Shown here: positions 1 to 64,000 of the stretch, piece after piece
How the letters are laid out: every line of letters begins with the position of its first letter
Position numbering within the stretch: the stretch's first letter is position 1
Program-made: the position numbers and the translations under genes
Source of the DNA: Desulfococcus multivorans
Lineage (GTDB): Bacteria > Desulfobacterota > Desulfobacteria > Desulfobacterales > Desulfococcaceae
Direction: 5' to 3'
Length of the DNA: 64,000 nucleotides
Assembly (NCBI RefSeq): GCF_001854245.1
Contig: NZ_CP015381.1
Location: forward strand, 3,011,001 to 3,075,000
Notes under the pieces: generated by a model
Database searches by the model: none
What the model was told of the DNA's origin: nothing
Seen by the model: the letters and a program-made list of their open reading frames with translations, nothing else

Positions 1-36
1 AACGAACGCACCATGATTAAACATGAGGAGTTAAAG

Positions 37-1194
37 ATGGAATTCGAGTTGAACCGGGAACAGAAAGGCATCCAGCAGGCGGTTAGAGATTTCGTCAAAG
101 GCGAATTCAAAAAAGATGTCATCGCCGAGCTTGAAGAAACCCATGCTTATCCCCGAAACATCTGGAAAAAAGCCGCGGATCTGGGTTTCATCGGCATTCA
201 TTTTCCCGAAAAATATTCAGGCCAGGGACTCGGCGTCCTCGAAAACATCATCGTCGCCGAGGAATTCTGCAAGGGCGATTCTTCAGTGGGCGCCTGTCTT
301 CTCTTGGCAGGCTTTGCCTCTGAAATCATTCTCCATTTCGGCAGCGATGCCCAGAAAGCGGCCTGGCTGCCCAAAGTCGCCGAAGGCGAGGTGCTTTCCT
401 GCGGGGCGTTTACAGAGCCGGATCACGGTTCGGACATCACGGCCATGACGACCACCGCAGTCCGGGACGGCAACGAATGGGTCATCAACGGCACCAAGGT
501 CTTTATCACCAACGGCGGCCCCCTGGCGGGCTTCTACTCCGTGCTCTGCCAGACCAGCCCCGATGCGGTCCCCTCCCACCGCGGCATGAGCCTGATCCTT
601 GTGGAAGCCGACCGCGCGGGTGTTTCCACCCACAGCGTCGGCCACAAGATGGGCATCCGTATGATGGATACGGCCGAGGTAAATTTCAAGGATGTCCGGG
701 TTCCGGCCGAAAATCTGATTGGTCAGGAAAACCGGGGTTTTTATCAGGTTCTTGAATTTTTTGATGAAAGCCGGATTCTCATCGCAGCCCAGGGGCTGGG
801 AACGGCCCAGGGCGCATTCGACCGGGCACTCTCGTACATTAAATCCCGTGAGCAGTTCGGCCGGAAGATCGCCGGATTCCAGGTCAATCAGCACAAAATC
901 GCCGACATGGCCACCAAGATCGAACAGGCCCGCCTGCTGACCTACAAAGCCGCCTGGAATTTCGATCAGGGCCGCATCGACCCCAAGCTCACCTCCATGG
1001 CCAAAATGGCCGCCGGCCGATGTGCGGTGGAGGTCTGTGACGAGGCTATTCAACTCCTCGGCGGATACGGCTACATGCTGGAATACGAAGTGGAGCGGTA
1101 CGCACGGGACGCCAAGATCTGCGAGATCTACGAAGGTACCAGGGAAATTCAGAAGAATACCATTGCCGGCACTATTCTTGGCAAGATGAAATAG
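37..1194 (+). CDS. acyl-CoA dehydrogenase
   Basis: This is an FAD-dependent acyl-CoA dehydrogenase of 385 residues, the usual family length. It introduces the alpha-beta double bond in an acyl-CoA and passes electrons to ETF. The N-terminal helical domain is followed by the FAD/substrate signature (GAFTEPDHGSD) and the C-terminal helical domain with REQFGRKIAGFQ and QLLGGYGYM. The catalytic base is probably the Glu in CEIYEGTREIQ near the C-terminus. I chose the ATG at 37 because GAGGAG lies 6 bases upstream; the in-frame ATG at 13 has no such site. A CoA-transferase follows 86 bases downstream, which fits acyl-CoA activation and beta-oxidation. Substrate chain length or type cannot be read from the sequence. 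Confidence 0.95.
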   Translation: MEFELNREQKGIQQAVRDFVKGEFKKDVIAELEETHAYPRNIWKKAADLGFIGIHFPEKYSGQGLGVLENIIVAEEFCKGDSSVGACLLLAGFASEIILHFGSDAQKAAWLPKVAEGEVLSCGAFTEPDHGSDITAMTTTAVRDGNEWVINGTKVFITNGGPLAGFYSVLCQTSPDAVPSHRGMSLILVEADRAGVSTHSVGHKMGIRMMDTAEVNFKDVRVPAENLIGQENRGFYQVLEFFDESRILIAAQGLGTAQGAFDRALSYIKSREQFGRKIAGFQVNQHKIADMATKIEQARLLTYKAAWNFDQGRIDPKLTSMAKMAAGRCAVEVCDEAIQLLGGYGYMLEYEVERYARDAKICEIYEGTREIQKNTIAGTILGKMK

Positions 1195-1236
1195 GCGTTC
1201 CCGGAGAAAAGCCGCCCCCCAATGCAACCCCATGGA

Positions 1237-1261
1237 TATGCTCCGGTAATCCCGGAGCATA
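1237..1261 (+). promoter_or_regulatory. perfect hairpin between acyl-CoA dehydrogenase and CoA-transferase
   Basis: TATGCTCCGG and CCGGAGCATA form a perfect 10-bp stem around a 5-base loop, just upstream of the CoA-transferase ribosome binding site. There is no T-tract, so it does not look like an intrinsic terminator. It could be an mRNA-stability or processing structure, or an operator. Confidence 0.4.
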
Positions 1262-1280
1262 ATGGAGATTTTCGATCAAG

Positions 1281-3284
1281 ATGGAAAAACCTTTGACCCC
1301 AATCGGAACGTTTAAAACCCTGCTGAACCCGTTTCAGTCCACCGCTACCCAAAAGGACAAAGTCGTGACTGCCGAGGAGGCCGTCCGCATGATCCGGGAC
1401 AACGACACCGTAGCGTTCGGCGGCTTTGCCGGTGTGGGCGCGTGCGAGGAAATCGCCGCCGCACTGGAGCGCTGCTTTCTCGATACCGGCGCCCCCAGAG
1501 ACCTGACGCTCATGTTCGCCGTGGCCACCGGCCCCGGCAACGACAGTAACCTCGGCCTCAACCACCTGGCCCATGAAGGTCTCCTCAAGCGCATTATCGG
1601 CGGTCACTGGGGGCTCGCCCCCAAAATCCAGCGGTTGGCGGTGGAAAACAAGGTCGTGGCCTACAATCTGCCCCAGGGCATCATCAGCCACATGTACCGC
1701 AACATTGCATCGGGAAAGGCCGGAATATTCTCCGATGTCGGATTGGGAACCTTCGTTGACCCCCGCAACGGCGGGGGAAAGCTCAACGAGCGAACCACCC
1801 GGGAGATCGTCCGACTCATGGACATCGACGGTGAAGAGTATCTTTTCTACAAAACGTTTCCGGTCAATGTAGCGGTGATCCGGGGAACCACGGCTGACAC
1901 CAACGGCAATATCACCATGGAAAAGGAAGCCCTGACCCTGGAGTCCCTCTCCATCGCGATGGCGGCGAGAAATTCGGGCGGACTGGTCATCGCTCAGGTG
2001 GAGCGGGTAGCCCAGGCCGGAACCCTCAATTCACGCCAGGTCAAGATCCCGGGCATCCTCGTGGACGGCGTGGTGGTCGCCCGGCCTGAAAATCACTGGC
2101 AGACATTTGGAGAAATCTACAATCCTTCCTTCAGCGGGGAAGTGGCGGTCCCCATGAACGCTATCCCGCCGATGGATCTGACCTGCCGGAAGATTATCGC
2201 CCGGAGGGCCGCTTTCGAAATCAAACCGAACTGTGTGGTAAACCTGGGTATCGGTGTACCCGAAGGCGTCGCCAGTGTGGCCAACGAGGAAAAAATCCTC
2301 GATTTTATGACCATGACGGCCGAGCCGGGCGTCATCGGCGGGCTGCCTGCAGGCGGGATCAATTTCGGAGCCGCCGTGAACGCCGCCGCCCTCATCGACC
2401 AGCCCTACCAGTTCGATTTCTACAACGGCGGAGGCGTGGACGTGGCTTTCCTGGGTATGGCCGAAGCCGACCGCGAGGGCAACGTCAATGTAAGCCGATT
2501 CGGGTCCAAGCTGGCCGGAGCCGGTGGGTTCATCAACATCAGCCAGAATTCCAAAAAAGTGGTCTTCATGGGGACCTTCACGGCCGGGGGCATGACTTAT
2601 GCCGTCGAGGACGGTCGTCTCACCATTCAGAAGGAAGGCCGGTTCAGAAAGTTTGTCGACCACGTTTGCCACATCACCTTCAGCGGCCCCTACGGCGCAC
2701 GATCCAAACGGAAAATCCTCTATATCACTGAACGCTGCGTCTTCGAACTGGGCGACCGGGGACCCGAGCTGACTGAAATCGCTCCCGGCATCGATCTTGA
2801 GAAGGACATTCTTGCTCACATGGATTTCATGCCCGTCGTCCGGGAACCCCTCAAACAGATGGATGACCGCATTTTCTTTCCGTCAAGGATGGCGTTGAAA
2901 GACGATCTTCTCAATATCTCCCCGGAGGACCGGATCATTTATGATCCCGCTAGCGATACCCTGTTTGCGAATCTCGCAGGATATTCGGTCAAATCCATCC
3001 ATGACGTCAAGGCAGTCGAGAATACGATTTCAGGACTTATCTCTCCTCTCGGCCGAAAGGTCCAAGCCATCGGCAATTACGATCAGTTTGTCATCGATCC
3101 GGATCTGATCGACCCTTATTCGGCGATGCAGCAGTCTCTGCAGAGCCATTACTTCTCACGGGTCAGTCGATACACCACCAGCGCCTTTCTGAGAATGAAG
3201 TTGGGCGACGCCCTCGAAAAGCGCGGTGTGGCGCCCCATATCTTCGAAAGCCCGGAAGAAGCCCATGCCTTTCTGAAAAACTGA
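1281..3284 (+). CDS. acyl-CoA:acetate/3-ketoacid CoA-transferase with C-terminal extension
   Basis: This is a family I CoA-transferase resembling YdiF/propionate CoA-transferase, with alpha- and beta-type halves fused in one chain. The first half carries the glycine-rich AFGGFAGVGACEE stretch. The second carries NLGIGVPEGVASVANEE and the AEPGVIGG motif, whose Glu348 is the expected catalytic nucleophile that forms the glutamyl-CoA thioester. YdiF-type enzymes have about 530 residues; this protein has 667. The extra C-terminal segment of about 130 residues (from about 535, around ISPEDRIIYDPASDTLF) is not part of the core fold and its role is unknown to me. It probably works with the upstream acyl-CoA dehydrogenase to activate carboxylic acids. 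ATG at 1281 has GGAG 13 bases upstream. Confidence 0.92.
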   Translation: MEKPLTPIGTFKTLLNPFQSTATQKDKVVTAEEAVRMIRDNDTVAFGGFAGVGACEEIAAALERCFLDTGAPRDLTLMFAVATGPGNDSNLGLNHLAHEGLLKRIIGGHWGLAPKIQRLAVENKVVAYNLPQGIISHMYRNIASGKAGIFSDVGLGTFVDPRNGGGKLNERTTREIVRLMDIDGEEYLFYKTFPVNVAVIRGTTADTNGNITMEKEALTLESLSIAMAARNSGGLVIAQVERVAQAGTLNSRQVKIPGILVDGVVVARPENHWQTFGEIYNPSFSGEVAVPMNAIPPMDLTCRKIIARRAAFEIKPNCVVNLGIGVPEGVASVANEEKILDFMTMTAEPGVIGGLPAGGINFGAAVNAAALIDQPYQFDFYNGGGVDVAFLGMAEADREGNVNVSRFGSKLAGAGGFINISQNSKKVVFMGTFTAGGMTYAVEDGRLTIQKEGRFRKFVDHVCHITFSGPYGARSKRKILYITERCVFELGDRGPELTEIAPGIDLEKDILAHMDFMPVVREPLKQMDDRIFFPSRMALKDDLLNISPEDRIIYDPASDTLFANLAGYSVKSIHDVKAVENTISGLISPLGRKVQAIGNYDQFVIDPDLIDPYSAMQQSLQSHYFSRVSRYTTSAFLRMKLGDALEKRGVAPHIFESPEEAHAFLKN

Positions 3285-3286
3285 GC

Positions 3287-3371
3287 CGTTGCATGCGGCG
3301 CCGGAGATTTCCCCATGCCGATGAACTGGAATGCAGCTTACGGGTCGTCCGGCGCCCCATGCGTCAACGGT
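3287..3371. repeat. imperfect long inverted repeat downstream of the CoA-transferase gene
   Basis: A segment reading ccgttgcatgcggcgccgg is matched about 60 bases later by ccggcgccccatgcgtcaacgg, its imperfect reverse complement. The structure lies just after the stop codon and has no T-run. It may be a terminator-like structure or a decayed repeat element. Confidence 0.35.
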
Positions 3372-3425
3372 TTCAGGTGTCACGGAAAGGGGCTTGATTC
3401 AACTTTCGGCTTAATTCACAATCCA

Positions 3426-3509
3426 ACTCAACTTTCGACTTTCATAGGCCGGTGCCGGGAGGATACGGCACATCCATCTGGTCATCATCATGAAAGTCGA
3501 AAGTCGAGT
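3426..3509. repeat. MITE-like element, family A, short form
   Basis: This 84-bp element begins actcaactttcgactttca and ends with its near-perfect inverse. It contains the family marker ccggtgccgggaggatacgg. It is flanked by CACAATCCA on the left (3417-3425) and CACAATACA on the right (3510-3518), an 8-of-9 direct repeat that looks like a target-site duplication. Compared with the long copies at 17172 and 56121, it lacks the central stem of about 150 bp. A decayed end-like sequence (attcaactttcgg) sits just upstream at 3398. Confidence 0.85.
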
Positions 3510-3922
3510 CACAATACATAACCTTCGAAGGCCCTAACAGCCGTCGTAAACGCTTCCGGAAGCGGAACGACCTTCCCGCTCTCAAAATCGAAGCAGATGT
3601 TGGTGGTACTGCCCGACGCACAGAGCGTGTCTGCTTTTTCAATCCGGTATTCCATAACAAAAGCCTTGGACTTGATGACCGTTATGCGGCATCCGACCTC
3701 GATGCGGTCCCCCAGAAACAGCTCACGGCGATAACGGCAGGTCGCTTCGGACACCATCATGCCGTATCCCCCGATATCCTTTTCCGTAAAGCTCAGGTGG
3801 GCGAGATAAGCGATTCGAGCCTCCTGGAAGTAGGTGAGATAATGCTGATAGCCGACATGGTTTCCGTAATTGATTTCCCCGATCCGGACGGTAATGGGTC
3901 TGGTGATCTTGAAATCCTGCAT
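3509..3922 (-). CDS. acyl-CoA thioesterase, 4HBT/YbgC-like hotdog family
   Basis: This 137-residue protein has single-domain hotdog thioesterase length. The N-terminal strand ITVRIGEINYGNHVGYQHYLTYFQEAR matches the 4-hydroxybenzoyl-CoA thioesterase pattern, in which an acidic residue and an Asn/His segment on the central helix line the active site. It probably hydrolyses acyl-CoA thioesters in the cytoplasm. The stop codon lies at the end of a family A repeat. A YbgC-type thioesterase is often part of tol-pal operons; this one is 46 kb away from the tol genes here, so no Tol role is implied. Confidence 0.85.
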   Translation of the reverse strand: MQDFKITRPITVRIGEINYGNHVGYQHYLTYFQEARIAYLAHLSFTEKDIGGYGMMVSEATCRYRRELFLGDRIEVGCRITVIKSKAFVMEYRIEKADTLCASGSTTNICFDFESGKVVPLPEAFTTAVRAFEGYVL

Positions 3923-4233
3923 TGTCGATATCCATTCCAGAAATGTTTAAAAGGTTGAGAGAGAACGCCCGAGACGCCCCTCCTCTATAGGTCGCCTCCG
4001 GATAAAAATCAACATGTCAGCCCCACTCCCACTGCACGGCATGCGCTTTCAAAAGTACCCGATAACCTTCCGCCGGATGAGTGACAATCCGGTGCCTCCG
4101 ATCTCGGTCATTTTTTTTGTAACCATTTCCCCCGCGGCAACGATGATAACATCATAAGGCGGCAATACCGTCGACAGTCGTGAAGCTTCAACGACCATTC
4201 ATCACTTTTATCATTCGATACATGGAGGATACT
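3923..4233. other. divergent intergenic region
   Basis: This 311-base spacer separates the thioesterase (leftward) and the ZraP/Spy-like gene (rightward), so it should hold both promoters. I see no convincing sigma-70 boxes. The only structure noted is a short dyad, ATGAT-aac-ATCAT, near 4142, too weak to call an operator. Confidence 0.4.
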
Positions 4234-4773
4234 ATGAAGATCAACAAAGGATTGACAATTATCGCGGCGCTTGCCATGATTTTCACCCTCGGCTCCCAGG
4301 CCATGGCCGGTCGCGGGGGCGGTTGGAAAAACTGTGACGGCAATATGGGGTTTCATGGCCGACACGGCGGAAAGCACGGCGGTTACGGCATGATGGGTCT
4401 CGGATTTCTGAGGGACGCGAACCTTACCGAGGACCAGATGCAGCAGGTCGTCGGTATCGTTAAAAATTACGCGACCGACCTGAACGCCAAGAGAGATGCC
4501 GTGAGAACGGCCCGCCAGGACATGATGAAGACCCTGATGGCGGATGACGCGGACGAAGCGGCGGTCCGGAAGGCCCACGCGAAAGCGGCGACGGCAGGAG
4601 AGGCCATGATGGTTCTCCGCTTCAAAATGGTGAGCGACATCAAAAAGATACTCACCGCTGAGCAGCTCGCCGCCGTCAAGGAAAATATGAACCGCCGTCA
4701 TCAAAGGATGCAGGATAACTCCGGTCGTCGATGGACGGAATTCGAAAAACAACTGGACGCCCTCATTAAATAG
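4234..4773 (+). CDS. ZraP/Spy-like periplasmic metal-binding protein
   Basis: This 179-residue exported protein has a Sec signal peptide (about residues 1-24, ending SQAMA). A Gly/His-rich stretch follows (GFHGRHGGKHGG), then a helical LTxxQ-type domain (DANLTEDQMQQV and later LTAEQLAAVKENM). This is the layout of the Spy/CpxP/ZraP family of periplasmic metal-binding or chaperone proteins, and the His-rich stretch suggests Zn, Ni or Cu binding. ATG at 4234 has GGAGG 5 bases upstream; the longer in-frame opening to 4180 would not begin with a signal peptide. It directly precedes an ECF sigma factor and two membrane proteins, so it may be a target or part of the same envelope metal-stress circuit. 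Confidence 0.8.
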   Translation: MKINKGLTIIAALAMIFTLGSQAMAGRGGGWKNCDGNMGFHGRHGGKHGGYGMMGLGFLRDANLTEDQMQQVVGIVKNYATDLNAKRDAVRTARQDMMKTLMADDADEAAVRKAHAKAATAGEAMMVLRFKMVSDIKKILTAEQLAAVKENMNRRHQRMQDNSGRRWTEFEKQLDALIK

Positions 4774-4781
4774 GATCATAT

Positions 4782-4815
4782 GCCGGGGTCCGGGGCGCAT
4801 TGCCCCGGCTCCGGC
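4782..4815 (+). promoter_or_regulatory. GC-rich hairpin before the ECF sigma factor gene
   Basis: GCCGGGGTCCGGGGC and GCCCCGGCTCCGGC form an imperfect 14-bp stem with a 5-base loop right after the ZraP/Spy-like gene. There is no T-tract. It may limit read-through or stabilise the upstream message. It overlaps the TTG at 4800, which argues for the later ATG as the sigma-factor start. Confidence 0.45.
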
Positions 4816-4841
4816 CGGTCATCGACACCCGACTTCTCATT

Positions 4842-5444
4842 ATGCAGCAGATCGCCACCACTGAAAGCGACGCGGCTCTTATTCAGCAGATCATCGCGGG
4901 GAATGCCGATGTCTTCGAAACGCTCCTGAAGCGCTATGAACAACCGGTGTTGCGGATATTGAAGAGACACCTTCCGTACGATCAGGTCGAGGAAACCGCT
5001 CAGGAGGTCTTTGTCAAGGTTTACCAATCCCTGCCGGGCTTCAAACAGACCGGCAGCTTCAAGCACTGGTTGTCATCCATCGCCGTCAGGACCTGTTACG
5101 ATTTCTGGCGGAAACACTACCGGAACCGGGAGATGCCCATGAGCTCTCTGACGGAAGCCCAGGCGGAGTGGCTGGAAAAAACCCTTTCCAATGACGCTGA
5201 AATCGATCATGAAAATCTGGGACGACGGAAGGAAGCCCGGGAGGTTTTGGAGGAGGCTCTCGGCCGGCTTTCCGCCGAGGATCGGATGGTGCTGGAACTG
5301 GTCTACCTGGAAGGTCTGACAGGGAAGGAAGCCGCAAGTCTGCTGGGTTGGAGCGTGGCCAACGTAAAGGTTCGAACGTTTCGCTCCAGAAAGAAACTCG
5401 AGAAGATACTCATCGGGCTGGCCCGACACGAGGAGGATCGATGA
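4842..5444 (+). CDS. ECF-type RNA polymerase sigma factor
   Basis: This sigma-70 family protein of 200 residues has the two-domain ECF layout. Region 2 contains QVEETAQEVFVKVYQSLPGFK and the WLSSIAVRTCYDFWRKHYR segment. Region 4 contains LSAEDRMVLELVYLEGLTGKEAASLLGWSVANVKVRTFRSRKKL, a helix-turn-helix for -35 recognition. I chose ATG 4842 because it gives the usual ECF length; an in-frame TTG at 4800 lies inside a hairpin. Its stop overlaps the start of the next small membrane protein (ATGA), so the two are translationally coupled, as is common for sigma/anti-sigma pairs. The neighbours suggest a metal- or envelope-stress regulon. Confidence 0.92.
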   Translation: MQQIATTESDAALIQQIIAGNADVFETLLKRYEQPVLRILKRHLPYDQVEETAQEVFVKVYQSLPGFKQTGSFKHWLSSIAVRTCYDFWRKHYRNREMPMSSLTEAQAEWLEKTLSNDAEIDHENLGRRKEAREVLEEALGRLSAEDRMVLELVYLEGLTGKEAASLLGWSVANVKVRTFRSRKKLEKILIGLARHEEDR

Positions 5445-5767
5445 AACCCGTTTACAGAAATCGATTGAACGCTGTTCTGAGAACGGCCTACCGTGAAAAA
5501 ACAGCCGCTCCTGTTCCGGACGGGTGGCAGCGAGGGGTTATGGAACGCATCCACGTCCTTCCCTCGGCATTGGCGTGGCGTGCCCGCGTCGTATATGAAT
5601 TCACGGGCTTGTCCTGGCGGTTCGCCGCCGCGGCATGCGTTTTGGTCATTGTGATGCTGTCGGTGGTCGCCTTTCAAGACGGTTTCCAGACCGAATACGA
5701 AATGGCCCGTCTGTTCATCGGCGATCCCCTCGAATTCAGTCTGGTGCAATCCATGGGAATTTTTTAG
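5441..5767 (+). CDS. small membrane protein, candidate anti-sigma factor (CnrY-like)
   Basis: This 108-residue protein has a cytoplasmic N-terminal part of about 65 residues, one membrane segment (about 67-88, SWRFAAAACVLVIVMLSVVAF) and a short periplasmic tail. No zinc-finger HxxxCxxC motif is visible, so it is not a ZAS-type anti-sigma factor. Size and topology resemble CnrY, which holds the ECF sigma factor CnrH at the membrane. The start overlaps the sigma stop by four bases and is preceded by GAGGAGG. The next gene begins on the base after its stop codon. The anti-sigma role is inferred from position and topology only. Confidence 0.65.
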   Translation: MKPVYRNRLNAVLRTAYREKTAAPVPDGWQRGVMERIHVLPSALAWRARVVYEFTGLSWRFAAAACVLVIVMLSVVAFQDGFQTEYEMARLFIGDPLEFSLVQSMGIF

Positions 5768-6496
5768 ATGAACCACCTTAAACTCAAGATGATAGCGGGA
5801 ATCCTGCTGGTCTTTTTCGCGGGAATCGTCCTCGGGACCGTGGGAACCCATCTCTATGCCAAACGCCAGTTCGAACGGATGGTCCGGGGGCCGGCCGCCT
5901 TCCTGTTTCCCCGATTCATGGAGAAGATCGGGAACGAACTGGGCCTGACACCGGAGCAGCAGAAAAAAACCTCGGATATTCTGGGTGACCTCGAGGAAGC
6001 CCTCTATGAGTTCAGAAAAAAACACGCCGGTGAGTTGGACGCCATCATCGAACGCCATTTTGAAATGCTGAAGGCAAACCTTTCAACCGATCAGCAGGAA
6101 AAGCTGGAAAGCTTCAGAAACGATTTTCACCGGTTCCGGAAACGGTGGCTGAGGCCTCACGACAAATTCGGACCCCCAAGGCATTCGGAAGCACGATCCT
6201 TTCGGATGCGATTGAAGCAACAGCTCAATTTGAGCGACACGGCGTGGGATGAGGTTCAGGTCATCCTTCGAAAGGATTTTCGCAAGAAGCGGAAATTGTT
6301 CCGGCGACATTGGAAAGACCGTCTTACCGAAACGGAATTTCGGACACGAATGAACGACATCCAGCAGGAAACCGAAAGCGCACTCTCTGAAATCCTGACC
6401 CCCGATCAACTGGCGACCTTCAAAGCATTGCAGGCGGAGGTAATGCAACACCGGACCGAGGATGACCCTCCCCCACCCCTACACGGCGCGCCTTGA
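5768..6496 (+). CDS. membrane-anchored Spy/CnrX-like periplasmic sensor
   Basis: This 242-residue protein has an N-terminal membrane anchor (about 8-30, IAGILLVFFAGIVLGTVGTHL) and a charged, helical periplasmic domain. Two LTxxQ-like blocks are visible (NELGLTPEQQKKTSDIL and ILTPDQLATFKALQ), with a third, LSTDQQEKLESFR, between them. This is the pattern of CnrX/NccX and the heavy-metal-resistance branch of the Spy family. It lies third in a tight sigma, short membrane protein, anchored sensor array. It probably senses metal or misfolded protein in the periplasm and relieves the anti-sigma factor. Metal ligands cannot be assigned from the sequence. Confidence 0.75.
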   Translation: MNHLKLKMIAGILLVFFAGIVLGTVGTHLYAKRQFERMVRGPAAFLFPRFMEKIGNELGLTPEQQKKTSDILGDLEEALYEFRKKHAGELDAIIERHFEMLKANLSTDQQEKLESFRNDFHRFRKRWLRPHDKFGPPRHSEARSFRMRLKQQLNLSDTAWDEVQVILRKDFRKKRKLFRRHWKDRLTETEFRTRMNDIQQETESALSEILTPDQLATFKALQAEVMQHRTEDDPPPPLHGAP

Positions 6497-6535
6497 ACCC
6501 ATTGTGGGACGGCGGCAGGAAGCGAAAAACGGCAG

Positions 6536-7573
6536 ATGATCCAGATTGACGGTGCCTACGGCGAAGGCGGAGGGCAGATTTTGCGAACGGCGCTGGCGTT
6601 GTCCCTGGCCACCGGCACGCCGTTCACCATCACTCGCATCCGGGCTAACCGCAACCGCCCGGGACTCATGCGACAGCACCTCGCAGCGGTTTCGGCCGCC
6701 ACGGCCGTCGGGCATGCCCGGACAATCGGCGCGGCCTTGGGCGCCGGCCGCCTCACCTTTCAGCCCGAAGGGGTTTATCCCGGCCGATATCGTTTTGACG
6801 TCGGCAGCGCCGGCAGCGCCACGCTGGTCCTCCAGGCGATCCTGCCGCCCCTGCTCACTGCAGAAGGCGACACCCGGCTGATTCTCGAGGGGGGCACCCA
6901 CAACCCGTTCGCCCCGCCTTTCGACTTTCTCGACCGGACGTTCCTGCCCATGATCCGACGGATGGGGCCCGAGGTAACGGCAACGCTTGCCCGGCCCGGG
7001 TTCTTTCCGGCCGGCGGCGGACGCTTTCAGGTTGACATTCGACCTTGTCTCAGACTGAACGGCTTCGATCTCCTTCAGCGAGGAAGCGTCAATCGCTGCA
7101 GCGCCGCAGCGGTCACGGCGAAGCTTCCCCGTCACATTGCCGAACGAGAGCTCGCCGTGATCCGCCGCCATATCACGCTTAAAGACGATTGCCTTTCAGT
7201 GATCGAGGTCTCCGATTCGCCGGGTCCCGGCAATATCGTGACCCTGGCGGTGGAAAGCGACGCCGTCACCGAGATCTTCTCGGGCTTCGGCCGTCGCGGC
7301 GTGCCCGCCGAGAAAGTGGCCATGGCGGTCGTCGCCGAGGCCCGTGAATATCTGGCTGCGGACGTCCCCGTGGGGCGCCGCCTGGCCGATCAGTTGCTCG
7401 TCCCCCTGGCCCTGGCCGGCAGGGGCCGCTTCCGGACGCTCCCCCCGTCCCGTCATACCCGCACCAACGCCCATGTGATCCAGCAATTTCTGGAGGTTGA
7501 CATTACCTTCGACGCGAAAGCCGACGGATCATATGAGATCGCCGTTTCCAGCCGTCACGACGCAACGGATTGA
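6536..7573 (+). CDS. rtcA: RNA 3'-terminal phosphate cyclase
   Basis: RtcA converts RNA 3'-phosphate to a 2',3'-cyclic phosphate through a covalent enzyme-AMP intermediate. The protein is 345 residues, the normal length. It begins with the family signature (IDGAYGEGGGQILRTALALS), has RPGLMRQH and the glycine-rich FPAGGGRFQ segment, and ends with SRHTRTNAHV. His307 in that motif aligns with the nucleotidylated histidine of E. coli RtcA (His309). No rtcB or rtcR lies beside it, so this is an orphan copy downstream of the metal-sensing module. It is probably a separate unit. Confidence 0.93.
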   Translation: MIQIDGAYGEGGGQILRTALALSLATGTPFTITRIRANRNRPGLMRQHLAAVSAATAVGHARTIGAALGAGRLTFQPEGVYPGRYRFDVGSAGSATLVLQAILPPLLTAEGDTRLILEGGTHNPFAPPFDFLDRTFLPMIRRMGPEVTATLARPGFFPAGGGRFQVDIRPCLRLNGFDLLQRGSVNRCSAAAVTAKLPRHIAERELAVIRRHITLKDDCLSVIEVSDSPGPGNIVTLAVESDAVTEIFSGFGRRGVPAEKVAMAVVAEAREYLAADVPVGRRLADQLLVPLALAGRGRFRTLPPSRHTRTNAHVIQQFLEVDITFDAKADGSYEIAVSSRHDATD

Positions 7574-7637
7574 CGCGGCATCCCGTCGATGCCGTTCCCA
7601 GACAGTCTGGCATCCCTGAAATCACAGGCCTGATCCA

Positions 7638-8825
7638 TCATGGGGACGTCTTTTTCCGATCTGTTCCGGACTTGATCGGCAGCGCTTCAATCCGCATCGG
7701 AATGCGGATTCTCTGTACCGCTAAAAACGAGGCGAGGCTCAAGCCCGCTCCGAACCAGAAAGGGATCCGATAGTCGATTATCCAGAGCATGCCCCCCAGG
7801 GCCGGGAAAAAAACAGCGGCAATGTGGTTGATGGTGAAGCCCACGGCCATGCTGGGGGCGATGTCCGCGGGATCGCCGATCTTCTGGAAATAGGTCCGGA
7901 TGGCGATGGCGAAATTGAAAAAGATGTGATCCAGGATATACAGAAGGGCCACCATCCATTTTTCCTGAACGATGCCGTACGCCGCGAAGATCAAAATCAG
8001 TGCCGCGTATTCCAGGGAGAGGACCCGACGCTCCCCGTACCGGATGATGCACCGGCCGATGAACGGACTCAGAAAATAGTTGACGATATTGTTCAAGACG
8101 AACAAAAGCGTAATCTCCCGAACCGAAAAACCGAAATTCTTCACCATCAGGAAGACCGCGAATGAGGTGAAGATCTGCCGTCTGGCTCCCGCAAGGAAGG
8201 TCAGAAGATAATAGAGACCGTAACGCCGTCTGAAAACCATCCGCTTTTGCTGGGGAACGATGTCCCTGTCGGTGGGATCCTGGGAAAATCCCCAGAAACT
8301 CACGGCGGCGACGAGACCGCCGAGCAGGAGAAAGAGCTGTTGAAAATCCATGATCCCGGCCGCCAGGTAGATGAACAGGCCCACGGCGATATTGGATGCC
8401 GCGGCCATGCTGCGGAGTTTGCCGAAGACCCAGGGGGACGTGTCCCGATCGAAATACTGGAGGGTAAGGGACTGGTTGGTGGTTTCATAGCAGTGAAACC
8501 CCAGACTCATGACGAAGGTCGTGAGGATCAGCCCGCCGTAGGACGGAAAGTATCCCGTGGCGGCGATCCCTACCCCGAGCATCAGAACCGAGAGGGCCGA
8601 CAGACGATGCTCCCGCATGATCAACAGGACATACACCACCAGAAATGTCATGAAACCCGGAATTTCACGGATCGATTGGATGATGCCGATATGGTGCCCG
8701 TCCAATCCCGCCGCATTGACGGCAAAATTGTCGAAGAGGGTCCGCCAGCCCTGAAGCCCCACCGTCGATGCGATGGTGAGCATCATCAAATATCGGTACA
8801 TGTGCTTTTTGGAAGCTGATTCCAC
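7638..8825 (-). CDS. MFS transporter
   Basis: This major facilitator superfamily permease has 395 residues and about 11-12 predicted membrane helices. Visible helices include SALSVLMLGVGIAATGYF, LFLLLGGLVAAVSFWGF and IAAVFFPALGGMLWIIDY. The substrate is not recognisable. The start is a GTG at 8825 with AGGA about 8 bases upstream. It is the last gene of a minus-strand cluster, following the broken radical SAM gene by about 9 bases and a methyltransferase-DUF2284 gene. A second MFS gene opens the cluster, so export of a shared product is possible. Confidence 0.85.
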   Translation of the reverse strand: MESASKKHMYRYLMMLTIASTVGLQGWRTLFDNFAVNAAGLDGHHIGIIQSIREIPGFMTFLVVYVLLIMREHRLSALSVLMLGVGIAATGYFPSYGGLILTTFVMSLGFHCYETTNQSLTLQYFDRDTSPWVFGKLRSMAAASNIAVGLFIYLAAGIMDFQQLFLLLGGLVAAVSFWGFSQDPTDRDIVPQQKRMVFRRRYGLYYLLTFLAGARRQIFTSFAVFLMVKNFGFSVREITLLFVLNNIVNYFLSPFIGRCIIRYGERRVLSLEYAALILIFAAYGIVQEKWMVALLYILDHIFFNFAIAIRTYFQKIGDPADIAPSMAVGFTINHIAAVFFPALGGMLWIIDYRIPFWFGAGLSLASFLAVQRIRIPMRIEALPIKSGTDRKKTSP

Positions 8826-8834
8826 AAGTTTTTC

Positions 8835-9726
8835 CTATATGCGAAGTTCAGCCGGAAAATTCTGAAGAATCTCCGACCGCGTTTCTTCGACATCCGGCGA
8901 CGTCACGACGGATTGAGCGCCCTCGAAACCAAAAGGGCCTGTGGGAATGAGCCGCCCCTCCCGGCGGCAGCGTCAATACCCAGAGGGCGCCGTCGGTGAA
9001 GTGAAACCATTCGACGCCGAAGCCGCGGTGGAGCGTTTCCATCTCATCCACGATCCGCTCCGGGTCCCGGAGGCGCATCCGTCTCCCGCCGAGGCCGGGA
9101 TAGACGCAGTAGGCGCAAGAGAGGTCGCACCCCCGCTTGCCTTCGATGCCCATGACCGCCACATAGCGGTTGCCCTCCAGGTAGTCGGCCGGTGAAAATG
9201 CGGCCGTATCCGGGGGCGGCAGGGCGTTCATGTCCACCGGAGCGCCCGCCGGGCTGCGTCGGATCTTTCCCCCTTCCCGCCAGAGCGTTCCCGGAACGCC
9301 TCCACCGCCTGCCGTCATCTGCGGCAAGGCGCGTTCTCCTTCCCCCACCAGCCCCACGTCGATCTCCGGAATTTCGGTCATAAGACGCTCGGGAAAGAGG
9401 GAGAAGGCCGGTCCGCCGGCCCAGATCCGGGCGTCCGGGACAAGGAGACGGCTCATGCGGGCGGCGGTCTTGAGAGAAGCGAGATACGAGGTCTGCTGAC
9501 CGGCCAGCGGGTCGATGTTCCGAAACGAGAGCAGAACCCGGTCCGGTCGGAATGTGAGCAGCCGCGCTTTGAGATCCTGCCAGGGGTCCAGAGAGCGGTT
9601 CATGTCAAGGGCCTGTTTGTCATGTCCCTCGGGGATCAGCCCCGACAGCCGCGCCAGTCCTAACGGATAGACCCGTTCTCCCGCCCCCAGATGGGAGGTG
9701 GGAACCTGTACCAGAAGAAATCGCAT
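8835..9726 (-). pseudogene. B12-binding-type radical SAM protein, internally deleted and frameshifted
   Basis: The first 245 or so codons encode an intact N-terminus: a cobalamin-binding-like domain (MRFLLVQVPTSHLGAGERVYPLGL) and a radical SAM core start with RGCDLSCAYC, the CxxxCxxC cluster motif near residue 200. After FHFTDG the frame becomes unlike the family and stops at 8848. In another frame the last bases read EGAQSVVTSPDVEETRSEIL..FPAELRI and stop at 8835, which looks like the genuine C-terminus. Related proteins have about 450 residues, so roughly 150 codons of the barrel are missing at the junction. It starts 3 bases after the methyltransferase-DUF2284 stop. The product is probably inactive unless the assembly is at fault. 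Confidence 0.75.
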
Positions 9727-9729
9727 GGG

Positions 9730-11295
9730 TTACTCCAACAACAGCAGGCCGACATAGGTCACCCAGTCGCCCCTGTCCCGCACCGGTCGAAGCGGCCACC
9801 CCACCCGCCCGGCCGTAGCGTAGACGTCGATGCCGCAGGCTTCCATAGCGGGGCGGGCCTTTTCGGGATGTCGGCAGACATCGTCGACGGGACACCTGTC
9901 GCAGACCGTGCAAGGGCCGGCGCCAAAGGCCAGGGCTTTGGGGAAGCCCTTCAGTAAGGCGGCCCGCTCCAGCGCCAGAAGACGGTGATGAAAATCCCTT
10001 CCGGGCGGGCTCCCTTGAACGAGGACGGCCCGGGAATATTCGGCCAGAAGCGACCGCAGGGCTTCAACCGGCATGGCATAAGGCGGACACTGTCGATGCC
10101 TGCCGTACCCTTTGCAACCGAACCGGCATTTCCAGGCGGGCCAGTGGGCCGTCACGATATCGGCAGGCGTGGTCATGGCGGCATCGACGAAGCCGATCTC
10201 CCGGGCGACTGAAGTCCATTCCTCCGGATCGTCGATGCCGTCCCCCCCGCCGACATCGCCGCCGGCCAGAATAACCGACGTGTCCGTTTCCAGATCACGT
10301 ACCACCACCCGCTTGACGCCCACGGCATCGAGCCATCCGACGATGTCCCGGCTCTCATGACAGGCCCCTTCGTAGGTGTTGAGCATCATGTTGAGGTCGT
10401 AAAAAGCCCCTTTATGGGGACGGATTCCCAAACGGTCGGGGAAATAGTCGTGGATCAGGATCAGACCGCCCGGTCGAAGCAGGATCACCGCCGCCGCAAG
10501 CAGATCCCGAGCCGTCTTTCGGCCGTAGGCATGGAGAAAATTGCTCATGATCACCAGCCCGAAGCTGCCGGACGCAAAAGGATGGCGACGGAAGTCACCG
10601 GCAACGGACAGTGTACGGGCCCAATCGCCGGGGCAAGGATGGATGCGGCGGCCGGCACGGATCACCTCGGCAAGGTCAAAAAGAACACCTGACGCCGTTG
10701 GACGCGTCTTGAGGATCGCCCGGCCCAGGCTGCCGGCGCCGCCTCCGACGTCGAGTAAGGGCCCACGCCAGGACTCATGTTCCAGAATGCTCAGGATCTC
10801 GGGGCTTTTTCGGCGGACGAGTCGATCCATGGACCGGACATACTGTTCGTTTCGGGTCCGGTAATCCGCGTCGGACGTTATCGGCGGCTGCCGGGGCCGG
10901 TCCGGCAGGGAGACCCTTTCGGCAAGAAGGGACCACCGGGGCTGCATATATCGGCGGTAGAGGAAGAAATCCCCCATGTAATCCGCGCTTTCGACCACAA
11001 GAAACATTCGGGCCTGCGGGCTGTTGACCCAACGGCCGTCGATTGCGTGCACAAGGGCTGTTCGCTTCAGTACCCGAAGCAGTCGGGCGAGGGCCTCGGG
11101 GCGAGATCCAGCGGCATCAGCCAGTTTGTCGATCCGATCCGCGCCTCTTTCGATCCAGCTGAACAGGTCCAGATCGAGGGCGGCAAACAGCACCTCGGAG
11201 TACCAATAAGCCGTGGCGAGGTCCTCCAGGTACTGGAATTGTTTATGAGCCGGATCCGATGTCTGAAACGGGAGGGCGGGGATTATCGGGTTCAT
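9730..11295 (-). CDS. class I SAM-dependent O-methyltransferase fused to DUF2284 metal-binding domain
   Basis: This is a 521-residue fusion. The first part (about 1-340) resembles small-molecule O-methyltransferases: a winged-helix dimerisation domain (LAAALD/RPEALARLLRVL region) followed by a Rossmann fold with LLDVGGGAGSLG and GGLILIHDYFPD. The last 160 residues match DUF2284, a Cys-rich predicted metal-binding domain: KCRFGCKGYGRHRQCPPYAMP, then CTVCDRCPVDDVC and a further MEACGID cysteine. I chose the ATG at 11295, preceded by AGGAAG; the in-frame upstream extension has no support. It heads a methyltransferase, radical SAM, MFS series and may modify a small molecule. The substrate is unknown. 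Confidence 0.85.
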   Translation of the reverse strand: MNPIIPALPFQTSDPAHKQFQYLEDLATAYWYSEVLFAALDLDLFSWIERGADRIDKLADAAGSRPEALARLLRVLKRTALVHAIDGRWVNSPQARMFLVVESADYMGDFFLYRRYMQPRWSLLAERVSLPDRPRQPPITSDADYRTRNEQYVRSMDRLVRRKSPEILSILEHESWRGPLLDVGGGAGSLGRAILKTRPTASGVLFDLAEVIRAGRRIHPCPGDWARTLSVAGDFRRHPFASGSFGLVIMSNFLHAYGRKTARDLLAAAVILLRPGGLILIHDYFPDRLGIRPHKGAFYDLNMMLNTYEGACHESRDIVGWLDAVGVKRVVVRDLETDTSVILAGGDVGGGDGIDDPEEWTSVAREIGFVDAAMTTPADIVTAHWPAWKCRFGCKGYGRHRQCPPYAMPVEALRSLLAEYSRAVLVQGSPPGRDFHHRLLALERAALLKGFPKALAFGAGPCTVCDRCPVDDVCRHPEKARPAMEACGIDVYATAGRVGWPLRPVRDRGDWVTYVGLLLLE

Positions 11296-11377
11296 TCTAT
11301 CTTCCTGACGTCTGGTGCCGAGCCAAAAAGGGTAGACAAGCACAGGATATCGATGACGTCAAGAATTTTGGCGGGAT

Positions 11378-12655
11378 TCAAACGGTTTCCAGGGTCTCTC
11401 GGGTCAGCGACGCCGCCCCGAAAGCGATGAGCGCGGCAACGAACAGCACCCAAAAAACCGCCTCGTACCCCGCTGGGGTAAATCCTTCCGCAGCGCCGCT
11501 CCGCTGTTCGAGAATGTATCCCAGCAAGGGTTGAAAAACGGCGCCTCCGGCAAAGGGAAACAGATTGACGAGACCTGTGGCCGTGCCGGCGATCCCGATG
11601 GGAAACAATTCCTTGTTCATGGTGAAGGCGATGACGCCGGCGGCATTGCCGAAAAAGGTCATGAAAAAGAAAATTCCGTAGAGCCCCCATAGCGGAATGG
11701 CAGCGGTTTTGAGGGCCAAAATTCCGATCACAAGCAGCATGCCTGTCGCACAAAGCATCAGAACCGGCTTCCTGCGCCGGAAAACCCGGTCGGACAGCCA
11801 GCTTACGGCAGGGGCGCCCACAACGAGCCCGACGGCCAGCATGACGAGGATGTGACCGGTCTCGGCTCGGCTCATGCCGTAAACATGAACAAGGTAGGGT
11901 CCCCCCCAGAGGCCGGCGATGGCGAAAAAAATTCCGAAATCGAAAAAGAACCAGACGGCCAGGGGCCAGAAGGCGGGACACGTGAGGACGGTTTTCATCC
12001 CTGCGGCCAGCCCGGTGCCCGGACACCCTGCCGACGGCGACGGTTCGAGCGGCGACGGCCATCCAAGGTCCCCCGGTCGGTTCCTTACGAAAATCCCGAC
12101 GAGGACCGCCATTATCAGCGTCAGGCCGCCCACCAGAGTGAAGGCGTTGCGCCATCCCACCCGGTTGCTGAGCCAGACCAGGGGCGTCGTGGCAATCAGC
12201 GTGCCGACACCGCCCATGGCCAGGAGAAGTCCGGTCATATAAGCGAATTCCCGTTTGCGGAACCATTCAGCCAGAATCTTGAGGGTGGGGACAAAGAGCA
12301 TGGCCGCCCCCACGCCCACGATGGTCCGGCCGATGATCGCCCACGCAACGGTCGTGGAAAACCCCATCACGACAGCGCCGCCGGCCGCGACCACGAAAAA
12401 TACGGTGATCGTCCTGCGCGGCCCCCAGGAATCCGACATGAGGCCTGCGGGAAGTTGCATCAGGGCATAGGGATAAAAATAGGCAGACCCCAAAAGCCCC
12501 GTCATCGAGCCGCCGGCCGAGAGATCCTCCATGATGTCGACGGCCAGGACCGCCGGGCATAGGCGATGGAAGTAGACGAGAATATACCCGAAAGAGAGAA
12601 GGATAAAGATGAGCCATCGATAGAGCAGTACGTTGCGCATTGCATCTGTGGTCAT
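11378..12655 (-). CDS. MFS transporter
   Basis: This 425-residue major facilitator permease has 12 predicted helices. The motif-A-like loop LPAGLMSDSWGPRRTITV follows helix 2, and a second WLSDRVFRRRKPVL lies after the central loop, as expected for two repeated six-helix halves. The sequence resembles the organic anion-type branch (RPGDLGWPS after helix 6), but the substrate is not identifiable. It lies 82 bases upstream of the methyltransferase-DUF2284 gene on the same strand and may be co-transcribed with it. Confidence 0.87.
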   Translation of the reverse strand: MTTDAMRNVLLYRWLIFILLSFGYILVYFHRLCPAVLAVDIMEDLSAGGSMTGLLGSAYFYPYALMQLPAGLMSDSWGPRRTITVFFVVAAGGAVVMGFSTTVAWAIIGRTIVGVGAAMLFVPTLKILAEWFRKREFAYMTGLLLAMGGVGTLIATTPLVWLSNRVGWRNAFTLVGGLTLIMAVLVGIFVRNRPGDLGWPSPLEPSPSAGCPGTGLAAGMKTVLTCPAFWPLAVWFFFDFGIFFAIAGLWGGPYLVHVYGMSRAETGHILVMLAVGLVVGAPAVSWLSDRVFRRRKPVLMLCATGMLLVIGILALKTAAIPLWGLYGIFFFMTFFGNAAGVIAFTMNKELFPIGIAGTATGLVNLFPFAGGAVFQPLLGYILEQRSGAAEGFTPAGYEAVFWVLFVAALIAFGAASLTRETLETV

Positions 12656-12863
12656 AAGCGTTCCATTGGGTTGGCGGTCAACAGGGGCGGTTTATGCACC
12701 ATGGATCCATACCATTGAACCGGACATCCTTCCACTGTTTTTCGGATTGACGCCTCGGGTTCAGAATCCGGTCTTTGCCGGAATGTTTTTTTTTGACCTC
12801 GATCCGATTATCCGCTAAGCTCCTCCCCGTTGTTTTAAAGCACAAACTCGCCAACGAAGCCAT

Positions 12864-13652
12864 ATGGACAACCATGCATTGTCCGTCCATCGCAGTGTTT
12901 TCCGGACACGAAATGGAGTTGCAACCTTGTCGACGCGTAAACATGAATTCATATCCGGAGCCCGGGACAGCTTTCCACTGCTCCTGGGGGCCTTCCCCTT
13001 TGGATTGATCTACGGCGCCCTTGCGACAACATCGGGCCTCTCGCCCGCCGCCGGGATGATCATGGCCCTCCTGGTCTTCGCCGGATCGGCCCAATTTATC
13101 GCCGTCGGCCTGGTGGCTGCCCGGGTCCCTGTGACGATCATCATCCTCACGACCTGCATCGTCAACCTCCGGCATATGCTTTACAGCGCCACACTGCTCC
13201 CCCACCTGAAACATCTCCCCCAGAGATGGCGGATTCCCCTCGCCTTCTGGCTCACCGACGAGACCTTCGCCGTCACTGTGCGGCGATTCCAACGGGAGGA
13301 TGAATCCCGCTTCAAGCACTGGTATCAGCTGGGATCGTCCATCGCCATGTATGTCAACTGGCAGTTCTGGTGCGGTCTGGGTCTGGTTCTGGGAGACCGG
13401 ATCCCCGACGCCGCCGGATGGGGGCTTGACGTCGCCATGCCGGTCACCTTCATCGGCATGATCATCCCTTTTGTCAAGAACGTTCCCATGGCGGTCTGCG
13501 TTCTCAGCGCGGGGGCAGCCTCCCTGCTGACCCTCAGCCTGCCTTACAAACTGGGCATCATCGTCTCAGCCTTCACGGGAATCTTTTCAGGCCTGATCAC
13601 CGCGAGAATCGTCAAAAAAACCGGAAAGGAGGCGTTGCGTGAACGTGTATGA
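12864..13652 (+). CDS. azlC: AzlC family branched-chain amino acid exporter, large subunit
   Basis: This multispanning membrane protein of up to 262 residues has the AzlC signature near its N-terminus (SFPLLLGAFPFGLIYGALA, then GSAQFIAVGLV and IVNLRHMLYSA). AzlC with AzlD exports branched-chain amino acids or their analogues. The start is uncertain: ATG 12864 gives an unusually long N-terminus, while TTG 12927 has GGAG 8 bases upstream and gives the more typical 241 residues. The 3' end overlaps the azlD start by 14 bases. Confidence 0.9.
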   Translation: MDNHALSVHRSVFRTRNGVATLSTRKHEFISGARDSFPLLLGAFPFGLIYGALATTSGLSPAAGMIMALLVFAGSAQFIAVGLVAARVPVTIIILTTCIVNLRHMLYSATLLPHLKHLPQRWRIPLAFWLTDETFAVTVRRFQREDESRFKHWYQLGSSIAMYVNWQFWCGLGLVLGDRIPDAAGWGLDVAMPVTFIGMIIPFVKNVPMAVCVLSAGAASLLTLSLPYKLGIIVSAFTGIFSGLITARIVKKTGKEALRERV

Positions 13653-13971
13653 GTGGCTGCTCATCCTGGGCATGGCGGGGGTGACCTTCGGCAGCCGTTA
13701 CCTGCTCTTTGGCCTGGCCGGCCGGATCAGGATGCCCGCCTGGGCGGCATCCTCCCTGCAGTACGTTCCACCGGCCGTTCTGACGGCCATTACCCTGCCG
13801 GCGGTACTGTTGCCCCAGGGAAAGTGGTACATCTCCCCCACCAACCCTTATCTGATCGCCGCCCTCGCCGCCGTGGGCATTGGTGCGTTCACGAAGAATC
13901 TTCTGGCAACCATCGCCGTCGGACTTGTCGCCTTTTTCGGTTGGCGATTCTTGCTGGCGTCGGTATCGTGA
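13639..13971 (+). CDS. azlD: AzlD family branched-chain amino acid exporter, small subunit
   Basis: This 110-residue membrane protein has about four helices and is the usual partner of AzlC. Its typical features are a TFGSRYLLF motif, the LQYVPPAVLTAITLPAVL helix and a C-terminal LLATIAVGLVAFFGWRFL helix. It starts with GTG 13639, preceded by AAAGGAGG at 7 bases, inside the last codons of azlC, so translation of the two is coupled. A flavodoxin-like gene converges from the other side. Confidence 0.92.
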   Translation: MNVYEWLLILGMAGVTFGSRYLLFGLAGRIRMPAWAASSLQYVPPAVLTAITLPAVLLPQGKWYISPTNPYLIAALAAVGIGAFTKNLLATIAVGLVAFFGWRFLLASVS

Positions 13972-14046
13972 CACCCCCGGGCATGGCTTGATCCCGCCGG
14001 GAAGGGACGCTTTGTTGTTTCCGCGAAGCGAGAGAGAGATTCCAAT

Positions 14047-14622
14047 TCAGGCGTTGATTTTCTTCAACAGCCAGGCCATGTTCCGGCCCAGGGTTTTCAT
14101 GGTCTGGAGGCCTTCTTCATCCTTGTCCACGTCTCCCTTGTCGAGGCCGATGCCCATGTTCCAGTAGCTGGATCCGGGAATGATCATCTGGCCGATGGTG
14201 AAAAAATGGTTGATGGAATCGAAGGTGTGCACGGATCCGGCGCGGCGAACCGCCACCACTGCAGCCCCCACCTTACGCCGGAACATCTCCCCGTTGGCCT
14301 TGGCCACCAGGCCGGCCCGATCGATGAGCGCCTTGAGATCCGCACTCATGTTGGCAAAATAGGTGGGGGATCCCAGGATCATGCCGTCGGCGGCGATCAT
14401 CTTTTCGAGGCAGTCGTTCAGCATATCCTGAGTGACCGCACATCGCCGATCCTTGTTTTCAAAACACTTATAGCAGGCGATACACCCCTGGATCTTCCTG
14501 CCGCCGATCTGCACCAGTTCGGTTTCGATGCCCGCTTTCTCAAGCTCGCCCAGAACGGTGTTGACGAGGCGGAAGGTATTACCGTCCTTTCGGGGGCTGG
14601 CGTTGAATCCGATAACCTTCAT
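14047..14622 (-). CDS. flavodoxin-fold NAD(P)H-dependent FMN reductase / iron-sulfur flavoprotein
   Basis: This 191-residue protein has the flavodoxin-like FMN-binding start (KVIGFNASPRKDGNTFRLVN) and the PTYFANMSADLKALIDRAG segment. A compact Cys motif (GCIACYKCFENKDRRC, about residues 47-62) is like that of iron-sulfur flavoproteins (Isf family), which move electrons in strict anaerobes. The ATG overlaps the larE stop by four bases, with AAGGAGG inside the larE 3' end, so the two genes are translated as a pair. Physiological electron partners are not evident. Confidence 0.88.
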   Translation of the reverse strand: MKVIGFNASPRKDGNTFRLVNTVLGELEKAGIETELVQIGGRKIQGCIACYKCFENKDRRCAVTQDMLNDCLEKMIAADGMILGSPTYFANMSADLKALIDRAGLVAKANGEMFRRKVGAAVVAVRRAGSVHTFDSINHFFTIGQMIIPGSSYWNMGIGLDKGDVDKDEEGLQTMKTLGRNMAWLLKKINA

Positions 14623-15506
14623 AATGACATCCCTCCTTTGTCCGCAAGAATTGAGGCGTTCGCTTCCCCCACGCCGTCCGGCGACCTTTCAGGATTCAGG
14701 CTTCCCGTACGGTAGCCCTCCAGATCCACGGCGATGCGGCGGAAGCCCAGGTCCTTGAAAAAAGCGACGACCCGGGAACGAAAAGGCTCCCGAACGATCG
14801 CGTCCAGGTCTCCGGTGGGAATCTCGATACGGGCCGATCGATCATCAATCAGCCGCACCCGGATTTCACTGCTGATTCCGGCATCCCGAAGGAACATTTC
14901 ACCGCAATCGATTCGCCGGAGCCTCTCCGCAGTGATCGCCATACCATGAGGGATTCGGGAAGCCAGACAGGCGGATGCGGGGCGATTCCAGACGCCAAGT
15001 CCCAGCCGGCGCGCCAGGATTCGAACCTCTTTCTTGGAGAAACCCGCCTCCCGGAGAGGGCTGATAATCCCCAACTCCCGGGCGGCCCGCCGACCGGGCC
15101 GGTAATCGTCCAAGTCATCGATATTTTCGCCGTCCAGGATATGGGCAACGCCCTTTTTCGCCCCTATCCGAACAATGTGCCCGAAACGCAATCGCTTACA
15201 GTAATAGCACCGGTCCACGGGATTGGTCCTGAAACTCTCGTGGAAGAGTTCATCCGTCGGAACGGTCATGTAAGGTACGCCGATCTCCAGGGCGAACCGG
15301 GCGGCCGCTTCCCGATCCCGATCAGGCATCGTCTCGGATACCACGGAGACGGCCAGGACATTCTCTCCCAGGACATCCCGACTCACGCGGAGCAGAAGCG
15401 TGCTGTCCACTCCCCCGGAAAAAGCGACGATCACCCGTCCCAATCCCTGAAGATGCGCTTTGAGCCGCTGATACTTCGCTTCAACATTCTCGCGGTCATC
15501 CGTCAT
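14619..15506 (-). CDS. larE: ATP-dependent sacrificial sulfur transferase LarE family
   Basis: This 295-residue PP-loop protein has the SGGVDS ATP-pyrophosphatase motif (residues 30-35) and the RPASACLASRIPHG motif, which contains the conserved cysteine region. LarE-type enzymes donate sulfur for the nickel-pincer cofactor of lactate racemase or related enzymes. No larA, larB or larC is in this window, so the substrate is unproven. I prefer the ATG at 15506; an in-frame start at 15554 would add 16 residues not expected in the family. A flavodoxin-like Fe-S protein is translationally coupled downstream. Confidence 0.88.
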   Translation of the reverse strand: MTDDRENVEAKYQRLKAHLQGLGRVIVAFSGGVDSTLLLRVSRDVLGENVLAVSVVSETMPDRDREAAARFALEIGVPYMTVPTDELFHESFRTNPVDRCYYCKRLRFGHIVRIGAKKGVAHILDGENIDDLDDYRPGRRAARELGIISPLREAGFSKKEVRILARRLGLGVWNRPASACLASRIPHGMAITAERLRRIDCGEMFLRDAGISSEIRVRLIDDRSARIEIPTGDLDAIVREPFRSRVVAFFKDLGFRRIAVDLEGYRTGSLNPERSPDGVGEANASILADKGGMSL

Positions 15507-15715
15507 TTTCGTTTCCGATCCGGACCCCTTTCGGTTGTCGTGAAACCCATCCACTCCAATTCAGGATGGAATTCCTTCGAAAACGGCTATATCACGCATG
15601 CGATCGCCACACAACCTGGATGATGAAATGGAAACCGGACGGACGACCAACGCGGAGGGCGACCTATGGTCGCCCTCCGACATGTCCGTAAAGGATAGGA
15701 TGGGAACCGTCGCAC

Positions 15716-16279
15716 TCAGTAGGTGGGACGCAGCCACACGGAATGGATGGCGTCCACGCTGTCTTTGACGGCCAGAAGTGCGTTGGCCAGACGGAAATAC
15801 ATCATCGTGATCCCAAGATTCTGGGCCAACACCAGAAGATACTCCACATCGTGCTCCGAAACCGCCCACGGAACGGCATCATAGAGCCTGAGTGCGCCGA
15901 TGATCACGCCGTGAAGGGATATGGGCGTCGATACGATGGATTGAATACCTTCGGCCCTGGCATTTTCGGGGTATTGGAGTTTGTCGCTTTTGGAGACGTC
16001 GCTCACGACGACCGGTTCGCGGTTGGATGCCAGCTTGATGCTTTTATCCACCAGCACCGGTCCCTTATTGATATAATTGATGCTCAGCCCGGAAGAGGCC
16101 AACAACTCCAGAGCCTCGAATTCAGGGTTCACCATGTAGACGGCGGCACCCTTGATGCCGAGGGTGCCGACCAGAAGTTGGGTCAGCCGGTTGGCCATGA
16201 TTTCCAGTTCGGTTGATCCGGTAACGGCATCAAAGAGAAGCTTGAGGACGCCAATGTCTATTCTGTTGTTGTCTGTCAT
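15716..16279 (-). CDS. GAF domain protein
   Basis: This 187-residue protein is essentially one GAF domain (about residues 20-165), with the typical SNREPVVVSDVSKSDKLQYP region and SIVSTPISLHGVIIGALRLYD strand pattern. GAF domains bind small ligands such as nucleotides or haem, or mediate protein contacts. There is no output domain, so it may act as a stand-alone sensor for a partner. ATG 16279 has AGAGGAGG upstream. It follows a universal stress protein gene by 100 bases on the same strand, suggesting a shared stress-response unit. Confidence 0.85.
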   Translation of the reverse strand: MTDNNRIDIGVLKLLFDAVTGSTELEIMANRLTQLLVGTLGIKGAAVYMVNPEFEALELLASSGLSINYINKGPVLVDKSIKLASNREPVVVSDVSKSDKLQYPENARAEGIQSIVSTPISLHGVIIGALRLYDAVPWAVSEHDVEYLLVLAQNLGITMMYFRLANALLAVKDSVDAIHSVWLRPTY

Positions 16280-16379
16280 GAATTCCTCCTCTTCTTTCAT
16301 GGCAGCCGCCCAAGGACTGCTGCACGCCGATAAGATTATCTCACAATGCCTCCGTAGGCCGGGTCGCCTCCGCAGGATC

Positions 16380-16844
16380 TCAGGTGACGATGAGCACCAC
16401 CACGTCCTCAACGCCCATCACGACCTTCTGGAATACGTGTCCCGTAAAAAATCGGGAGATCTTGCCGGATGTCCGGTTGAGGACAATGACATTGAAGCCG
16501 TCGGATTGGGCAAGATCGACGATGTCTTGTGAGATGTCTTTTTTAACGGGTGTGAAGAGGTAGGAGACCCGATCCCTGGAAAATCCGTTTTCAACGAGGC
16601 GGTCCCGCACCGCCTTGATCTTGTCCTCCTGCTCGCTGATCCGCTGTCTCAGATAAGTCAGGTTCTGACGCATCTTTTCCATGATCGTATTGTTCCGGGT
16701 TTCGATTTCCGGCGCCGGCGTGTACGCACTGAACAATGTCACCGCCACATCCTCCCGGGGCGCAAACATGCGGATGACAAAGTCAACGGCCTTCCGATCG
16801 TTCTCGGTAAAATTGTATGGCACCAACACCTTCTGTTTGGTCAT
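16380..16844 (-). CDS. universal stress protein (UspA family)
   Basis: This 154-residue single Usp domain starts MTKQKVLVPYNFTENDRKAVDFVIRM and has a central coiled helix (MEKMRQNLTYLRQRISEQEDK). The C-terminal GKISRFFTGHVFQKVVM segment corresponds to the ATP-binding GxxxxxxxGS region but is divergent. Such proteins modulate stress survival in the cytoplasm. AAAGGAGG precedes the ATG. The GAF gene follows on the same strand. Confidence 0.85.
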   Translation of the reverse strand: MTKQKVLVPYNFTENDRKAVDFVIRMFAPREDVAVTLFSAYTPAPEIETRNNTIMEKMRQNLTYLRQRISEQEDKIKAVRDRLVENGFSRDRVSYLFTPVKKDISQDIVDLAQSDGFNVIVLNRTSGKISRFFTGHVFQKVVMGVEDVVVLIVT

Positions 16845-17072
16845 CTGCCCCTCCTTTCTCCATATCCTGCCGGTTTCTGCGGTTTTGATCCGAATTCTTT
16901 ACGGATCCTCATATCATCAAACCCAAACCATCCGGGTCAAAAAGAAAGTTCGTCGGGAAAAACGATCGGCGTTTGCGTGGACAATTCGTTATCGAATCGC
17001 GGGAGGCTCTGAGGATATCGTAGATTCGCAGTCGGTTTCACGGGTCGGGCGGCAATCGATTTTATTTCTTTT

Positions 17073-17161
17073 ACTCAACTTTCGATTTTCACAGGTCGGT
17101 GCCGGGAGGATACGGCCCGTGCCCCGCTATCCGGCCACCGTCATAAATATCGAAAGTTGAA
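17073..17161. repeat. MITE-like element, family A, short form
   Basis: This 89-bp element starts actcaactttcgattttcac, carries ggtgccgggaggatacggcccg and ends atatcgaaagttga. Like the copy at 3426 it lacks the long central stem. It is separated by only 10 T/A-rich bases from a long-form copy in the same orientation. Confidence 0.85.
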
Positions 17162-17171
17162 TTTTTTAATA

Positions 17172-17412
17172 ACTCAACTTTCGACTTAGATAGGCCGGTG
17201 CCGGGAGGCTACGGCCCGCGCCCCACGCGGTTTCGTTCAAGTGCCGCTAAAGCTTGCTCCGGGCGGCCCGGAAACTCGCTTGCGCTCAAACAGTCCGGGC
17301 CGCTGATCCTCCGCGGCGCTTAAGCGGCACTAAAACTCACCGCTCAAGGGGCTCGGGCCGTAGCCTCCCGGCACCTCTTTCCGGTCACCATCATGAAAGT
17401 CGAAAGTTGAGT
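17172..17412. repeat. MITE-like element, family A, long form
   Basis: This 241-bp element is almost entirely a nested inverted repeat. The outer ends are actcaactttcgactt and aagtcgaaagttgagt. Next inward are ggtgccgggaggctacggccc and its exact complement near 17355-17375. Further inward are agtgccgct/agcggcact and gcggcccgga/tccgggccgc. The transcript could fold into one long hairpin. The copy at 56121 is about 85-90% alike by eye. Confidence 0.92.
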
Positions 17413-17649
17413 TGATAAACGATAAGCGATTTTTGGGAAAAAAGCAATATGTGATTGATCTAAATTCGTCCGAGACCTGAAGGATTGCCGTCGAACGGCC
17501 GAAGATCCTGATCCTGAAGGCATCAAAACCCCCCGGGATTCGCTCGCTGTTGACACCCGCCGTCCCTTTTCTTAGAATATGAAACAAAAACCGGAATGAT
17601 CCAGGATAAACGATTCCGATCCATACGACTTATTCAATGGAGGTTCACA

Positions 17650-19281
17650 ATGGATGACACCAGAGACATGGACGATCCGCAGGAGACCATGAGCGAAGCG
17701 GCGTTTCTGGCGCAGTTGCGGGCAGCCTTTTCGCAGATGCCCAACGATATTCCGATCTACATGTTCGTCAGCCGCGCACGAGATGATGTCTTTGCGCAGA
17801 CCAACCGTCAGATCGTCCGGATTTTCCGGGAGCTCACATCCAAGATCACCTTTCGCGAATACCCTCTTGATCACGACCTCGCACGGAAATGGAACGTCAC
17901 CCATTCCCCTACGCTGTTGATCGCGCCGGATCGATACGCCATTCGATGGCTCGGCGCCCCCATGGGTGAAGAAGGGCGAATCTTTCTGGAAACCATGATG
18001 ATGGTCGGCATGGGCAAGAGTCACCTCAACGCGGAATCGAAAAACGTCCTGCAGAAAATCGACTCCCCCAGAGCCGTCAAGATCTTTGTCAGTCCGACCT
18101 GCCCCTACTGCCCTCAGCAGGCACTGAACGGGATTCAGGCGGCAATTGAACGCCCCGATCTCATATCTCTCGAGATCGTGGATATCCAGGCAAACCCGGG
18201 TCTGGCGGACCAGTATTCAGCACACAGCGTTCCCCAGACCTTTGCCAACGAGGTTCTGATCGGCATGGGAGCCCAATCCCAGGAACTCTTCTGCGCCTCC
18301 CTCAAGAAGCTGGAGCCCCAATCGGTCTTCATTCCGGAGGTGGACGCCGAGCTGGTGGAAAACGATGTGGTGATCGTGGGCGGCGGCCCTGCCGGCCTCA
18401 CAGCGGGCATTTATGCCGTCCGCAGCGGCCTCAAAACAGCCATTATCGAGCGGGACGCCCTTGGCGGCCAGGTGGCGACCACGCCCATCGTCGAAAACTA
18501 CACCGGCTTCAGCCAGGTCGGGGGGAAAAACCTGGTGGACATCATGGTCAGCCACGCCCTCCAGTACACCCAGATCTTCCAGGGCGAGGCGGTACTGGAC
18601 ATCACGCCGGGAAACCCCATGGTCGTCCAGACCAGCCGCCGTAAGTTTCACACCCGCGCCGTGCTCCTGGCCACCGGCGCCTCCCACAAACATCTGGGGA
18701 TTCCAGGCGAAGCACGATTTGCCGGAAAAGGGGTGAGCTACTGCAGCACCTGCGACGGTCCCCTTTTTGTCGGCAAGAACGTCATCATGGTGGGGGGCGG
18801 AAACAGCGCCGTCACCGAGGCCCTTCATCTCCACCACATGGGCGTCAAGGTTACCCTCGTCCATCGTCGGGATGCCTTGAGGGCCCAGGACGTTCTCGTC
18901 GGCCACCTCAAGTCGGCAGGCATCCCCATTCTCTGGAACACCGAGGTTAAAGAGATCCTGGGGAAAAAATCGGTGGAGGCGGCACTGCTGATCAACAACC
19001 AGACCGGCGAAACCACGACCTTGCCCGTCAAAGGGGTTTTTCTGGCCATCGGATACCAGCCGGCCGTCGATCTGGCGAAAAAGATCGGGGTCGAATTGAC
19101 GGCGGAAGGCTACATCCGACACGACCGGCACCGCACCAACGTTCCCGGGGTGTACTCCGCGGGGGATGTGGAGGGCGGCTATAAACAGATCGTCACCGCT
19201 TCGGGCCAGGGCGCCGAATCCGCCATGGCCATATTCGAGGATCTCATCAACCCTTACTGGCAGACCCGAAAAGAGATCTGA
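17650..19281 (+). CDS. protein disulfide oxidoreductase-thioredoxin reductase fusion (AhpF-like)
   Basis: This 543-residue protein has an N-terminal tandem thioredoxin-fold region (about 10-225) with a CPYC active site at 151-154. A linker and a full flavin pyridine-nucleotide reductase domain follow: FAD GGGPAGLTAG, redox-active CSTC at 365-368, NAD(P)H motif VGGGNSAVTEA and C-terminal YSAGDVEGG. The layout resembles AhpF, which reduces AhpC, but no ahpC is adjacent. It may serve as a general NAD(P)H-dependent disulfide reductase. ATG 17650 is preceded by GGAGG at 6 bases. The yggS-like gene follows after 35 bases. Confidence 0.93.
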   Translation: MDDTRDMDDPQETMSEAAFLAQLRAAFSQMPNDIPIYMFVSRARDDVFAQTNRQIVRIFRELTSKITFREYPLDHDLARKWNVTHSPTLLIAPDRYAIRWLGAPMGEEGRIFLETMMMVGMGKSHLNAESKNVLQKIDSPRAVKIFVSPTCPYCPQQALNGIQAAIERPDLISLEIVDIQANPGLADQYSAHSVPQTFANEVLIGMGAQSQELFCASLKKLEPQSVFIPEVDAELVENDVVIVGGGPAGLTAGIYAVRSGLKTAIIERDALGGQVATTPIVENYTGFSQVGGKNLVDIMVSHALQYTQIFQGEAVLDITPGNPMVVQTSRRKFHTRAVLLATGASHKHLGIPGEARFAGKGVSYCSTCDGPLFVGKNVIMVGGGNSAVTEALHLHHMGVKVTLVHRRDALRAQDVLVGHLKSAGIPILWNTEVKEILGKKSVEAALLINNQTGETTTLPVKGVFLAIGYQPAVDLAKKIGVELTAEGYIRHDRHRTNVPGVYSAGDVEGGYKQIVTASGQGAESAMAIFEDLINPYWQTRKEI

Positions 19282-19316
19282 CGGAACGCCGGAACACACA
19301 ACGGACGGAATCCGAA

Positions 19317-19991
19317 ATGAGCATCCAATCCACCTATAGAGAAATCCGGAAAACGGTGCCGGCAGACGTCGACATCTTGCTGGCATGCAAAACGCGAACC
19401 CCCGAGGAAGTGCTGGCGGCGATCGACGCCGGCGCTACGGATTTGGGGCACAACTACGTCCAGGAAGCCGAAAGCATGGCGGCGGCTCTGGGCGAGCGGA
19501 GCGGGGCCGTTCGGTGGCATATGATCGGCCCCCTCCAGAAAAACAAGATCAACAAGGCCCTGCGATTGTTCGACGTGATCCAAACCGTCCACTCCTTCAA
19601 GCAGGCTCAGGAGATCCAGAAGCGGGCCGAGGCGGTGGGAAAGCATCTTACGGTCTACATCGAGGTCAACATCGGCGAGGAATCCGCAAAATCAGGCGTC
19701 CCACCCGAACAGGAGGTCCTGGAAAAACTGGCGCGGGAAATTTCAGGATTGAAGAATCTTCGTCTCGAAGGGCTCATGACCATGGGGCCTTTTTATGACG
19801 ACCCCGAGGCCATACGCCCCTATTTTCGAAAAACCCGCCAGATCTTCGATCACATCCGCTCCCTGAAAGTGCCCGGGCTCGATCTTACGGTTCTCTCCAT
19901 GGGCATGTCGGACTCCTATCGGGTGGCCATCGAGGAAGGCAGCACCATGATCCGTCTGGGGACGATCGTCTTCGGGCCTCGACAGACCTGA
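19317..19991 (+). CDS. YggS/PROSC family PLP homeostasis protein
   Basis: This 224-residue protein is the TIM-barrel, alanine-racemase-like PLP-binding family. Lys25 in DILLACKTRTPEEV is the expected Schiff-base lysine. HNYVQEAESM, WHMIGPLQKNK, EVNIGEESAKSG and LSMGMSDSYRVAIEEGSTMIRLG are hallmark segments. The protein buffers free pyridoxal phosphate and affects amino-acid and keto-acid pools. It follows the thioredoxin reductase gene at 35 bases on the same strand and converges with the RND efflux operon. Confidence 0.95.
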   Translation: MSIQSTYREIRKTVPADVDILLACKTRTPEEVLAAIDAGATDLGHNYVQEAESMAAALGERSGAVRWHMIGPLQKNKINKALRLFDVIQTVHSFKQAQEIQKRAEAVGKHLTVYIEVNIGEESAKSGVPPEQEVLEKLAREISGLKNLRLEGLMTMGPFYDDPEAIRPYFRKTRQIFDHIRSLKVPGLDLTVLSMGMSDSYRVAIEEGSTMIRLGTIVFGPRQT

Positions 19992-20018
19992 CGAAAGGTC
20001 GCCCTGCGCGTTGGGCCG

Positions 20019-23000
20019 CTATCCTTCATAGCGCTTGCGGTAAACGGCGAAATAAGTGACCGGGATCACCACCAGGGTAAAGAGCGTCGAGGCGAACAAC
20101 CCGAAAATGAGCGTCCACGCCAGACCTGAAAAGATGGGGTCGAGGGTGATGGGCCAAGCGCCCATGGCCGTGGTGGCCGCCGTCAACAGAATGGGCCGCA
20201 TGCGGACGGCCCCGCTCTCGAGAATGGCCTCCCGAAACCTCAGGCCCTGCTTCAGAGCTTCCTGGATGAACTCGATGAGCACCAGGGAATTCCGAATAAC
20301 GATCCCGCCGAGGGCGATCATCCCGATCATGCCGGTGGCGGTAAAAAACACGGGGTCGGCAAACCCCCCGACAGACTCGGCCGCAACCAGATTGAGGAGC
20401 CAGAATCCCGGCATGGCGCCGATGAGGGTAAGGGGAATCGCCATCATGATCAACAGCGGCATGAAAAAGGAATGGGTCTGGATGATGAGAAGAATATAGA
20501 TCCCCATCAAAGCTGCGGCAAAAGCGATGCCCATGTCCCGGAAGACCCGAAGGGTGATCTGCCATTCCCCTTCACCGGCCCAATCGACCCGGGTTCCCGG
20601 GGGCATCGGATCCTTCTCAAGCTTTTTCTGCATGTCCAGGATCGCTTCGCCCGGGGCTCGCCCCGCCATTTCAGCAATCACGAAGACCACCGGCTCCAGA
20701 TTCTTGTGATAGATGGGCTGGGTCTCCACGGCCTGGGTGATGATGACCAGCTCGGCCAGAGGGACCATCGTCCCGGACGCCGTTTTGATGGGGATCTGAC
20801 TGAGTCCCGCGACGCCGGACCGTTTGGCCCGCGGCAGGATGATCCTCACCAGGAGCGGCTGCCGTTCGTCTGGAACGTGGACCGTCGCCGGCGTCGCCCC
20901 TTCAAGAGCGATTCTCAGGGTCTGGACCACCGCATCGGCGCCAACCCCGTGCAGGGCCGACTTTTCCTTGTCGATGGCAAAATCGATCCGGGGACGTTCA
21001 GCCTCGGTCATGTCGTCGATATCCACCACAAACGGCTCCGTCTCCATGATCTTTTGAAGATGCCGCCCCCCTTCGATAAGCCGCTCATAAGAGACACCGG
21101 GGTCACCGTAAATTTCAGCGGTAACGGTGGCGAGCACCGGCGGTCCCGGCGGCATTTCGACCAGCTTGACGGACGCCCCGTATTCCGCTGCGACGGCGGT
21201 AAGATCCTTTCTCAGGCGAAGCAGAATGGCGTGGCTCTGCATCTTCCGATCGTCCTTGTGTCGAAGATTGACCCGAATGTCGGCCATGTCGGCACCGGTC
21301 CTCAAATAATAATGACGGACCAATCCGTTGAAGTCGATGGGGGAGGATATTCCCACATAAGAGATGAAGGTCGTCACTTCCGGAACGGTTTCGAGGTAGT
21401 CTTCATAGGCCCGGACCACTTCACGGGTGGTTTCCAGGGTCGTACCTTCGGGCATGTCCACAACGATTTGAAATTCGTTCTTGTTGTCGAAAGGCAGCAT
21501 TTTGAGGGGCACCATCCGGAAGATCACGAGCAGCACGGGTAGGGCCATAAGCGCGGTGATCCCCGCCGCCAGCAGCCATCGGTGGGCCCGGGAGTCGAGA
21601 AATGGCGCGACGACGGCGCGGTATATTCCCGCAATACGCCCGGTCTTTCCGGGGGCATCCGATTTTTCAGCCGTCCGTCGGTCCGCCTTGTTTCGAAGGA
21701 GGATGTAGGTGAACCAGGGAACGATGGTGACGGCGCACAAGGTCGAAAAGATGACGGTGATGGGTACGTTGGCGGCCATGGGGGCCATATAGGGGCCCAT
21801 CATGCCCGTAATGAAAAAGAGGGGGGTGAAGCTGACGATGATGGCCAGCGTCGACATGATCACCGGCGGCAGCACCTCGTTCACCCCAAACAGCACGGCA
21901 TCGACAGGCCGTCTTTTGCCCGCGAACATGTGGCGCTGAATGTTGTCGACATTGGTGATGGGATCGTCAACCACCAGCCCCAGAGACAGGATCAAGGCAA
22001 ACAAGGTCACACGGTTGATGGTATATCCCAGCAGAAAATTGACGAACAGGGCCAGGGAAAAGCTGATGGGTACCGCCAGAGCGACCACCAGCGCCTCCCG
22101 CCATCCCAGGGTGATCACCAGGAGGACCACGACGGTGAGGATGGCCCCCCCCAGATTGGCCAGAAGTTCATTGACCTTCTCCTGGGCCGTCTCTCCATAG
22201 TTTCGGGTGACCACCACCGCTACGTCCGCGGGTATGACATCCTGTTTCAGGGTTTCAAGACGGGCGAGAACGTTTTCGGCAACGACCACCGCGTTGGTTC
22301 CCCGTTTTTTGGCCAGTGCCAGAGTGACTGCCGGACGTGTCCCTGAAGACTCCCGAGGATCATTTTCCGCGCGCCAGGCGTCCGAGAATCCAATATGGGT
22401 GTAACCGGATACCTCTTCGGGTCCGTCGGCCACAGCCGCGATATCCCGAAGATAGACAGGCCGGTTTTCTTGGACGCCCACCATCAGCGTCGCCACCTCC
22501 TCGGCGGATCGGAGGAATGCGTTGGCGCCGACGCTGAACTCCCGGTTGAACCGTGAAAATCGCCCGTCGATGAGCGATACATCGGCCCCCGACAGGACCC
22601 GCTGGACATCGAGAAGGGAGATGCCCAATCCCGCCATCCGCTCGGGGGACAACGCCACTCGGATTTCACGACGACGCCCGCCCTTTATCTCGGTTCGGGA
22701 GATATCTTCCACTTCAGACAGGCGGGCCAGCACCTCTTCTCCGATGCGACGGAGTTGGTAGTCGTCGTAACGGTCGGAATATAGCGTCAGGTTGAGGATG
22801 GGAACGTCGTCGATCTCGATCGGCTTGATCACCCAGCCTTGAACAATGGGCGGGGCCTGGTCGATATTCATCATGATCTTGTTGTGAAGCTTGACCAGGG
22901 AAGCCTCGCGATCCTCTCCGACAAAAAATCGCACCGTAACCAGCGCCATGTCCCGGCGAGCGATGGAATAGACATATTCGACCCCGTCAATCTGCCAGAG

Positions 23001-23243
23001 CAGCCGTTCGAGGGGGGTTGCCACCAGCTTTTCGATTTCCCGGGGATCGGCACCCGGCGCCTGGACATAAACGTCGGCCAGGGGCACCACAATCTGAGGT
23101 TCCTCTTCCCTCGGCGTGATCAATACGGCGGCAACGCCCATACAGGCGGCGGTGATAATGAGAATAATCGAAAGATGTGAGGTCAGAAATTCATGCACGA
23201 TACCCGATATGATCCCTGAGGGTCGCTCCAGGCTGTCTGCCAT
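20019..23243 (-). CDS. RND family efflux transporter permease
   Basis: This 1074-residue inner-membrane pump has 12 predicted helices and two large periplasmic loops, the usual AcrB/CzcA size. The helix 4 segment LSLGLVVDDPITNVDNIQRH carries the paired acidic residues of the proton relay. The N-terminal amphipathic helix is followed by SHLSIILIITAACMGVAAVL. It is the last gene of a TolC, adaptor, pump operon, and its ATG overlaps the adaptor stop (TAATG). The sequence resembles the broad multidrug/uncharacterised HAE-like branch rather than a recognised metal exporter. The substrate is unknown. Confidence 0.94.
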   Translation of the reverse strand: MADSLERPSGIISGIVHEFLTSHLSIILIITAACMGVAAVLITPREEEPQIVVPLADVYVQAPGADPREIEKLVATPLERLLWQIDGVEYVYSIARRDMALVTVRFFVGEDREASLVKLHNKIMMNIDQAPPIVQGWVIKPIEIDDVPILNLTLYSDRYDDYQLRRIGEEVLARLSEVEDISRTEIKGGRRREIRVALSPERMAGLGISLLDVQRVLSGADVSLIDGRFSRFNREFSVGANAFLRSAEEVATLMVGVQENRPVYLRDIAAVADGPEEVSGYTHIGFSDAWRAENDPRESSGTRPAVTLALAKKRGTNAVVVAENVLARLETLKQDVIPADVAVVVTRNYGETAQEKVNELLANLGGAILTVVVLLVITLGWREALVVALAVPISFSLALFVNFLLGYTINRVTLFALILSLGLVVDDPITNVDNIQRHMFAGKRRPVDAVLFGVNEVLPPVIMSTLAIIVSFTPLFFITGMMGPYMAPMAANVPITVIFSTLCAVTIVPWFTYILLRNKADRRTAEKSDAPGKTGRIAGIYRAVVAPFLDSRAHRWLLAAGITALMALPVLLVIFRMVPLKMLPFDNKNEFQIVVDMPEGTTLETTREVVRAYEDYLETVPEVTTFISYVGISSPIDFNGLVRHYYLRTGADMADIRVNLRHKDDRKMQSHAILLRLRKDLTAVAAEYGASVKLVEMPPGPPVLATVTAEIYGDPGVSYERLIEGGRHLQKIMETEPFVVDIDDMTEAERPRIDFAIDKEKSALHGVGADAVVQTLRIALEGATPATVHVPDERQPLLVRIILPRAKRSGVAGLSQIPIKTASGTMVPLAELVIITQAVETQPIYHKNLEPVVFVIAEMAGRAPGEAILDMQKKLEKDPMPPGTRVDWAGEGEWQITLRVFRDMGIAFAAALMGIYILLIIQTHSFFMPLLIMMAIPLTLIGAMPGFWLLNLVAAESVGGFADPVFFTATGMIGMIALGGIVIRNSLVLIEFIQEALKQGLRFREAILESGAVRMRPILLTAATTAMGAWPITLDPIFSGLAWTLIFGLFASTLFTLVVIPVTYFAVYRKRYEG

Positions 23244-24343
23244 TATTCATCCCCCCGCAAGCGGAGTATTTCCCCGCCCGACAGGCCGGACAGCACCTCG
23301 ATGCCCCCAGCATGTCGTTCTCCGGTCTGGATATAGCGTGATACCCATGCATCCGCCTCCCGGACCTCCACGATTTCCAGCTGCCCGACCCTTTTCACGG
23401 CGTTTTCGGGAATGACGACGACGCTGTGCACCTCGACGGGAATTCGGAGGCGGCCGAACATTCCGGGGTACAAACCAGGGGCGGCAGGGAGGGATGTCTT
23501 GATCAGGAAGGTTCGGGTCATTGGATCGGCGTAAGGCACGATCTCTTCGACGACGGTATCGAACGATTGGCCTGTGGCGGTGATATACGCCGAAAGACGG
23601 GATCCCGGGGCGACATCGACAATAGCGCCTTCCCTGACATAAGCTTCCATCCTGAGGCGGCGCCCGGTCTGAATGGCGAGGAGGGGCTTTCCCGGCATTG
23701 CGAGGTCGCCGGGTTCCACAAGCCGCCCCAGGATCTCTCCCTCCTCGGGCGCCGTGATGACGGCGTATCCCAACGAAATTTCCGATTCCCGAACGACCGC
23801 CCCGGCCCCCCGGATGCCGGCATCCGCGGCGGCCAGCCCCGCCCTGGCCTGGTGCAGTCCAGCCTCGGCCTGCCGATAAGTCGACTCGGCGGCCTCCAGT
23901 TCCTGGGCCGTGGCGGCTTCAGACCGGAAAAAGCCCCGAATCCGGTTGACCTGGGCCAATGCCTGATTGAAGGCCGCCTCGGCGGCAGCCACCCCCTGGT
24001 GTGCCTGATTTTTTGCCGCAACGGCGCTCTCGAGCGCGGAAATCGCCTGAGCACGTCTGGAAGTCAACGGCCGATTGTCCAGGATGATCAAAACCTGCCC
24101 TTTTTCAACCCTGTCCCCCGGGCGTACCTTTACGTCAAGAACCTCGGCCGTGACTTGGGCCTCGATTTTCGACGCCGTCTTCGGTCGAATGGTCCCCACG
24201 GCTTCATACCAGTCCGTCACGCTCTCCATCACGGCGCGAACCTCGCCGACAGCGTCCCCGCCCACCGCGTTTGACGCCAACGACAGGAAGAGGATCAACG
24301 CCCCGACCAGCGACCGGAAGGAAAGGATTCTGAATGAACTCAT
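23243..24343 (-). CDS. RND efflux periplasmic adaptor subunit
   Basis: This 366-residue membrane fusion protein joins the inner-membrane pump to the TolC-like channel. It has a signal sequence (LVGALILFLSLASNAVGG) and a lipoyl-type half motif (GTIRPKTASKIEAQVTAEV with VRPGDRVEKGQVLIILDNRPL). A long coiled hairpin (about 90-170, rich in Ala and Gln) leads into the second half-lipoyl and beta-barrel domains (APEEGEILGRLVEPGDLAMPGKPL). It starts three bases after the TolC gene stop, and its own stop overlaps the pump start. Confidence 0.94.
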   Translation of the reverse strand: MSSFRILSFRSLVGALILFLSLASNAVGGDAVGEVRAVMESVTDWYEAVGTIRPKTASKIEAQVTAEVLDVKVRPGDRVEKGQVLIILDNRPLTSRRAQAISALESAVAAKNQAHQGVAAAEAAFNQALAQVNRIRGFFRSEAATAQELEAAESTYRQAEAGLHQARAGLAAADAGIRGAGAVVRESEISLGYAVITAPEEGEILGRLVEPGDLAMPGKPLLAIQTGRRLRMEAYVREGAIVDVAPGSRLSAYITATGQSFDTVVEEIVPYADPMTRTFLIKTSLPAAPGLYPGMFGRLRIPVEVHSVVVIPENAVKRVGQLEIVEVREADAWVSRYIQTGERHAGGIEVLSGLSGGEILRLRGDE

Positions 24344-24346
24344 GAC

Positions 24347-25837
24347 TCACCTCGCTTGCAACGGATTGGCATCAGAGGGTTGAGGCCGCTCTTGCCCATT
24401 GACCCAGCAGCCGACGGCTCTGCATACCTCCGCCCTGGCCGTCTCCTGATCATAAAACGCGGCTGCAGCCCGAACGCCCGCTCTGTTCCGGTCAAGTTCG
24501 GCCTCCAGGTACCGGGTGATATTGGCCGCTCCCCCCTCGTACTGCGTCCGGACCAGTTCCAGGGATGCCTCGGCCAAAATTTTGCTTCGCTGAGCGACGA
24601 GGCGCCGCGCCCGAGCCTCGTCGAGATTGAGATAGGCGCTTTTGACCTCACGACGAACGGCGAGGAGGGTTCGATGGTCCTCGGCAAAAGCCTCTGCAAC
24701 CATCGCATCAGCGCGTTTCATGGCGGCCCCGGTGCTGAATCCCGTAAACAGATCCCAGTTGAGCATCACCGCCACCACCCAATTCTTCCGATCCATATCG
24801 TAGGCCATCTTTTCATCGTCGAAATAATAGCGTCCCGTGAGATCCAGGGTGGGCATATAGGTGCTTTGAGCTGCGTCGAGCGCCATCCGGGATCGGACGA
24901 CGGACACCCTTGCCCGTTCAAGTTCCGGCCGGTGAGTGAAACTATACGCCAAACCGGAGGAATAGTCCGAAGGGATGGTCGGTGTATCCATTCCCGCCGC
25001 CTCCAGTCGGACCGACGGCTCGAAGGCGACCCCCATGATGTCGGCCAGATTGACAAGCGCGTTTTGATATCGGCTGTGGCTGCGTACGAGTTCTTCCCGG
25101 GATTCCGCCAGTCGCACCTCCAGGGAAAGGAGATCCGATCGGAGAACGCCGCCGCCCTCGAACCGCGTCTGCATGATTTCCAGCTGTTTCTGGACGGTGG
25201 TCACCGATTCCTCGGCGATCCCGATCAACGCCCTGGCCGCCAGGGCTGTGTAAAACCGGCTGATTACCGCGGCAATCAGGGCATTGTCCACCGCTGCCTG
25301 ATCCAGGAGGGAAATGTTCACGCCGGCATCGGCTATTTGCCGCCCCAGATAATCCCGGCCCCCATTGTAGAGATTCAGACGGGCCTGGAAACCCGTCTCG
25401 AAGTTATCGAGCCTTCCGGGTTCGTTAAAATCCGCGTCGCCGGGAAGCCGGCGCTGATCGATGGTCTTGAAAAGGTAGGCGGACGGGGCATCGGCGGCGG
25501 TATATTCGGTGTAGAACCCCAGATGCGGGTAGAACGCCGCATTCGCCTCCTGAACATCGGCTCCGGCCTTCCGGATCCGGGCTGCGGCGATTTTTTTGTC
25601 GGGACTGTTTTTCAGCGCGATTTCAATGGCATCGGCAAGCGTAACCGGCCGGTCGATGCGGTCGGTCGTCTCCCTCTCGGGATCGGACTGGACGGGGGCA
25701 ACGGACGTGAAGCCGTCAGCATATCCCTTTCGAATCTCATCGTACAGATAGCGTTTTTTCCCGGGAATGCATCCTGAAACCAGGCACAATATCAGAATCA
25801 AGGGTGTCCATCGCCAAAAACCGGAGGCCGCGCGCAT
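24347..25837 (-). CDS. TolC family outer-membrane efflux lipoprotein
   Basis: This 496-residue outer-membrane factor has two repeated helical OEP domains: LADAIEIALKNSPDKKIAAARIRKA opens the first and LAYSFTHRPELERARVSVV the second. A lipobox-like LCLVSGC near residue 22 indicates acylation at that cysteine. I chose ATG 25837 because AAAGGAG precedes it; the longer frame to 25870 would place charged residues ahead of the signal peptide. It is the first gene of the three-gene efflux operon. A repressor gene is not adjacent. Confidence 0.92.
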   Translation of the reverse strand: MRAASGFWRWTPLILILCLVSGCIPGKKRYLYDEIRKGYADGFTSVAPVQSDPERETTDRIDRPVTLADAIEIALKNSPDKKIAAARIRKAGADVQEANAAFYPHLGFYTEYTAADAPSAYLFKTIDQRRLPGDADFNEPGRLDNFETGFQARLNLYNGGRDYLGRQIADAGVNISLLDQAAVDNALIAAVISRFYTALAARALIGIAEESVTTVQKQLEIMQTRFEGGGVLRSDLLSLEVRLAESREELVRSHSRYQNALVNLADIMGVAFEPSVRLEAAGMDTPTIPSDYSSGLAYSFTHRPELERARVSVVRSRMALDAAQSTYMPTLDLTGRYYFDDEKMAYDMDRKNWVVAVMLNWDLFTGFSTGAAMKRADAMVAEAFAEDHRTLLAVRREVKSAYLNLDEARARRLVAQRSKILAEASLELVRTQYEGGAANITRYLEAELDRNRAGVRAAAAFYDQETARAEVCRAVGCWVNGQERPQPSDANPLQAR

Positions 25838-25905
25838 TCCACATCTCCTTTCAGTCTCGGCCGACATCATTCGAAGGTTTGGATTTCAAGCCTTGAGCGT
25901 ATTCG

Positions 25906-27831
25906 TCAGAAAGGCGTACGACGGGAAAAAGCAGCGGTGTCTATGAAGCACCCTCCCCCGCCGTCATCGTCAAACGTTTTTTCCATTCCATCATCGTCCG
26001 GCTCGACCGTGAGCGCGGCGGCGGCATTGACGCTTCCACCGCTCACCACCGTCGTCACAAGCGTCTCATGAGGATCCACCGAGGCCAGAATGGCTTGTTT
26101 CACCTCCAGATGGGTCAATTCCGGGCGATGGGACCACACCAGCCCCGCCACCCCCGCCACCACCGGTACGGCCATGGAGGTGCCGCTTTTATAGCCGTAC
26201 TCGTCGCCGGTAAACACCCATCGAATCCCAGTGAGTCGAATGTCGTCGATGGAGACGCCGTCGAAATTGACGGTGTCATTGCTGGACAGGCGAAACCGAA
26301 GGTAAAATTCAGGATCGACCGTCTCCTCGCCGCCCCATCCGTTGATGGTTTCGACCCCATTCGAAAAACCGGTGAACGCTCCGGTGAACGGAAAATCAAC
26401 GGAAAAATTCTCACCGTCGGCGGAGCCCTCCACGTAGACGAAATCACGTTCGGCCTCCAGAGCATAGCGGGATTTGAACTGGATATGAAGCCCCCGGTAG
26501 TTGTCCACGACAATAGGGAATCGTGTCTGAATGTAGGAGGATTCGTTGTCGTGGTATTCGGTGATGGAATCCCGGATGACGTTCGATCCGAAATCCTCGC
26601 TGAAACCGATGGACCATGCTTCGAATCGATACCCCATCCGCCACTGACTGTCGCCGGTTTCGAAATCCTCCGAGAAGAGGATATTTCGATCGGGGGGGGT
26701 AGTACTGTAGATGTTGGGAAAAAAATTGCCACCGGGTGCGGCCACATCCACGGAATTCAAGCCGAAATTGGAATAGGCGGCCAGTCGGCCGCCTTCGTCG
26801 GTGGCGGCGACGGCGATGATGTTGGGCAACGCGTAGCCGGCGGGATAGATGGGAAGCATATCGTTGTCGATGCCGTCGTTTCCGGCGGCGGCCAGGACCA
26901 ACACACCGTTTCGATGGGCCATCTCAAGGATGTCGAACTGAGCGGCGCTCTCGCCGTAACCGCCAAAGCTGCAGTTGATGATCCGAGCCCCGTTCCTGAC
27001 CGCATATTCCACGGCCGCCAGGATAATCGCGTTCTGAATGCCGCCGAAGGCATTGACCTCGAACAGGTCGAATACCTGGAGCGGCATAATCCGGGCCCGC
27101 CACATCACCCCCGTCGTTCCAATGCCGTTGTTCCCCGCAGCGGCGATGACCCCGGCCACATGGGTGCCGTGGCCGTCTCCGTAGAGATCGACGGAATAAT
27201 CGGACGGGTTGTTGTCGTCGTTCACGAAATCCCAACCGTGAAGATCGTCGGGAAAGCCGTTGCCGTCATCGTCCAACCCGTTGTCGGGTATTTCCCCCCG
27301 GTTGGTCCAGACGTTTTGAATCAGATCGGGATGTTCGTATGCCACGCCCGAGTCGATGATTGCGATGACCAATTCCGGATCCCCGGTTTCCCTGTCCCAG
27401 GCCTCGGGAGCGGAAATGTCGGCGCCGGCGACGCCGGTGCCGCCGTTGACCCACTGACCGGTGTTGTGGAGATGCCACAGCAGCCCAAAATCCGGATCGT
27501 CGGGAAGCACCTGGGGCATATAGACGTAATTGGGCTCGGCGTATACGATTTCCGGAAGCGATGCCAGTCGATTCAGAACGGCTTCGATGTCAGCCGCTTC
27601 CGACAGGTGCCAGTACTCGACCCCGATACTCGAAAACACCTGGACGACCGTAGCGTCCACGAGGGCACGAATTTCCTGACGGCGTCGCTCGGAAACGTCC
27701 GTATCAAATTTTACCAGGATCTCTCCATCCCGGCGCTGCACGTCTGTGGAAGGGACATTACCGCCCCCCCACATCTGCGCCGGCAACATAAGCCATACCA
27801 TCAAGGCCCATACCGTCAACCGTCTTTCCAT
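25906..27831 (-). CDS. secreted subtilisin-like serine protease (S8) with inserted beta-sandwich domain
   Basis: This 641-residue exported protease has a signal peptide (about 1-23), an inhibitor-like propeptide (about 35-105, GEILVKFDTDVSERR to PEIVYAEPNYVY) and a subtilase catalytic domain. The triad is Asp in VIAIIDSGVAYEHPD (about 158), His in GDGHGTHVAG (about 221) and Ser in KSGTSMAVPVVAG (about 550). About 130 residues (about 395-525, from LFSEDFETGDSQW to VSIDDIRLTG) interrupt the catalytic domain before the Ser and resemble a carbohydrate- or adhesion-type beta sandwich. The C-terminus GGGGCFIDTAAF recalls CFIATA-type tails of secreted deltaproteobacterial proteins but ends abruptly. 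ATG 27831 is preceded by AAAGG. Confidence 0.9.
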   Translation of the reverse strand: MERRLTVWALMVWLMLPAQMWGGGNVPSTDVQRRDGEILVKFDTDVSERRRQEIRALVDATVVQVFSSIGVEYWHLSEAADIEAVLNRLASLPEIVYAEPNYVYMPQVLPDDPDFGLLWHLHNTGQWVNGGTGVAGADISAPEAWDRETGDPELVIAIIDSGVAYEHPDLIQNVWTNRGEIPDNGLDDDGNGFPDDLHGWDFVNDDNNPSDYSVDLYGDGHGTHVAGVIAAAGNNGIGTTGVMWRARIMPLQVFDLFEVNAFGGIQNAIILAAVEYAVRNGARIINCSFGGYGESAAQFDILEMAHRNGVLVLAAAGNDGIDNDMLPIYPAGYALPNIIAVAATDEGGRLAAYSNFGLNSVDVAAPGGNFFPNIYSTTPPDRNILFSEDFETGDSQWRMGYRFEAWSIGFSEDFGSNVIRDSITEYHDNESSYIQTRFPIVVDNYRGLHIQFKSRYALEAERDFVYVEGSADGENFSVDFPFTGAFTGFSNGVETINGWGGEETVDPEFYLRFRLSSNDTVNFDGVSIDDIRLTGIRWVFTGDEYGYKSGTSMAVPVVAGVAGLVWSHRPELTHLEVKQAILASVDPHETLVTTVVSGGSVNAAAALTVEPDDDGMEKTFDDDGGGGCFIDTAAFSRRTPF

Positions 27832-27866
27832 AAACACCTTTTTACGCCTTCCTGCTTTTTTGAAGA

Positions 27867-29225
27867 TCAGCGCCGGCGGCGGGACGCTCGAACGGCGTCC
27901 TTCCCTTCGTCTTTGACGTCGAACATCGCCTGGTCCGCCAACGCCAGAAGGCCGTTAACATCGGTGGCATCCTCCGGAAAGGCGGCGATACCGAAGCTGG
28001 CCCGAATATGGACATCGTGTCCGTGGTTGGAAAGGTAGGATGTTTCACGAATCCGGGTCCGGATCTCCTCGGCCTTCCGGAGGGCCTGGGCCTTGTCGTA
28101 ACCCGGCAGCACCACCACGAACTCGTCCCCGCCATAAGCCACCCCGTAGCACGGCTCCGTGAGGGTCTCCTGGATGGTTCCGGCCATCTCCTGAAGTGTC
28201 TGGCTGCCTTTGAGATGCCCGTAGGTATCCACGACCGTCTTGAAGTCATCCACATCCATGAACACCAGGGAAAAAGGCGTTGACTGGGCACCCGCGGTCT
28301 CCACCAATTCCTGGAGAGCCTGGTAAAGGTACCGGGTATTGTAAAGTCCGGTCAGGCTGTCATGGGTAGCCTGGTATCGGAATTTTTCACGGCTGCGTCG
28401 GAGCTCCTCCTCGGCCAGTTTCCGGGCGGTGTGCTCGACGGCGATGGCTTCTATGAACGGCGTGTCGTTTTCGTTGGTTGCAATGCGGGCATTCAGCATG
28501 ATCCAGGCCGGGGATCCGTCCCGCCGTCGGATCTTCAATTCATAATTGGTAAGAAGCCCCTCCACCTTTAGCCGATCGATCATTACGGCCCGATCCGCAG
28601 GGTCGAAACAGAACGTGTCGGCCATATTTTCGACCGCGAGAACCTCCTCCGGCGAATCATACCCCAAAATACGTGCATACGCCGGATTGAGATCGATGAT
28701 CTCGCCGTCAAGGGTGCTTTGAAACATCCCCTGGACTGCATTGCGGATCATGCTGCGATAGCGCTCTTCACTCTTTTTCCGTTCGGCGATCTCCGCGTTG
28801 AGCTGTTGGTTGATCAAAAGGAGACGTTGCCGCGATCGATGAAGTTCCAGCTGGGTCTTGACCCGTGCAAGAAGCTCGGCGTCCTTTACAGGCTTGGTCA
28901 CATAATCCACCGCCCCCGTCTCGAATCCCCTGACCAGGCTTTCCGTATCGGTCTTTGCCGTCAGGAACAGCACAGGAATGTCGGCAGTTTTCGGGTCCTC
29001 GCGGAGTCTGCGGCAAACCTCGAATCCATCCATCTCCGGCATCATGATATCGAGAAGGATCAGATCGAAGGGGTTCGTCCGAACCAGTTCCACCGCAGTT
29101 GCGCCGCTCTGGGCGAATGCCATGCTGTATCCCTCGTTCTGAAGAATGTTGGCCACGACCTGGATATTTTTAGGGACATCATCCACGATCAGGATCTTGA
29201 ATTTTTCAGGTGAACCTTCAGGCAT
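27867..29225 (-). CDS. response regulator with PAS and GGDEF diguanylate cyclase domains
   Basis: This 452-residue cytoplasmic protein has a receiver domain (ILIVDD, phospho-acceptor Asp in [14 protein letters not shown] near residue 57, TKPVKD). A linker helix and a PAS domain (about 155-285, [22 protein letters not shown]) follow, then a GGDEF domain (about 310-445) with the intact YGGDEF motif near 365. It should make cyclic di-GMP when phosphorylated. The ATG at 29225 overlaps the 3' end of the hybrid kinase gene by eight bases and has GAGGAG upstream, so kinase and regulator are coupled. No clear RxxD inhibitory site precedes GGDEF. Confidence 0.93.
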
Positions 29226-31545
29226 TTCCAGTCTCCTCGACATTTCTCCGGTAAAGATTTTTGATCTTCTGTACAAGGTTGGGGTAGGTGTCCATGGTGA
29301 CATTGATCCTCTCGATATCGAAACTGCTCACCTGGGCTTCAAGATTGCTGCCGAATTCACGCAGAAGTTCGAACTGGTGAGCTTCGCCGGCTTTCTGTAT
29401 CTCCTTGGCAAACGCGCCAATATCCTCGAAAAAACCGTTGCTCCGCGCTTTCTCCCAAAGCTCGTGGTATGTGGATTCGAGTTCTTGAATCAATCCCGGC
29501 AACCCCGCAAGGATCTCCGGTGAAACCCATTCATCATCACCGACATCCGGTTTGTCCGTCACATCCTCCCGGGATTCCTCTTCCGAAATCGATGCCTTGT
29601 CGTATTGGATGAAATGGGAAAGCCGACGGACGAGATCCTCCTTTTTGAAAGGCTTGATCAAAAGCCCGTCAAAACCGCACCGTCGAATTTTTTCCTGTTC
29701 GGACCGCATGCTCGATGCCGTGAGAGCGATGATGGGAATATTCCGGGAAGCCTCGTCGTCCCGGATGAGCTGTGTGGCATCGCATCCGTCCATCACCGGC
29801 ATCCGGATGTCCATGAGTATGATATCAGGCTTTTCCTTTTTGGCAAGGCTGACCGCCTCTTCCCCGTTGCTTGCCTCCACGAACCGAATCGGCGTGTCCT
29901 GCAAATAGGCCTTGACCAGATTGCGATTGGCCTTGATGTCGTCCACCACGAGAACGGTCGACGGTTCAAAAGCGATGGCGCGACGGCCGTCGGCACCATA
30001 GGTTTGGGCTTCCGCGCGCGCGGTGTCCCAGGCCACCCCGTTAAAAATCATCTCAAAGGTGCTGCCGCGACCGATCTCCGACCTCACGGTGATTCGCCCC
30101 CCCATCATTTCCACCAGGCGTTTGGTAATGGTGAGTCCCAATCCGGTGCCGCCGTATTGTTTGGTGCTCTGACCGTCCTGCTGCTTGAAGGCTTCGAAAA
30201 TCGTCTCCCTCGACTCCGGCTGAATGCCGATCCCCGTATCCTCTACAGCCATCAACAGGTCCAGTTTCCCCTCGTCCTCCGCCCGATCCAGTTTTTCAGC
30301 GTAAAGCCGGATATGACCCGATACCGTGAATTTCACCGCATTTCCCATGAGGTTGAAAAGAATCTGCCTGAGCCTTACCTCGTCCAGAAGGAGGTATTCG
30401 GGAATATCGGAATCGATCTCGGTAATAAATTCAAGCCCCTTGTCCTTGATTTTCAGGGAAAAGATATCCCGTATCTCGTCAAAAACGGCAGCAAGATTGA
30501 CGGGTTCGTATTGAAGCTCCATCTTCCGGGCCTCGATCTTGGAGAGATCGAGGATATCGTTGATGAGGGTAAGGAGGCTTTTGCCCGACGAGCGGATGGC
30601 ATCCAGATAGCTTCGCTGTTTTGGATCGCTGATCAGGGAATAGAGCAGGTCGGTGAATCCCAACACCGCATTCATGGGCGTCCGGATCTCGTGGGACATA
30701 TTGGCCAGAAATTCGCTTTTTGCCCGGTTGGCGGTTTCCGCAGCCTCCTTGGCCTTCTTGAAGGCTGTTACGGACTCTCTCAGGGCATGGGTTCGCTTTA
30801 CGACAAGGTCCTCCAGATGCTCCCGATGTTCCTTCAGTTCGCTCTGCTGTGATTGAATTTCCGTTAGCATTTCATTGAAGCCGTCAATCAGCACGCCGAT
30901 TTCGTCATCCCGCTGAAATTTCTCCGCACGGACCGAATAGTCTTTTTTTTGAGAAATGAGCTTCGCCGTCTGGGCCAGATTCAGAATGGGAATGGAGATG
31001 ATCCGCTGCAGCAGGGACGAAAGCATCAGCGCCACCAGAAAAGCCATCAGGATGATAACGCAGACGATGGCGATATAGCGGGCCAATTGACTCCGAATCT
31101 CATCCAGATCGTGCTGAATGAAAACCGTGCCGATCTTTTCCTCGTCAATGAGGATCTCCTGGAACAGAAAGAGATAATCCCCTTCAAAGTAGTGACTGGT
31201 CCCCTGAATTTGCGGCGGCCTAACGGCATTTCCGCCTTCGGAGGCGGCATATGCCGCAAAGACGGTACCGTCCGCCCGGTAAATACAAGCATAAACGATA
31301 CCGGTGTTGGCGCGAAAAGCTGAAAGGTGCCTTTCGGCGGTGAAACGGTCATCGAAGACCAGCGCCCCCTCGCTGTTGATGCCGACGACTTTGGCAAGGG
31401 TGGAAAGATCCTTGATCAGATTTTCACGGAAGGAGATGACGCCGATGGTGACAAAGGCAACGGACGCCAGAAGAAGGGTGATACCGCTGGTGCACAGGAT
31501 GATGAGAATCAGCTTTTGTTTGATGGAAGTCCTGAATCGGTGCAT
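29218..31545 (-). CDS. membrane hybrid sensor histidine kinase/response regulator
   Basis: This 775-residue protein has a transmembrane segment (about 10-36), a periplasmic sensing loop of about 120 residues, a second transmembrane segment (about 155-180) and a HAMP linker. A HisKA domain follows, with the phospho-acceptor His in [14 protein letters not shown] near 284. The HATPase domain has [16 protein letters not shown] and GTGLGLTI. A receiver has its Asp in [12 protein letters not shown] near 577, and there is a final helical domain of about 110 residues. That last domain is placed like an Hpt domain but shows no obvious phospho-His motif. It probably receives input from the YfiR-like and TonB-receptor products upstream and signals to the coupled diguanylate cyclase. 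Confidence 0.93.
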
Positions 31546-31549
31546 GAGC

Positions 31550-32119
31550 TCATTCTTCCCGCTTCTGAACGATATCCGCCGACATCAGCAGCTGTGAACT
31601 GAATTTCAGTCCGGCGGATTCTGCGGCGTCCAGATTGACTTCAAAGCGAAGCTGGTTCCGGTTCACAAAAAAATTGATGACCCCCCCCATGCGGGTGAAC
31701 CCTTTGATTTCTCCGATACTCAGAATTCCCGGTTTCCGGACCATGCCCAGGGTCGGTGCCACGAATGTCTCGTCGTCCGAGGCGATGAATAGAATCTGGC
31801 AGGCATCCAGAGATTCGTCGGCCGCGATTTTTCTGACGTCGATCCTTCGGCCTTTCACGACTCTGTCCTGCAGGGAGAACAGCATGTCGGCGGCGGGGTT
31901 TGTGGAGGCGATGCACAAATTGATGGGGCTGTCGGAAGAGGGAAAGGTCTCGGGCGGCCATTGGGTAAACCGGATAAAATGATAGACGAAGCCCAACTTT
32001 ACCTTGTACTCCGCGCCGGAGAGGGTCTCTCCGGAAACAACGCCCGGCAGCCAGGCCGTCAGGCAGAACAGGATGGCCCAGATCTTCAGGCCGGCGCGTC
32101 GATGTCCCGTCGATATCAA
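31550..32119 (-). CDS. YfiR family periplasmic protein (DUF4154)
   Basis: This 189-residue exported protein has a signal peptide ([16 protein letters not shown]) followed by the YfiR core: [20 protein letters not shown], then PINLCIAST and a C-terminal [34 protein letters not shown]. In Pseudomonas, YfiR represses the diguanylate cyclase YfiN from the periplasm. Here it lies between a TonB receptor and a hybrid kinase with a GGDEF regulator, which fits a role as periplasmic input. I prefer the TTG at 32119, preceded by AAGGGGG at 6 bases; a GTG at 32140 is inside the receptor gene. It ends five bases before the kinase gene starts. Confidence 0.88.
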
Positions 32120-32130
32120 GCGAGTCCCCC

Positions 32131-34185
32131 TTAGAAGCACCAGTCCGCCTTGAGATAGATGCTGCGCTCCACCTCGATGGAAGAGAATTCGGCATGACGC
32201 GGCTCCAGGAGATTCTGACCCACCACAGACAGCTCCAGCCGGTCGGTGGGACGATAGGCGAGCCGGGCATCCAGTGAGGCATATTCATCCACGTCGTTCT
32301 CATTGAGTCGATCCACATACCGAAACCACAGATCCAGCTCGAGCTGCGACGTGATGTTGAGGGCGGAGCGAATGGATATCTGGTTTCTCGGGTTGCTCGC
32401 CTGGATAAGATAGGTTTCGTCCTCCCCTGTATCCAGGAGCCCCGGATTCAGATTGGTCTCGAGGAACGTATAGGAACCCTGGAGCAGCCAGAAAACGGTC
32501 GCCTGCCAATAGGCGGCCAGCTCGATACCGAAGGATTCCCCCCGGAGGCTGTTGTCGAAGTGCAACGGAACGATAACGTACGGGGCCCCTTCGACTTCAA
32601 TTTTTCCGTCATGATCGTAGCGATAAGCGATGAGGTCTTCGTAATCGTTGTAAAATGCCGTGGTGTCGAACCACAGGCTCGACGCCGGCTGGAATCGATA
32701 GCCGGCCTCGTAGGCCACCAGGGTTTCGGCGTTGAGCCCATTGTCTCCCATCCCCCTGTAAACCACGGGCACCTGGCCGATCGCCGATGGATCCGGCAGG
32801 GTCACCTCCTGGACGATGCCGTCGTGCTCGACCCGGGACGGCACCCGGGCCGCACGCGACACCGCTCCCCAGAAGGAATGCCGCTCGTCGAGGTTCCAGA
32901 GAAGCCTGGCGCTGGGCTGAATTTCCCACCTCGTGTAATCGTTGTGTTCGAACTTGGCGCCCAACGTCAGGTTCAGCCGATCGAAAATTCGAATGCGGTC
33001 CTGGACAAAAGCGCTGTAGTATTGAAGTGTTTCCGCGTCAGGGTCGAGGATGGTTTCTTCGGAGTTCTTAAAATTATCGAGGATAAGCCGGTAATTGAGC
33101 CCCCAAACCAGCTCATGACGATCCCGAAACGGGAAACGGTGCTGAAAATCCAGATCGAAAGTACTCGCCTCTACATTGGCATAATCAATGTCCTTGTCGT
33201 AGTAGTCATAAAAGAACTGGAGGACGCTGTCGGATTTCTCCGAAAAGGTGCGGGTCCACCGGCTCAGCATGTGGCCGCCTTTCGCTCGCGAGGTATCCCG
33301 GATCTGACGAATATGGGGGGCTTCAGGGGCCAGCATGGGAATTTCGGCTCGGTACCGGTTCTTGAAAACCTCTCCCTGCAAAAAAACGCTGTCCCGGCCG
33401 TCTTTCGGCTTCCATTCCATTCGGGCACCGCCCCGGCCCGACTGCCAATCGCTGTTGACGCCGTCATCCTGAATCGGATCATCGCTCTGGAACAAACTGC
33501 CGCGATCGAAATATTTAGCGTAAATCCGGTAATGACTGTCACGGCCGAAAACGCCGCCATAGCGAAGCGTACCGATGCCCTCCTCGCTGCCGCCCAGTGC
33601 AGTCACCTCTCCCCCCTGGGTGTCGGCGGCTTTTTTGGTAATGATATTGATAACGCCGTTTACGGCATTGACGCCCCACAGTGCGGCCCCGGGTCCCCGG
33701 ATAACCTCGATTCGGTCGATATCCTCCAGCACGGTATCCTGAATATCCCAGAAAACCCCCGATGCCAGGTGGGAATATATGCTGCGACCATCCATCAGAA
33801 CGAGCAGTTTGTTAGCGAACAGTTGATTGAGATCCCGCATATTGACGGCCCATTCCGTAGCGGACACCCGAGCCACTTCCACGCCCGGCGCCATACGAAG
33901 GGCCTCGGGTATACTCGTCGCTCCTGATCGCCGGATATCGTCCTGGGTAATGACGAAGACGGCCGCCGGTATCTCGCTCAGATTTTTGGGCGTTTTGGAA
34001 GCCGAGGTGATCTTGACGCTTTTCAATTCCTCCAGACTGAACTGGGTAAAATCGATGTCGCCCTCGTCCGCCGGGCCCGCCGCGGAAACACCGGCCAACG
34101 GGGCCGTGAGCAGGATAATCCCAAGCACGACCCATCGGATTACATGCCGATGTTTTGAAGGTTGGACCACCTGTAACTGAAACAT
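32131..34185 (-). CDS. TonB-dependent outer-membrane receptor
   Basis: This 684-residue protein has a signal peptide, then a likely TonB-box/linker (FTQFSLEELKSVKITSASK). A plug domain follows (PAAVFVITQDDIRRSGATSIPEALRMAPGVEVA to GPGAALWGVNAVNGVINIITK), then a 22-stranded barrel ending in an aromatic residue (YLKADWCF). The plug matches the group whose genes sit next to YfiR and hybrid kinases, suggesting a signalling as well as transport role. ATG 34185 is preceded by GAGGA at 5 bases. It is the first gene of the four-gene unit on the minus strand. The ligand is unknown; no siderophore genes are nearby. Confidence 0.93.
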   Translation of the reverse strand: MFQLQVVQPSKHRHVIRWVVLGIILLTAPLAGVSAAGPADEGDIDFTQFSLEELKSVKITSASKTPKNLSEIPAAVFVITQDDIRRSGATSIPEALRMAPGVEVARVSATEWAVNMRDLNQLFANKLLVLMDGRSIYSHLASGVFWDIQDTVLEDIDRIEVIRGPGAALWGVNAVNGVINIITKKAADTQGGEVTALGGSEEGIGTLRYGGVFGRDSHYRIYAKYFDRGSLFQSDDPIQDDGVNSDWQSGRGGARMEWKPKDGRDSVFLQGEVFKNRYRAEIPMLAPEAPHIRQIRDTSRAKGGHMLSRWTRTFSEKSDSVLQFFYDYYDKDIDYANVEASTFDLDFQHRFPFRDRHELVWGLNYRLILDNFKNSEETILDPDAETLQYYSAFVQDRIRIFDRLNLTLGAKFEHNDYTRWEIQPSARLLWNLDERHSFWGAVSRAARVPSRVEHDGIVQEVTLPDPSAIGQVPVVYRGMGDNGLNAETLVAYEAGYRFQPASSLWFDTTAFYNDYEDLIAYRYDHDGKIEVEGAPYVIVPLHFDNSLRGESFGIELAAYWQATVFWLLQGSYTFLETNLNPGLLDTGEDETYLIQASNPRNQISIRSALNITSQLELDLWFRYVDRLNENDVDEYASLDARLAYRPTDRLELSVVGQNLLEPRHAEFSSIEVERSIYLKADWCF

Positions 34186-34230
34186 ATATTCCTCACACAC
34201 AAAAAGCTGTTTGGGTTTGTGGTGGGATAT

Positions 34231-34236
34231 ATTATA
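34231..34236 (-). promoter_or_regulatory. candidate -10 box for the TonB receptor signalling operon
   Basis: A perfect TATAAT occurs on the minus strand 46 bases upstream of the receptor ATG in AT-rich surroundings. The -35 region is weak (TTGCAT-like sequences at non-ideal spacing). This is offered as a candidate only. Confidence 0.4.
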
Positions 34237-34249
34237 TTTTTCCTGATAG

Positions 34250-36367
<2,118 letters not shown>

Positions 36368-36529
36368 GTACAATGCATCCCCAAGCACCGATTCCAAAAC
36401 GATTTCGGAAAGAAAGCCATTCCGGGTCGTCTGCGTTCCCCACCCTCGGCATCGTCGGCGATATCCGCCCATTGAAGCCCGTCCCACGGCCTCGGTCGAT
36501 GGATGAGTCCCATCAAACGGAGTGAAACC

Positions 36530-38116
36530 ATGAAAATCAGCAATGTGAACGAAATGCGGAGAATGGATCAGAAAGCCGTTCAACACTATGGCATTGTTGA
36601 AGAAATGCTGATGGAAAACGCCGGCCTGGCCGCCTATCGGGTGCTTTCGGCATCCATGAACATGGCCGGCAAACGCATTCTGGTCGTCTGCGGTATCGGC
36701 AACAACGGCGGCGACGGCCTGGTCGTGGCCCGAAAGATCCATTCCGGCGGCGGTGATCCCCGCGTAATCATTCTTTCGGATCCGGCGGGATACAAAGGCG
36801 CAGCCGGAACCAATTTCAGCATTATCTCACGGCTGGGCCTGAACGTTCGCGTCATCGACGACGCCGGATCTCTGCACGACGATCTTTGTTGCTGCGACGC
36901 CGTTGTCGACGCCATCTTCGGCACCGGGCTCACCCGTCCGGTGGAAGGGCACTACCGGGAGGTCATCCAGCGCATCAACCGCAGCGGAAAACCCGTCCTG
37001 AGCCTTGACATCCCTTCAGGCGTGGCAGGGGATACCGGCCGGATCATGGGCGAAGCCGTCCGCGCCGGCGACACAGTGACTTTCGGCCTGCCCAAGGTCG
37101 GCAATCTGCTTTACCCCGGGTACGATCAGGGGGGCCGGCTCCACGTCTCCCACATCTCTTTTCCACCCGCGCTTTATCAATCCGAAGCCCTCACCATCGC
37201 CCTGAACGACATGCCGAACCTGCCGTCCAGGGACCCTGTCGCGCACAAGGGAAGCTTCGGTAACGCTCTTTTCATCGCCGGGGCCGCCGCTTATTTCGGC
37301 GCCCCCTATTTTTCAGCGTCCGCGTTTCTGAAGGCGGGAGGCGGGTATGCCCGGTTGGCCGCGCCCCGCTCCATCATCCCGGTGGTTGCCCAGAAAGCGA
37401 GCGAAATCGTTTTTCATCCCCAGGTGGAGACCGCAAGCGGCAGCATCGCATCGACCAACGAAACAGCCCTTCGAGAGCTCGCCCGCCCGATGGATATGGT
37501 GGTAATGGGCCCGGGCCTCTCCCTCGACAGAGAAACCCAGGCCCTGGTGCGAGCCCTTACCCCCGCCCTCGGGGCGCCGCTCCTCCTGGACGGCGACGGC
37601 ATCACCGCCGTTGCCGAAGACCTTGACGGCGTACGACAACGAAAACCGCCCACTATCCTCACCCCCCACCTTGGAGAAATGGCCAGGCTGACCGGGAAAA
37701 CCATCGACACGATCTCTGCGGATCCGATAGAGATGCTGCGGAGGACGGCAATGGATCTCGGCGCCGTGATCGTCCTCAAGGGCCCCCACTCCCTCATCGG
37801 CTTTCCCGACGGTCGGGTGCGGATCAACATGAGCGGCAACGCCGGCATGGCAACCGCGGGCTCGGGGGATGTTCTCACGGGAACTATCGCGGCGCTGGTC
37901 GGCCTCGGGATGTCCCCGGAAGCCGCCGCCGCCGGGGGGACATTCCTCCACGGCATGGCCGGGGACCTGGCCGCGGATCAAAAAGGACAGGACGGCATGA
38001 CCGCCCGGGACATCCTCGATTTTCTCCCCATGGCGCTCAAGGCCGTCCGGGAAGAGAAAACATCGTCTCAACCCTTTTACGGGGACAGATACCGAATTCC
38101 CGTGGTCGATGCCTGA
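36530..38116 (+). CDS. nnr: bifunctional NAD(P)H-hydrate epimerase/ADP-dependent dehydratase
   Basis: This 528-residue enzyme repairs hydrated NAD(P)H. The N-terminal YjeF-N epimerase domain (1-215) has MLMENAGLAAYRVL, GIGNNGGDGLVVAR and DAIFGTGLTRPV. The C-terminal dehydratase domain (about 230-515), related to ribokinases, has HKGSFGNALFIAGA, LTPHLGEMARLTG and the NAGMATAGSGDVLTG catalytic/nucleotide motif. ATG 36530 is preceded by CGGAG; the in-frame ATG at 36503 lacks a site. It lies 162 bases after the FadH-like gene and is a housekeeping function. Confidence 0.95.
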   Translation: MKISNVNEMRRMDQKAVQHYGIVEEMLMENAGLAAYRVLSASMNMAGKRILVVCGIGNNGGDGLVVARKIHSGGGDPRVIILSDPAGYKGAAGTNFSIISRLGLNVRVIDDAGSLHDDLCCCDAVVDAIFGTGLTRPVEGHYREVIQRINRSGKPVLSLDIPSGVAGDTGRIMGEAVRAGDTVTFGLPKVGNLLYPGYDQGGRLHVSHISFPPALYQSEALTIALNDMPNLPSRDPVAHKGSFGNALFIAGAAAYFGAPYFSASAFLKAGGGYARLAAPRSIIPVVAQKASEIVFHPQVETASGSIASTNETALRELARPMDMVVMGPGLSLDRETQALVRALTPALGAPLLLDGDGITAVAEDLDGVRQRKPPTILTPHLGEMARLTGKTIDTISADPIEMLRRTAMDLGAVIVLKGPHSLIGFPDGRVRINMSGNAGMATAGSGDVLTGTIAALVGLGMSPEAAAAGGTFLHGMAGDLAADQKGQDGMTARDILDFLPMALKAVREEKTSSQPFYGDRYRIPVVDA

Positions 38117-38170
38117 CGCCGGGGCACCGAAAGACGCCAGTGGTGTGCACGACCGTCGGCACCGTTGGAG

Positions 38171-38249
38171 GCCGAAGGCTGAAGGCTGAAGACTGAAGGG
38201 GCATCGCCGCCCCGTTCATCACAAACGCACCCTTTCAGCCTTCAGCCTC
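38171..38249. repeat. palindromic repeat, family B
   Basis: The ends ggctgaaggctgaagactgaaggg and ccctttcagccttcagcc are inverted copies around a loop of gcatcgccgccccgttcatcacaaacgca. The copy at 39842 has the same loop in the opposite orientation. The element lies next to a family A remnant at 38252. Confidence 0.85.
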
Positions 38250-38251
38250 GA

Positions 38252-38320
38252 CTGGCGATCAGCGGTCCGGACGCAAGCGCGTTTCATGGCCGCCCGAAGC
38301 AAGCTTTGAAGGTTTTTGTC
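38252..38320 (-). repeat. remnant of MITE-like family A (inner region)
   Basis: Read on the minus strand, this stretch (aaagcttgcttcgggcggcc, gcgcttgcg, tccggaccgctgatc) matches the inner part of the long family A elements (aaagcttgctccgggcggcc, tcgcttgcg, tccgggccgctgatc). The outer arms are gone. It abuts family B in the same relative orientation as in the 39.7-kb copy, so the two were probably one composite element. Confidence 0.7.
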
Positions 38321-38336
38321 GGATTTACCGCAGCCC

Positions 38337-39014
38337 TCAATAAAATGTTTCCGAATAGACTCTACCGCCGGGGAAGCGATCATCGATGATCAGGGTGGCC
38401 TCCCGGATCATCTCTCGCCGGCCGCAGAGATAGAAATCATACTCCCCCGGCGGAAGGCGGTCGGCTAAAAATACCGTTACCCTGCCATGGAAGGCGTCCC
38501 CGGGGAAGGCGGCATCCGTCGCGGTGGAGAGGCAGGGGACATAGCGAAGGGCAGATGTGCGGAAAAGCGCCTCGTAATAGAGGTCGGCCGCCGTCTGAAC
38601 GCCGTGGAGCAGAATGAATCCTGCAATACCGGATCTGGCCATGGAAACGAACGGGGCGATTCCCGTACCGGTGGCGACAAACACCACCGGTTTTCCGGCA
38701 CTCTGATAGGTAAAATATCCCTGGGGTCCGATGAACTCGAGAGTCGTTCCCATTTCGGTTTTCCCAAGAAAGGAGGAGTAAGCGCCGGCAGTCCGGACCA
38801 ACAGTCGGATATCCGGATCCGATGGCGCGGTAATAAGGGAATATTCCCTCTCCATCATCCCGGAGATATCGTCACATCGGAAACGAATGAATTGTCCGGG
38901 TTCGAAGCCGAATTCCGCAGGCCGCCGCAGGCCGATTTCAAATGTTGCGGGGGACAGCCATTGCCGGTCTATCACCTGAGTACGGTAGAATTTCGGAGCG
39001 GCATCCCGGGACAT
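38337..39014 (-). CDS. ferredoxin-NADP reductase-like FAD oxidoreductase, putative cob(II)alamin reductase partner
   Basis: This 225-residue flavoprotein is of the ferredoxin-NADP reductase family without an Fe-S domain. The FAD motif is MEREYSLITAPSD, the NAD(P)-binding motif is VFVATGTGIAPFVSMA, and the C-terminal CGRREMI and SETFY are typical. It begins 4 bases after the stop of the cobalamin adenosyltransferase gene. That enzyme needs cob(I)alamin, so I infer that this reductase may supply electrons for cob(II)alamin reduction. The reductase fold is secure, the partner assignment is contextual. Confidence 0.87.
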   Translation of the reverse strand: MSRDAAPKFYRTQVIDRQWLSPATFEIGLRRPAEFGFEPGQFIRFRCDDISGMMEREYSLITAPSDPDIRLLVRTAGAYSSFLGKTEMGTTLEFIGPQGYFTYQSAGKPVVFVATGTGIAPFVSMARSGIAGFILLHGVQTAADLYYEALFRTSALRYVPCLSTATDAAFPGDAFHGRVTVFLADRLPPGEYDFYLCGRREMIREATLIIDDRFPGGRVYSETFY

Positions 39015-39018
39015 CTTT

Positions 39019-39588
39019 TCACCCTTTCCACTGAATATCGGTAACGCCGGCAGCCAGATTGCAGTATCGGGCCAGCATGAAAAGATAATCTGAAAGGCGG
39101 TTGATATACGTCAAAAGATCCTGCACCGCCTCGAGGCGTAAATCCACCACGCCCCGCTCTCCCAAACGGATGATTCGACGCTCGGCGCGCCGGCATACCG
39201 TCCTGGCCACATGAGCCCATGCGGCGGGTATACTCCCCCCGGGGAGGATGAAGGATTTCAGCGGCGGCAGCTCCAGGTCCATCCGATCCATGGCCGACTC
39301 CAGTGCCCGGATCCTGTCCGGACCGATCCTTTCAAGCGAGCCAAAATGGGGGGCATCAGGTGTAGTTGCCAGAAGAGCGCCGATAACCATAAGATCCTTC
39401 TGAATCCCATGGACCTCTTCTCGAATGCTCGTTCGATCCCCCGTTAAGGATGCCGTGAGGGCACCCATAACCGCATTCAATTCATCAATATCTCCATACG
39501 CCTCAACCCGATCATCGCTCTTGTCAACCCGCTCTCCGCTGAAAAGGCTCGTTTTTCCTCGATCACCGCCGCCGGTATAGATTTTCAC
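39019..39588 (-). CDS. cob(I)alamin adenosyltransferase, PduO type
   Basis: This 189-residue PduO/MMAB-type ATP:corrinoid adenosyltransferase attaches the adenosyl group to cob(I)alamin to make coenzyme B12. It starts with the ATP-binding loop KIYTGGGDRGKTSLFSG and has DELNAVMG. The C-terminal helices include VCRRAERRI and LTYINRLSDYLFMLARYCN, all characteristic. The start is probably the second of two adjacent GTG codons (39588), with AAGGAG upstream. A flavin reductase follows after 4 bases. The product could serve methylmalonyl-CoA mutase, which is not in this window. Confidence 0.94.
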   Translation of the reverse strand: MKIYTGGGDRGKTSLFSGERVDKSDDRVEAYGDIDELNAVMGALTASLTGDRTSIREEVHGIQKDLMVIGALLATTPDAPHFGSLERIGPDRIRALESAMDRMDLELPPLKSFILPGGSIPAAWAHVARTVCRRAERRIIRLGERGVVDLRLEAVQDLLTYINRLSDYLFMLARYCNLAAGVTDIQWKG

Positions 39589-39715
39589 CACAGACTCCTT
39601 GGTTCTTGTTTTCCGTGTTTGCCGCACCTTTATGCAATCACCGGTCTACGAAAGTAGAGAATTGAGATATCAAATCGATTCCATGAAGGCAATACTTTTA
39701 AACGTATTGTTAATA

Positions 39716-39973
39716 TTCAACTTTCGGTTTTCAAGGGTTGATGCCGGCAGGGAACGTCCCGCACGGTTTGGTTCAAGTGCCGCTGAAGCCTGCTCCGGAC
39801 AGCCCGAAAATGCCCTTAAGCGCAAACCGTCCGGGTCGCTTGAAGACTGAAGGCTGAAGGCTATAGGCTGAAGGGGTGCGTTTGTGAGGAACGGGACGGT
39901 GATGCCCCTTCAGTCTTCAGCCTTCGGCCTTCAGTCTCTAAAGGCTCACCATCACGAGAGCCGACAGTTGAGT
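39716..39973. repeat. decayed MITE-like element, family A, interrupted by family B
   Basis: The left part (attcaactttcggttttca, tcaagtgccgctgaagcctgctccgg, gtccgggtcgct) follows the long family A form with many substitutions, then breaks at 39841. The right end (caccatcacgagagccgacagttgagt) resumes after the insertion. The rest of the 473 gene-free bases from 39589 to 40061 shows only the start regions of the flanking genes. Confidence 0.8.
39842..39938. repeat. palindromic repeat, family B, nested in family A
   Basis: The arms gaagactgaaggctgaaggct and ccttcagtcttcagccttcggc flank the loop gtgcgtttgtgaggaacgggacggtgatg. This loop is the reverse complement of the loop at 38171. The insertion lies directly after gtccgggtcgct of the host element, the same junction seen at 38.25 kb. 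Confidence 0.85.
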
Positions 39974-40061
39974 CGGTTTTCCAAAAACATACACGCGGAT
40001 GGCAGGCAGTGGTTTTGATTTTTCTTGAATGCCGGCGCCAATCAGGTTAAAATATTATATT

Positions 40062-40919
40062 ATGATCTCAAGCTCGGCCTCTCCGTTGATCAGCGTTATC
40101 ATACCGACCCATAACCGGGCCTGGATTCTCAGGGACGCCATCGATTCAGTCCTCTCCCAGAAGGATTGCACCTTCGAGCTGATCGTCGTGGACGACGGCT
40201 CCACGGACGACACACCGGAGTTGCTTCGATCCTACGGAAACCGCCTCACCGCCATCCGACAGGAAAACCGCGGCGTCTCTGCGGCCCGGAACCTGGGGAT
40301 CCGAAACGCAACCGGTCGATTTATCGCTTTTCTCGATTCCGACGACTACTGGCTTCCCGGGAAGCTTGCGGCCCAGGCCGCCTTTTTCAACGGCCGGTCG
40401 AACGCCCTCATCTGTCAGACCCAGGAAATCTGGATCCGGAACGGCGTCCGGGTCAATCCCCGCAAGCGACACCGTAAACGGACAGGAATGATCTTCGAAC
40501 CGTCATTGCACCTCTGCCTGATCAGTCCTTCGGCTGTCATGATGCATCGATCCCTGTTCGACGTGGTCGGGCTATTCGATGAATCCCTGCCCGCCTGCGA
40601 GGATTACGACCTGTGGCTCCAGATCAGTTGCCGTTTTCCGGTTTTGCTGGTCGACGCACCCCTCGTCGTCAAACGCGGCGGACATCCCGACCAGCTCTCC
40701 CGGACACCGGGTCTGGACCGATTCCGGATCGCCGCTCTGGTGAAATGTATCGAACGCGCCCCCCTTACCGCCCTTCAACGCAATGCCGCTATCCGTGTCC
40801 TTGCGGATAAATGCCGGATCTACGGCGAAGGATGCCTGAAACGGGGACGCCGCAACGAGGCGCCCTACTATCTGAACCTTCCCCACCGATACCTTTCCCT
40901 GTACAAGAATGAGGACTGA
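40062..40919 (+). CDS. family 2 glycosyltransferase
   Basis: This 285-residue GT-A fold enzyme has the N-terminal SVIIPTHNRAWILRDAIDSVLSQ motif, VVDDGSTDDTPELL and the metal-binding FLDSDDYWLPGKL motif. It carries SAVMMHRSLFDVVGLFDESL further in and no membrane segment. It transfers a sugar from a nucleotide donor, probably for a surface polysaccharide. The ATG at 40062 gives the usual N-terminus, though no good ribosome binding site is visible; an in-frame ATG at 40029 is possible. The manC gene for GDP-mannose lies 2.8 kb downstream. Confidence 0.9.
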   Translation: MISSSASPLISVIIPTHNRAWILRDAIDSVLSQKDCTFELIVVDDGSTDDTPELLRSYGNRLTAIRQENRGVSAARNLGIRNATGRFIAFLDSDDYWLPGKLAAQAAFFNGRSNALICQTQEIWIRNGVRVNPRKRHRKRTGMIFEPSLHLCLISPSAVMMHRSLFDVVGLFDESLPACEDYDLWLQISCRFPVLLVDAPLVVKRGGHPDQLSRTPGLDRFRIAALVKCIERAPLTALQRNAAIRVLADKCRIYGEGCLKRGRRNEAPYYLNLPHRYLSLYKNED

Positions 40920-41096
40920 TCTCCGGTTGTTCGGCTTTCCCGGCATATCGTCCTTGAAACAGGGTTGATCTTTTGAAGGCCATGTACTAAATACCAATAA
41001 CGAATCTTATCCAAATCCGTGCTTGTCCATGGAAAGCACTCGGAATAACCGTTACCGGCGGTCTACCGCCGACTCATGGGAAGATGAGGATCACCG

Positions 41097-42812
41097 ATGG
41101 ATCAAATGGATGCACCCGCTCCTTACGGCGGCGAACTGGTCAACCTGTTGGTGGATGATGAACGCATCGAATTGCTGAAAAAGATTGCCGGCAAGCTGAC
41201 GGAGCTCACATTGACGGATCGCCAGATGTGCGATGTGGAGCTGCTCGCCACAGGCGCTTTTTCCCCCCTTCGGGGCTTCATGGTTCAATCCGAATATGCA
41301 TCGGTGCTGGACCGGATGCAGCTCCAGAACGGACTGGTATGGCCGCTTCCCATCTGCCTGGATGTCAACGACCTCGCGGCAAGAACCCTGGAGGCCGGAC
41401 AATCCGTCGCGCTCAGAGATGCCGAAGGCTTTCTCCTGGCGGTAATGCACATCGAGGATATTTTTCCGGCCGAAAAGGAAAAGGAGGCCGAGAAGATCTA
41501 CGGGACCCGCGACCCCGCTCATCCGGGCGTCGACCACCTCATGAACGCCTGCGGAGATACCTACATCGGGGGCCGCATCGAAGCGATCCATTTGCCTCCC
41601 CATTTCGATTTTCAACGACTGCGAAGATCGCCGGTTGAAATCCGGCAGATGGCCGAAAAACTGGGATGGAACAGAATGGTCGGTTTCCACACCCGGAATC
41701 CCATCCATCGTCCCCAGTTCGAGTTGACCCTGAAGGCCATGCGAAAGGCCTCCGCCAACCTGCTCCTTCTCCCGACGGTCGGTATCACGATGCCCGGGGA
41801 TTTCGACCATTACACCCGGATCAAATGCTACAGGGAGATTGCCAAACGCTACCCTCCCGACGCCCACATCCTGAACCTGCTGCCTTTGGCCAATCGCATG
41901 GCCGGTCCCAGGGAAGCACTCCTTCACGCGATTATCGCCAGGAACTTTGGATGTTCCCATTTTATTATCGGGGAGCATCACGGATCGCCGGACACAGACC
42001 AAAACGGACAGCCCTTCTATCCGGGCGCCGCAGCCCGGGAGTTCGCCGAGGCTTTCGACGGTCATATCGGCATTCAGATTCTGGGTTTTCAGGAGATGCT
42101 CTACCTGCCCTTCGAAGACGAGTACCGCTTTGCGGATCAGGTTCCCGACGGCACTCAGACCCTGTCCTTTTCGGGATTCGACATCCGTACCCGTATCCGC
42201 ACCGGGCGAAAGGTCCCGCTCTGGGCCAGCTTTCCCGAGGTGATCTCGGCCCTTCGAAAAGCCTACCCACCCCCCAGGAAACAAGGGCTTACGGTTTTTT
42301 TTACAGGACTTTCCGGTGCAGGGAAATCAACCCTTGCCAAGATTCTCTATGCCCGTTTCATGGAGCTGGGCGACCGGCCCGTCACCCTGCTGGACGGGGA
42401 CATCGTGCGGCAGAATCTCTCCCGGGAACTCAGCTTTTCAAAAGAACATCGGGACATCAATGTCCGTCGCATCGGTTTTGTGGCGAGCGAAATCACCAAA
42501 AACCGCGGCATCGCCATCTGCGCTCCGATCGCACCCTATGCCTCGACCCGAACCGAGATCCGAAGACGCATCGAAGAATATGGAGGATTTGCAGAAGTTC
42601 ATGTGGCGACGCCCATTGAAGAATGCGAAAAACGGGACCGAAAAGGCATGTACGCCAAGGCCAGAGCAGGACTCATCAAAGGTTTCACCGGAGTGGACGA
42701 TCCCTACGAACCCCCTGAATGCCCCGAACTTCGTATCGATACGACCCACATGACGCCCAATGAAGCGGTAAAGGATATCCTGCTGTTCCTGGGCGAAAAA
42801 GGTTATATCTGA
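41097..42812 (+). CDS. ATP sulfurylase-like / APS kinase fusion protein
   Basis: This is a 571-residue fusion. Residues about 1-390 are a PUA-like plus catalytic ATP-sulfurylase-type domain. Residues about 400-571 are an APS kinase with P-loop GLSGAGKST (about 404-412), DGDIVRQNLS, KAGLIKGFTG-like loop and FTGVDDPYEPP. In normal sulfurylases the active site has the motif RNPxHRxH and GRDHAG. Here the corresponding sequences are HTRNPIHRPQ (198-207, second His replaced by Gln) and GEHHGSP (about 291). The protein may still make PAPS for sulfation, or the first domain may have a changed role. The nearby glycosyltransferase and manC suggest polysaccharide modification. Confidence 0.88.
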   Translation: MDQMDAPAPYGGELVNLLVDDERIELLKKIAGKLTELTLTDRQMCDVELLATGAFSPLRGFMVQSEYASVLDRMQLQNGLVWPLPICLDVNDLAARTLEAGQSVALRDAEGFLLAVMHIEDIFPAEKEKEAEKIYGTRDPAHPGVDHLMNACGDTYIGGRIEAIHLPPHFDFQRLRRSPVEIRQMAEKLGWNRMVGFHTRNPIHRPQFELTLKAMRKASANLLLLPTVGITMPGDFDHYTRIKCYREIAKRYPPDAHILNLLPLANRMAGPREALLHAIIARNFGCSHFIIGEHHGSPDTDQNGQPFYPGAAAREFAEAFDGHIGIQILGFQEMLYLPFEDEYRFADQVPDGTQTLSFSGFDIRTRIRTGRKVPLWASFPEVISALRKAYPPPRKQGLTVFFTGLSGAGKSTLAKILYARFMELGDRPVTLLDGDIVRQNLSRELSFSKEHRDINVRRIGFVASEITKNRGIAICAPIAPYASTRTEIRRRIEEYGGFAEVHVATPIEECEKRDRKGMYAKARAGLIKGFTGVDDPYEPPECPELRIDTTHMTPNEAVKDILLFLGEKGYI

Positions 42813-42873
42813 TCGCGGCCCAGCGGTCACGGGCCGGGGTCGGCTGATTGAAAAACGTCAACGAGGTTGATTC

Positions 42874-44316
42874 ATGATACATCCGGTTATTCTGGCAGGC
42901 GGATCGGGCACACGACTGTGGCCCCTTTCGCGGGAGCTCTATCCCAAGCAGCTGCTGAAGCTGGTGACGGAGAACACGATGCTCCAGGACACCCTGCTTC
43001 GGCTTACGGGCATCGCCGAATTGGGCGCCCCCATCGTCGTCTGCAATGAAAATCATCGCTTCATGGTTGCGGAGCAGATCAGAGCCCTCGGCCTGAATCA
43101 TGCCGACATCATACTGGAGCCGGTCGGCAGAAACACGGCCCCGGCCGCAGCCGTAGCCGCCTTGCGGGCGCTGTCGTCGGGAAACGACCCGCTCCTTCTA
43201 ATTCTGCCGGCCGACCATTTCATTCGGGATACGGCTGTATTTCACCGAGCCCTTCAGACCGGGGTCCGCTTTGCGGAACAGGATCGTCTCGTCACCTTTG
43301 GTATTGTTCCCGAAACTCCGGAGACCGGCTACGGCTATATCAAAAAAGGGCGGGCTCTTGACGAGCCCGGACCAGACAAGAATTCCATCGCCGTCGCCAT
43401 CGATCGATTCGCGGAAAAACCCGACCTGGACACGGCCGTCGCCTATATCGATTCAGGCGACTACTGCTGGAACAGCGGTATGTTCCTTTTCAGAGCGAAG
43501 ACCCTCGTGCAGGAAATGGAAAACTGGGTTCCCGAAATAGTGGCAGCCTGCAAACATGCCCTTGCGAAGGGGAAAAAGGACCTCGACTTCTTCAGGCTTG
43601 ACTGCGGCGCCTTCGAGGCGTGTCCCAGCGATTCCATCGACTACGCCGTCATGGAAAAAACCGCCAGAGGCGTTATGATCCCTCTCCAGGCCGGATGGAG
43701 CGACCTGGGATCCTGGGAAGCCCTCTGGCAGGCGGGAACAAAAGACGCCCACGACAACGTCGTCCAGGGCGACGTGCTGCTTCATGATGTCGGCAATTCC
43801 TACCTCAGAGCCGATTCCCGGCTCGTTGCGGCTGTTGGGCTCAAAGACCACATCGTTGTGGAGACCGCCGATGCGGTGCTCATTTCACCTCGCAGCGAGG
43901 TACAGGATGTCAGGAGCCTTGTCGACAAGCTCAAGAAGGCACGGCGCATCGAGAGCGTCACCCACAAAACCGTCTACAAGCCCTGGGGCACCACCGAAAA
44001 TCTGGTGAAATCAGAGCGCTTTCAGGTCAACCGCCTTACGGTGAAACCCGGTGCCGTGCTCTCTCTCCAGAAGCATTTCAACCGGGCCGAACACTGGATC
44101 GTTGTCCGGGGAACCGCCCTGGTTATCAGGGGGGAGGAAGAAATGATCCTTAAAGAAGACAGCTCCACATATATTCCCCACGGCATGGCTCACCGCCTGA
44201 GCAATCCCGGCAAGATCCCTCTGGAGATCATCGAGGTCCAGTCCGGAGATTATCTGGGGGAAAACGATATTATCCGCCTTGAGGATCCTTACGGCGAGAC
44301 GCCTGGACCCTTGTGA
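42874..44316 (+). CDS. manC: mannose-1-phosphate guanylyltransferase/mannose-6-phosphate isomerase
   Basis: This 480-residue bifunctional enzyme makes GDP-mannose. The N-terminal nucleotidyltransferase domain starts VILAGGSGTRLWPLSRELYPKQ and has EPVGRNTAPAA and FAEKPD. The C-terminal cupin isomerase domain (about 360-470) has VYKPWGTTENL, LSLQKHFNRAEHWIVVRGTA and STYIPHGMAHRLSNPG. It follows the sulfurylase-kinase gene by 61 bases on the same strand. Its 3' end overlaps the convergent Cys-cluster gene by 47 bases. Product use in a capsule or O-antigen is inferred. Confidence 0.95.
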   Translation: MIHPVILAGGSGTRLWPLSRELYPKQLLKLVTENTMLQDTLLRLTGIAELGAPIVVCNENHRFMVAEQIRALGLNHADIILEPVGRNTAPAAAVAALRALSSGNDPLLLILPADHFIRDTAVFHRALQTGVRFAEQDRLVTFGIVPETPETGYGYIKKGRALDEPGPDKNSIAVAIDRFAEKPDLDTAVAYIDSGDYCWNSGMFLFRAKTLVQEMENWVPEIVAACKHALAKGKKDLDFFRLDCGAFEACPSDSIDYAVMEKTARGVMIPLQAGWSDLGSWEALWQAGTKDAHDNVVQGDVLLHDVGNSYLRADSRLVAAVGLKDHIVVETADAVLISPRSEVQDVRSLVDKLKKARRIESVTHKTVYKPWGTTENLVKSERFQVNRLTVKPGAVLSLQKHFNRAEHWIVVRGTALVIRGEEEMILKEDSSTYIPHGMAHRLSNPGKIPLEIIEVQSGDYLGENDIIRLEDPYGETPGPL

Positions 44317-45193
44317 CGAGGCGGTCAAACAAGCGATCGAAGATTCGCGAAGCCTCTTTCAGCGCTTCTCTGGAATCAAAAACCGATTCCAATTCCTGGA
44401 AAAGCGTGTTGTAGGCCGGCACCCCTCCACAAGGGATCGATGCGATCGGATCGCCGGTCGCCCGCCCATAATCCACGGAAGGCTTCGGGTACTTTCGATC
44501 CTCGAAAAAGTAGCTCCCCAGCTTGCCGGGCCTGGCTCTGAACGGCCAGTCCCGACGGATCGCGAAAAAATCTCGAATTACACTCTCCCGATCGTCGTCC
44601 CCCAATATGTCTCCGGATACCAGCGGACGTTCTATCCGTTTTTCAAGTTCATGAAAAAACGCCGTCACCAAAGCGACTTCCGTCACGATCAGCCCATAGG
44701 CGTGCCAATCGTCGGCCACCCCTCGAAGCACTTGTTTGTACACCGGATTGAGGGTCTTACAGGACATGCAGAAATAAGTGCGACATGCCATGCCGCCGTA
44801 GTAGCTGAGGCCTCGTAAATCGATCCCCGCGTTTCCTTCACCGAGAGGATGAAGAAGGCATCCCACACGGGATCGTTTTTTTCCCACCAGGCCGAGATAT
44901 GGACAATGATAAAATTCAGGATAGGGTCGATCCTGAGATTCACGCACCAGAACGGCGTTGCCGAATGCCAGGATGGCCGCCACATCCCTCGGAATTTCGG
45001 CAAATGCGCGCGTCCGACGATTCAGGTTGTCCAGCAGGGCCTCCCGTGAGGCATCGGCAACATTGTAAAGGCCGCAACAGGCCCCGCACGAGACGTCCTC
45101 GTTCACCTGGCAGAGATAGACCCCACCCGGAACGCCGATATCCTTTTCAATCAGTGAAACCATCTCTTCGCTTCCCACCACCGGCGCCGCCAT
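44270..45193 (-). CDS. conserved Cys-cluster protein of unknown function (YkgJ-like)
   Basis: This 307-residue protein has a metal- or Fe-S-binding cysteine pattern: VSCGACC near 36-40, YHCPYLG and VGCLLHP near 95-115, then ACRTYFCMSCKTL near 137-148. The order resembles YkgJ-type cysteine-cluster proteins, but the long C-terminal half (about 150-307) is not recognised. No signal peptide or membrane segment is visible. The start could also be the in-frame ATG at 45163. It lies downstream of manC in the opposite orientation and 131 bases from sdhB, with no clear functional link. Confidence 0.7.
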   Translation of the reverse strand: MAAPVVGSEEMVSLIEKDIGVPGGVYLCQVNEDVSCGACCGLYNVADASREALLDNLNRRTRAFAEIPRDVAAILAFGNAVLVRESQDRPYPEFYHCPYLGLVGKKRSRVGCLLHPLGEGNAGIDLRGLSYYGGMACRTYFCMSCKTLNPVYKQVLRGVADDWHAYGLIVTEVALVTAFFHELEKRIERPLVSGDILGDDDRESVIRDFFAIRRDWPFRARPGKLGSYFFEDRKYPKPSVDYGRATGDPIASIPCGGVPAYNTLFQELESVFDSREALKEASRIFDRLFDRLVTRVQASRRKDPQGG

Positions 45194-45324
45194 TGGATGG
45201 AGGGCAAGGGGCGCGGTCTATCTATAAAACAAACCCGATCGAATCCAGAGGAGTTGTTGCGGACAGTCGCGGATTGGAAATGGTCGTCCCGGACAGCCGA
45301 AGATCCGACTGCCCGGAAATTACG

Positions 45325-46092
45325 CTACATCACGCTGGAGAAAAAACCGGCCTTCAGGAACTCCCGGTTCGCGCGGGCAATGTTGACGATGGAGATTTCT
45401 TTGGGGCATTCCGCCTCGCACTCTCTTTCGTTGCTGCAGTTGCCGAAGCCCAGGGCATCCATCTCCCGGATCATGTTGAGGGCTCTGCGAGCCGCCTCCG
45501 GACGTCCCTGGGGAAGAAGCGCCAGATGAGAAATTTTGGCGCTGGTGAAGAGCATGGCGGAGGCGTTGGGACATGCCGCGACACAAGCTCCGCAACCGAT
45601 GCACTGGGCGGCATCCATGGCTTTTTCCGCTACATCCTGGGAAATCGAGATGGCATTGGCGTCCGGGGCTCCTCCGGCGTTGACGGAGATAAACCCGCCC
45701 GCCTGGATGATACCGTCAAGGGCGCTTCGGTCGATCATCAAGTCTTTCAAAACCTTGAACGCCCGAGCGCGGAAAGGTTCGATGACCACCGTGTCGCCGT
45801 CCTTGAAATGACGCATGTGGAGTTGGCAAAGGGTTGTCCCCTTTTCATGGCCGTGGGGATGCCCTCCGACCACGCAGCCGCATTGGCCGCATATCCCCTC
45901 CCGGCAGTCGCTGTCAAATGCGATGGGGTCCTTGTCTGAGAGCGTCAGCTCTTCGTTGACGACATCGAGCATCTCCAGGAAGGACATATCCGTCGAAATG
46001 TTATTGGCGCTGTAATCTTCAAACCGGCCTTTATCCTTGGGACCGTTCTGACGCCATACCTTCAGGGTTAGATTAATAGCTTTCGATGTCAC
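45325..46092 (-). CDS. sdhB: succinate dehydrogenase/fumarate reductase iron-sulfur subunit
   Basis: This 255-residue electron-transfer subunit has the [2Fe-2S] ligands in [11 protein letters not shown] with a later CQLH, the [4Fe-4S] motif [12 protein letters not shown], and the last cysteines in [15 protein letters not shown]. It links the flavoprotein to the haem-containing membrane subunit. Its start overlaps the sdhA stop by 4 bases (46089-46092). The gene order C-A-B and the form of the subunits follow the Wolinella type, which in anaerobes may run as succinate dehydrogenase or fumarate reductase. Confidence 0.95.
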
Positions 46093-48002
46093 TTGTAGCT
46101 CCTTTGCGTTAGTTTGACGTATTCAAATTCCAGGGGCTCTTTGTGGAGTACGGGGTCCTCGCCCGGTCCTCGATCTTCCCAGGCGGCGGCATAGCAGAAA
46201 TTGTCATCGTCCCGAAGCGCCTCGCCCTCTTCGGTCTGGAACTCCTCGTTGAAGTGGCCACCGCAGGATTCCTGACGATGGCGGGCATCAACGACCATCA
46301 GTTCGGCGAACTCGAGAAAATCGGCCACACGGCCGGCTTTTTCAAGGCTCTGGTTAATATTCCGGGTCTCGCCGGGAACCCGAACATTTTCCCAGAATTC
46401 CGAACGAAGTTCCTGAATCATGCCTCTCGCCTTGTCGAGACCGTCGTTGTTCCGGGCCATGCCGCAATATTCCCACAGGATATGGCCGAGTTTTTTGTGA
46501 AAATCGTCCACGGTCCGCTTGCCGTTGATGGACATGAGCTTGTTGATACGGTCGCTCACCTGACCGAGGGTATCCTTGAAGGCCGGATGATCGGTGGTGA
46601 CGATCTCATGGGATTCACCGGCAAGGTATCCGCCGAGGGTATACGGGATGACAAAATAGCCGTCCGCCAGGCCTTGCATCAGAGCACTGGCGCCCAACCG
46701 GTTGGCACCGTGATCGGAAAAATTGCACTCACCCGCGGCGAACAGACCCGGGACGGTAGTCATCAGATTGTAATCGACCCAAAGGCCCCCCATGGTGTAG
46801 TGAACCGCCGGATAGATCATCATCGGCATCTGATAGGGATCCTGAGCCGTTATCTTTTCGTACATCTGGAACAAGTTGCCGTATTTCTTGGCGATGACGT
46901 TTCGGCCGTCCCGCTCTATGGCGTCCCGGAAATCGAGGTAGACGGCCAGGCCGGTCTCGCCGACACCCCGCCCCTGATCACACTGTTCTTTGGCGTTTCG
47001 AGATGCGACGTCTCGAGGCACCAGGTTGCCGAAGCTTGGATATTTCTCCTCGAGATAGTAAAAGCGCTCGGATTCGGGAATGTCACCGGGGGCCCGCTTG
47101 TCGCCCGGTTTTTTGGGAACCCACACCCGACCGTCGTTCCGGAGACTCTCGCTCATGAGGGTGAGCTTCGATTGATAGTCGCCATGGACGGGAATGCAGG
47201 TGGGATGGATTTGAGTGTAACAGGGGTTGCCGAAGAAAGCGCCTCGACGATAACATCGGTAGGAGGCGTTGACGTTACAGTTCATGGCATTGGTGGAGAG
47301 GAAAAAGACATTCCCGTATCCGCCGGTGGCCAATACCACCGCATGAGCTGCGTATGTCTCGATCTCGCCGTTGATCAGGTTCCGGGTCACGATACCCCTG
47401 GCCTTGCCGCCGACGAGCACCAGATCGAGCATCTCCCGCCGGGGATACATCTTTACCTTGCCGGCCGCGATCTGCCGGGAAAGAGAGGCATACGCCCCCA
47501 ACAGCAGCTGCTGCCCCGTCTGGCCGCGGGCATAGAAGGTTCTGGAGACCTGGGCGCCGCCGAAGGAACGGTTGGCCAGTTGACCGCCGTATTCCCGGGC
47601 AAAAGGGATGCCCTGGGCCACACCTTGGTCAATGATGTTCCGGCTGACCTGGGCCAGGCGATACACGTTGGCCTCACGTGCCCGGAAATCGCCTCCTTTG
47701 ACCGTATCGTAGAACAACCGCCAGATGGAGTCACCGTCATTCTGGTAATTTTTAGCGGCATTGATGCCGCCCTGGGCCGCGATACTGTGAGCCCTTCTCG
47801 GGCTGTCCTGAATGCAGAAGTTCTTGACATTGTACCCCAACTCGGCAAGCGTCGCAGCGGCGGCACCCCCGGCCAGGCCGGTGCCGACGACGATAATGTC
47901 GTATTTTCTTTTGTTGGCGGGATTGACGAGTTTGAGATCAAAACGATGTTTGTCCCATTTATCCTGGATGGGACCGCTCGGAATCTTGGCATCAAGCTGC
48001 AT
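46089..48002 (-). CDS. sdhA: succinate dehydrogenase/fumarate reductase flavoprotein subunit
   Basis: This 637-residue catalytic subunit oxidises succinate or reduces fumarate. It has the FAD-binding [19 protein letters not shown], the covalent-FAD histidine in [17 protein letters not shown], the active-site HPTCIPVHG-like segment, and the [23 protein letters not shown] motif. I chose ATG 48002, preceded by AAGGAGG at 8 bases; the frame extends upstream into sdhC but without a start context. It follows sdhC by 13 bases and overlaps sdhB by 4. Confidence 0.96.
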
Positions 48003-48015
48003 GGACGAAACCTCC

Positions 48016-48657
48016 TTAGGCAAGAATGGAAACATAAATCGGAATGAAGCCGAAGCCGACGCCGACGAGAATGCTGAACGCGATACCCGCCACATGGATG
48101 ATCGGCATGTATTTGGGATGGTTGGCGCCAAGAGTCTGGAAGGCGCTCCAGAAACCGTGGCTGACGTGGACGGCGACGACAATCATGGCGGCGACATAAG
48201 TGATCACATACAGGGGATTGGAAAAGGCATTTGAAACAATTTCAAAGATCGTGGTGTGGGTTTTGTCGACGAAATGAAAGTTCAGCAGGTGAAAAATGAT
48301 GAAAAGCAGCATCAGGATACCGGTATAGGGCATGGTTTGGGAGCCGATGGTGCGTCCTCCGCCGCTTTTGTTGACGGCATAGCGAACCGGTCTTGCCGTG
48401 TAGTTCTGGTAGAAGAGGTAGAGCCCGACACCCACATGGACAACGGCGAAGGTCAGGAGCCCCAACTCCATCAGGGTAATCAGGGGACCCAGGGAATGGA
48501 GGTGTTCCGCGTAGCTGTTAAAGGCATCCTTTCCCCCATAAATGGTCAGGTTTCCGGCAAGATGTCCCGACAGGAACCCGATGAAGCCCAGGCCGGTAAG
48601 GGCCATGAAGAGCTTCTTCCCGATGGAAGTTCCCACAGTCTTTGCAATCCAATTCAT
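48016..48657 (-). CDS. sdhC: succinate dehydrogenase/fumarate reductase cytochrome b subunit (b558 type)
   Basis: This 213-residue diheme membrane subunit has five predicted helices. Visible conserved histidines, in [25 protein letters not shown] and [10 protein letters not shown], are the expected haem b ligands. It anchors the enzyme and exchanges electrons with menaquinone. ATG 48657 has GGAGGA 5 bases upstream; the frame's GTG at 48669 is less likely. It is the first gene of sdhCAB. A 7-bp dyad lies about 100 bases upstream (48762-48776). Confidence 0.94.
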
Positions 48658-48761
48658 CTTTTCCTCCACTGCTAAAGAGTTGAAATGTGGTTATATAATA
48701 AATCCCCAAACAAATAAGGAAGTTAAATTTATCCAAGCCAGGAATGATCATGGCCTGCAAA

Positions 48762-48776
48762 CAATAGTTACTATTG
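48762..48776. promoter_or_regulatory. perfect dyad between HD gene and sdhC
   Basis: CAATAGTTACTATTG has two perfect 7-bp inverted arms around a single base. It lies 4 bases after the HD-gene stop and about 105 bases before the sdhC start, so it could be an operator for sdhCAB. It might instead be a small 3' structure of the HD gene. No regulator can be named. Confidence 0.4.
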
Positions 48777-48779
48777 GTT

Positions 48780-49340
48780 TCACTCCGGTCTGTCAACATA
48801 ATTTTTGAGCCACCATTCATCCCACTCCGTCTCCATGATCTTTTGGGCCAGCAATTTCCCCGTTTCCGTCTTGAGGCGCTGCAATACCGTAGGAAGCCAT
48901 TTTTGGGGCGGCGAGTGCCCGATGTCCATAAGCGCCTTCAAATCGAGTATGAAGGCGATTTGATCCGCGTCATGGGCCAGAAGCGATTCCCGGGTTTCAC
49001 CGGATCGGAACTCTTCGATCAACCCGGCTATACTCGAACCGAAAGGAAGGTCCTTTATCGTATGACGGACCGCTTTGGCCTCGTTGGATGACACATAGTT
49101 TTTTTGCACGTAGTTGAGATCTCCGGTTCGGGCTTCGGGGAGATCGTGGATCAGACACATGGAAATCAGCTTCAGGGCGTCGACGCTTGGATCCATTTCC
49201 GCCATGGCATACGCGATGAAGGTGATCATGAAAGAATGTTCCGCCACAGACTCCTCTCCGGCACCCAGAAAATGGTATCCCGACCGGGGAATTTCCTTCA
49301 ACATTTTTGCTTCAAACAACAAGTTTACAATTGTTCTCAT
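48780..49340 (-). CDS. HD domain phosphohydrolase (YfbR/HDDC2-like)
   Basis: This 186-residue HD-domain metal-dependent phosphohydrolase resembles 5'-deoxynucleotidases. The ligands are visible as VAEHSFM (first His), CLIHDLPEA (HD doublet) and LAHDADQIAF (distal Asp). The length agrees with the YfbR/HDDC2 group, which removes phosphate from deoxyribonucleoside monophosphates. The true substrate is not proven. ATG 49340 is preceded by GGAGAA. It is divergent from tolQ and upstream of sdhC on the same strand. Confidence 0.88.
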   Translation of the reverse strand: MRTIVNLLFEAKMLKEIPRSGYHFLGAGEESVAEHSFMITFIAYAMAEMDPSVDALKLISMCLIHDLPEARTGDLNYVQKNYVSSNEAKAVRHTIKDLPFGSSIAGLIEEFRSGETRESLLAHDADQIAFILDLKALMDIGHSPPQKWLPTVLQRLKTETGKLLAQKIMETEWDEWWLKNYVDRPE

Positions 49341-49476
49341 ATATTTCTCCGTTTTTTCATAGAGTTACATCCTTTTTTTTCTTTCAGGGCACACCGAAAT
49401 CATGACGCCGCAGGCACAATACAACGCATTAATTTTATTGTATTTTAATTATCATAACCATTCTTGTGCAATTCGC

Positions 49477-49503
49477 TTGACACCCTATTTTTGTTCATAT
49501 ACC
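49477..49503 (+). promoter_or_regulatory. candidate promoter of the tol-pal cluster
   Basis: A perfect TTGACA at 49477-49482 is followed after 15 bases by TATACC, or after 17 by TACCTT, upstream of tolQ. The surroundings are AT-rich (an UP-like stretch from 49430). The -10 is not close to consensus, so the call is tentative. Confidence 0.4.
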
Positions 49504-49554
49504 TTAGAACATTTGAAATACATAGGTTTAAAAGCACAACGATCGGAGACATTC

Positions 49555-50268
49555 ATGACCAACAATCTGGATATTCTTCATATTGTCGCGGAGGCCGGTT
49601 ACATGGTCCAACTCGTCCTCCTTCTGCTCCTCTTTTTCTCACTGACATCCTGGACCATCATCCTCATCAAGTACCTTTATATGCGCAGAGCTTTCAGACA
49701 ATCGGAAGCCTTCACAGACATTTTCTGGGAAAGCCGAGATTTGTCCCTTGCTTATAAGGAGGCCAGAATTCTGGACGGCAGCCCCCTGGCGAGGGTCTTC
49801 AGCATCGGATACGTCGAACTCAAAAAACTCCGCCAGTCAAACAACAAATCCACCGGTGAAGACGGGAATTCGCTCATCGAAAAATTTACCGGCATCGACA
49901 ACGTCAAGCGCGCCCTGAGACGTGCCATCACCACCGAGACCACCCGCATGACCCAGATGATCCCATTCCTGGCGACGGCGGGCAACACGACACCGTTTAT
50001 CGGACTTTTCGGAACGGTTTGGGGGATCATGGAATCCTTTCGGGGTATCGGGCAAAGCGGCACGGCCAGTCTGGCGGTGGTCGCGCCCGGCATATCCGAA
50101 GCCCTCGTGGCCACGGCGGCCGGGTTGGCGGTGGCCATTCCGGCCGTTATCGCCTTCAACTATTTCATGCAGCGCATCCGGGTGATGGAATCGGAGCTTC
50201 AGAGTTTTGCCGCCGACTTTCTGAACATCATCGAAATCGACATTCTTCCGGCAAAGGGTAAACGATAA
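49555..50268 (+). CDS. tolQ: TolQ-type proton channel subunit (MotA/TolQ/ExbB family)
   Basis: This 237-residue inner-membrane protein has three predicted helices: about 17-40, then NTTPFIGLFGTVWGIMESFRGIG and ALVATAAGLAVAIPAVIAFNYF near the C-terminal half. These last two form the conserved proton-conducting core. With TolR it energises TolA for outer-membrane constriction during division. ATG 49555 has GGAG upstream. The following tolR starts on the last base of the tolQ stop codon. It heads tolQRAB-pal-cpoB. Confidence 0.94.
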   Translation: MTNNLDILHIVAEAGYMVQLVLLLLLFFSLTSWTIILIKYLYMRRAFRQSEAFTDIFWESRDLSLAYKEARILDGSPLARVFSIGYVELKKLRQSNNKSTGEDGNSLIEKFTGIDNVKRALRRAITTETTRMTQMIPFLATAGNTTPFIGLFGTVWGIMESFRGIGQSGTASLAVVAPGISEALVATAAGLAVAIPAVIAFNYFMQRIRVMESELQSFAADFLNIIEIDILPAKGKR

Positions 50269-50792
50269 TGGCCATTGAAAGCAACAGCGACCGTCTGATG
50301 TCCGACATCAACGTCACGCCTTTCGTGGACGTGATGCTGGTGCTGCTGATCATTTTCATGGTATCGGCTCCGATGATGACCCAGGGGGTGGATGTTGCCC
50401 TTCCGGAGGCAGTGTCGAAGGCCCTCCCCTCCGATGCCGAGCAGCTGATGGTGACGGTCGACGCCCAGAACACGATTTTCATCAACGATTATGAGGTTTC
50501 CCTTGATTCCCTGCAGGAGAAACTGATAAAAATTCTCGATGGATCCCATGACCGTCAGGTCTATTTCCGGGCCGACAAGGACATCGCCTACGGTATGGCT
50601 GTTCGGGTCATGTCTGAGATCAAAGGCGCCGGTGTGGAAAAGCTGGGGATGGTGACGGAACCTCTCGGCACCAACCGGGACACCTCCGGCAAAAAGGCCG
50701 CCGCATCCCCGACGGATACGGACAGGATGTCCCGCACGGGGATAAAGCCTGACGCGAAACGAAAGAACGCCGCGTCCAAAGATAGAGTTTAA
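50268..50792 (+). CDS. tolR: TolR-type biopolymer transport protein (ExbD family)
   Basis: This 174-residue protein has one N-terminal helix with the proton-relay Asp in MSDINVTPFVDVMLVLLIIFMV, followed by a periplasmic ExbD-type domain to about residue 130. The last 40 residues (GTNRDTSGKKAAASPTD onwards) are a charged tail longer than in E. coli TolR (142 residues). It pairs with TolQ. Its stop overlaps the start of the tolA gene. Confidence 0.93.
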   Translation: MAIESNSDRLMSDINVTPFVDVMLVLLIIFMVSAPMMTQGVDVALPEAVSKALPSDAEQLMVTVDAQNTIFINDYEVSLDSLQEKLIKILDGSHDRQVYFRADKDIAYGMAVRVMSEIKGAGVEKLGMVTEPLGTNRDTSGKKAAASPTDTDRMSRTGIKPDAKRKNAASKDRV

Positions 50793-51985
50793 TGAAAGAA
50801 CGTTCCAGAGAAAACCGGTCTCCCTTCAACGGTCATACCGTCGACACCCGCATCCTCACTTCGTCCTTTATCGGATCCGTCCTGGTTCATGCGATACTCT
50901 TCGGCATGCTCTTTGTCGGCTTTGACCGCAAACCGAAAATCGAGGCACCCCCGGCGGCCATCAACGTCACCATGATCTCTCCCGGCGAGCTTCCCCAGTC
51001 GGGACCTCCCGCAGGCGCGCGGACGAAAAACAGGAAGTCGGTGCCTGAGGCGCCCGTGGTAACATCGGAGGACCCTGACGTCATGGCGTCCGAGGAGCCC
51101 GATACCGCCGTCGAAGCACCGGAACCGCCGTCACATGCGGAAACGGCGCCGGCTCGGCAGCCCGAGGTATCGGAAGCGCCGGAGCCCGTCGTCAAAAAGC
51201 CGACACTCAAAAAGCCTGCGGACATCCCCAAGCCGATGCCCCCCACATCCAAGGAGCAGGTGGTCATCAAAGAGGCTCCAAAAGTTGAAAATACACCTCC
51301 GGTCAAGACTGCAACGCCGAAAAAGCCGAAAACCGCGGAACCGAAAACCGTTGTTGAGCCTAAACCCGATATGACGGATGAAAAGCCAAAAACCGCGGCG
51401 TCCAAACCCAAGGCGGCCCAATCCGAGCCCAAGGTGATCAAGCCCGGTAATGAAACCCGGAAGACCGCCGGGACTCGGAAGTCGGCCGTAACGCCATCGG
51501 CCGATCGGGCGGAATCCATTAAAGAGGCGATCGAGAAAGTCAAGGCACGGACCAGGCAAGGATCCGGGTCCGGCTCTGGATCCGGATCCGGGGGCACTGC
51601 CCTTGCCGCCAAGGGGACCGGCGCCGGCAGCGGCGGGAGTGATCGGACCGGCCGGGGGGCCGTCAGCGGAAAAGGAGCGGCCGGAGGGATGATGGGCGGC
51701 ATCAGTGATATCTACAAGGCCCAGATATCCTATCAAATCGAGCGAAATTGGGCTTTTTCGGCCAATCTTGCCGCCGGAAGGAAGGACCTTAAAACAATCC
51801 TCGTCATTACCATTCTCCCGACGGGGAAGATTCAAAATCTCTGGTACGAACAACGCTCAGGCAATAATTTCCTGGATCAGTCCGCCTATAATGCGGTCAT
51901 GAAGTCCGACCCGCTGCCGCCGCTGCCGAAGGGACTTTCGGAGTACACTATTGCCTTGGTATTCACCCCCACGGGATTGAACTGA
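50792..51985 (+). CDS. tolA: TolA-like energy transducer with TonB C-terminal domain
   Basis: This 397-residue protein has a short cytoplasmic end and one membrane helix (about 26-45, SSFIGSVLVHAILFGMLFVGF). A long Pro/Lys/Ala-rich periplasmic stretch (about 50-250) and a Gly-Ser run (GSGSGSGSGGT) follow. The TonB/TolA C-terminal domain (about 310-397) has YQIERNWAF and YNAVMKSDPLPPLPKGL. It should reach from TolQR to Pal and TolB. Placement between tolR and tolB supports the TolA assignment. Confidence 0.9.
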   Translation: MKERSRENRSPFNGHTVDTRILTSSFIGSVLVHAILFGMLFVGFDRKPKIEAPPAAINVTMISPGELPQSGPPAGARTKNRKSVPEAPVVTSEDPDVMASEEPDTAVEAPEPPSHAETAPARQPEVSEAPEPVVKKPTLKKPADIPKPMPPTSKEQVVIKEAPKVENTPPVKTATPKKPKTAEPKTVVEPKPDMTDEKPKTAASKPKAAQSEPKVIKPGNETRKTAGTRKSAVTPSADRAESIKEAIEKVKARTRQGSGSGSGSGSGGTALAAKGTGAGSGGSDRTGRGAVSGKGAAGGMMGGISDIYKAQISYQIERNWAFSANLAAGRKDLKTILVITILPTGKIQNLWYEQRSGNNFLDQSAYNAVMKSDPLPPLPKGLSEYTIALVFTPTGLN

Positions 51986-52026
51986 CTCATCCAACCGCAT
52001 CCGAAAACAGGTGATAAGGACGATCG

Positions 52027-53343
52027 ATGATAAAAGACGTATGCAAGACAGTATTGATGGGCGTGGTGTTCTGGCTCGCCTCTCTGAGCGTTGCTTCGGC
52101 CCAGTATGACTATATCGACATCCGGAATCCGTCACTCAAAAAAATTCCCATCGCCATACCCGCCTTTCGGGTTTCGCCGACGGACTCGGCAGTCGCTTTG
52201 AAAAGCTCGAACCAGGTTGCCGAATACCTCGATTTCACCGGTTTTTTTAAGATCCTGGACCGAGGGATGTTTTTGATGGATCCCCAGAATCCGGAAACCG
52301 ACCGGGCGACCGTCAAGTTTCAAAACTGGAAGACCATCGGTGCGGAATTATTGGTCACCGGGAACATCCTGACACAGGGAGATCTTGTCGATATGGAGCT
52401 GCGGCTCTTTGATCCCTTCAAGGGAGAAATGCTGATCGGCAAACGGTACAAAGGGTGGAAAAAGGACATGCCCCAAATGCTGCGCCGTTTCTGCAGCGAG
52501 ATCATTTATCTGCTGACCGGGAGTTGGGGGGTCTTCGACAGCAGAATCGCGTTCGTCTCCACGGCAACGGGCCACAAGGAGGTTTTCACCTGCGATTTTG
52601 ACGGCAGCAATCCCAAACAGATGACGCGATTCAAATCCATTACGCTGACGCCGGCATGGGGAATGGACGGTTCGTGGATAGCTTACACTTCCTATGCCAA
52701 GGGCCGACCCGATCTTTACATCCTCAATCCCACTGGAAAACAGGGCACCATCGTCTCAAAAAAAGGATTGAACACCACGCCCGCCTGGGTACCGGGTCAG
52801 TTCAAGCTTGCGGCGACCTTTTCCTTTTCGGGAGATCAGGATATTTATCTGTTGACCGGCGACGGGAAAATCATTAAACAGCTGACAGAGAACTGGGGTA
52901 TCGACACCTCTCCGACCTTTTCACCCGACGGTCGCAGGATGGCCTTTGTTTCAAACCGTTCAGGAACTCCTCAGATCTACATCAAGGACATCGGATCCGG
53001 AAAAGTCGAGCGCCTGACCTATGAGGGGAGATACAATACCCAGCCCAACTGGTCGCCTAGAGGAGACAAAATCTGTTATACAACCATTGAAGGCGGAGAA
53101 ATCAATATCCATGCCATGGATCTGAAAACCCGTCAGGCGGCACGGTTAACCTATCATGCAGGTAAAAACGAAGCCCCGTCATGGTCGCCCGACGGCACCC
53201 TGATCGTTTTCAGTTCAAATCGAGAAAAAGGGATATCCCGGATATACGTCATGACGGCATACGGAACAGATCAACGACGTCTGATCCAGATGGGCGGGGA
53301 GCAATTCACGCCAAGTTGGTCCCCTAAAGCCGCCGGAAACTGA
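52027..53343 (+). CDS. tolB: TolB, periplasmic beta-propeller protein
   Basis: This 438-residue exported protein has a signal peptide (about 1-22, ending SVASA). An N-terminal alpha/beta domain follows, with [22 protein letters not shown] and [12 protein letters not shown]-terminal six-bladed propeller has repeated [11 protein letters not shown]-, [19 protein letters not shown]- and [20 protein letters not shown]-type blades. It binds Pal in the periplasm. It starts 41 bases after tolA with AGGA upstream. Confidence 0.95.
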
Positions 53344-53423
53344 ACGCCTACCGGCAGATATCACTTTGGCCAATAATCCGTAGTTCAAGATACACTCTAC
53401 AATTTTATCCAGGAGGAGAAGTT

Positions 53424-53987
53424 ATGCGTGGGAAATGGTGGATCATTCTGGCTGTTTTTCTGGTCATTCCCGGTCTGTTGACAACGACGTCCTGTTCCAA
53501 AAAAATGGTCAAGAGCGATGGCATGACCATGGCGGGAGAAGGTGCTGTTTCCGACGAGGCATCCGCAGGCGATACAGGCTACGCTCAGGGAGGGCTTGAT
53601 CAGGGAGGCCTTGATGAGGAAGGTCTGACCCCCGAGCAACGGCGGGCTAAAGAGCAGTTCCTGAACGAGCACATTTATTTCGAATTCGACAGTGATATTC
53701 TCTCCGGCGAAGCCCAGTCCATCCTGATGAAAAAAGCGGAATATCTGCAGGACAATCCGAACCGGAGCGTCACCATCGAAGGCCACTGTGACGAGAGAGG
53801 CACCACCGAGTACAACCTGGCATTGGGAGATCGCCGCGCCCAGAGCGTCAAAAGATATCTCGAGACATTGGGAGTTGCAGCATCACGGATGACGCCCGTC
53901 AGCTACGGCGAGGAAAGCCCTGCCGATCCAGGCCATGACGAAGAAGCCTGGGCAAAGAATCGACGCGCGCAGTTCGTCTTCAATTAA
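53424..53987 (+). CDS. pal: Pal, peptidoglycan-associated OmpA-domain lipoprotein
   Basis: This 187-residue lipoprotein has a signal peptide with lipobox LTTTSC at about 19-24, so the mature protein begins at Cys24. A Gly/Glu-rich linker (residues about 35-70) leads to an OmpA-like domain (about 80-187). That domain has [53 protein letters not shown] and the RRAQFVF end. It tethers the outer membrane to peptidoglycan. AGGAGG precedes the ATG. A terminator lies after it. Confidence 0.95.
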
Positions 53988-54019
53988 TCCTCGAATCCTC
54001 GAAAACGGGCAGGACGTAC

Positions 54020-54060
54020 TATTGCCGGCCTTTCTTGAGCGCCGGCAATAGGCTTTTTCC
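54020..54060 (+). terminator. intrinsic terminator-like hairpin after pal
   Basis: TATTGCCGGC and GCCGGCAATA form a 10-bp stem, followed by GGCTTTTTCC. It lies between pal and cpoB and could terminate or attenuate the tol transcript. Confidence 0.65.
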
Positions 54061-54101
54061 GCATCTTCATATTTCACGAATATCACGACGGGATAACGGC
54101 A

Positions 54102-54914
54102 ATGAAACCAATCCGGATGACATGTCTGGCGACCACCCTGATTTGCGGAATGATGGGTTGCGCAAGCCAAAGCGATATCAGAATTCTTGAAGACCGGGTG
54201 ATAGCCCTCGAGCGGCGAAACCTGGAACTTCAACAGCAAACCACGGAAGATATTGATGCCAAGGCGGCGGCATTGAGAAATCAGTCCGCCAGTCTCCAGG
54301 TGGCAACAGATCAGGTCCGAAATGAAATCCAGGCCCTTGACGGAAAACTCGAGGAAACCCGCTATCAGCTCACGGAACAGACGCGGACCTCGGAAGATGT
54401 TTCCCGGCGGCTCACACGGATTGAGGACATTCTCCAGATTCCGGTTTCCGATATGGCCTCAGGATCTACTGTTTCCGGGAGCAACGCACCTTCTCCGAGT
54501 GCTCCCACTACGCCCGCAACCCAAGGAGCAGCCGCGATCGCCGCCACTGAAAACGAACTCTACCAAACGGCCAAGCAGGCCTTTGACCGAGGAGATTTCG
54601 ATCAAGCCCGCCAAGGCTTTCAAGAGTTGCTCCTGCAATACCCCAACGCCAGGAATGGAGACAGCGCGCAGTTCTGGATCGGTGAAACCTTTTACCGACA
54701 AAAGGAATACGAGCAGGCCATACTGGAATATCAGACGGTGATCGAAAAATATCCCAGCGGGAAAAAGGTTCAGGCAGCTTTTTTGAAACAGGGATTCGCC
54801 TTCGCCGGCATGGGAGACAAGGCCAATGCACGGCTGATCCTCCAGGAGTTGATCGAGAAATATCCGGGCTCGAGCGAAGCCAAAATCGCTCGCCAGAAAT
54901 TGAGCACCCTCTGA
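54102..54914 (+). CDS. cpoB: CpoB/YbgF, tol-pal system periplasmic protein
   Basis: This 270-residue exported protein has a lipoprotein-like signal (CGMMGC near residue 20), an N-terminal coiled coil (about 25-110, many Glu/Gln/Arg heptads) and a C-terminal TPR domain. That domain has repeated LYQTAKQAFDRGDFDQARQGFQELL, FWIGETFYRQKEYEQAILEYQTV and FAGMGDKANARLILQELIEKYP units. It coordinates Tol energy with peptidoglycan synthesis. The gene follows pal by 114 bases and a terminator-like hairpin; ruvC starts 46 bases downstream. Confidence 0.92.
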   Translation: MKPIRMTCLATTLICGMMGCASQSDIRILEDRVIALERRNLELQQQTTEDIDAKAAALRNQSASLQVATDQVRNEIQALDGKLEETRYQLTEQTRTSEDVSRRLTRIEDILQIPVSDMASGSTVSGSNAPSPSAPTTPATQGAAAIAATENELYQTAKQAFDRGDFDQARQGFQELLLQYPNARNGDSAQFWIGETFYRQKEYEQAILEYQTVIEKYPSGKKVQAAFLKQGFAFAGMGDKANARLILQELIEKYPGSSEAKIARQKLSTL

Positions 54915-54960
54915 TGTCGCCTTCTCCCGCCAACGGCAGGATCGGGTTCCTTGCTTCCCC

Positions 54961-55458
54961 ATGTTCACGGTGATCGGTATCGATCCCGGTCTGGCGGATA
55001 CGGGAATCGGTGTCGTCAGAGGGCGAGGAATGACGGTGAACGGATATGCCTACGGCAGTATATCCACACTGCGCTCACAAATGCTTGCAGACCGTTTGGA
55101 AAGAATTTATACCAAACTTTCGACGGTCCTTCGCGAAGAACAGCCGGATTTGATGATCGTCGAAGATGTTTTTTCCCTTGAAAGATTTCCCAAATCCGGC
55201 ATCACCCTTGGAAAGGTCACCGGAGTGATTCTGCTGGCCGGCCGGCAGGCTGATATTCCCATAAGGGAAATTCCGGTTCGGGAGGCCAAAAAGGTGCTCA
55301 CGGGAAACGGCGGTGCCGACAAGGCTCAGTTGGAAATGGCCGTACGCCGTATTCTGGGAAGATCGATCCGGATTAAACCCTTTCATGCCTCCGACGCGCT
55401 TGCCCTGGCACTCATCGGTTTGTTCAGACACGACTCCCGAACATGTCAGGATCGTTGA
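54961..55458 (+). CDS. ruvC: Holliday junction resolvase RuvC
   Basis: This 165-residue endonuclease resolves Holliday junctions with RuvAB. The expected metal-binding acids are Asp8 (IGIDPGLADTG), Glu68 (MIVEDVF) and Asp145 in HASDALALA (with His142). The ATG at 54961 has no clear ribosome binding site, but the family start begins there. It is 37 bases upstream of ruvA in the same direction. Confidence 0.95.
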   Translation: MFTVIGIDPGLADTGIGVVRGRGMTVNGYAYGSISTLRSQMLADRLERIYTKLSTVLREEQPDLMIVEDVFSLERFPKSGITLGKVTGVILLAGRQADIPIREIPVREAKKVLTGNGGADKAQLEMAVRRILGRSIRIKPFHASDALALALIGLFRHDSRTCQDR

Positions 55459-55494
55459 CGCCTTGTCGTTCAACCCACAGGATATCCACACGCC

Positions 55495-56121
55495 ATGATC
55501 GCATATCTCGAAGGAACTGTTTTTCAAAAGGAGGATGATCGTATCCTTCTTCTGGTGAATCACGTGGGCTATGAGGTAATGCTCCCATTTTTTGTCATGA
55601 AGACGCTGGATGCCGCAACGATAGGGGATCAACTCGCACTCTTCATTTACTACCACCATACCGAGCGTCAGCCCGCACCGATTCTGATCGGTTTCAACTC
55701 CGAGCTTGAGAAGGAGTTTTTTCTGCAGTTCATTTCCGTCGAGGCCATCGGCCCCCTTAAAGCCGTCAAAGCCCTGAATCAACCCATCAGCGATATCGCC
55801 AATGCCATCGAAACCGGTAATACGACCCTACTGAAGAATCTCAAAGGCATTGGTGTACGGACCGCACAGAAAATCATCGCCACCCTTGGCGGCAAAATGG
55901 GCAAATTCACATCCGTTCCGGGAGAGATTTCCCCGGAATCGGGAGCGGCCGAGGCATTTGTCGAAAAAGTGCTGGATGTGCTGGTGGAGCAACTGGGGCA
56001 TAAAACCATTGAAGCCAGGCAAATGATCACGGAGGCCCTGGACCGGAATCAGGGCATTACGACCCCGGAACAACTTTTTGATGAAATTTATCGGGGGAAT
56101 ATGGTAAAATCCTTATTATAA
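55495..56121 (+). CDS. ruvA: Holliday junction DNA helicase subunit RuvA
   Basis: This 208-residue DNA-binding protein forms the tetramer that recognises the four-way junction. It has the N-terminal OB fold (MIAYLEGTVFQKEDDRILLLVNHVGYEVMLP), helix-hairpin-helix motifs (LKNLKGIGVRTAQKIIATL) and the C-terminal RuvB-binding domain (about 155-200). The stop codon TAA at 56119-56121 uses the first base of the MITE-like element that follows. ruvA and ruvB are thus separated by about 270 bases instead of being adjacent. Confidence 0.95.
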   Translation: MIAYLEGTVFQKEDDRILLLVNHVGYEVMLPFFVMKTLDAATIGDQLALFIYYHHTERQPAPILIGFNSELEKEFFLQFISVEAIGPLKAVKALNQPISDIANAIETGNTTLLKNLKGIGVRTAQKIIATLGGKMGKFTSVPGEISPESGAAEAFVEKVLDVLVEQLGHKTIEARQMITEALDRNQGITTPEQLFDEIYRGNMVKSLL

Positions 56122-56360
56122 CTCAACGTTCGACTTTCACAGACCGGTGCCGGAAGGATACGGCCCCCGCCCGACGCGGTTTCGTTCAAGTGCCGCTAAA
56201 GCTTGCTCCGGGCGGCCTGGAAACTCGCCGGCGCTCAAACAGTCCGGGCCGCTGATCCCCCGCGACGCTTAAGCGGCACTGAGACGCACCGCTGAATGGG
56301 CTCGGATCGTATCCTCCCGGCACCTCCATCCGGTTATCATCATGACCGTCGAAAGTTGAA
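56121..56360. repeat. MITE-like element, family A, long form, between ruvA and ruvB
   Basis: This 240-bp element starts actcaacgttcgactttcac and ends gtcgaaagttga. It carries ccggtgccggaaggatacgg, gtgccgctaaagcttgctccgggcggc and gtccgggccgctgatc, with an overall long-hairpin pattern as at 17172. The hexamer ATTATA flanks both ends (56115-56120 and 56361-56366), which may be a target duplication. Its first base supplies the last base of the ruvA stop codon. Confidence 0.92.
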
Positions 56361-56394
56361 ATTATAATTTGGTAGGGGGCATGAAACACAATCA

Positions 56395-57450
56395 ATGGCC
56401 AGTAAAATCCTAACCTACTCAACCGATCCGGAAGGTATCCTTACCCCAAAACCCCTGTCCATGGACGAGGAACCGGAAACCCTCTCTCTCAGACCCCGTG
56501 CCCTGTCCGACTACGTTGGTCAGCCTGAAGTCGTAGAGACCCTCGAAATCGCCATAACGGCCTCAAAAAACAGAAGCGAGCCCTTGGATCACGTCCTTTT
56601 TCACGGCCCGCCCGGCCTCGGCAAAACCACCCTCGCCCACATCATCGCCAACGAAATGGGTGGAAACCTCACCGTCACCTCCGGCCCCGCCCTGGAGAAG
56701 GGGGGTGATCTCATCGGCATCCTGACCCACCTCTCCGAAGGGGACGTCCTCTTTGTGGACGAGATTCATCGAACGCCTAAAACGGTCGAAGAGTTCCTCT
56801 ACCCCGCCATGGAGGATTTTGCCGTAGATTTTGTTTTTGATAAGGGTGTTCATGCCCGTAGTCATCGCTTCCGCCTGAACCGTTTCACCCTGGTGGGGGC
56901 CACCACAAGGGTGGGCCTGCTGTCCGCCCCGCTGCGGGATCGTTTCGGAATCTTCAGAAGTCTCGACTTCTATACCGAAAAGGACTTGATCACCATCGCC
57001 AAGCGGTCGGCGGCGCTTCTCGACGTGGCGATCGATACATTCGGCGCAGCGGAACTGGCCCGGCGGTCCCGGGGAACCCCCCGCATCGTCAACCGGCTCC
57101 TCAAACGCGTACGGGATTACGCACAAGTCCGCGGCGACGGCGTCATCTCGAAAGCGACGGTGGCTCAAGCGCTGACCCTCGAAGGCGTCGACGAAGCGGG
57201 ACTGACCGCTCTGGATCGCCGATACCTGGAAACCATCATCCGTTTTTACAGCGGCGGCCCGGTGGGCATCGAAGCCATCGCAGCGACGTTGCAGGAAGAG
57301 ACGGACACCCTCGTGGATGTCGTCGAACCCTACCTGCTGAAAACAGGTTTTGTCACAAGAACCAGCTCAGGCCGCCGAGCCTCCGAGGCCGCCTGCAGAC
57401 ATCTCTCCATCACCTGCCGCAAGGATCCCCTCTTCGATCGGGAGGAATAG
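56395..57450 (+). CDS. ruvB: Holliday junction branch-migration ATPase RuvB
   Basis: This 351-residue AAA+ motor has Walker [15 protein letters not shown] (about 70-83), Walker [10 protein letters not shown], sensor I region [22 protein letters not shown] and the C-terminal winged helix with [20 protein letters not shown] 56395 has no well-spaced binding site; AGGGGG lies 15 bases upstream, directly before a 10-codon frame (56381, [10 protein letters not shown]) that overlaps the ruvB start. The upstream sequence is MITE-derived, so ruvB expression may differ from that of ruvCA. Confidence 0.95.
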
Positions 57451-57464
57451 ACGAGGATGCTGCT

Positions 57465-58283
57465 GTGAACTGTGCGACATTGTTGACGGATTTTGGATTA
57501 TCCGATGAATACGTCGGGGTCATGAAAGGCGTCATTCTGACGCTTCATCCGACCGCCACAATCATCGATATCAGCCATGACATCCCGCCCCAGGACGTTT
57601 CCGCGGCCGCGCGAATGATCCGGGCCGCTTTCCGCTATTTTCCGGAGAAGACCGTGCATGTCTGTGTCATCGATCCGGGAGTAGGCACTGACAGGCATAT
57701 TCTGGCGGCCAATGCGGGCGGCCACCGTTTTATCGCTCCGGATAACGGCATTCTTTTCCCCCTGCTTCAGGAAGCGGCGGTCGAGACCCTCGTTCGCGTC
57801 GACAATTCCGATTTTTTCCTCCCAAAGGTCAGTCATACCTTCCATGGTCGGGACATCTTCGCTCCGGTAGCGGCCCATTTGCTTCGGGGCGTGTCCACCG
57901 AAGCCCTGGGTCCCCCGATTTCGCTTCAGCAGATGGTCCCCATCGAGCTTTCGGCACCTCGAAGATTTCCCGATGGAACCCTCGTGGGCACCGTCATCGG
58001 GGCCGACCGTTTCGGCAACCTTCTAACCGACATCCACCACCTTGATCTGGACCGGCTGGCACCATCGGGGGCGCCCTTTGAGATTCAGATCCGCGACATC
58101 AGGCTGCCGGGCCTTTCCCACGCCTATGGCGCTCCTGATGCGAAAAGGTGCCTTGCTTTGATCGGCAGCCGGGGTTATCTCGAAATCGCCGTCAGCGGCG
58201 GCAATGCTCACCAATGTCTGGACGTCGGAATCGGCGATGCGATTCATATCCGAAGACGAAAGGCGACGCCGTCAACACAGTGA
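57465..58283 (+). CDS. SAM hydrolase / SAM hydroxide adenosyltransferase (DUF62 family)
   Basis: This 272-residue protein of the fluorinase/chlorinase-related DUF62 family usually splits SAM with water or hydroxide into adenosine and methionine. It begins with the LLTDFGLSDEYVGVMKGVI motif and has VCVIDPGVGTDR, RFIAPDNGIL and TFHGRDIFAPVAAHL, then a C-terminal beta-barrel domain (GADRFGNLLTDI). No halide-specific extra loop was recognised. The start is GTG 57465, 14 bases after ruvB, so it may be co-transcribed with it. Confidence 0.9.
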   Translation: MNCATLLTDFGLSDEYVGVMKGVILTLHPTATIIDISHDIPPQDVSAAARMIRAAFRYFPEKTVHVCVIDPGVGTDRHILAANAGGHRFIAPDNGILFPLLQEAAVETLVRVDNSDFFLPKVSHTFHGRDIFAPVAAHLLRGVSTEALGPPISLQQMVPIELSAPRRFPDGTLVGTVIGADRFGNLLTDIHHLDLDRLAPSGAPFEIQIRDIRLPGLSHAYGAPDAKRCLALIGSRGYLEIAVSGGNAHQCLDVGIGDAIHIRRRKATPSTQ

Positions 58284-58292
58284 TGTTGATCC

Positions 58293-59084
58293 TCATCCTT
58301 TCGAAGATGCCCAATGAAATTCCGCCCACAACGGAAAATGATCGGATGGATAACGTCCGTCAACGGTATGGTAAATCACCTTGGCACAGTTCAGCCGAAG
58401 ATCGCCCCGATAGAGTATCCAATCAATGTGATCACCGATCCGGGCTCCTGAAAATCCGTGGTGCGTTGCCGGATAAGGCGGCTCGAAGGCGTTACGGAAT
58501 CGGCGCCCATCCGCCGTTCCCGCCTCCGGATCCCCCTCGATAAACACTTGGTGGCAGCGACTTTCCGGAGATGCATTGAAATCTCCCGTCAGAATCGTCG
58601 AGGCGTTGAGCTCCAGACGGTCAAGGCGATCCAGAATGACCGCCGCACTGTCGGCCTGCACCTCTTCGTTGAAATCGAAATGGGTATTGACGCAAACCAC
58701 CTGCCGCCCTTTTCTCTCGAAAACGGCCAGGGTGCATTGCCGAGGCCATCGGCTTTTTCGAAAACGGCTCGGGATATCCGGGGTGGGGCTCAGAAAAAAA
58801 TGGTCGACATGATGACACTGCCACGGTCGTCGATAAAAAATGATGTTGTTCTGCCAGAAGGGGGGCGCGGGGGTCCGCCGGCCCACGTGGTCATAATCGG
58901 GAAGCATTGCCGCCAGATCATCGGCCTGAAAATTGTTCACCTCTTGAAAGGCCTTGAAATCAGACGGATACTGTTCTATCAGAGCGGGGAACACCGCTTT
59001 CCTGAAACGCCAGGCGTTGGGCCCGTCATCTGCAAGACCGAATCGGATATTGAGCGAAAAGACCGAAATCGTATCCAGCGTCAT
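58293..59084 (-). CDS. endonuclease/exonuclease/phosphatase (EEP) family protein
   Basis: This 263-residue metal-dependent phosphodiesterase-like protein has VFSLNIRFGLADDG, an acidic metal site in FQEVNN, the catalytic NTHFDFN motif, GDFNASPES and a C-terminal PSDHFPL. All these are core EEP motifs. The substrate is unclear: nucleases, sphingomyelinases and phosphatases share the fold, and there is no signal peptide. Its start overlaps the CYTH gene stop by 4 bases, so they form a two-gene unit. Confidence 0.88.
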   Translation of the reverse strand: MTLDTISVFSLNIRFGLADDGPNAWRFRKAVFPALIEQYPSDFKAFQEVNNFQADDLAAMLPDYDHVGRRTPAPPFWQNNIIFYRRPWQCHHVDHFFLSPTPDIPSRFRKSRWPRQCTLAVFERKGRQVVCVNTHFDFNEEVQADSAAVILDRLDRLELNASTILTGDFNASPESRCHQVFIEGDPEAGTADGRRFRNAFEPPYPATHHGFSGARIGDHIDWILYRGDLRLNCAKVIYHTVDGRYPSDHFPLWAEFHWASSKG

Positions 59085-59749
59085 GACGTCAAGTGCTCCG
59101 GCCGCTGTCGACTGGATTCAAACCGGCGGATATGAACTGAAAGATCCTCCGGCGTTGTGCCGCCGGAGAACCCTCGGAATTGATCGAATGTTACATCGGA
59201 AAAGGGCAGTTCCAAGGCCGTCCTCAGTTGGGCGAAAATGCCCAGATAGGTTTCGAGAATCCGTCGATCCCAGTCGAGGCCGATGCGATCGGCCAGCCCG
59301 GGGATGGTCTCCCGTTTCCCCTCGATTTCGAGAAATTCTCCAAATGGCAGGGTATCCATGCAGATAAGGCACTCCCCCATCACGAATGTCTCCCGCCATT
59401 TCTCGTAAATCTGGACAGGATGAAATCCAAGGGCTTCGAGAATCTGTGTCGTGACGGCAAAGTCACTGACCTCGATCTCGAGTTCCTCGAATATCTTAAA
59501 CCGCTCCCGGTCCTGAGCCGAGATGCCGGGAACTTCCGATTTGAAGGTCAATCTGGCACGGCGGTCTTTTCGTAACCGCAACAGGGCGTTCCGCTCCAAA
59601 AGGCTGTTTGCCTTATCTTCGAAACGAATATTTCGCTCAAAGATTCGACCGTCGGAACGCCCCCCCAACACTTCAATACGATCCAGAATCTCACCGCGAG
59701 AAAGCAGGCTCGGATCCAGGTAAAACTTGACTTCGATTTCAAGGGACAT
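59081..59749 (-). CDS. CYTH domain protein (class IV adenylate cyclase/triphosphatase-like)
   Basis: This 222-residue CYTH-fold protein begins with the SLEIEVKFYL motif (ExExK) and has FEDKANSLLERNALLRLRKD, RLTFKSEV and a C-terminal LEIEGKRETI. These are residues that line the acidic and basic tunnel of CYTH phosphatases and class IV adenylate cyclases. It probably acts on a triphosphate or thiamine triphosphate-like substrate; cyclase activity cannot be assigned. The last codons of this gene overlap the EEP gene, suggesting related nucleotide or phosphate metabolism. Confidence 0.85.
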   Translation of the reverse strand: MSLEIEVKFYLDPSLLSRGEILDRIEVLGGRSDGRIFERNIRFEDKANSLLERNALLRLRKDRRARLTFKSEVPGISAQDRERFKIFEELEIEVSDFAVTTQILEALGFHPVQIYEKWRETFVMGECLICMDTLPFGEFLEIEGKRETIPGLADRIGLDWDRRILETYLGIFAQLRTALELPFSDVTFDQFRGFSGGTTPEDLSVHIRRFESSRQRPEHLTS

Positions 59750-59970
59750 TAAAAATGTTTCCTGTGCATTATGGATAGCAAGATAAAAGATTCCGATGGA
59801 GCCATTGACGCTCCGATCGCACCAGCGGCCGATGGATATGGCCTTCCTGCCGTAACGCCCATCCGTATCGCCCGTTTTTCGGTCGAAAATCCGTTTACAA
59901 GTTCAGCAAAGTTTAGTAAAGGCGAAACGTCATGTCAATTCCCGGATGATAGTGGGGGCATTATTTTTTA

Positions 59971-59999
59971 TTGACAATATGCAAGTCTTATTCTATGTA
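59971..59999 (+). promoter_or_regulatory. candidate promoter of rplM-rpsI
   Basis: A perfect TTGACA -35 at 59971-59976 is followed after 17 bases by TATGTA at 59994-59999. The region is AT-rich, in contrast to the GC-rich genes around it. The L13 start lies 35 bases further on. Confidence 0.5.
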
Positions 60000-60034
60000 T
60001 ATCTGATTATATAAATGACAGGGAGTGGAATACG

Positions 60035-60469
60035 GTGAAAAAATATACATATAGCGCCAAAGAATCAGACAAGATCGGCAAATGGTATGTCGTCGATGCC
60101 AACGGCATCGTATTGGGCAGATTGGCAAGCAGAATCGCACATCGAATCCGCGGCAAGCATCATCCATTGTTTACACCCCATGTGGATACCGGCGATAATA
60201 TCGTCGTTATCAATGCGGACAAGATCGTCCTGACCGGCCGCAAAATGGAGCAGAAAACCTACTACCGGCACAGCGGTTATACCGGCGGACTGACGGCGAC
60301 CACTGCCAAAGAATTGCTGAACAAAAAACCGGAGGACATCATCCGCTTCGCCGTCAAGGGAATGCTGCCCAAGAACAGACTGGGTAAACGGTTGATCAAA
60401 AAGCTGAAGGTGTATTCCGGCAGCGATCATCCACACACCGCGCAGCAACCCGAGGTTCTGGAATTCTGA
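60035..60469 (+). CDS. rplM: 50S ribosomal protein L13
   Basis: This 144-residue large-subunit protein is needed early in ribosome assembly. The sequence has the family pattern: [39 protein letters not shown], then [13 protein letters not shown] and [22 protein letters not shown]. The start is GTG 60035, preceded by GGGAG. rpsI follows 56 bases downstream, the near-universal rplM-rpsI pairing. Confidence 0.97.
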
Positions 60470-60525
60470 TTCAAATCTGAAGATCCCTTGTTTAAAATCA
60501 CTGATCCAATCGATTGAGGCAATTC

Positions 60526-60921
60526 ATGGAAAAAGAAACGGTTTTTTACGCAACAGGAAGACGCAAAACGGCAGTAGCCAGAACCTGGATAAAACCCGGC
60601 AGAGGGAAGATCCTGATCAACAACCGGGAAATCGGGGATTACATTCCAACGGAATCGATGCGGCTGACCCTGATCCAACCGCTTAACATCACCAATAATA
60701 TAGACAGCTTTGACATCAACGTCACCGTGTCCGGAGGGGGTATATCGGGACAGGTCGGCGCGATTCGTCATGGCCTGACGCGGGCGCTCATCGAGATGGA
60801 TCCGGATTTGAGACCGATTCTGAAAAAAGCAGGTTTTGTGAAACGCGATCCTCGGGTCAAGGAGCGGAAAAAATACGGTCAGAAAGGTGCAAGAGCGCGC
60901 TTCCAGTTCTCGAAACGGTAG
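60526..60921 (+). CDS. rpsI: 30S ribosomal protein S9
   Basis: This 131-residue small-subunit protein ends in the tRNA-contacting [11 protein letters not shown] tail. It has the [18 protein letters not shown] opening, [19 protein letters not shown] and [31 protein letters not shown] 60526 is preceded by GAGG; a TTG at 60514 in frame is not needed. A strong terminator lies 34 bases after the stop. Confidence 0.97.
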
Positions 60922-60954
60922 TCTCTTCTTACACCCTTCGTTCTTCGTTTCTCC

Positions 60955-60989
60955 AAGGGAGCAGATATCATATTCTGCTCCCTTTTTTT
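60955..60989 (+). terminator. intrinsic terminator after rpsI
   Basis: AAGGGAGCAGA and TCTGCTCCCTT form an 11-bp stem with an 8-base loop, followed by a T-run at 60983-60989. It ends the rplM-rpsI operon. Confidence 0.92.
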
Positions 60990-61027
60990 GCCGCACCCAC
61001 CAAGGGAAAAAACGCCGTCGGTCCGAC

Positions 61028-61261
61028 CTATCGGTCTCGCTTTTTCCATACCGGCGACCGCTTTTCCAGAAAGGCGGAGATGCCTTCCCCGGCATCCATG
61101 TCCATGCTGTTGACCACCATGGATTCCGTCGCATAACGATAAGCCGCAGCCTCTGCCAGATCGATCTGGGCATAGAATGCCCGCTTCCCAAATCCAAGGG
61201 TATACCCGCTGTATTGCGCCAGTTCGGCGGCCCATTGTTCGGTTTCCGTCGACAGTTGAAG
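61028..61261 (-). pseudogene. C-terminal remnant of an enoyl-CoA hydratase/isomerase family gene
   Basis: Translated on the minus strand, this frame ends at a TAG (61028-61030). It reads LQLSTETEQWAAELAQYSG, then GKRAFYAQIDLAEAAAYRYA, then GEGISAFLEKRSPVW. That is the conserved C-terminus of crotonase-family enoyl-CoA hydratases (final helix, trimerisation end). No start codon or N-terminal two-thirds with the oxyanion-hole loops is present; the region upstream is the terminator of the repetitive-protein gene. It is a deletion remnant of about 77 codons. Base composition is like that of its neighbours. Confidence 0.75.
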
Positions 61262-61271
61262 GGGAAATATA

Positions 61272-61317
61272 AAAAGCGAATTGCAGTCGCGGAAAACCGG
61301 GCCTGCAATTCGCTTTT
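61272..61317 (-). terminator. intrinsic terminator of the repetitive membrane protein gene
   Basis: On the minus strand AAAAGCGAATTGCAG and CTGCAATTCGCTTTT form a perfect 15-bp stem around a 16-base loop, followed by TTTTTATA. It lies 25 bases after the stop codon at 61343. Because of the flanking A- and T-runs it could act in both directions. Confidence 0.9.
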
Positions 61318-61342
61318 GTGTACAGCGGTCTGATGCGATACC

Positions 61343-63325
61343 TCAGATGGTCATTTCAGATTTTCCGTCTTCAGATATCGTTTCCGTAGAATGTTGATCC
61401 GGAACGGAGGCCCCGGGTTCAGGTGCCTGTTCAGGGGCTGCCGTCCCGGGTGCGGCGCCGGTAATCGCCTGGGCCCCGTCCAGGATACCCTTGACGGTCT
61501 CAAGCCGTTTTTCAACGATCAAAGCTTGTTGCTCGGTCAAATCGAGGGCCGCAGCCTCCTGAAGGATCTCGAGGGCTTTTTGAAGATCCGCCGGGCCTCC
61601 CTTGGCAATCGCCGCATCAGCCCTGAAAAGCGTCTCCATGAAAGAGACCCTGATCAGCCGCGTTTCCACCGCATTCCGATATTCATCGTTAAAGGCAAAA
61701 GTCTGCGCTTCCATCAGGTATGAATGGATCTGCTCAAGGTCTGGCGCCTCCTCTGCGAAGAGTGCGTCGGCTTTTGAAATATAATGGTCCAGGATCAGTG
61801 TGAGCGCTTCCGTCCGGGTATAGACATCCTTGAGGGCAGACGGCATGGACATTCCGGAAAGCTTGGCAATCCGAACTGTTCCAACCGGAGAGAATCGGCC
61901 CTTCCACACCGCCAATGCATCGCCGTCGGATCTCAGGTAATATCGGGAGTGGTTTGAGAAACTGGCAGCCACGATCAAGGTAAAAACGACCGCCAGACAG
62001 GCAACCGTATACCGGACGGCTTTTTCCACTGGATCGGCCTTTTTTTTCGCCCTTGCCTTCTCCTCGGCGGCTTTCCGCTCCGCCTCGGCCTTCTCGGCGG
62101 CAGCCTTCTCCTCGGCAGCTTTCCGCTCCGCCTCGGCCTTCTCGGCGGCAGCCTTCTCCTCGGCGGCTTTCCGCTCCGCCTCGGCCTTCTCGGCGGCAGC
62201 CTTCTCCTCGGCGGCTTTCCGCTCCGCCTCGGCCTTCTCGGCGGCAGCCTTCTCCTCGGCGGCTTTCCGCTCCGCCTCGGCCTTCTCGGCGGCAGCCTTC
62301 TCCTCAGCGGCTTTCCGCTCCGCCTCGGCCTTCTCGGCGGCAGCCTTCTCCTCAGCGGCTTTCCGCTCCGCCTCGGCCTTCTCGGCCAGCTCTGCAAAAT
62401 CAAAATCGAATTTCCGGCTCAAAATCTCCCGCATGCGGCTGTCGCCTTCATCGATACGGGGCGGCGCCGAAAAACCCGCCGCGTAGTCTGCGTCCTTCGG
62501 CGCTGCATACAGATGCTCCGGCTGCCACCGGTCAAACTTCAGCCGCAGAAGCTCGGCTGTCGTGCGCTTCGGCTTCGGCGGCTTCGACACCGCCGCAAAA
62601 TCGAAATCGAATTTCCGGCTCAAAATATCCCGCATGCGGCTGTCGCCTTCATCGATACGGGGCGGCGCCGAAAAACCCGCCGCGTAGTCTGCGTCCTTCG
62701 GCGCTGCATACAGATGCTCCGGCTGCCACCGGTCAAACTTCAGCCGCAGAAGCTCGGCTGTCGTGCGCCTCGGCTTCGGCGGCTTCGACACCGCCGCAAA
62801 ATCGAAATCGAATTTCCGGCTCAAAATATCCCGCATGCGGCTGTCGCCTTCATCGATACGGGGCGGCGCCGAAAAACCCGCCGCGTAGTCTGCGTCCTTC
62901 GGCGCTGCATACAGATGCTCCGGCTGCCACCGGTCAAACTTCAGCCGCAGAAGCTCGGCTGTCGTGCGCCTCGGCTTCGGCGGCTTCGACACCGCCGCAA
63001 AATCGAAATCGAATTTCCGGCTCAAAATATCCCGCATGCGGCTGTCGCCTTCATCGATACGGGGCGGCGCCGAAAAACCCGCCGCGTAGTCTGCGTCCTT
63101 CGGCGCTGCATACAGATGCTCCGGCTGCCACCGGTCAAATTTTCTCATCAGCAGATCATTTGAAGACGGATTTTTCTGTTTTACGGTTGTTTTTTTCCCC
63201 GCCGTCGCCGTTTTCGCCGCCGGCGTTTTTTTACCGCCCTGCCTGGCACCTGCACTCATGGTCTTTTTTTTCTTCGCGACGGTCTTCTTTTTGGAGGTTG
63301 ATTTTACCGTTGTTTTTTTTGCCAT
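61343..63325 (-). CDS. repetitive Lys-rich membrane protein of unknown function
   Basis: This is a 660-residue protein that I do not recognise. From the N-terminus it has a Lys/Ala/Thr-rich segment (1-55, histone H1-like, many KKTT/KKK) and four tandem 67-residue units (RWQPEHLYAAPKDADYAAG, DEGDSRMRDILSRKFDFDF). Seven copies of a 16-residue unit (AEAERKAAEEKAAAEK) follow, predicted as a long coiled helix, then one membrane segment (about 440-462, VACLAVVFTLIVAASF). A C-terminal helical, TPR-like domain of about 190 residues would be periplasmic. No signal peptide is present, so the repeat part should be cytoplasmic. ATG 63325 is preceded by GAGGG. DNA repeats are nearly identical, so copy number may vary. 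Confidence 0.8.
   Translation of the reverse strand: MAKKTTVKSTSKKKTVAKKKKTMSAGARQGGKKTPAAKTATAGKKTTVKQKNPSSNDLLMRKFDRWQPEHLYAAPKDADYAAGFSAPPRIDEGDSRMRDILSRKFDFDFAAVSKPPKPRRTTAELLRLKFDRWQPEHLYAAPKDADYAAGFSAPPRIDEGDSRMRDILSRKFDFDFAAVSKPPKPRRTTAELLRLKFDRWQPEHLYAAPKDADYAAGFSAPPRIDEGDSRMRDILSRKFDFDFAAVSKPPKPKRTTAELLRLKFDRWQPEHLYAAPKDADYAAGFSAPPRIDEGDSRMREILSRKFDFDFAELAEKAEAERKAAEEKAAAEKAEAERKAAEEKAAAEKAEAERKAAEEKAAAEKAEAERKAAEEKAAAEKAEAERKAAEEKAAAEKAEAERKAAEEKAAAEKAEAERKAAEEKARAKKKADPVEKAVRYTVACLAVVFTLIVAASFSNHSRYYLRSDGDALAVWKGRFSPVGTVRIAKLSGMSMPSALKDVYTRTEALTLILDHYISKADALFAEEAPDLEQIHSYLMEAQTFAFNDEYRNAVETRLIRVSFMETLFRADAAIAKGGPADLQKALEILQEAAALDLTEQQALIVEKRLETVKGILDGAQAITGAAPGTAAPEQAPEPGASVPDQHSTETISEDGKSEMTI
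62060..62388 (-). repeat. seven tandem 48-bp coding repeats
   Basis: In-frame units encode the 16-residue AEAERKAAEEKAAAEK block about seven times, with only a few synonymous-type differences. The homogeneity suggests recent expansion by slippage or unequal exchange. Confidence 0.95.
62396..63144 (-). repeat. four tandem 201-bp coding repeats
   Basis: Near-identical units of 201 bp (67 residues), with matching positions at 62601, 62802 and 63003, lie between the Lys-rich N-terminus and the coiled region. The fourth lacks its linker and merges into the coiled repeat. Confidence 0.95.
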
Positions 63326-63468
63326 AAAAACCCTCTTTGCGTGTATAACCGGTTAAACAGAAAGAAAGCAGCCCATACATTGGTAATCATAACAAATTTG
63401 CAATTCGTTAATATAAGATCATGCTGATTTTGTAAACATTTTTTTCCCGGTCGGGGAATTCCTTCACC

Positions 63469-64000
63469 TCACAATCGGTAGGGAATTCTTTTATTCAACC
63501 GAATCCACTCCAACGTTATCACCACATCGAATACAAGAATTTCAACCCCCTCCTTCGCCGCAAGCCGCAGCCCCTCGCCATACTTCGGATCGATCTCATC
63601 CGCCGGGACAAAATACTCGGCGTCCATGCGCTGAATCAGGTAAAACATGACACATCTGTCGCCTTTTTTCGCCAACCGCCGAAGCTCCACCAGGTGTTTC
63701 AAGCCCCGAGCGGTGACGGCATCGGGAAAAGACGCCACTCCGTCTTGAACCCAGGTGCAGTTTTTCACCTCAACATAGCATCGGCCGCCCGCACCGTCGG
63801 ACAACAAAAGGTCAATTCGGCTGTTGCGGCCTACCGATGCCTCCCGTTGGACCGATGCATACCCCGAAAGCTCCTCGACAAGCCCCTGACCAATGGATGC
63901 CGCCACAAGACGGTTGGGGACCAATGTATTGACGCCGACCAGAGATGTCGGCATTCTGATTATTTCCCAGGTATACTTCAATTTTCGTTTCGGATTATCA
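63469..64000 (-). CDS. sfsA: SfsA family DNA/RNA-binding nuclease, partial
   Basis: This gene continues past the right edge; 177 codons are present. The visible part starts ..NPKRKLKYTWEIIRMPTSLVGVNTLVPNRLV and continues with SRIDLLL, CYVEVKNCTW, FPDAVTARGLKHLVEL, FYLIQR and YFVPADEIDP. That is the PD-(D/E)xK-like core of SfsA (sugar fermentation stimulation protein). Family members have about 230-240 residues, so roughly 60 N-terminal residues lie outside. The TTG at 63981 is not the true start, because homologous residues continue upstream of it. Confidence 0.9.
   Translation of the reverse strand, partial: DNPKRKLKYTWEIIRMPTSLVGVNTLVPNRLVAASIGQGLVEELSGYASVQREASVGRNSRIDLLLSDGAGGRCYVEVKNCTWVQDGVASFPDAVTARGLKHLVELRRLAKKGDRCVMFYLIQRMDAEYFVPADEIDPKYGEGLRLAAKEGVEILVFDVVITLEWIRLNKRIPYRL

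Follow-up and report, generated by a model that had tools for sequence, protein, structure and literature searches.

An ECF sigma factor operon with a double Spy-like sensor candidate and putative chaperone and efflux outputs in Desulfococcus multivorans and its relatives

A four-gene operon of Desulfococcus multivorans probably encodes an autoregulated envelope-stress circuit governed by an extracytoplasmic function (ECF) sigma factor, with Spy-like chaperones and tripartite efflux as its output; as read from sequence, it would be the ECF counterpart of the Bae and Cpx systems. The operon lies in a stretch of 64,000 nucleotides (hereafter the window; positions 3,011,001 to 3,075,000 of NZ_CP015381.1, assembly GCF_001854245.1) of a complete genome of 4,455,399 bp. 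Comparative searches indicate that the module is found repeatedly among sulfate reducers and related bacteria, and that nearly every copy is preceded by a promoter motif, TGTAACy-N16-CGACtA, which is new here. The module was nowhere described in the papers searched; a large reclassification of ECF sigma factors fell outside that search, and the sigma factor may already own a number in the published ECF group classification.

All four open reading frames exist at nearly exactly the positions given in a preliminary description made from the letters of the window, and the features of the locus are as follows.

4118 to 4146, plus strand: predicted ECF promoter, TGTAACC-N16-CGATGA, 88 bp 5' of the start codon of the Spy-like gene
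4234 to 4773, plus strand: Spy/CpxP/ZraP-like soluble periplasmic protein, 179 aa, ATG at 4234 (Metal_resist match, PDB relatives, synteny)
4782 to 4815, plus strand: strong RNA hairpin past the end of the Spy-like gene and before the ATG of the sigma factor (folding energy)
4842 to 5444, plus strand: ECF sigma factor, ATG at 4842, with an in-frame TTG at 4800 as a possible upstream start
5441 to 5767, plus strand: anti-sigma factor candidate, 108 aa (synteny, AF2 model, weak NCBIfam match)
5768 to 6496, plus strand: membrane-anchored periplasmic sensor candidate, 242 aa (domain duplication, LTXXQ matches among relatives, AF2)

The genes for the sigma factor, the small membrane protein and the periplasmic LTxxQ protein form a tight operon. 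The first four bases of the 108-aa gene (ATGA) include the stop of the sigma gene, and the 242-aa frame begins on the base right after the stop of the 108-aa frame. The hairpin at 4782-4815 is very stable and GC-rich, with no T-run behind it (-34 kcal/mol for 4770-4850, z -2.4), and may act as an attenuator or a processing site; its loop contains the TTG at which the sigma factor may start. A gene for an RNA 3'-terminal phosphate cyclase (RtcA; 6536-7573 of the window) follows the sensor gene after 40 bp, a position shared with a sister genome (L003) and absent from the other module loci read.

The first gene product carries a signal peptide and an N-terminus rich in His and Gly. Its match to Pfam Metal_resist (38.8 bits, cut-off 29.2) places it in the Spy/CpxP/Metal_resist superfamily; its closest PDB structures are Spy and CpxP, and it scored 47.2 bits with the Spy equivalog model, under that model's cut-off of 174. 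The second product is an ECF sigma-70 factor by TIGR02937 (95.1 bits, cut-off 42.9), with matches to Sigma70_r2 and r4_2 as well, so that the His/Gly-rich ZraP/Spy-like protein followed by an ECF sigma factor of the preliminary description was confirmed. The solved structures nearest to the sigma factor are of the RpoE/AlgU type. These score above CnrH, and assignment of the sigma factor to the CnrH type was rejected on that ground despite 28% identity to CnrH.

As had been described, the 108-aa protein has a single transmembrane helix. An AF2 model (pLDDT 82.4, pTM 0.36) gave two cytosolic helices (residues 3-20 and 29-39), the transmembrane helix and a short tail, the periplasmic part amounting to only about 25-30 residues. 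Similarity searches yielded a weak NCBIfam anti-sigma match (E=0.0019), no Pfam family and no match to RseA; with respect to a class II (CnrY-like) anti-sigma domain, the model offers the two predicted N-terminal helices, and Foldseek returned zero matches to it. From its topology and gene position we infer that this protein inhibits the sigma factor. In a class-level sample of 291 genomes, its relatives were present in 52, with a single copy in each, and the module would define an anti-sigma family outside every Pfam profile.

The 242-aa protein, which begins as described on the base after the small gene and bears the LTxxQ-type blocks reported for it, has an N-terminal transmembrane anchor and LT/LSxxQ blocks at residues 60, 105, 153 (degenerate) and 211. 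These fall in two tandem four-helix LTxxQ (Spy/CpxP-like) units at about residues 43-128 and 139-231, and the AF2 model (pLDDT 83.8) likewise shows a long N-terminal helix and then two four-helix units. Judged by profile alignment of the N- and C-terminal domains (hhalign probability 98%, E=1e-14), the two are copies of each other; both are present in 16 of 41 sensor sequences, the remainder having one. The single sequence reached 15.1 bits with Pfam LTXXQ/Metal_resist (gathering score 24.3). Among its relatives, at E<=0.1, LTXXQ was matched by 37 of 41 and Metal_resist by 16 of 41 (best E=1e-8 and 4e-7, respectively), and a PDB search with the family profile recovered Spy (E=0.001). Foldseek with the model gave insignificant helical matches only, NccX ranking 39th at E=6.4. 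Conservation is confined to an invariant GxxxG in the transmembrane helix and the leucines and glutamines of LTxxQ, the sequence being poorly conserved otherwise; no conserved set of His, Cys or Met residues was found across the family. Profiles and model together thus describe the sensor candidate as a transmembrane anchor followed by two Spy/CpxP-like domains in tandem.

A search with the sensor across 194 genomes of the order gave 44 positive genomes, from which 40 loci besides the window were read, and the order sigma factor, anti-sigma factor, sensor was found in 41 of 41 loci (the window and these 40). A separate search of a named genome collection with an alignment of the sigma factor gave 80 loci, in Desulfonema, Desulfatibacillum, Syntrophaceae, Syntrophorhabdus, Desulfocapsaceae, Nitrospina/Nitrospinia and Bacterium UASB270. 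Nearly all loci selected by the sigma factor alone had this gene order too. With duplicates dropped, 90 distinct modules remained. Where enough downstream sequence was available for assessment, the anti-sigma gene was present in 83 of 83 and the sensor gene in 80 of 83; a Spy-like homolog lies 5' of the sigma gene in 36 of 68 modules. A search of contigs of close relatives with the sensor alone gave no matches, the sequence being too divergent, and it was the whole-genome sensor search and the sigma-based search that recovered modules there. The proposal of a sigma/anti-sigma/periplasmic-sensor circuit with an added soluble Spy-like member has gained from this strict synteny, from the topology of the products and from a shared promoter motif.

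It is quite unlikely that the 242-aa protein is merely a co-expressed, tethered chaperone and that the anti-sigma factor itself senses, for example through regulated proteolysis as with RseA. Such a role would agree with the poor conservation of the protein outside the GxxxG and LTxxQ positions, with a domain number of one or two and with its homology to Spy. Against it stand the position of the sensor gene directly 3' of the anti-sigma gene in 80 of the 83 loci, the small periplasmic part of the anti-sigma candidate, and the finding that AabB, the third gene product of the SigAb operon of Acinetobacter baumannii, lowers sigma activity (PMC12153292).

The motif TGTAACy-N16-CGACtA is common to the relatives, 5' of the Spy-like gene or, where that gene is absent, of the sigma gene. 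When the 40 loci without the window (447 kb) were searched with the pattern GTAAC-N17-CGAC, 30 sense-strand sites were found within 1.4 kb 5' of the sigma gene, compared with a mean of 0.06 in shuffled controls, and none elsewhere on the sense strand. A matrix was trained on these 30 sites with the window held out. Scanned over both strands of the window, it ranked 4118-4146 first (21.9 bits; next site 9.7); the site has a non-consensus -10 element, CGATGA. Its position and score are those expected of an autoregulated ECF promoter, and its activity is predicted. Within the whole genome, TGTAAC-N17-CGAYKA matched exactly once, at this site, and the reversed control pattern likewise matched once. 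With two mismatches allowed there were three matches as opposed to 12 for the reversed control, and since such relaxed searches do not rise above the control, we do not argue for a regulon of a few sites on the strength of the counts by themselves. Among relatives, non-operon matches inside open reading frames or at repeats were counted as chance.

These results bear on the idea that the locus is a chance assembly of an ordinary RpoE-type sigma factor, unrelated neighbors and an over-searched motif. Small helical proteins and LTxxQ motifs do carry little information. The synteny was nevertheless recovered independently by the sensor and sigma searches, the motif occurred 30 times against 0.06 expected, the held-out site was the best in 64 kb, and the motif on the opposite strand follows the presence of divergent efflux genes (p=1.6e-6; below). 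We regard this account as scarcely credible, and as a full explanation it is refuted by the synteny and motif tests.

No efflux genes adjoin the operon in the window, as the preliminary description had noted. Among relatives, divergent genes for MacAB and an outer-membrane factor (OMF) adjoin 19 of 68 modules, and co-directional OMF/RND genes lie behind six of 83; in genome G133, an adjacent and co-directional series of OMF, MacA, MacB and RND genes continues the module. Efflux neighbors were found at 14 of 28 loci without a Spy-like gene versus three of 28 with one (p=0.003). Of the 19 loci that have divergent efflux genes, 13 also had a motif on the opposite strand, versus four of 48 other loci (p=1.6e-6), and of these four exceptions two precede Spy-like genes. 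Two divergent sites (L193 and L194) had no recognizable gene behind them and were excluded.

Unlinked copies of the motif precede second Spy-like genes, an M48 protease gene and genes for an RND adaptor and pump. One locus (L157, G011:C281) has two identical copies, 79 bp apart, 5' of a second Spy-like gene; at another (L184, G155:C161), the motif lies 5' of a gene for an M48-type (BepA/HtpX-like) metalloprotease, plausibly an envelope quality-control target. In genome G015, which yielded no module in the sensor search, the motif occurs 5' of the gene for an exported EF-hand protein (L182 and L208), with a same-strand OMF gene nearby.

D. multivorans itself has, unlinked to the module, an OMF-MacA-MacB operon with divergent genes for an RND adaptor and pump (genome positions 3484000-3493600, outside the window; L201). 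A motif lies 151 bp 5' of the OMF gene and scores 16.1 bits, under every training site; being weaker than these, and with the two-mismatch search below its control, it is credible only through its orthologs. Motifs precede four of nine OMF orthologs from module-bearing genomes (those of D. multivorans and three others) versus none of 21 orthologs from genomes without a detected module (p about 0.005, computed by hand). A genome was counted as module-bearing if a similar sensor could be detected in it, so the latter genomes may hide divergent modules. The RND pump at this locus resembles multidrug pumps (765.7 bits) more than heavy-metal pumps (458.3 bits with CusA/CzcA), both scores being under the respective cut-offs. 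A further two-mismatch copy in the same genome (281317-281345; L185), 65 bp 5' of the gene for an exported protein of 310 aa rich in Arg and His, could be due to chance. By these associations, the motif would also mark drug-type efflux genes, which form a candidate regulon.

In the circuit proposed, the sigma factor at rest would be tethered to the inner membrane through the two helices that the 108-aa anti-sigma factor exposes to the cytosol, and the double Spy/CpxP-like sensor would control the short periplasmic tail of the latter and/or its transmembrane helix. A disturbance of the periplasm, most likely misfolded proteins or a toxic compound and possibly metal, would change the state of the sensor and lead to release of the sigma factor. 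Once free, this would transcribe from TGTAACy-N16-CGACtA promoters both its own operon, whose leading gene encodes the soluble Spy-like chaperone, and genes for tripartite efflux (MacAB with an outer-membrane factor, and RND in some relatives), the D. multivorans set being the unlinked one at ~3.489 Mb. Newly made anti-sigma factor and sensor would then return the circuit to rest. The hairpin at 4782-4815 could allow more of the chaperone than of the regulators to be produced; alternatively, it could separate the Spy-like gene from the sigma gene transcriptionally.

As a bolder suggestion, which we offer tentatively and consider possible though on balance doubtful, the sensor may be a repurposed Spy-type chaperone, tethered and duplicated, that binds the anti-sigma factor as long as it has no client and releases it when occupied by misfolded proteins. 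It would then belong to an envelope-stress response that relies on undescribed protein families and takes the place of Cpx and Bae across Desulfobacterota and some neighbors. Were this true, a chaperone domain itself would read periplasmic folding and turn on Spy-like chaperones and efflux via a sigma factor. Sulfate reducers and their relatives gain a concrete candidate for an envelope-stress system: its parts are named, its promoter code can be read from the sequence and its output is predicted. The pairing of sigma factor and promoter is open to reporter assays in another host, so that the anaerobe itself need not be cultured.

Among known systems, CnrYXH of Cupriavidus metallidurans pMOL28 shares with the module an ECF sigma factor, a small single-span anti-sigma factor with two predicted cytosolic helices, a helical periplasmic protein that is anchored in the membrane and broadly of the Metal_resist/LTxxQ kind, and overlapping genes. 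The preliminary description had further held that the gene order matches CnrH, CnrY and CnrX, and this was in error: the order on pMOL28 is cnrY-cnrX-cnrH-CBAT, whereas here it is sigma factor, anti-sigma factor, sensor. Moreover, the heavy-metal RND cluster of that operon has no adjacent equivalent here, where instead a two-domain sensor and an upstream Spy-like gene are found. The CnrY family profile, PF17524, gave 172.7 bits with CnrY and matched none of 40 small proteins (the window and 39 relatives), the 108-aa product among them; hhalign probabilities were 0.3% for CnrY with the small-protein family and 1.5% for CnrX with the sensor family, with no detectable similarity in the latter case. 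CnrX itself scored 91.2 bits with Metal_resist, which the window protein alone does not match. The metal ligands of CnrX, which we take to be H42, H46, E63, H119 and M123, are all found in the CnrX sequence compared, whereas the window sensor has neither HxxxH nor HxxxM and both patterns are rare in its relatives. Kinship with CnrYXH is thus unsupported by gene order, by the CnrY profile, by the ligands and sequence of CnrX and by the RpoE-type sigma factor, and the likeness is one of topology: the module is CnrYXH-like without being a member. A closer approach to the Y-X-H layout was seen on a plasmid of Sphingobium yanoikuyae (L073), where genes for a hypothetical protein, a periplasmic heavy metal sensor and a sigma factor follow one another, with no efflux genes adjoining.

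A metal-specific (Ni, Co, Zn or Cu) circuit in the style of CnrYXH, in which the 242-aa protein binds metal directly while the Spy-like protein buffers metal in the manner of ZraP, is an unlikely reading. It draws on the shared topology, on the Metal_resist match and His/Gly-rich N-terminus of the Spy-like protein, on the weak Metal_resist matches of 16 of the 41 sensor relatives, and on the response to copper of the similarly built SigAb operon (PMC12153292). It is opposed by the lack, across the sensor family, of a conserved arrangement of His, Met and Cys residues and, in the window protein, of the two histidine patterns, by the absence of similarity to CnrX, and by the MacAB- or multidrug-RND-like character of the linked and motif-bearing efflux genes, the D. 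multivorans pump included.

Compared by description rather than by sequence, SigAb-AabA-AabB appears to be a characterized layout closer to the envelope-stress circuit proposed here than is CnrYXH. Its genes overlap, it is autoregulated with a small direct regulon, and AabA is a transmembrane anti-sigma factor of 107 aa predicted to bind the sigma factor in a CnrY-like manner (PMC12153292). The two thus have in common the order of a sigma factor, a transmembrane anti-sigma factor of about the same size and a periplasmic helical protein. They differ in that AabB has a signal peptide and is periplasmic whereas the window sensor is anchored, in that a Spy-like first gene is not described for SigAb, and in that the direct targets of SigAb include relA and sRNAs (PMC12153292). 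With RpoE-RseA-RseB, the module shares the logic of sigma factor, membrane anti-sigma factor and periplasmic partner, and its sigma factor is nearest to RpoE-type structures; however, its anti-sigma candidate is half the size of RseA, the partner is Spy-like rather than RseB, and the promoter is GTAAC/CGACT. In its predicted output, the module resembles BaeSR and CpxAR of E. coli, which pair Spy with tripartite efflux; BaeR binds 5' of both spy and mdtABCD (PMC7657598). Those are two-component systems, whereas the candidate circuit comprises an ECF sigma factor, an anti-sigma factor and a Spy-like sensor acting through another DNA motif, and it would thus tie an ECF sigma factor to an output that enterobacteria run by two-component systems.
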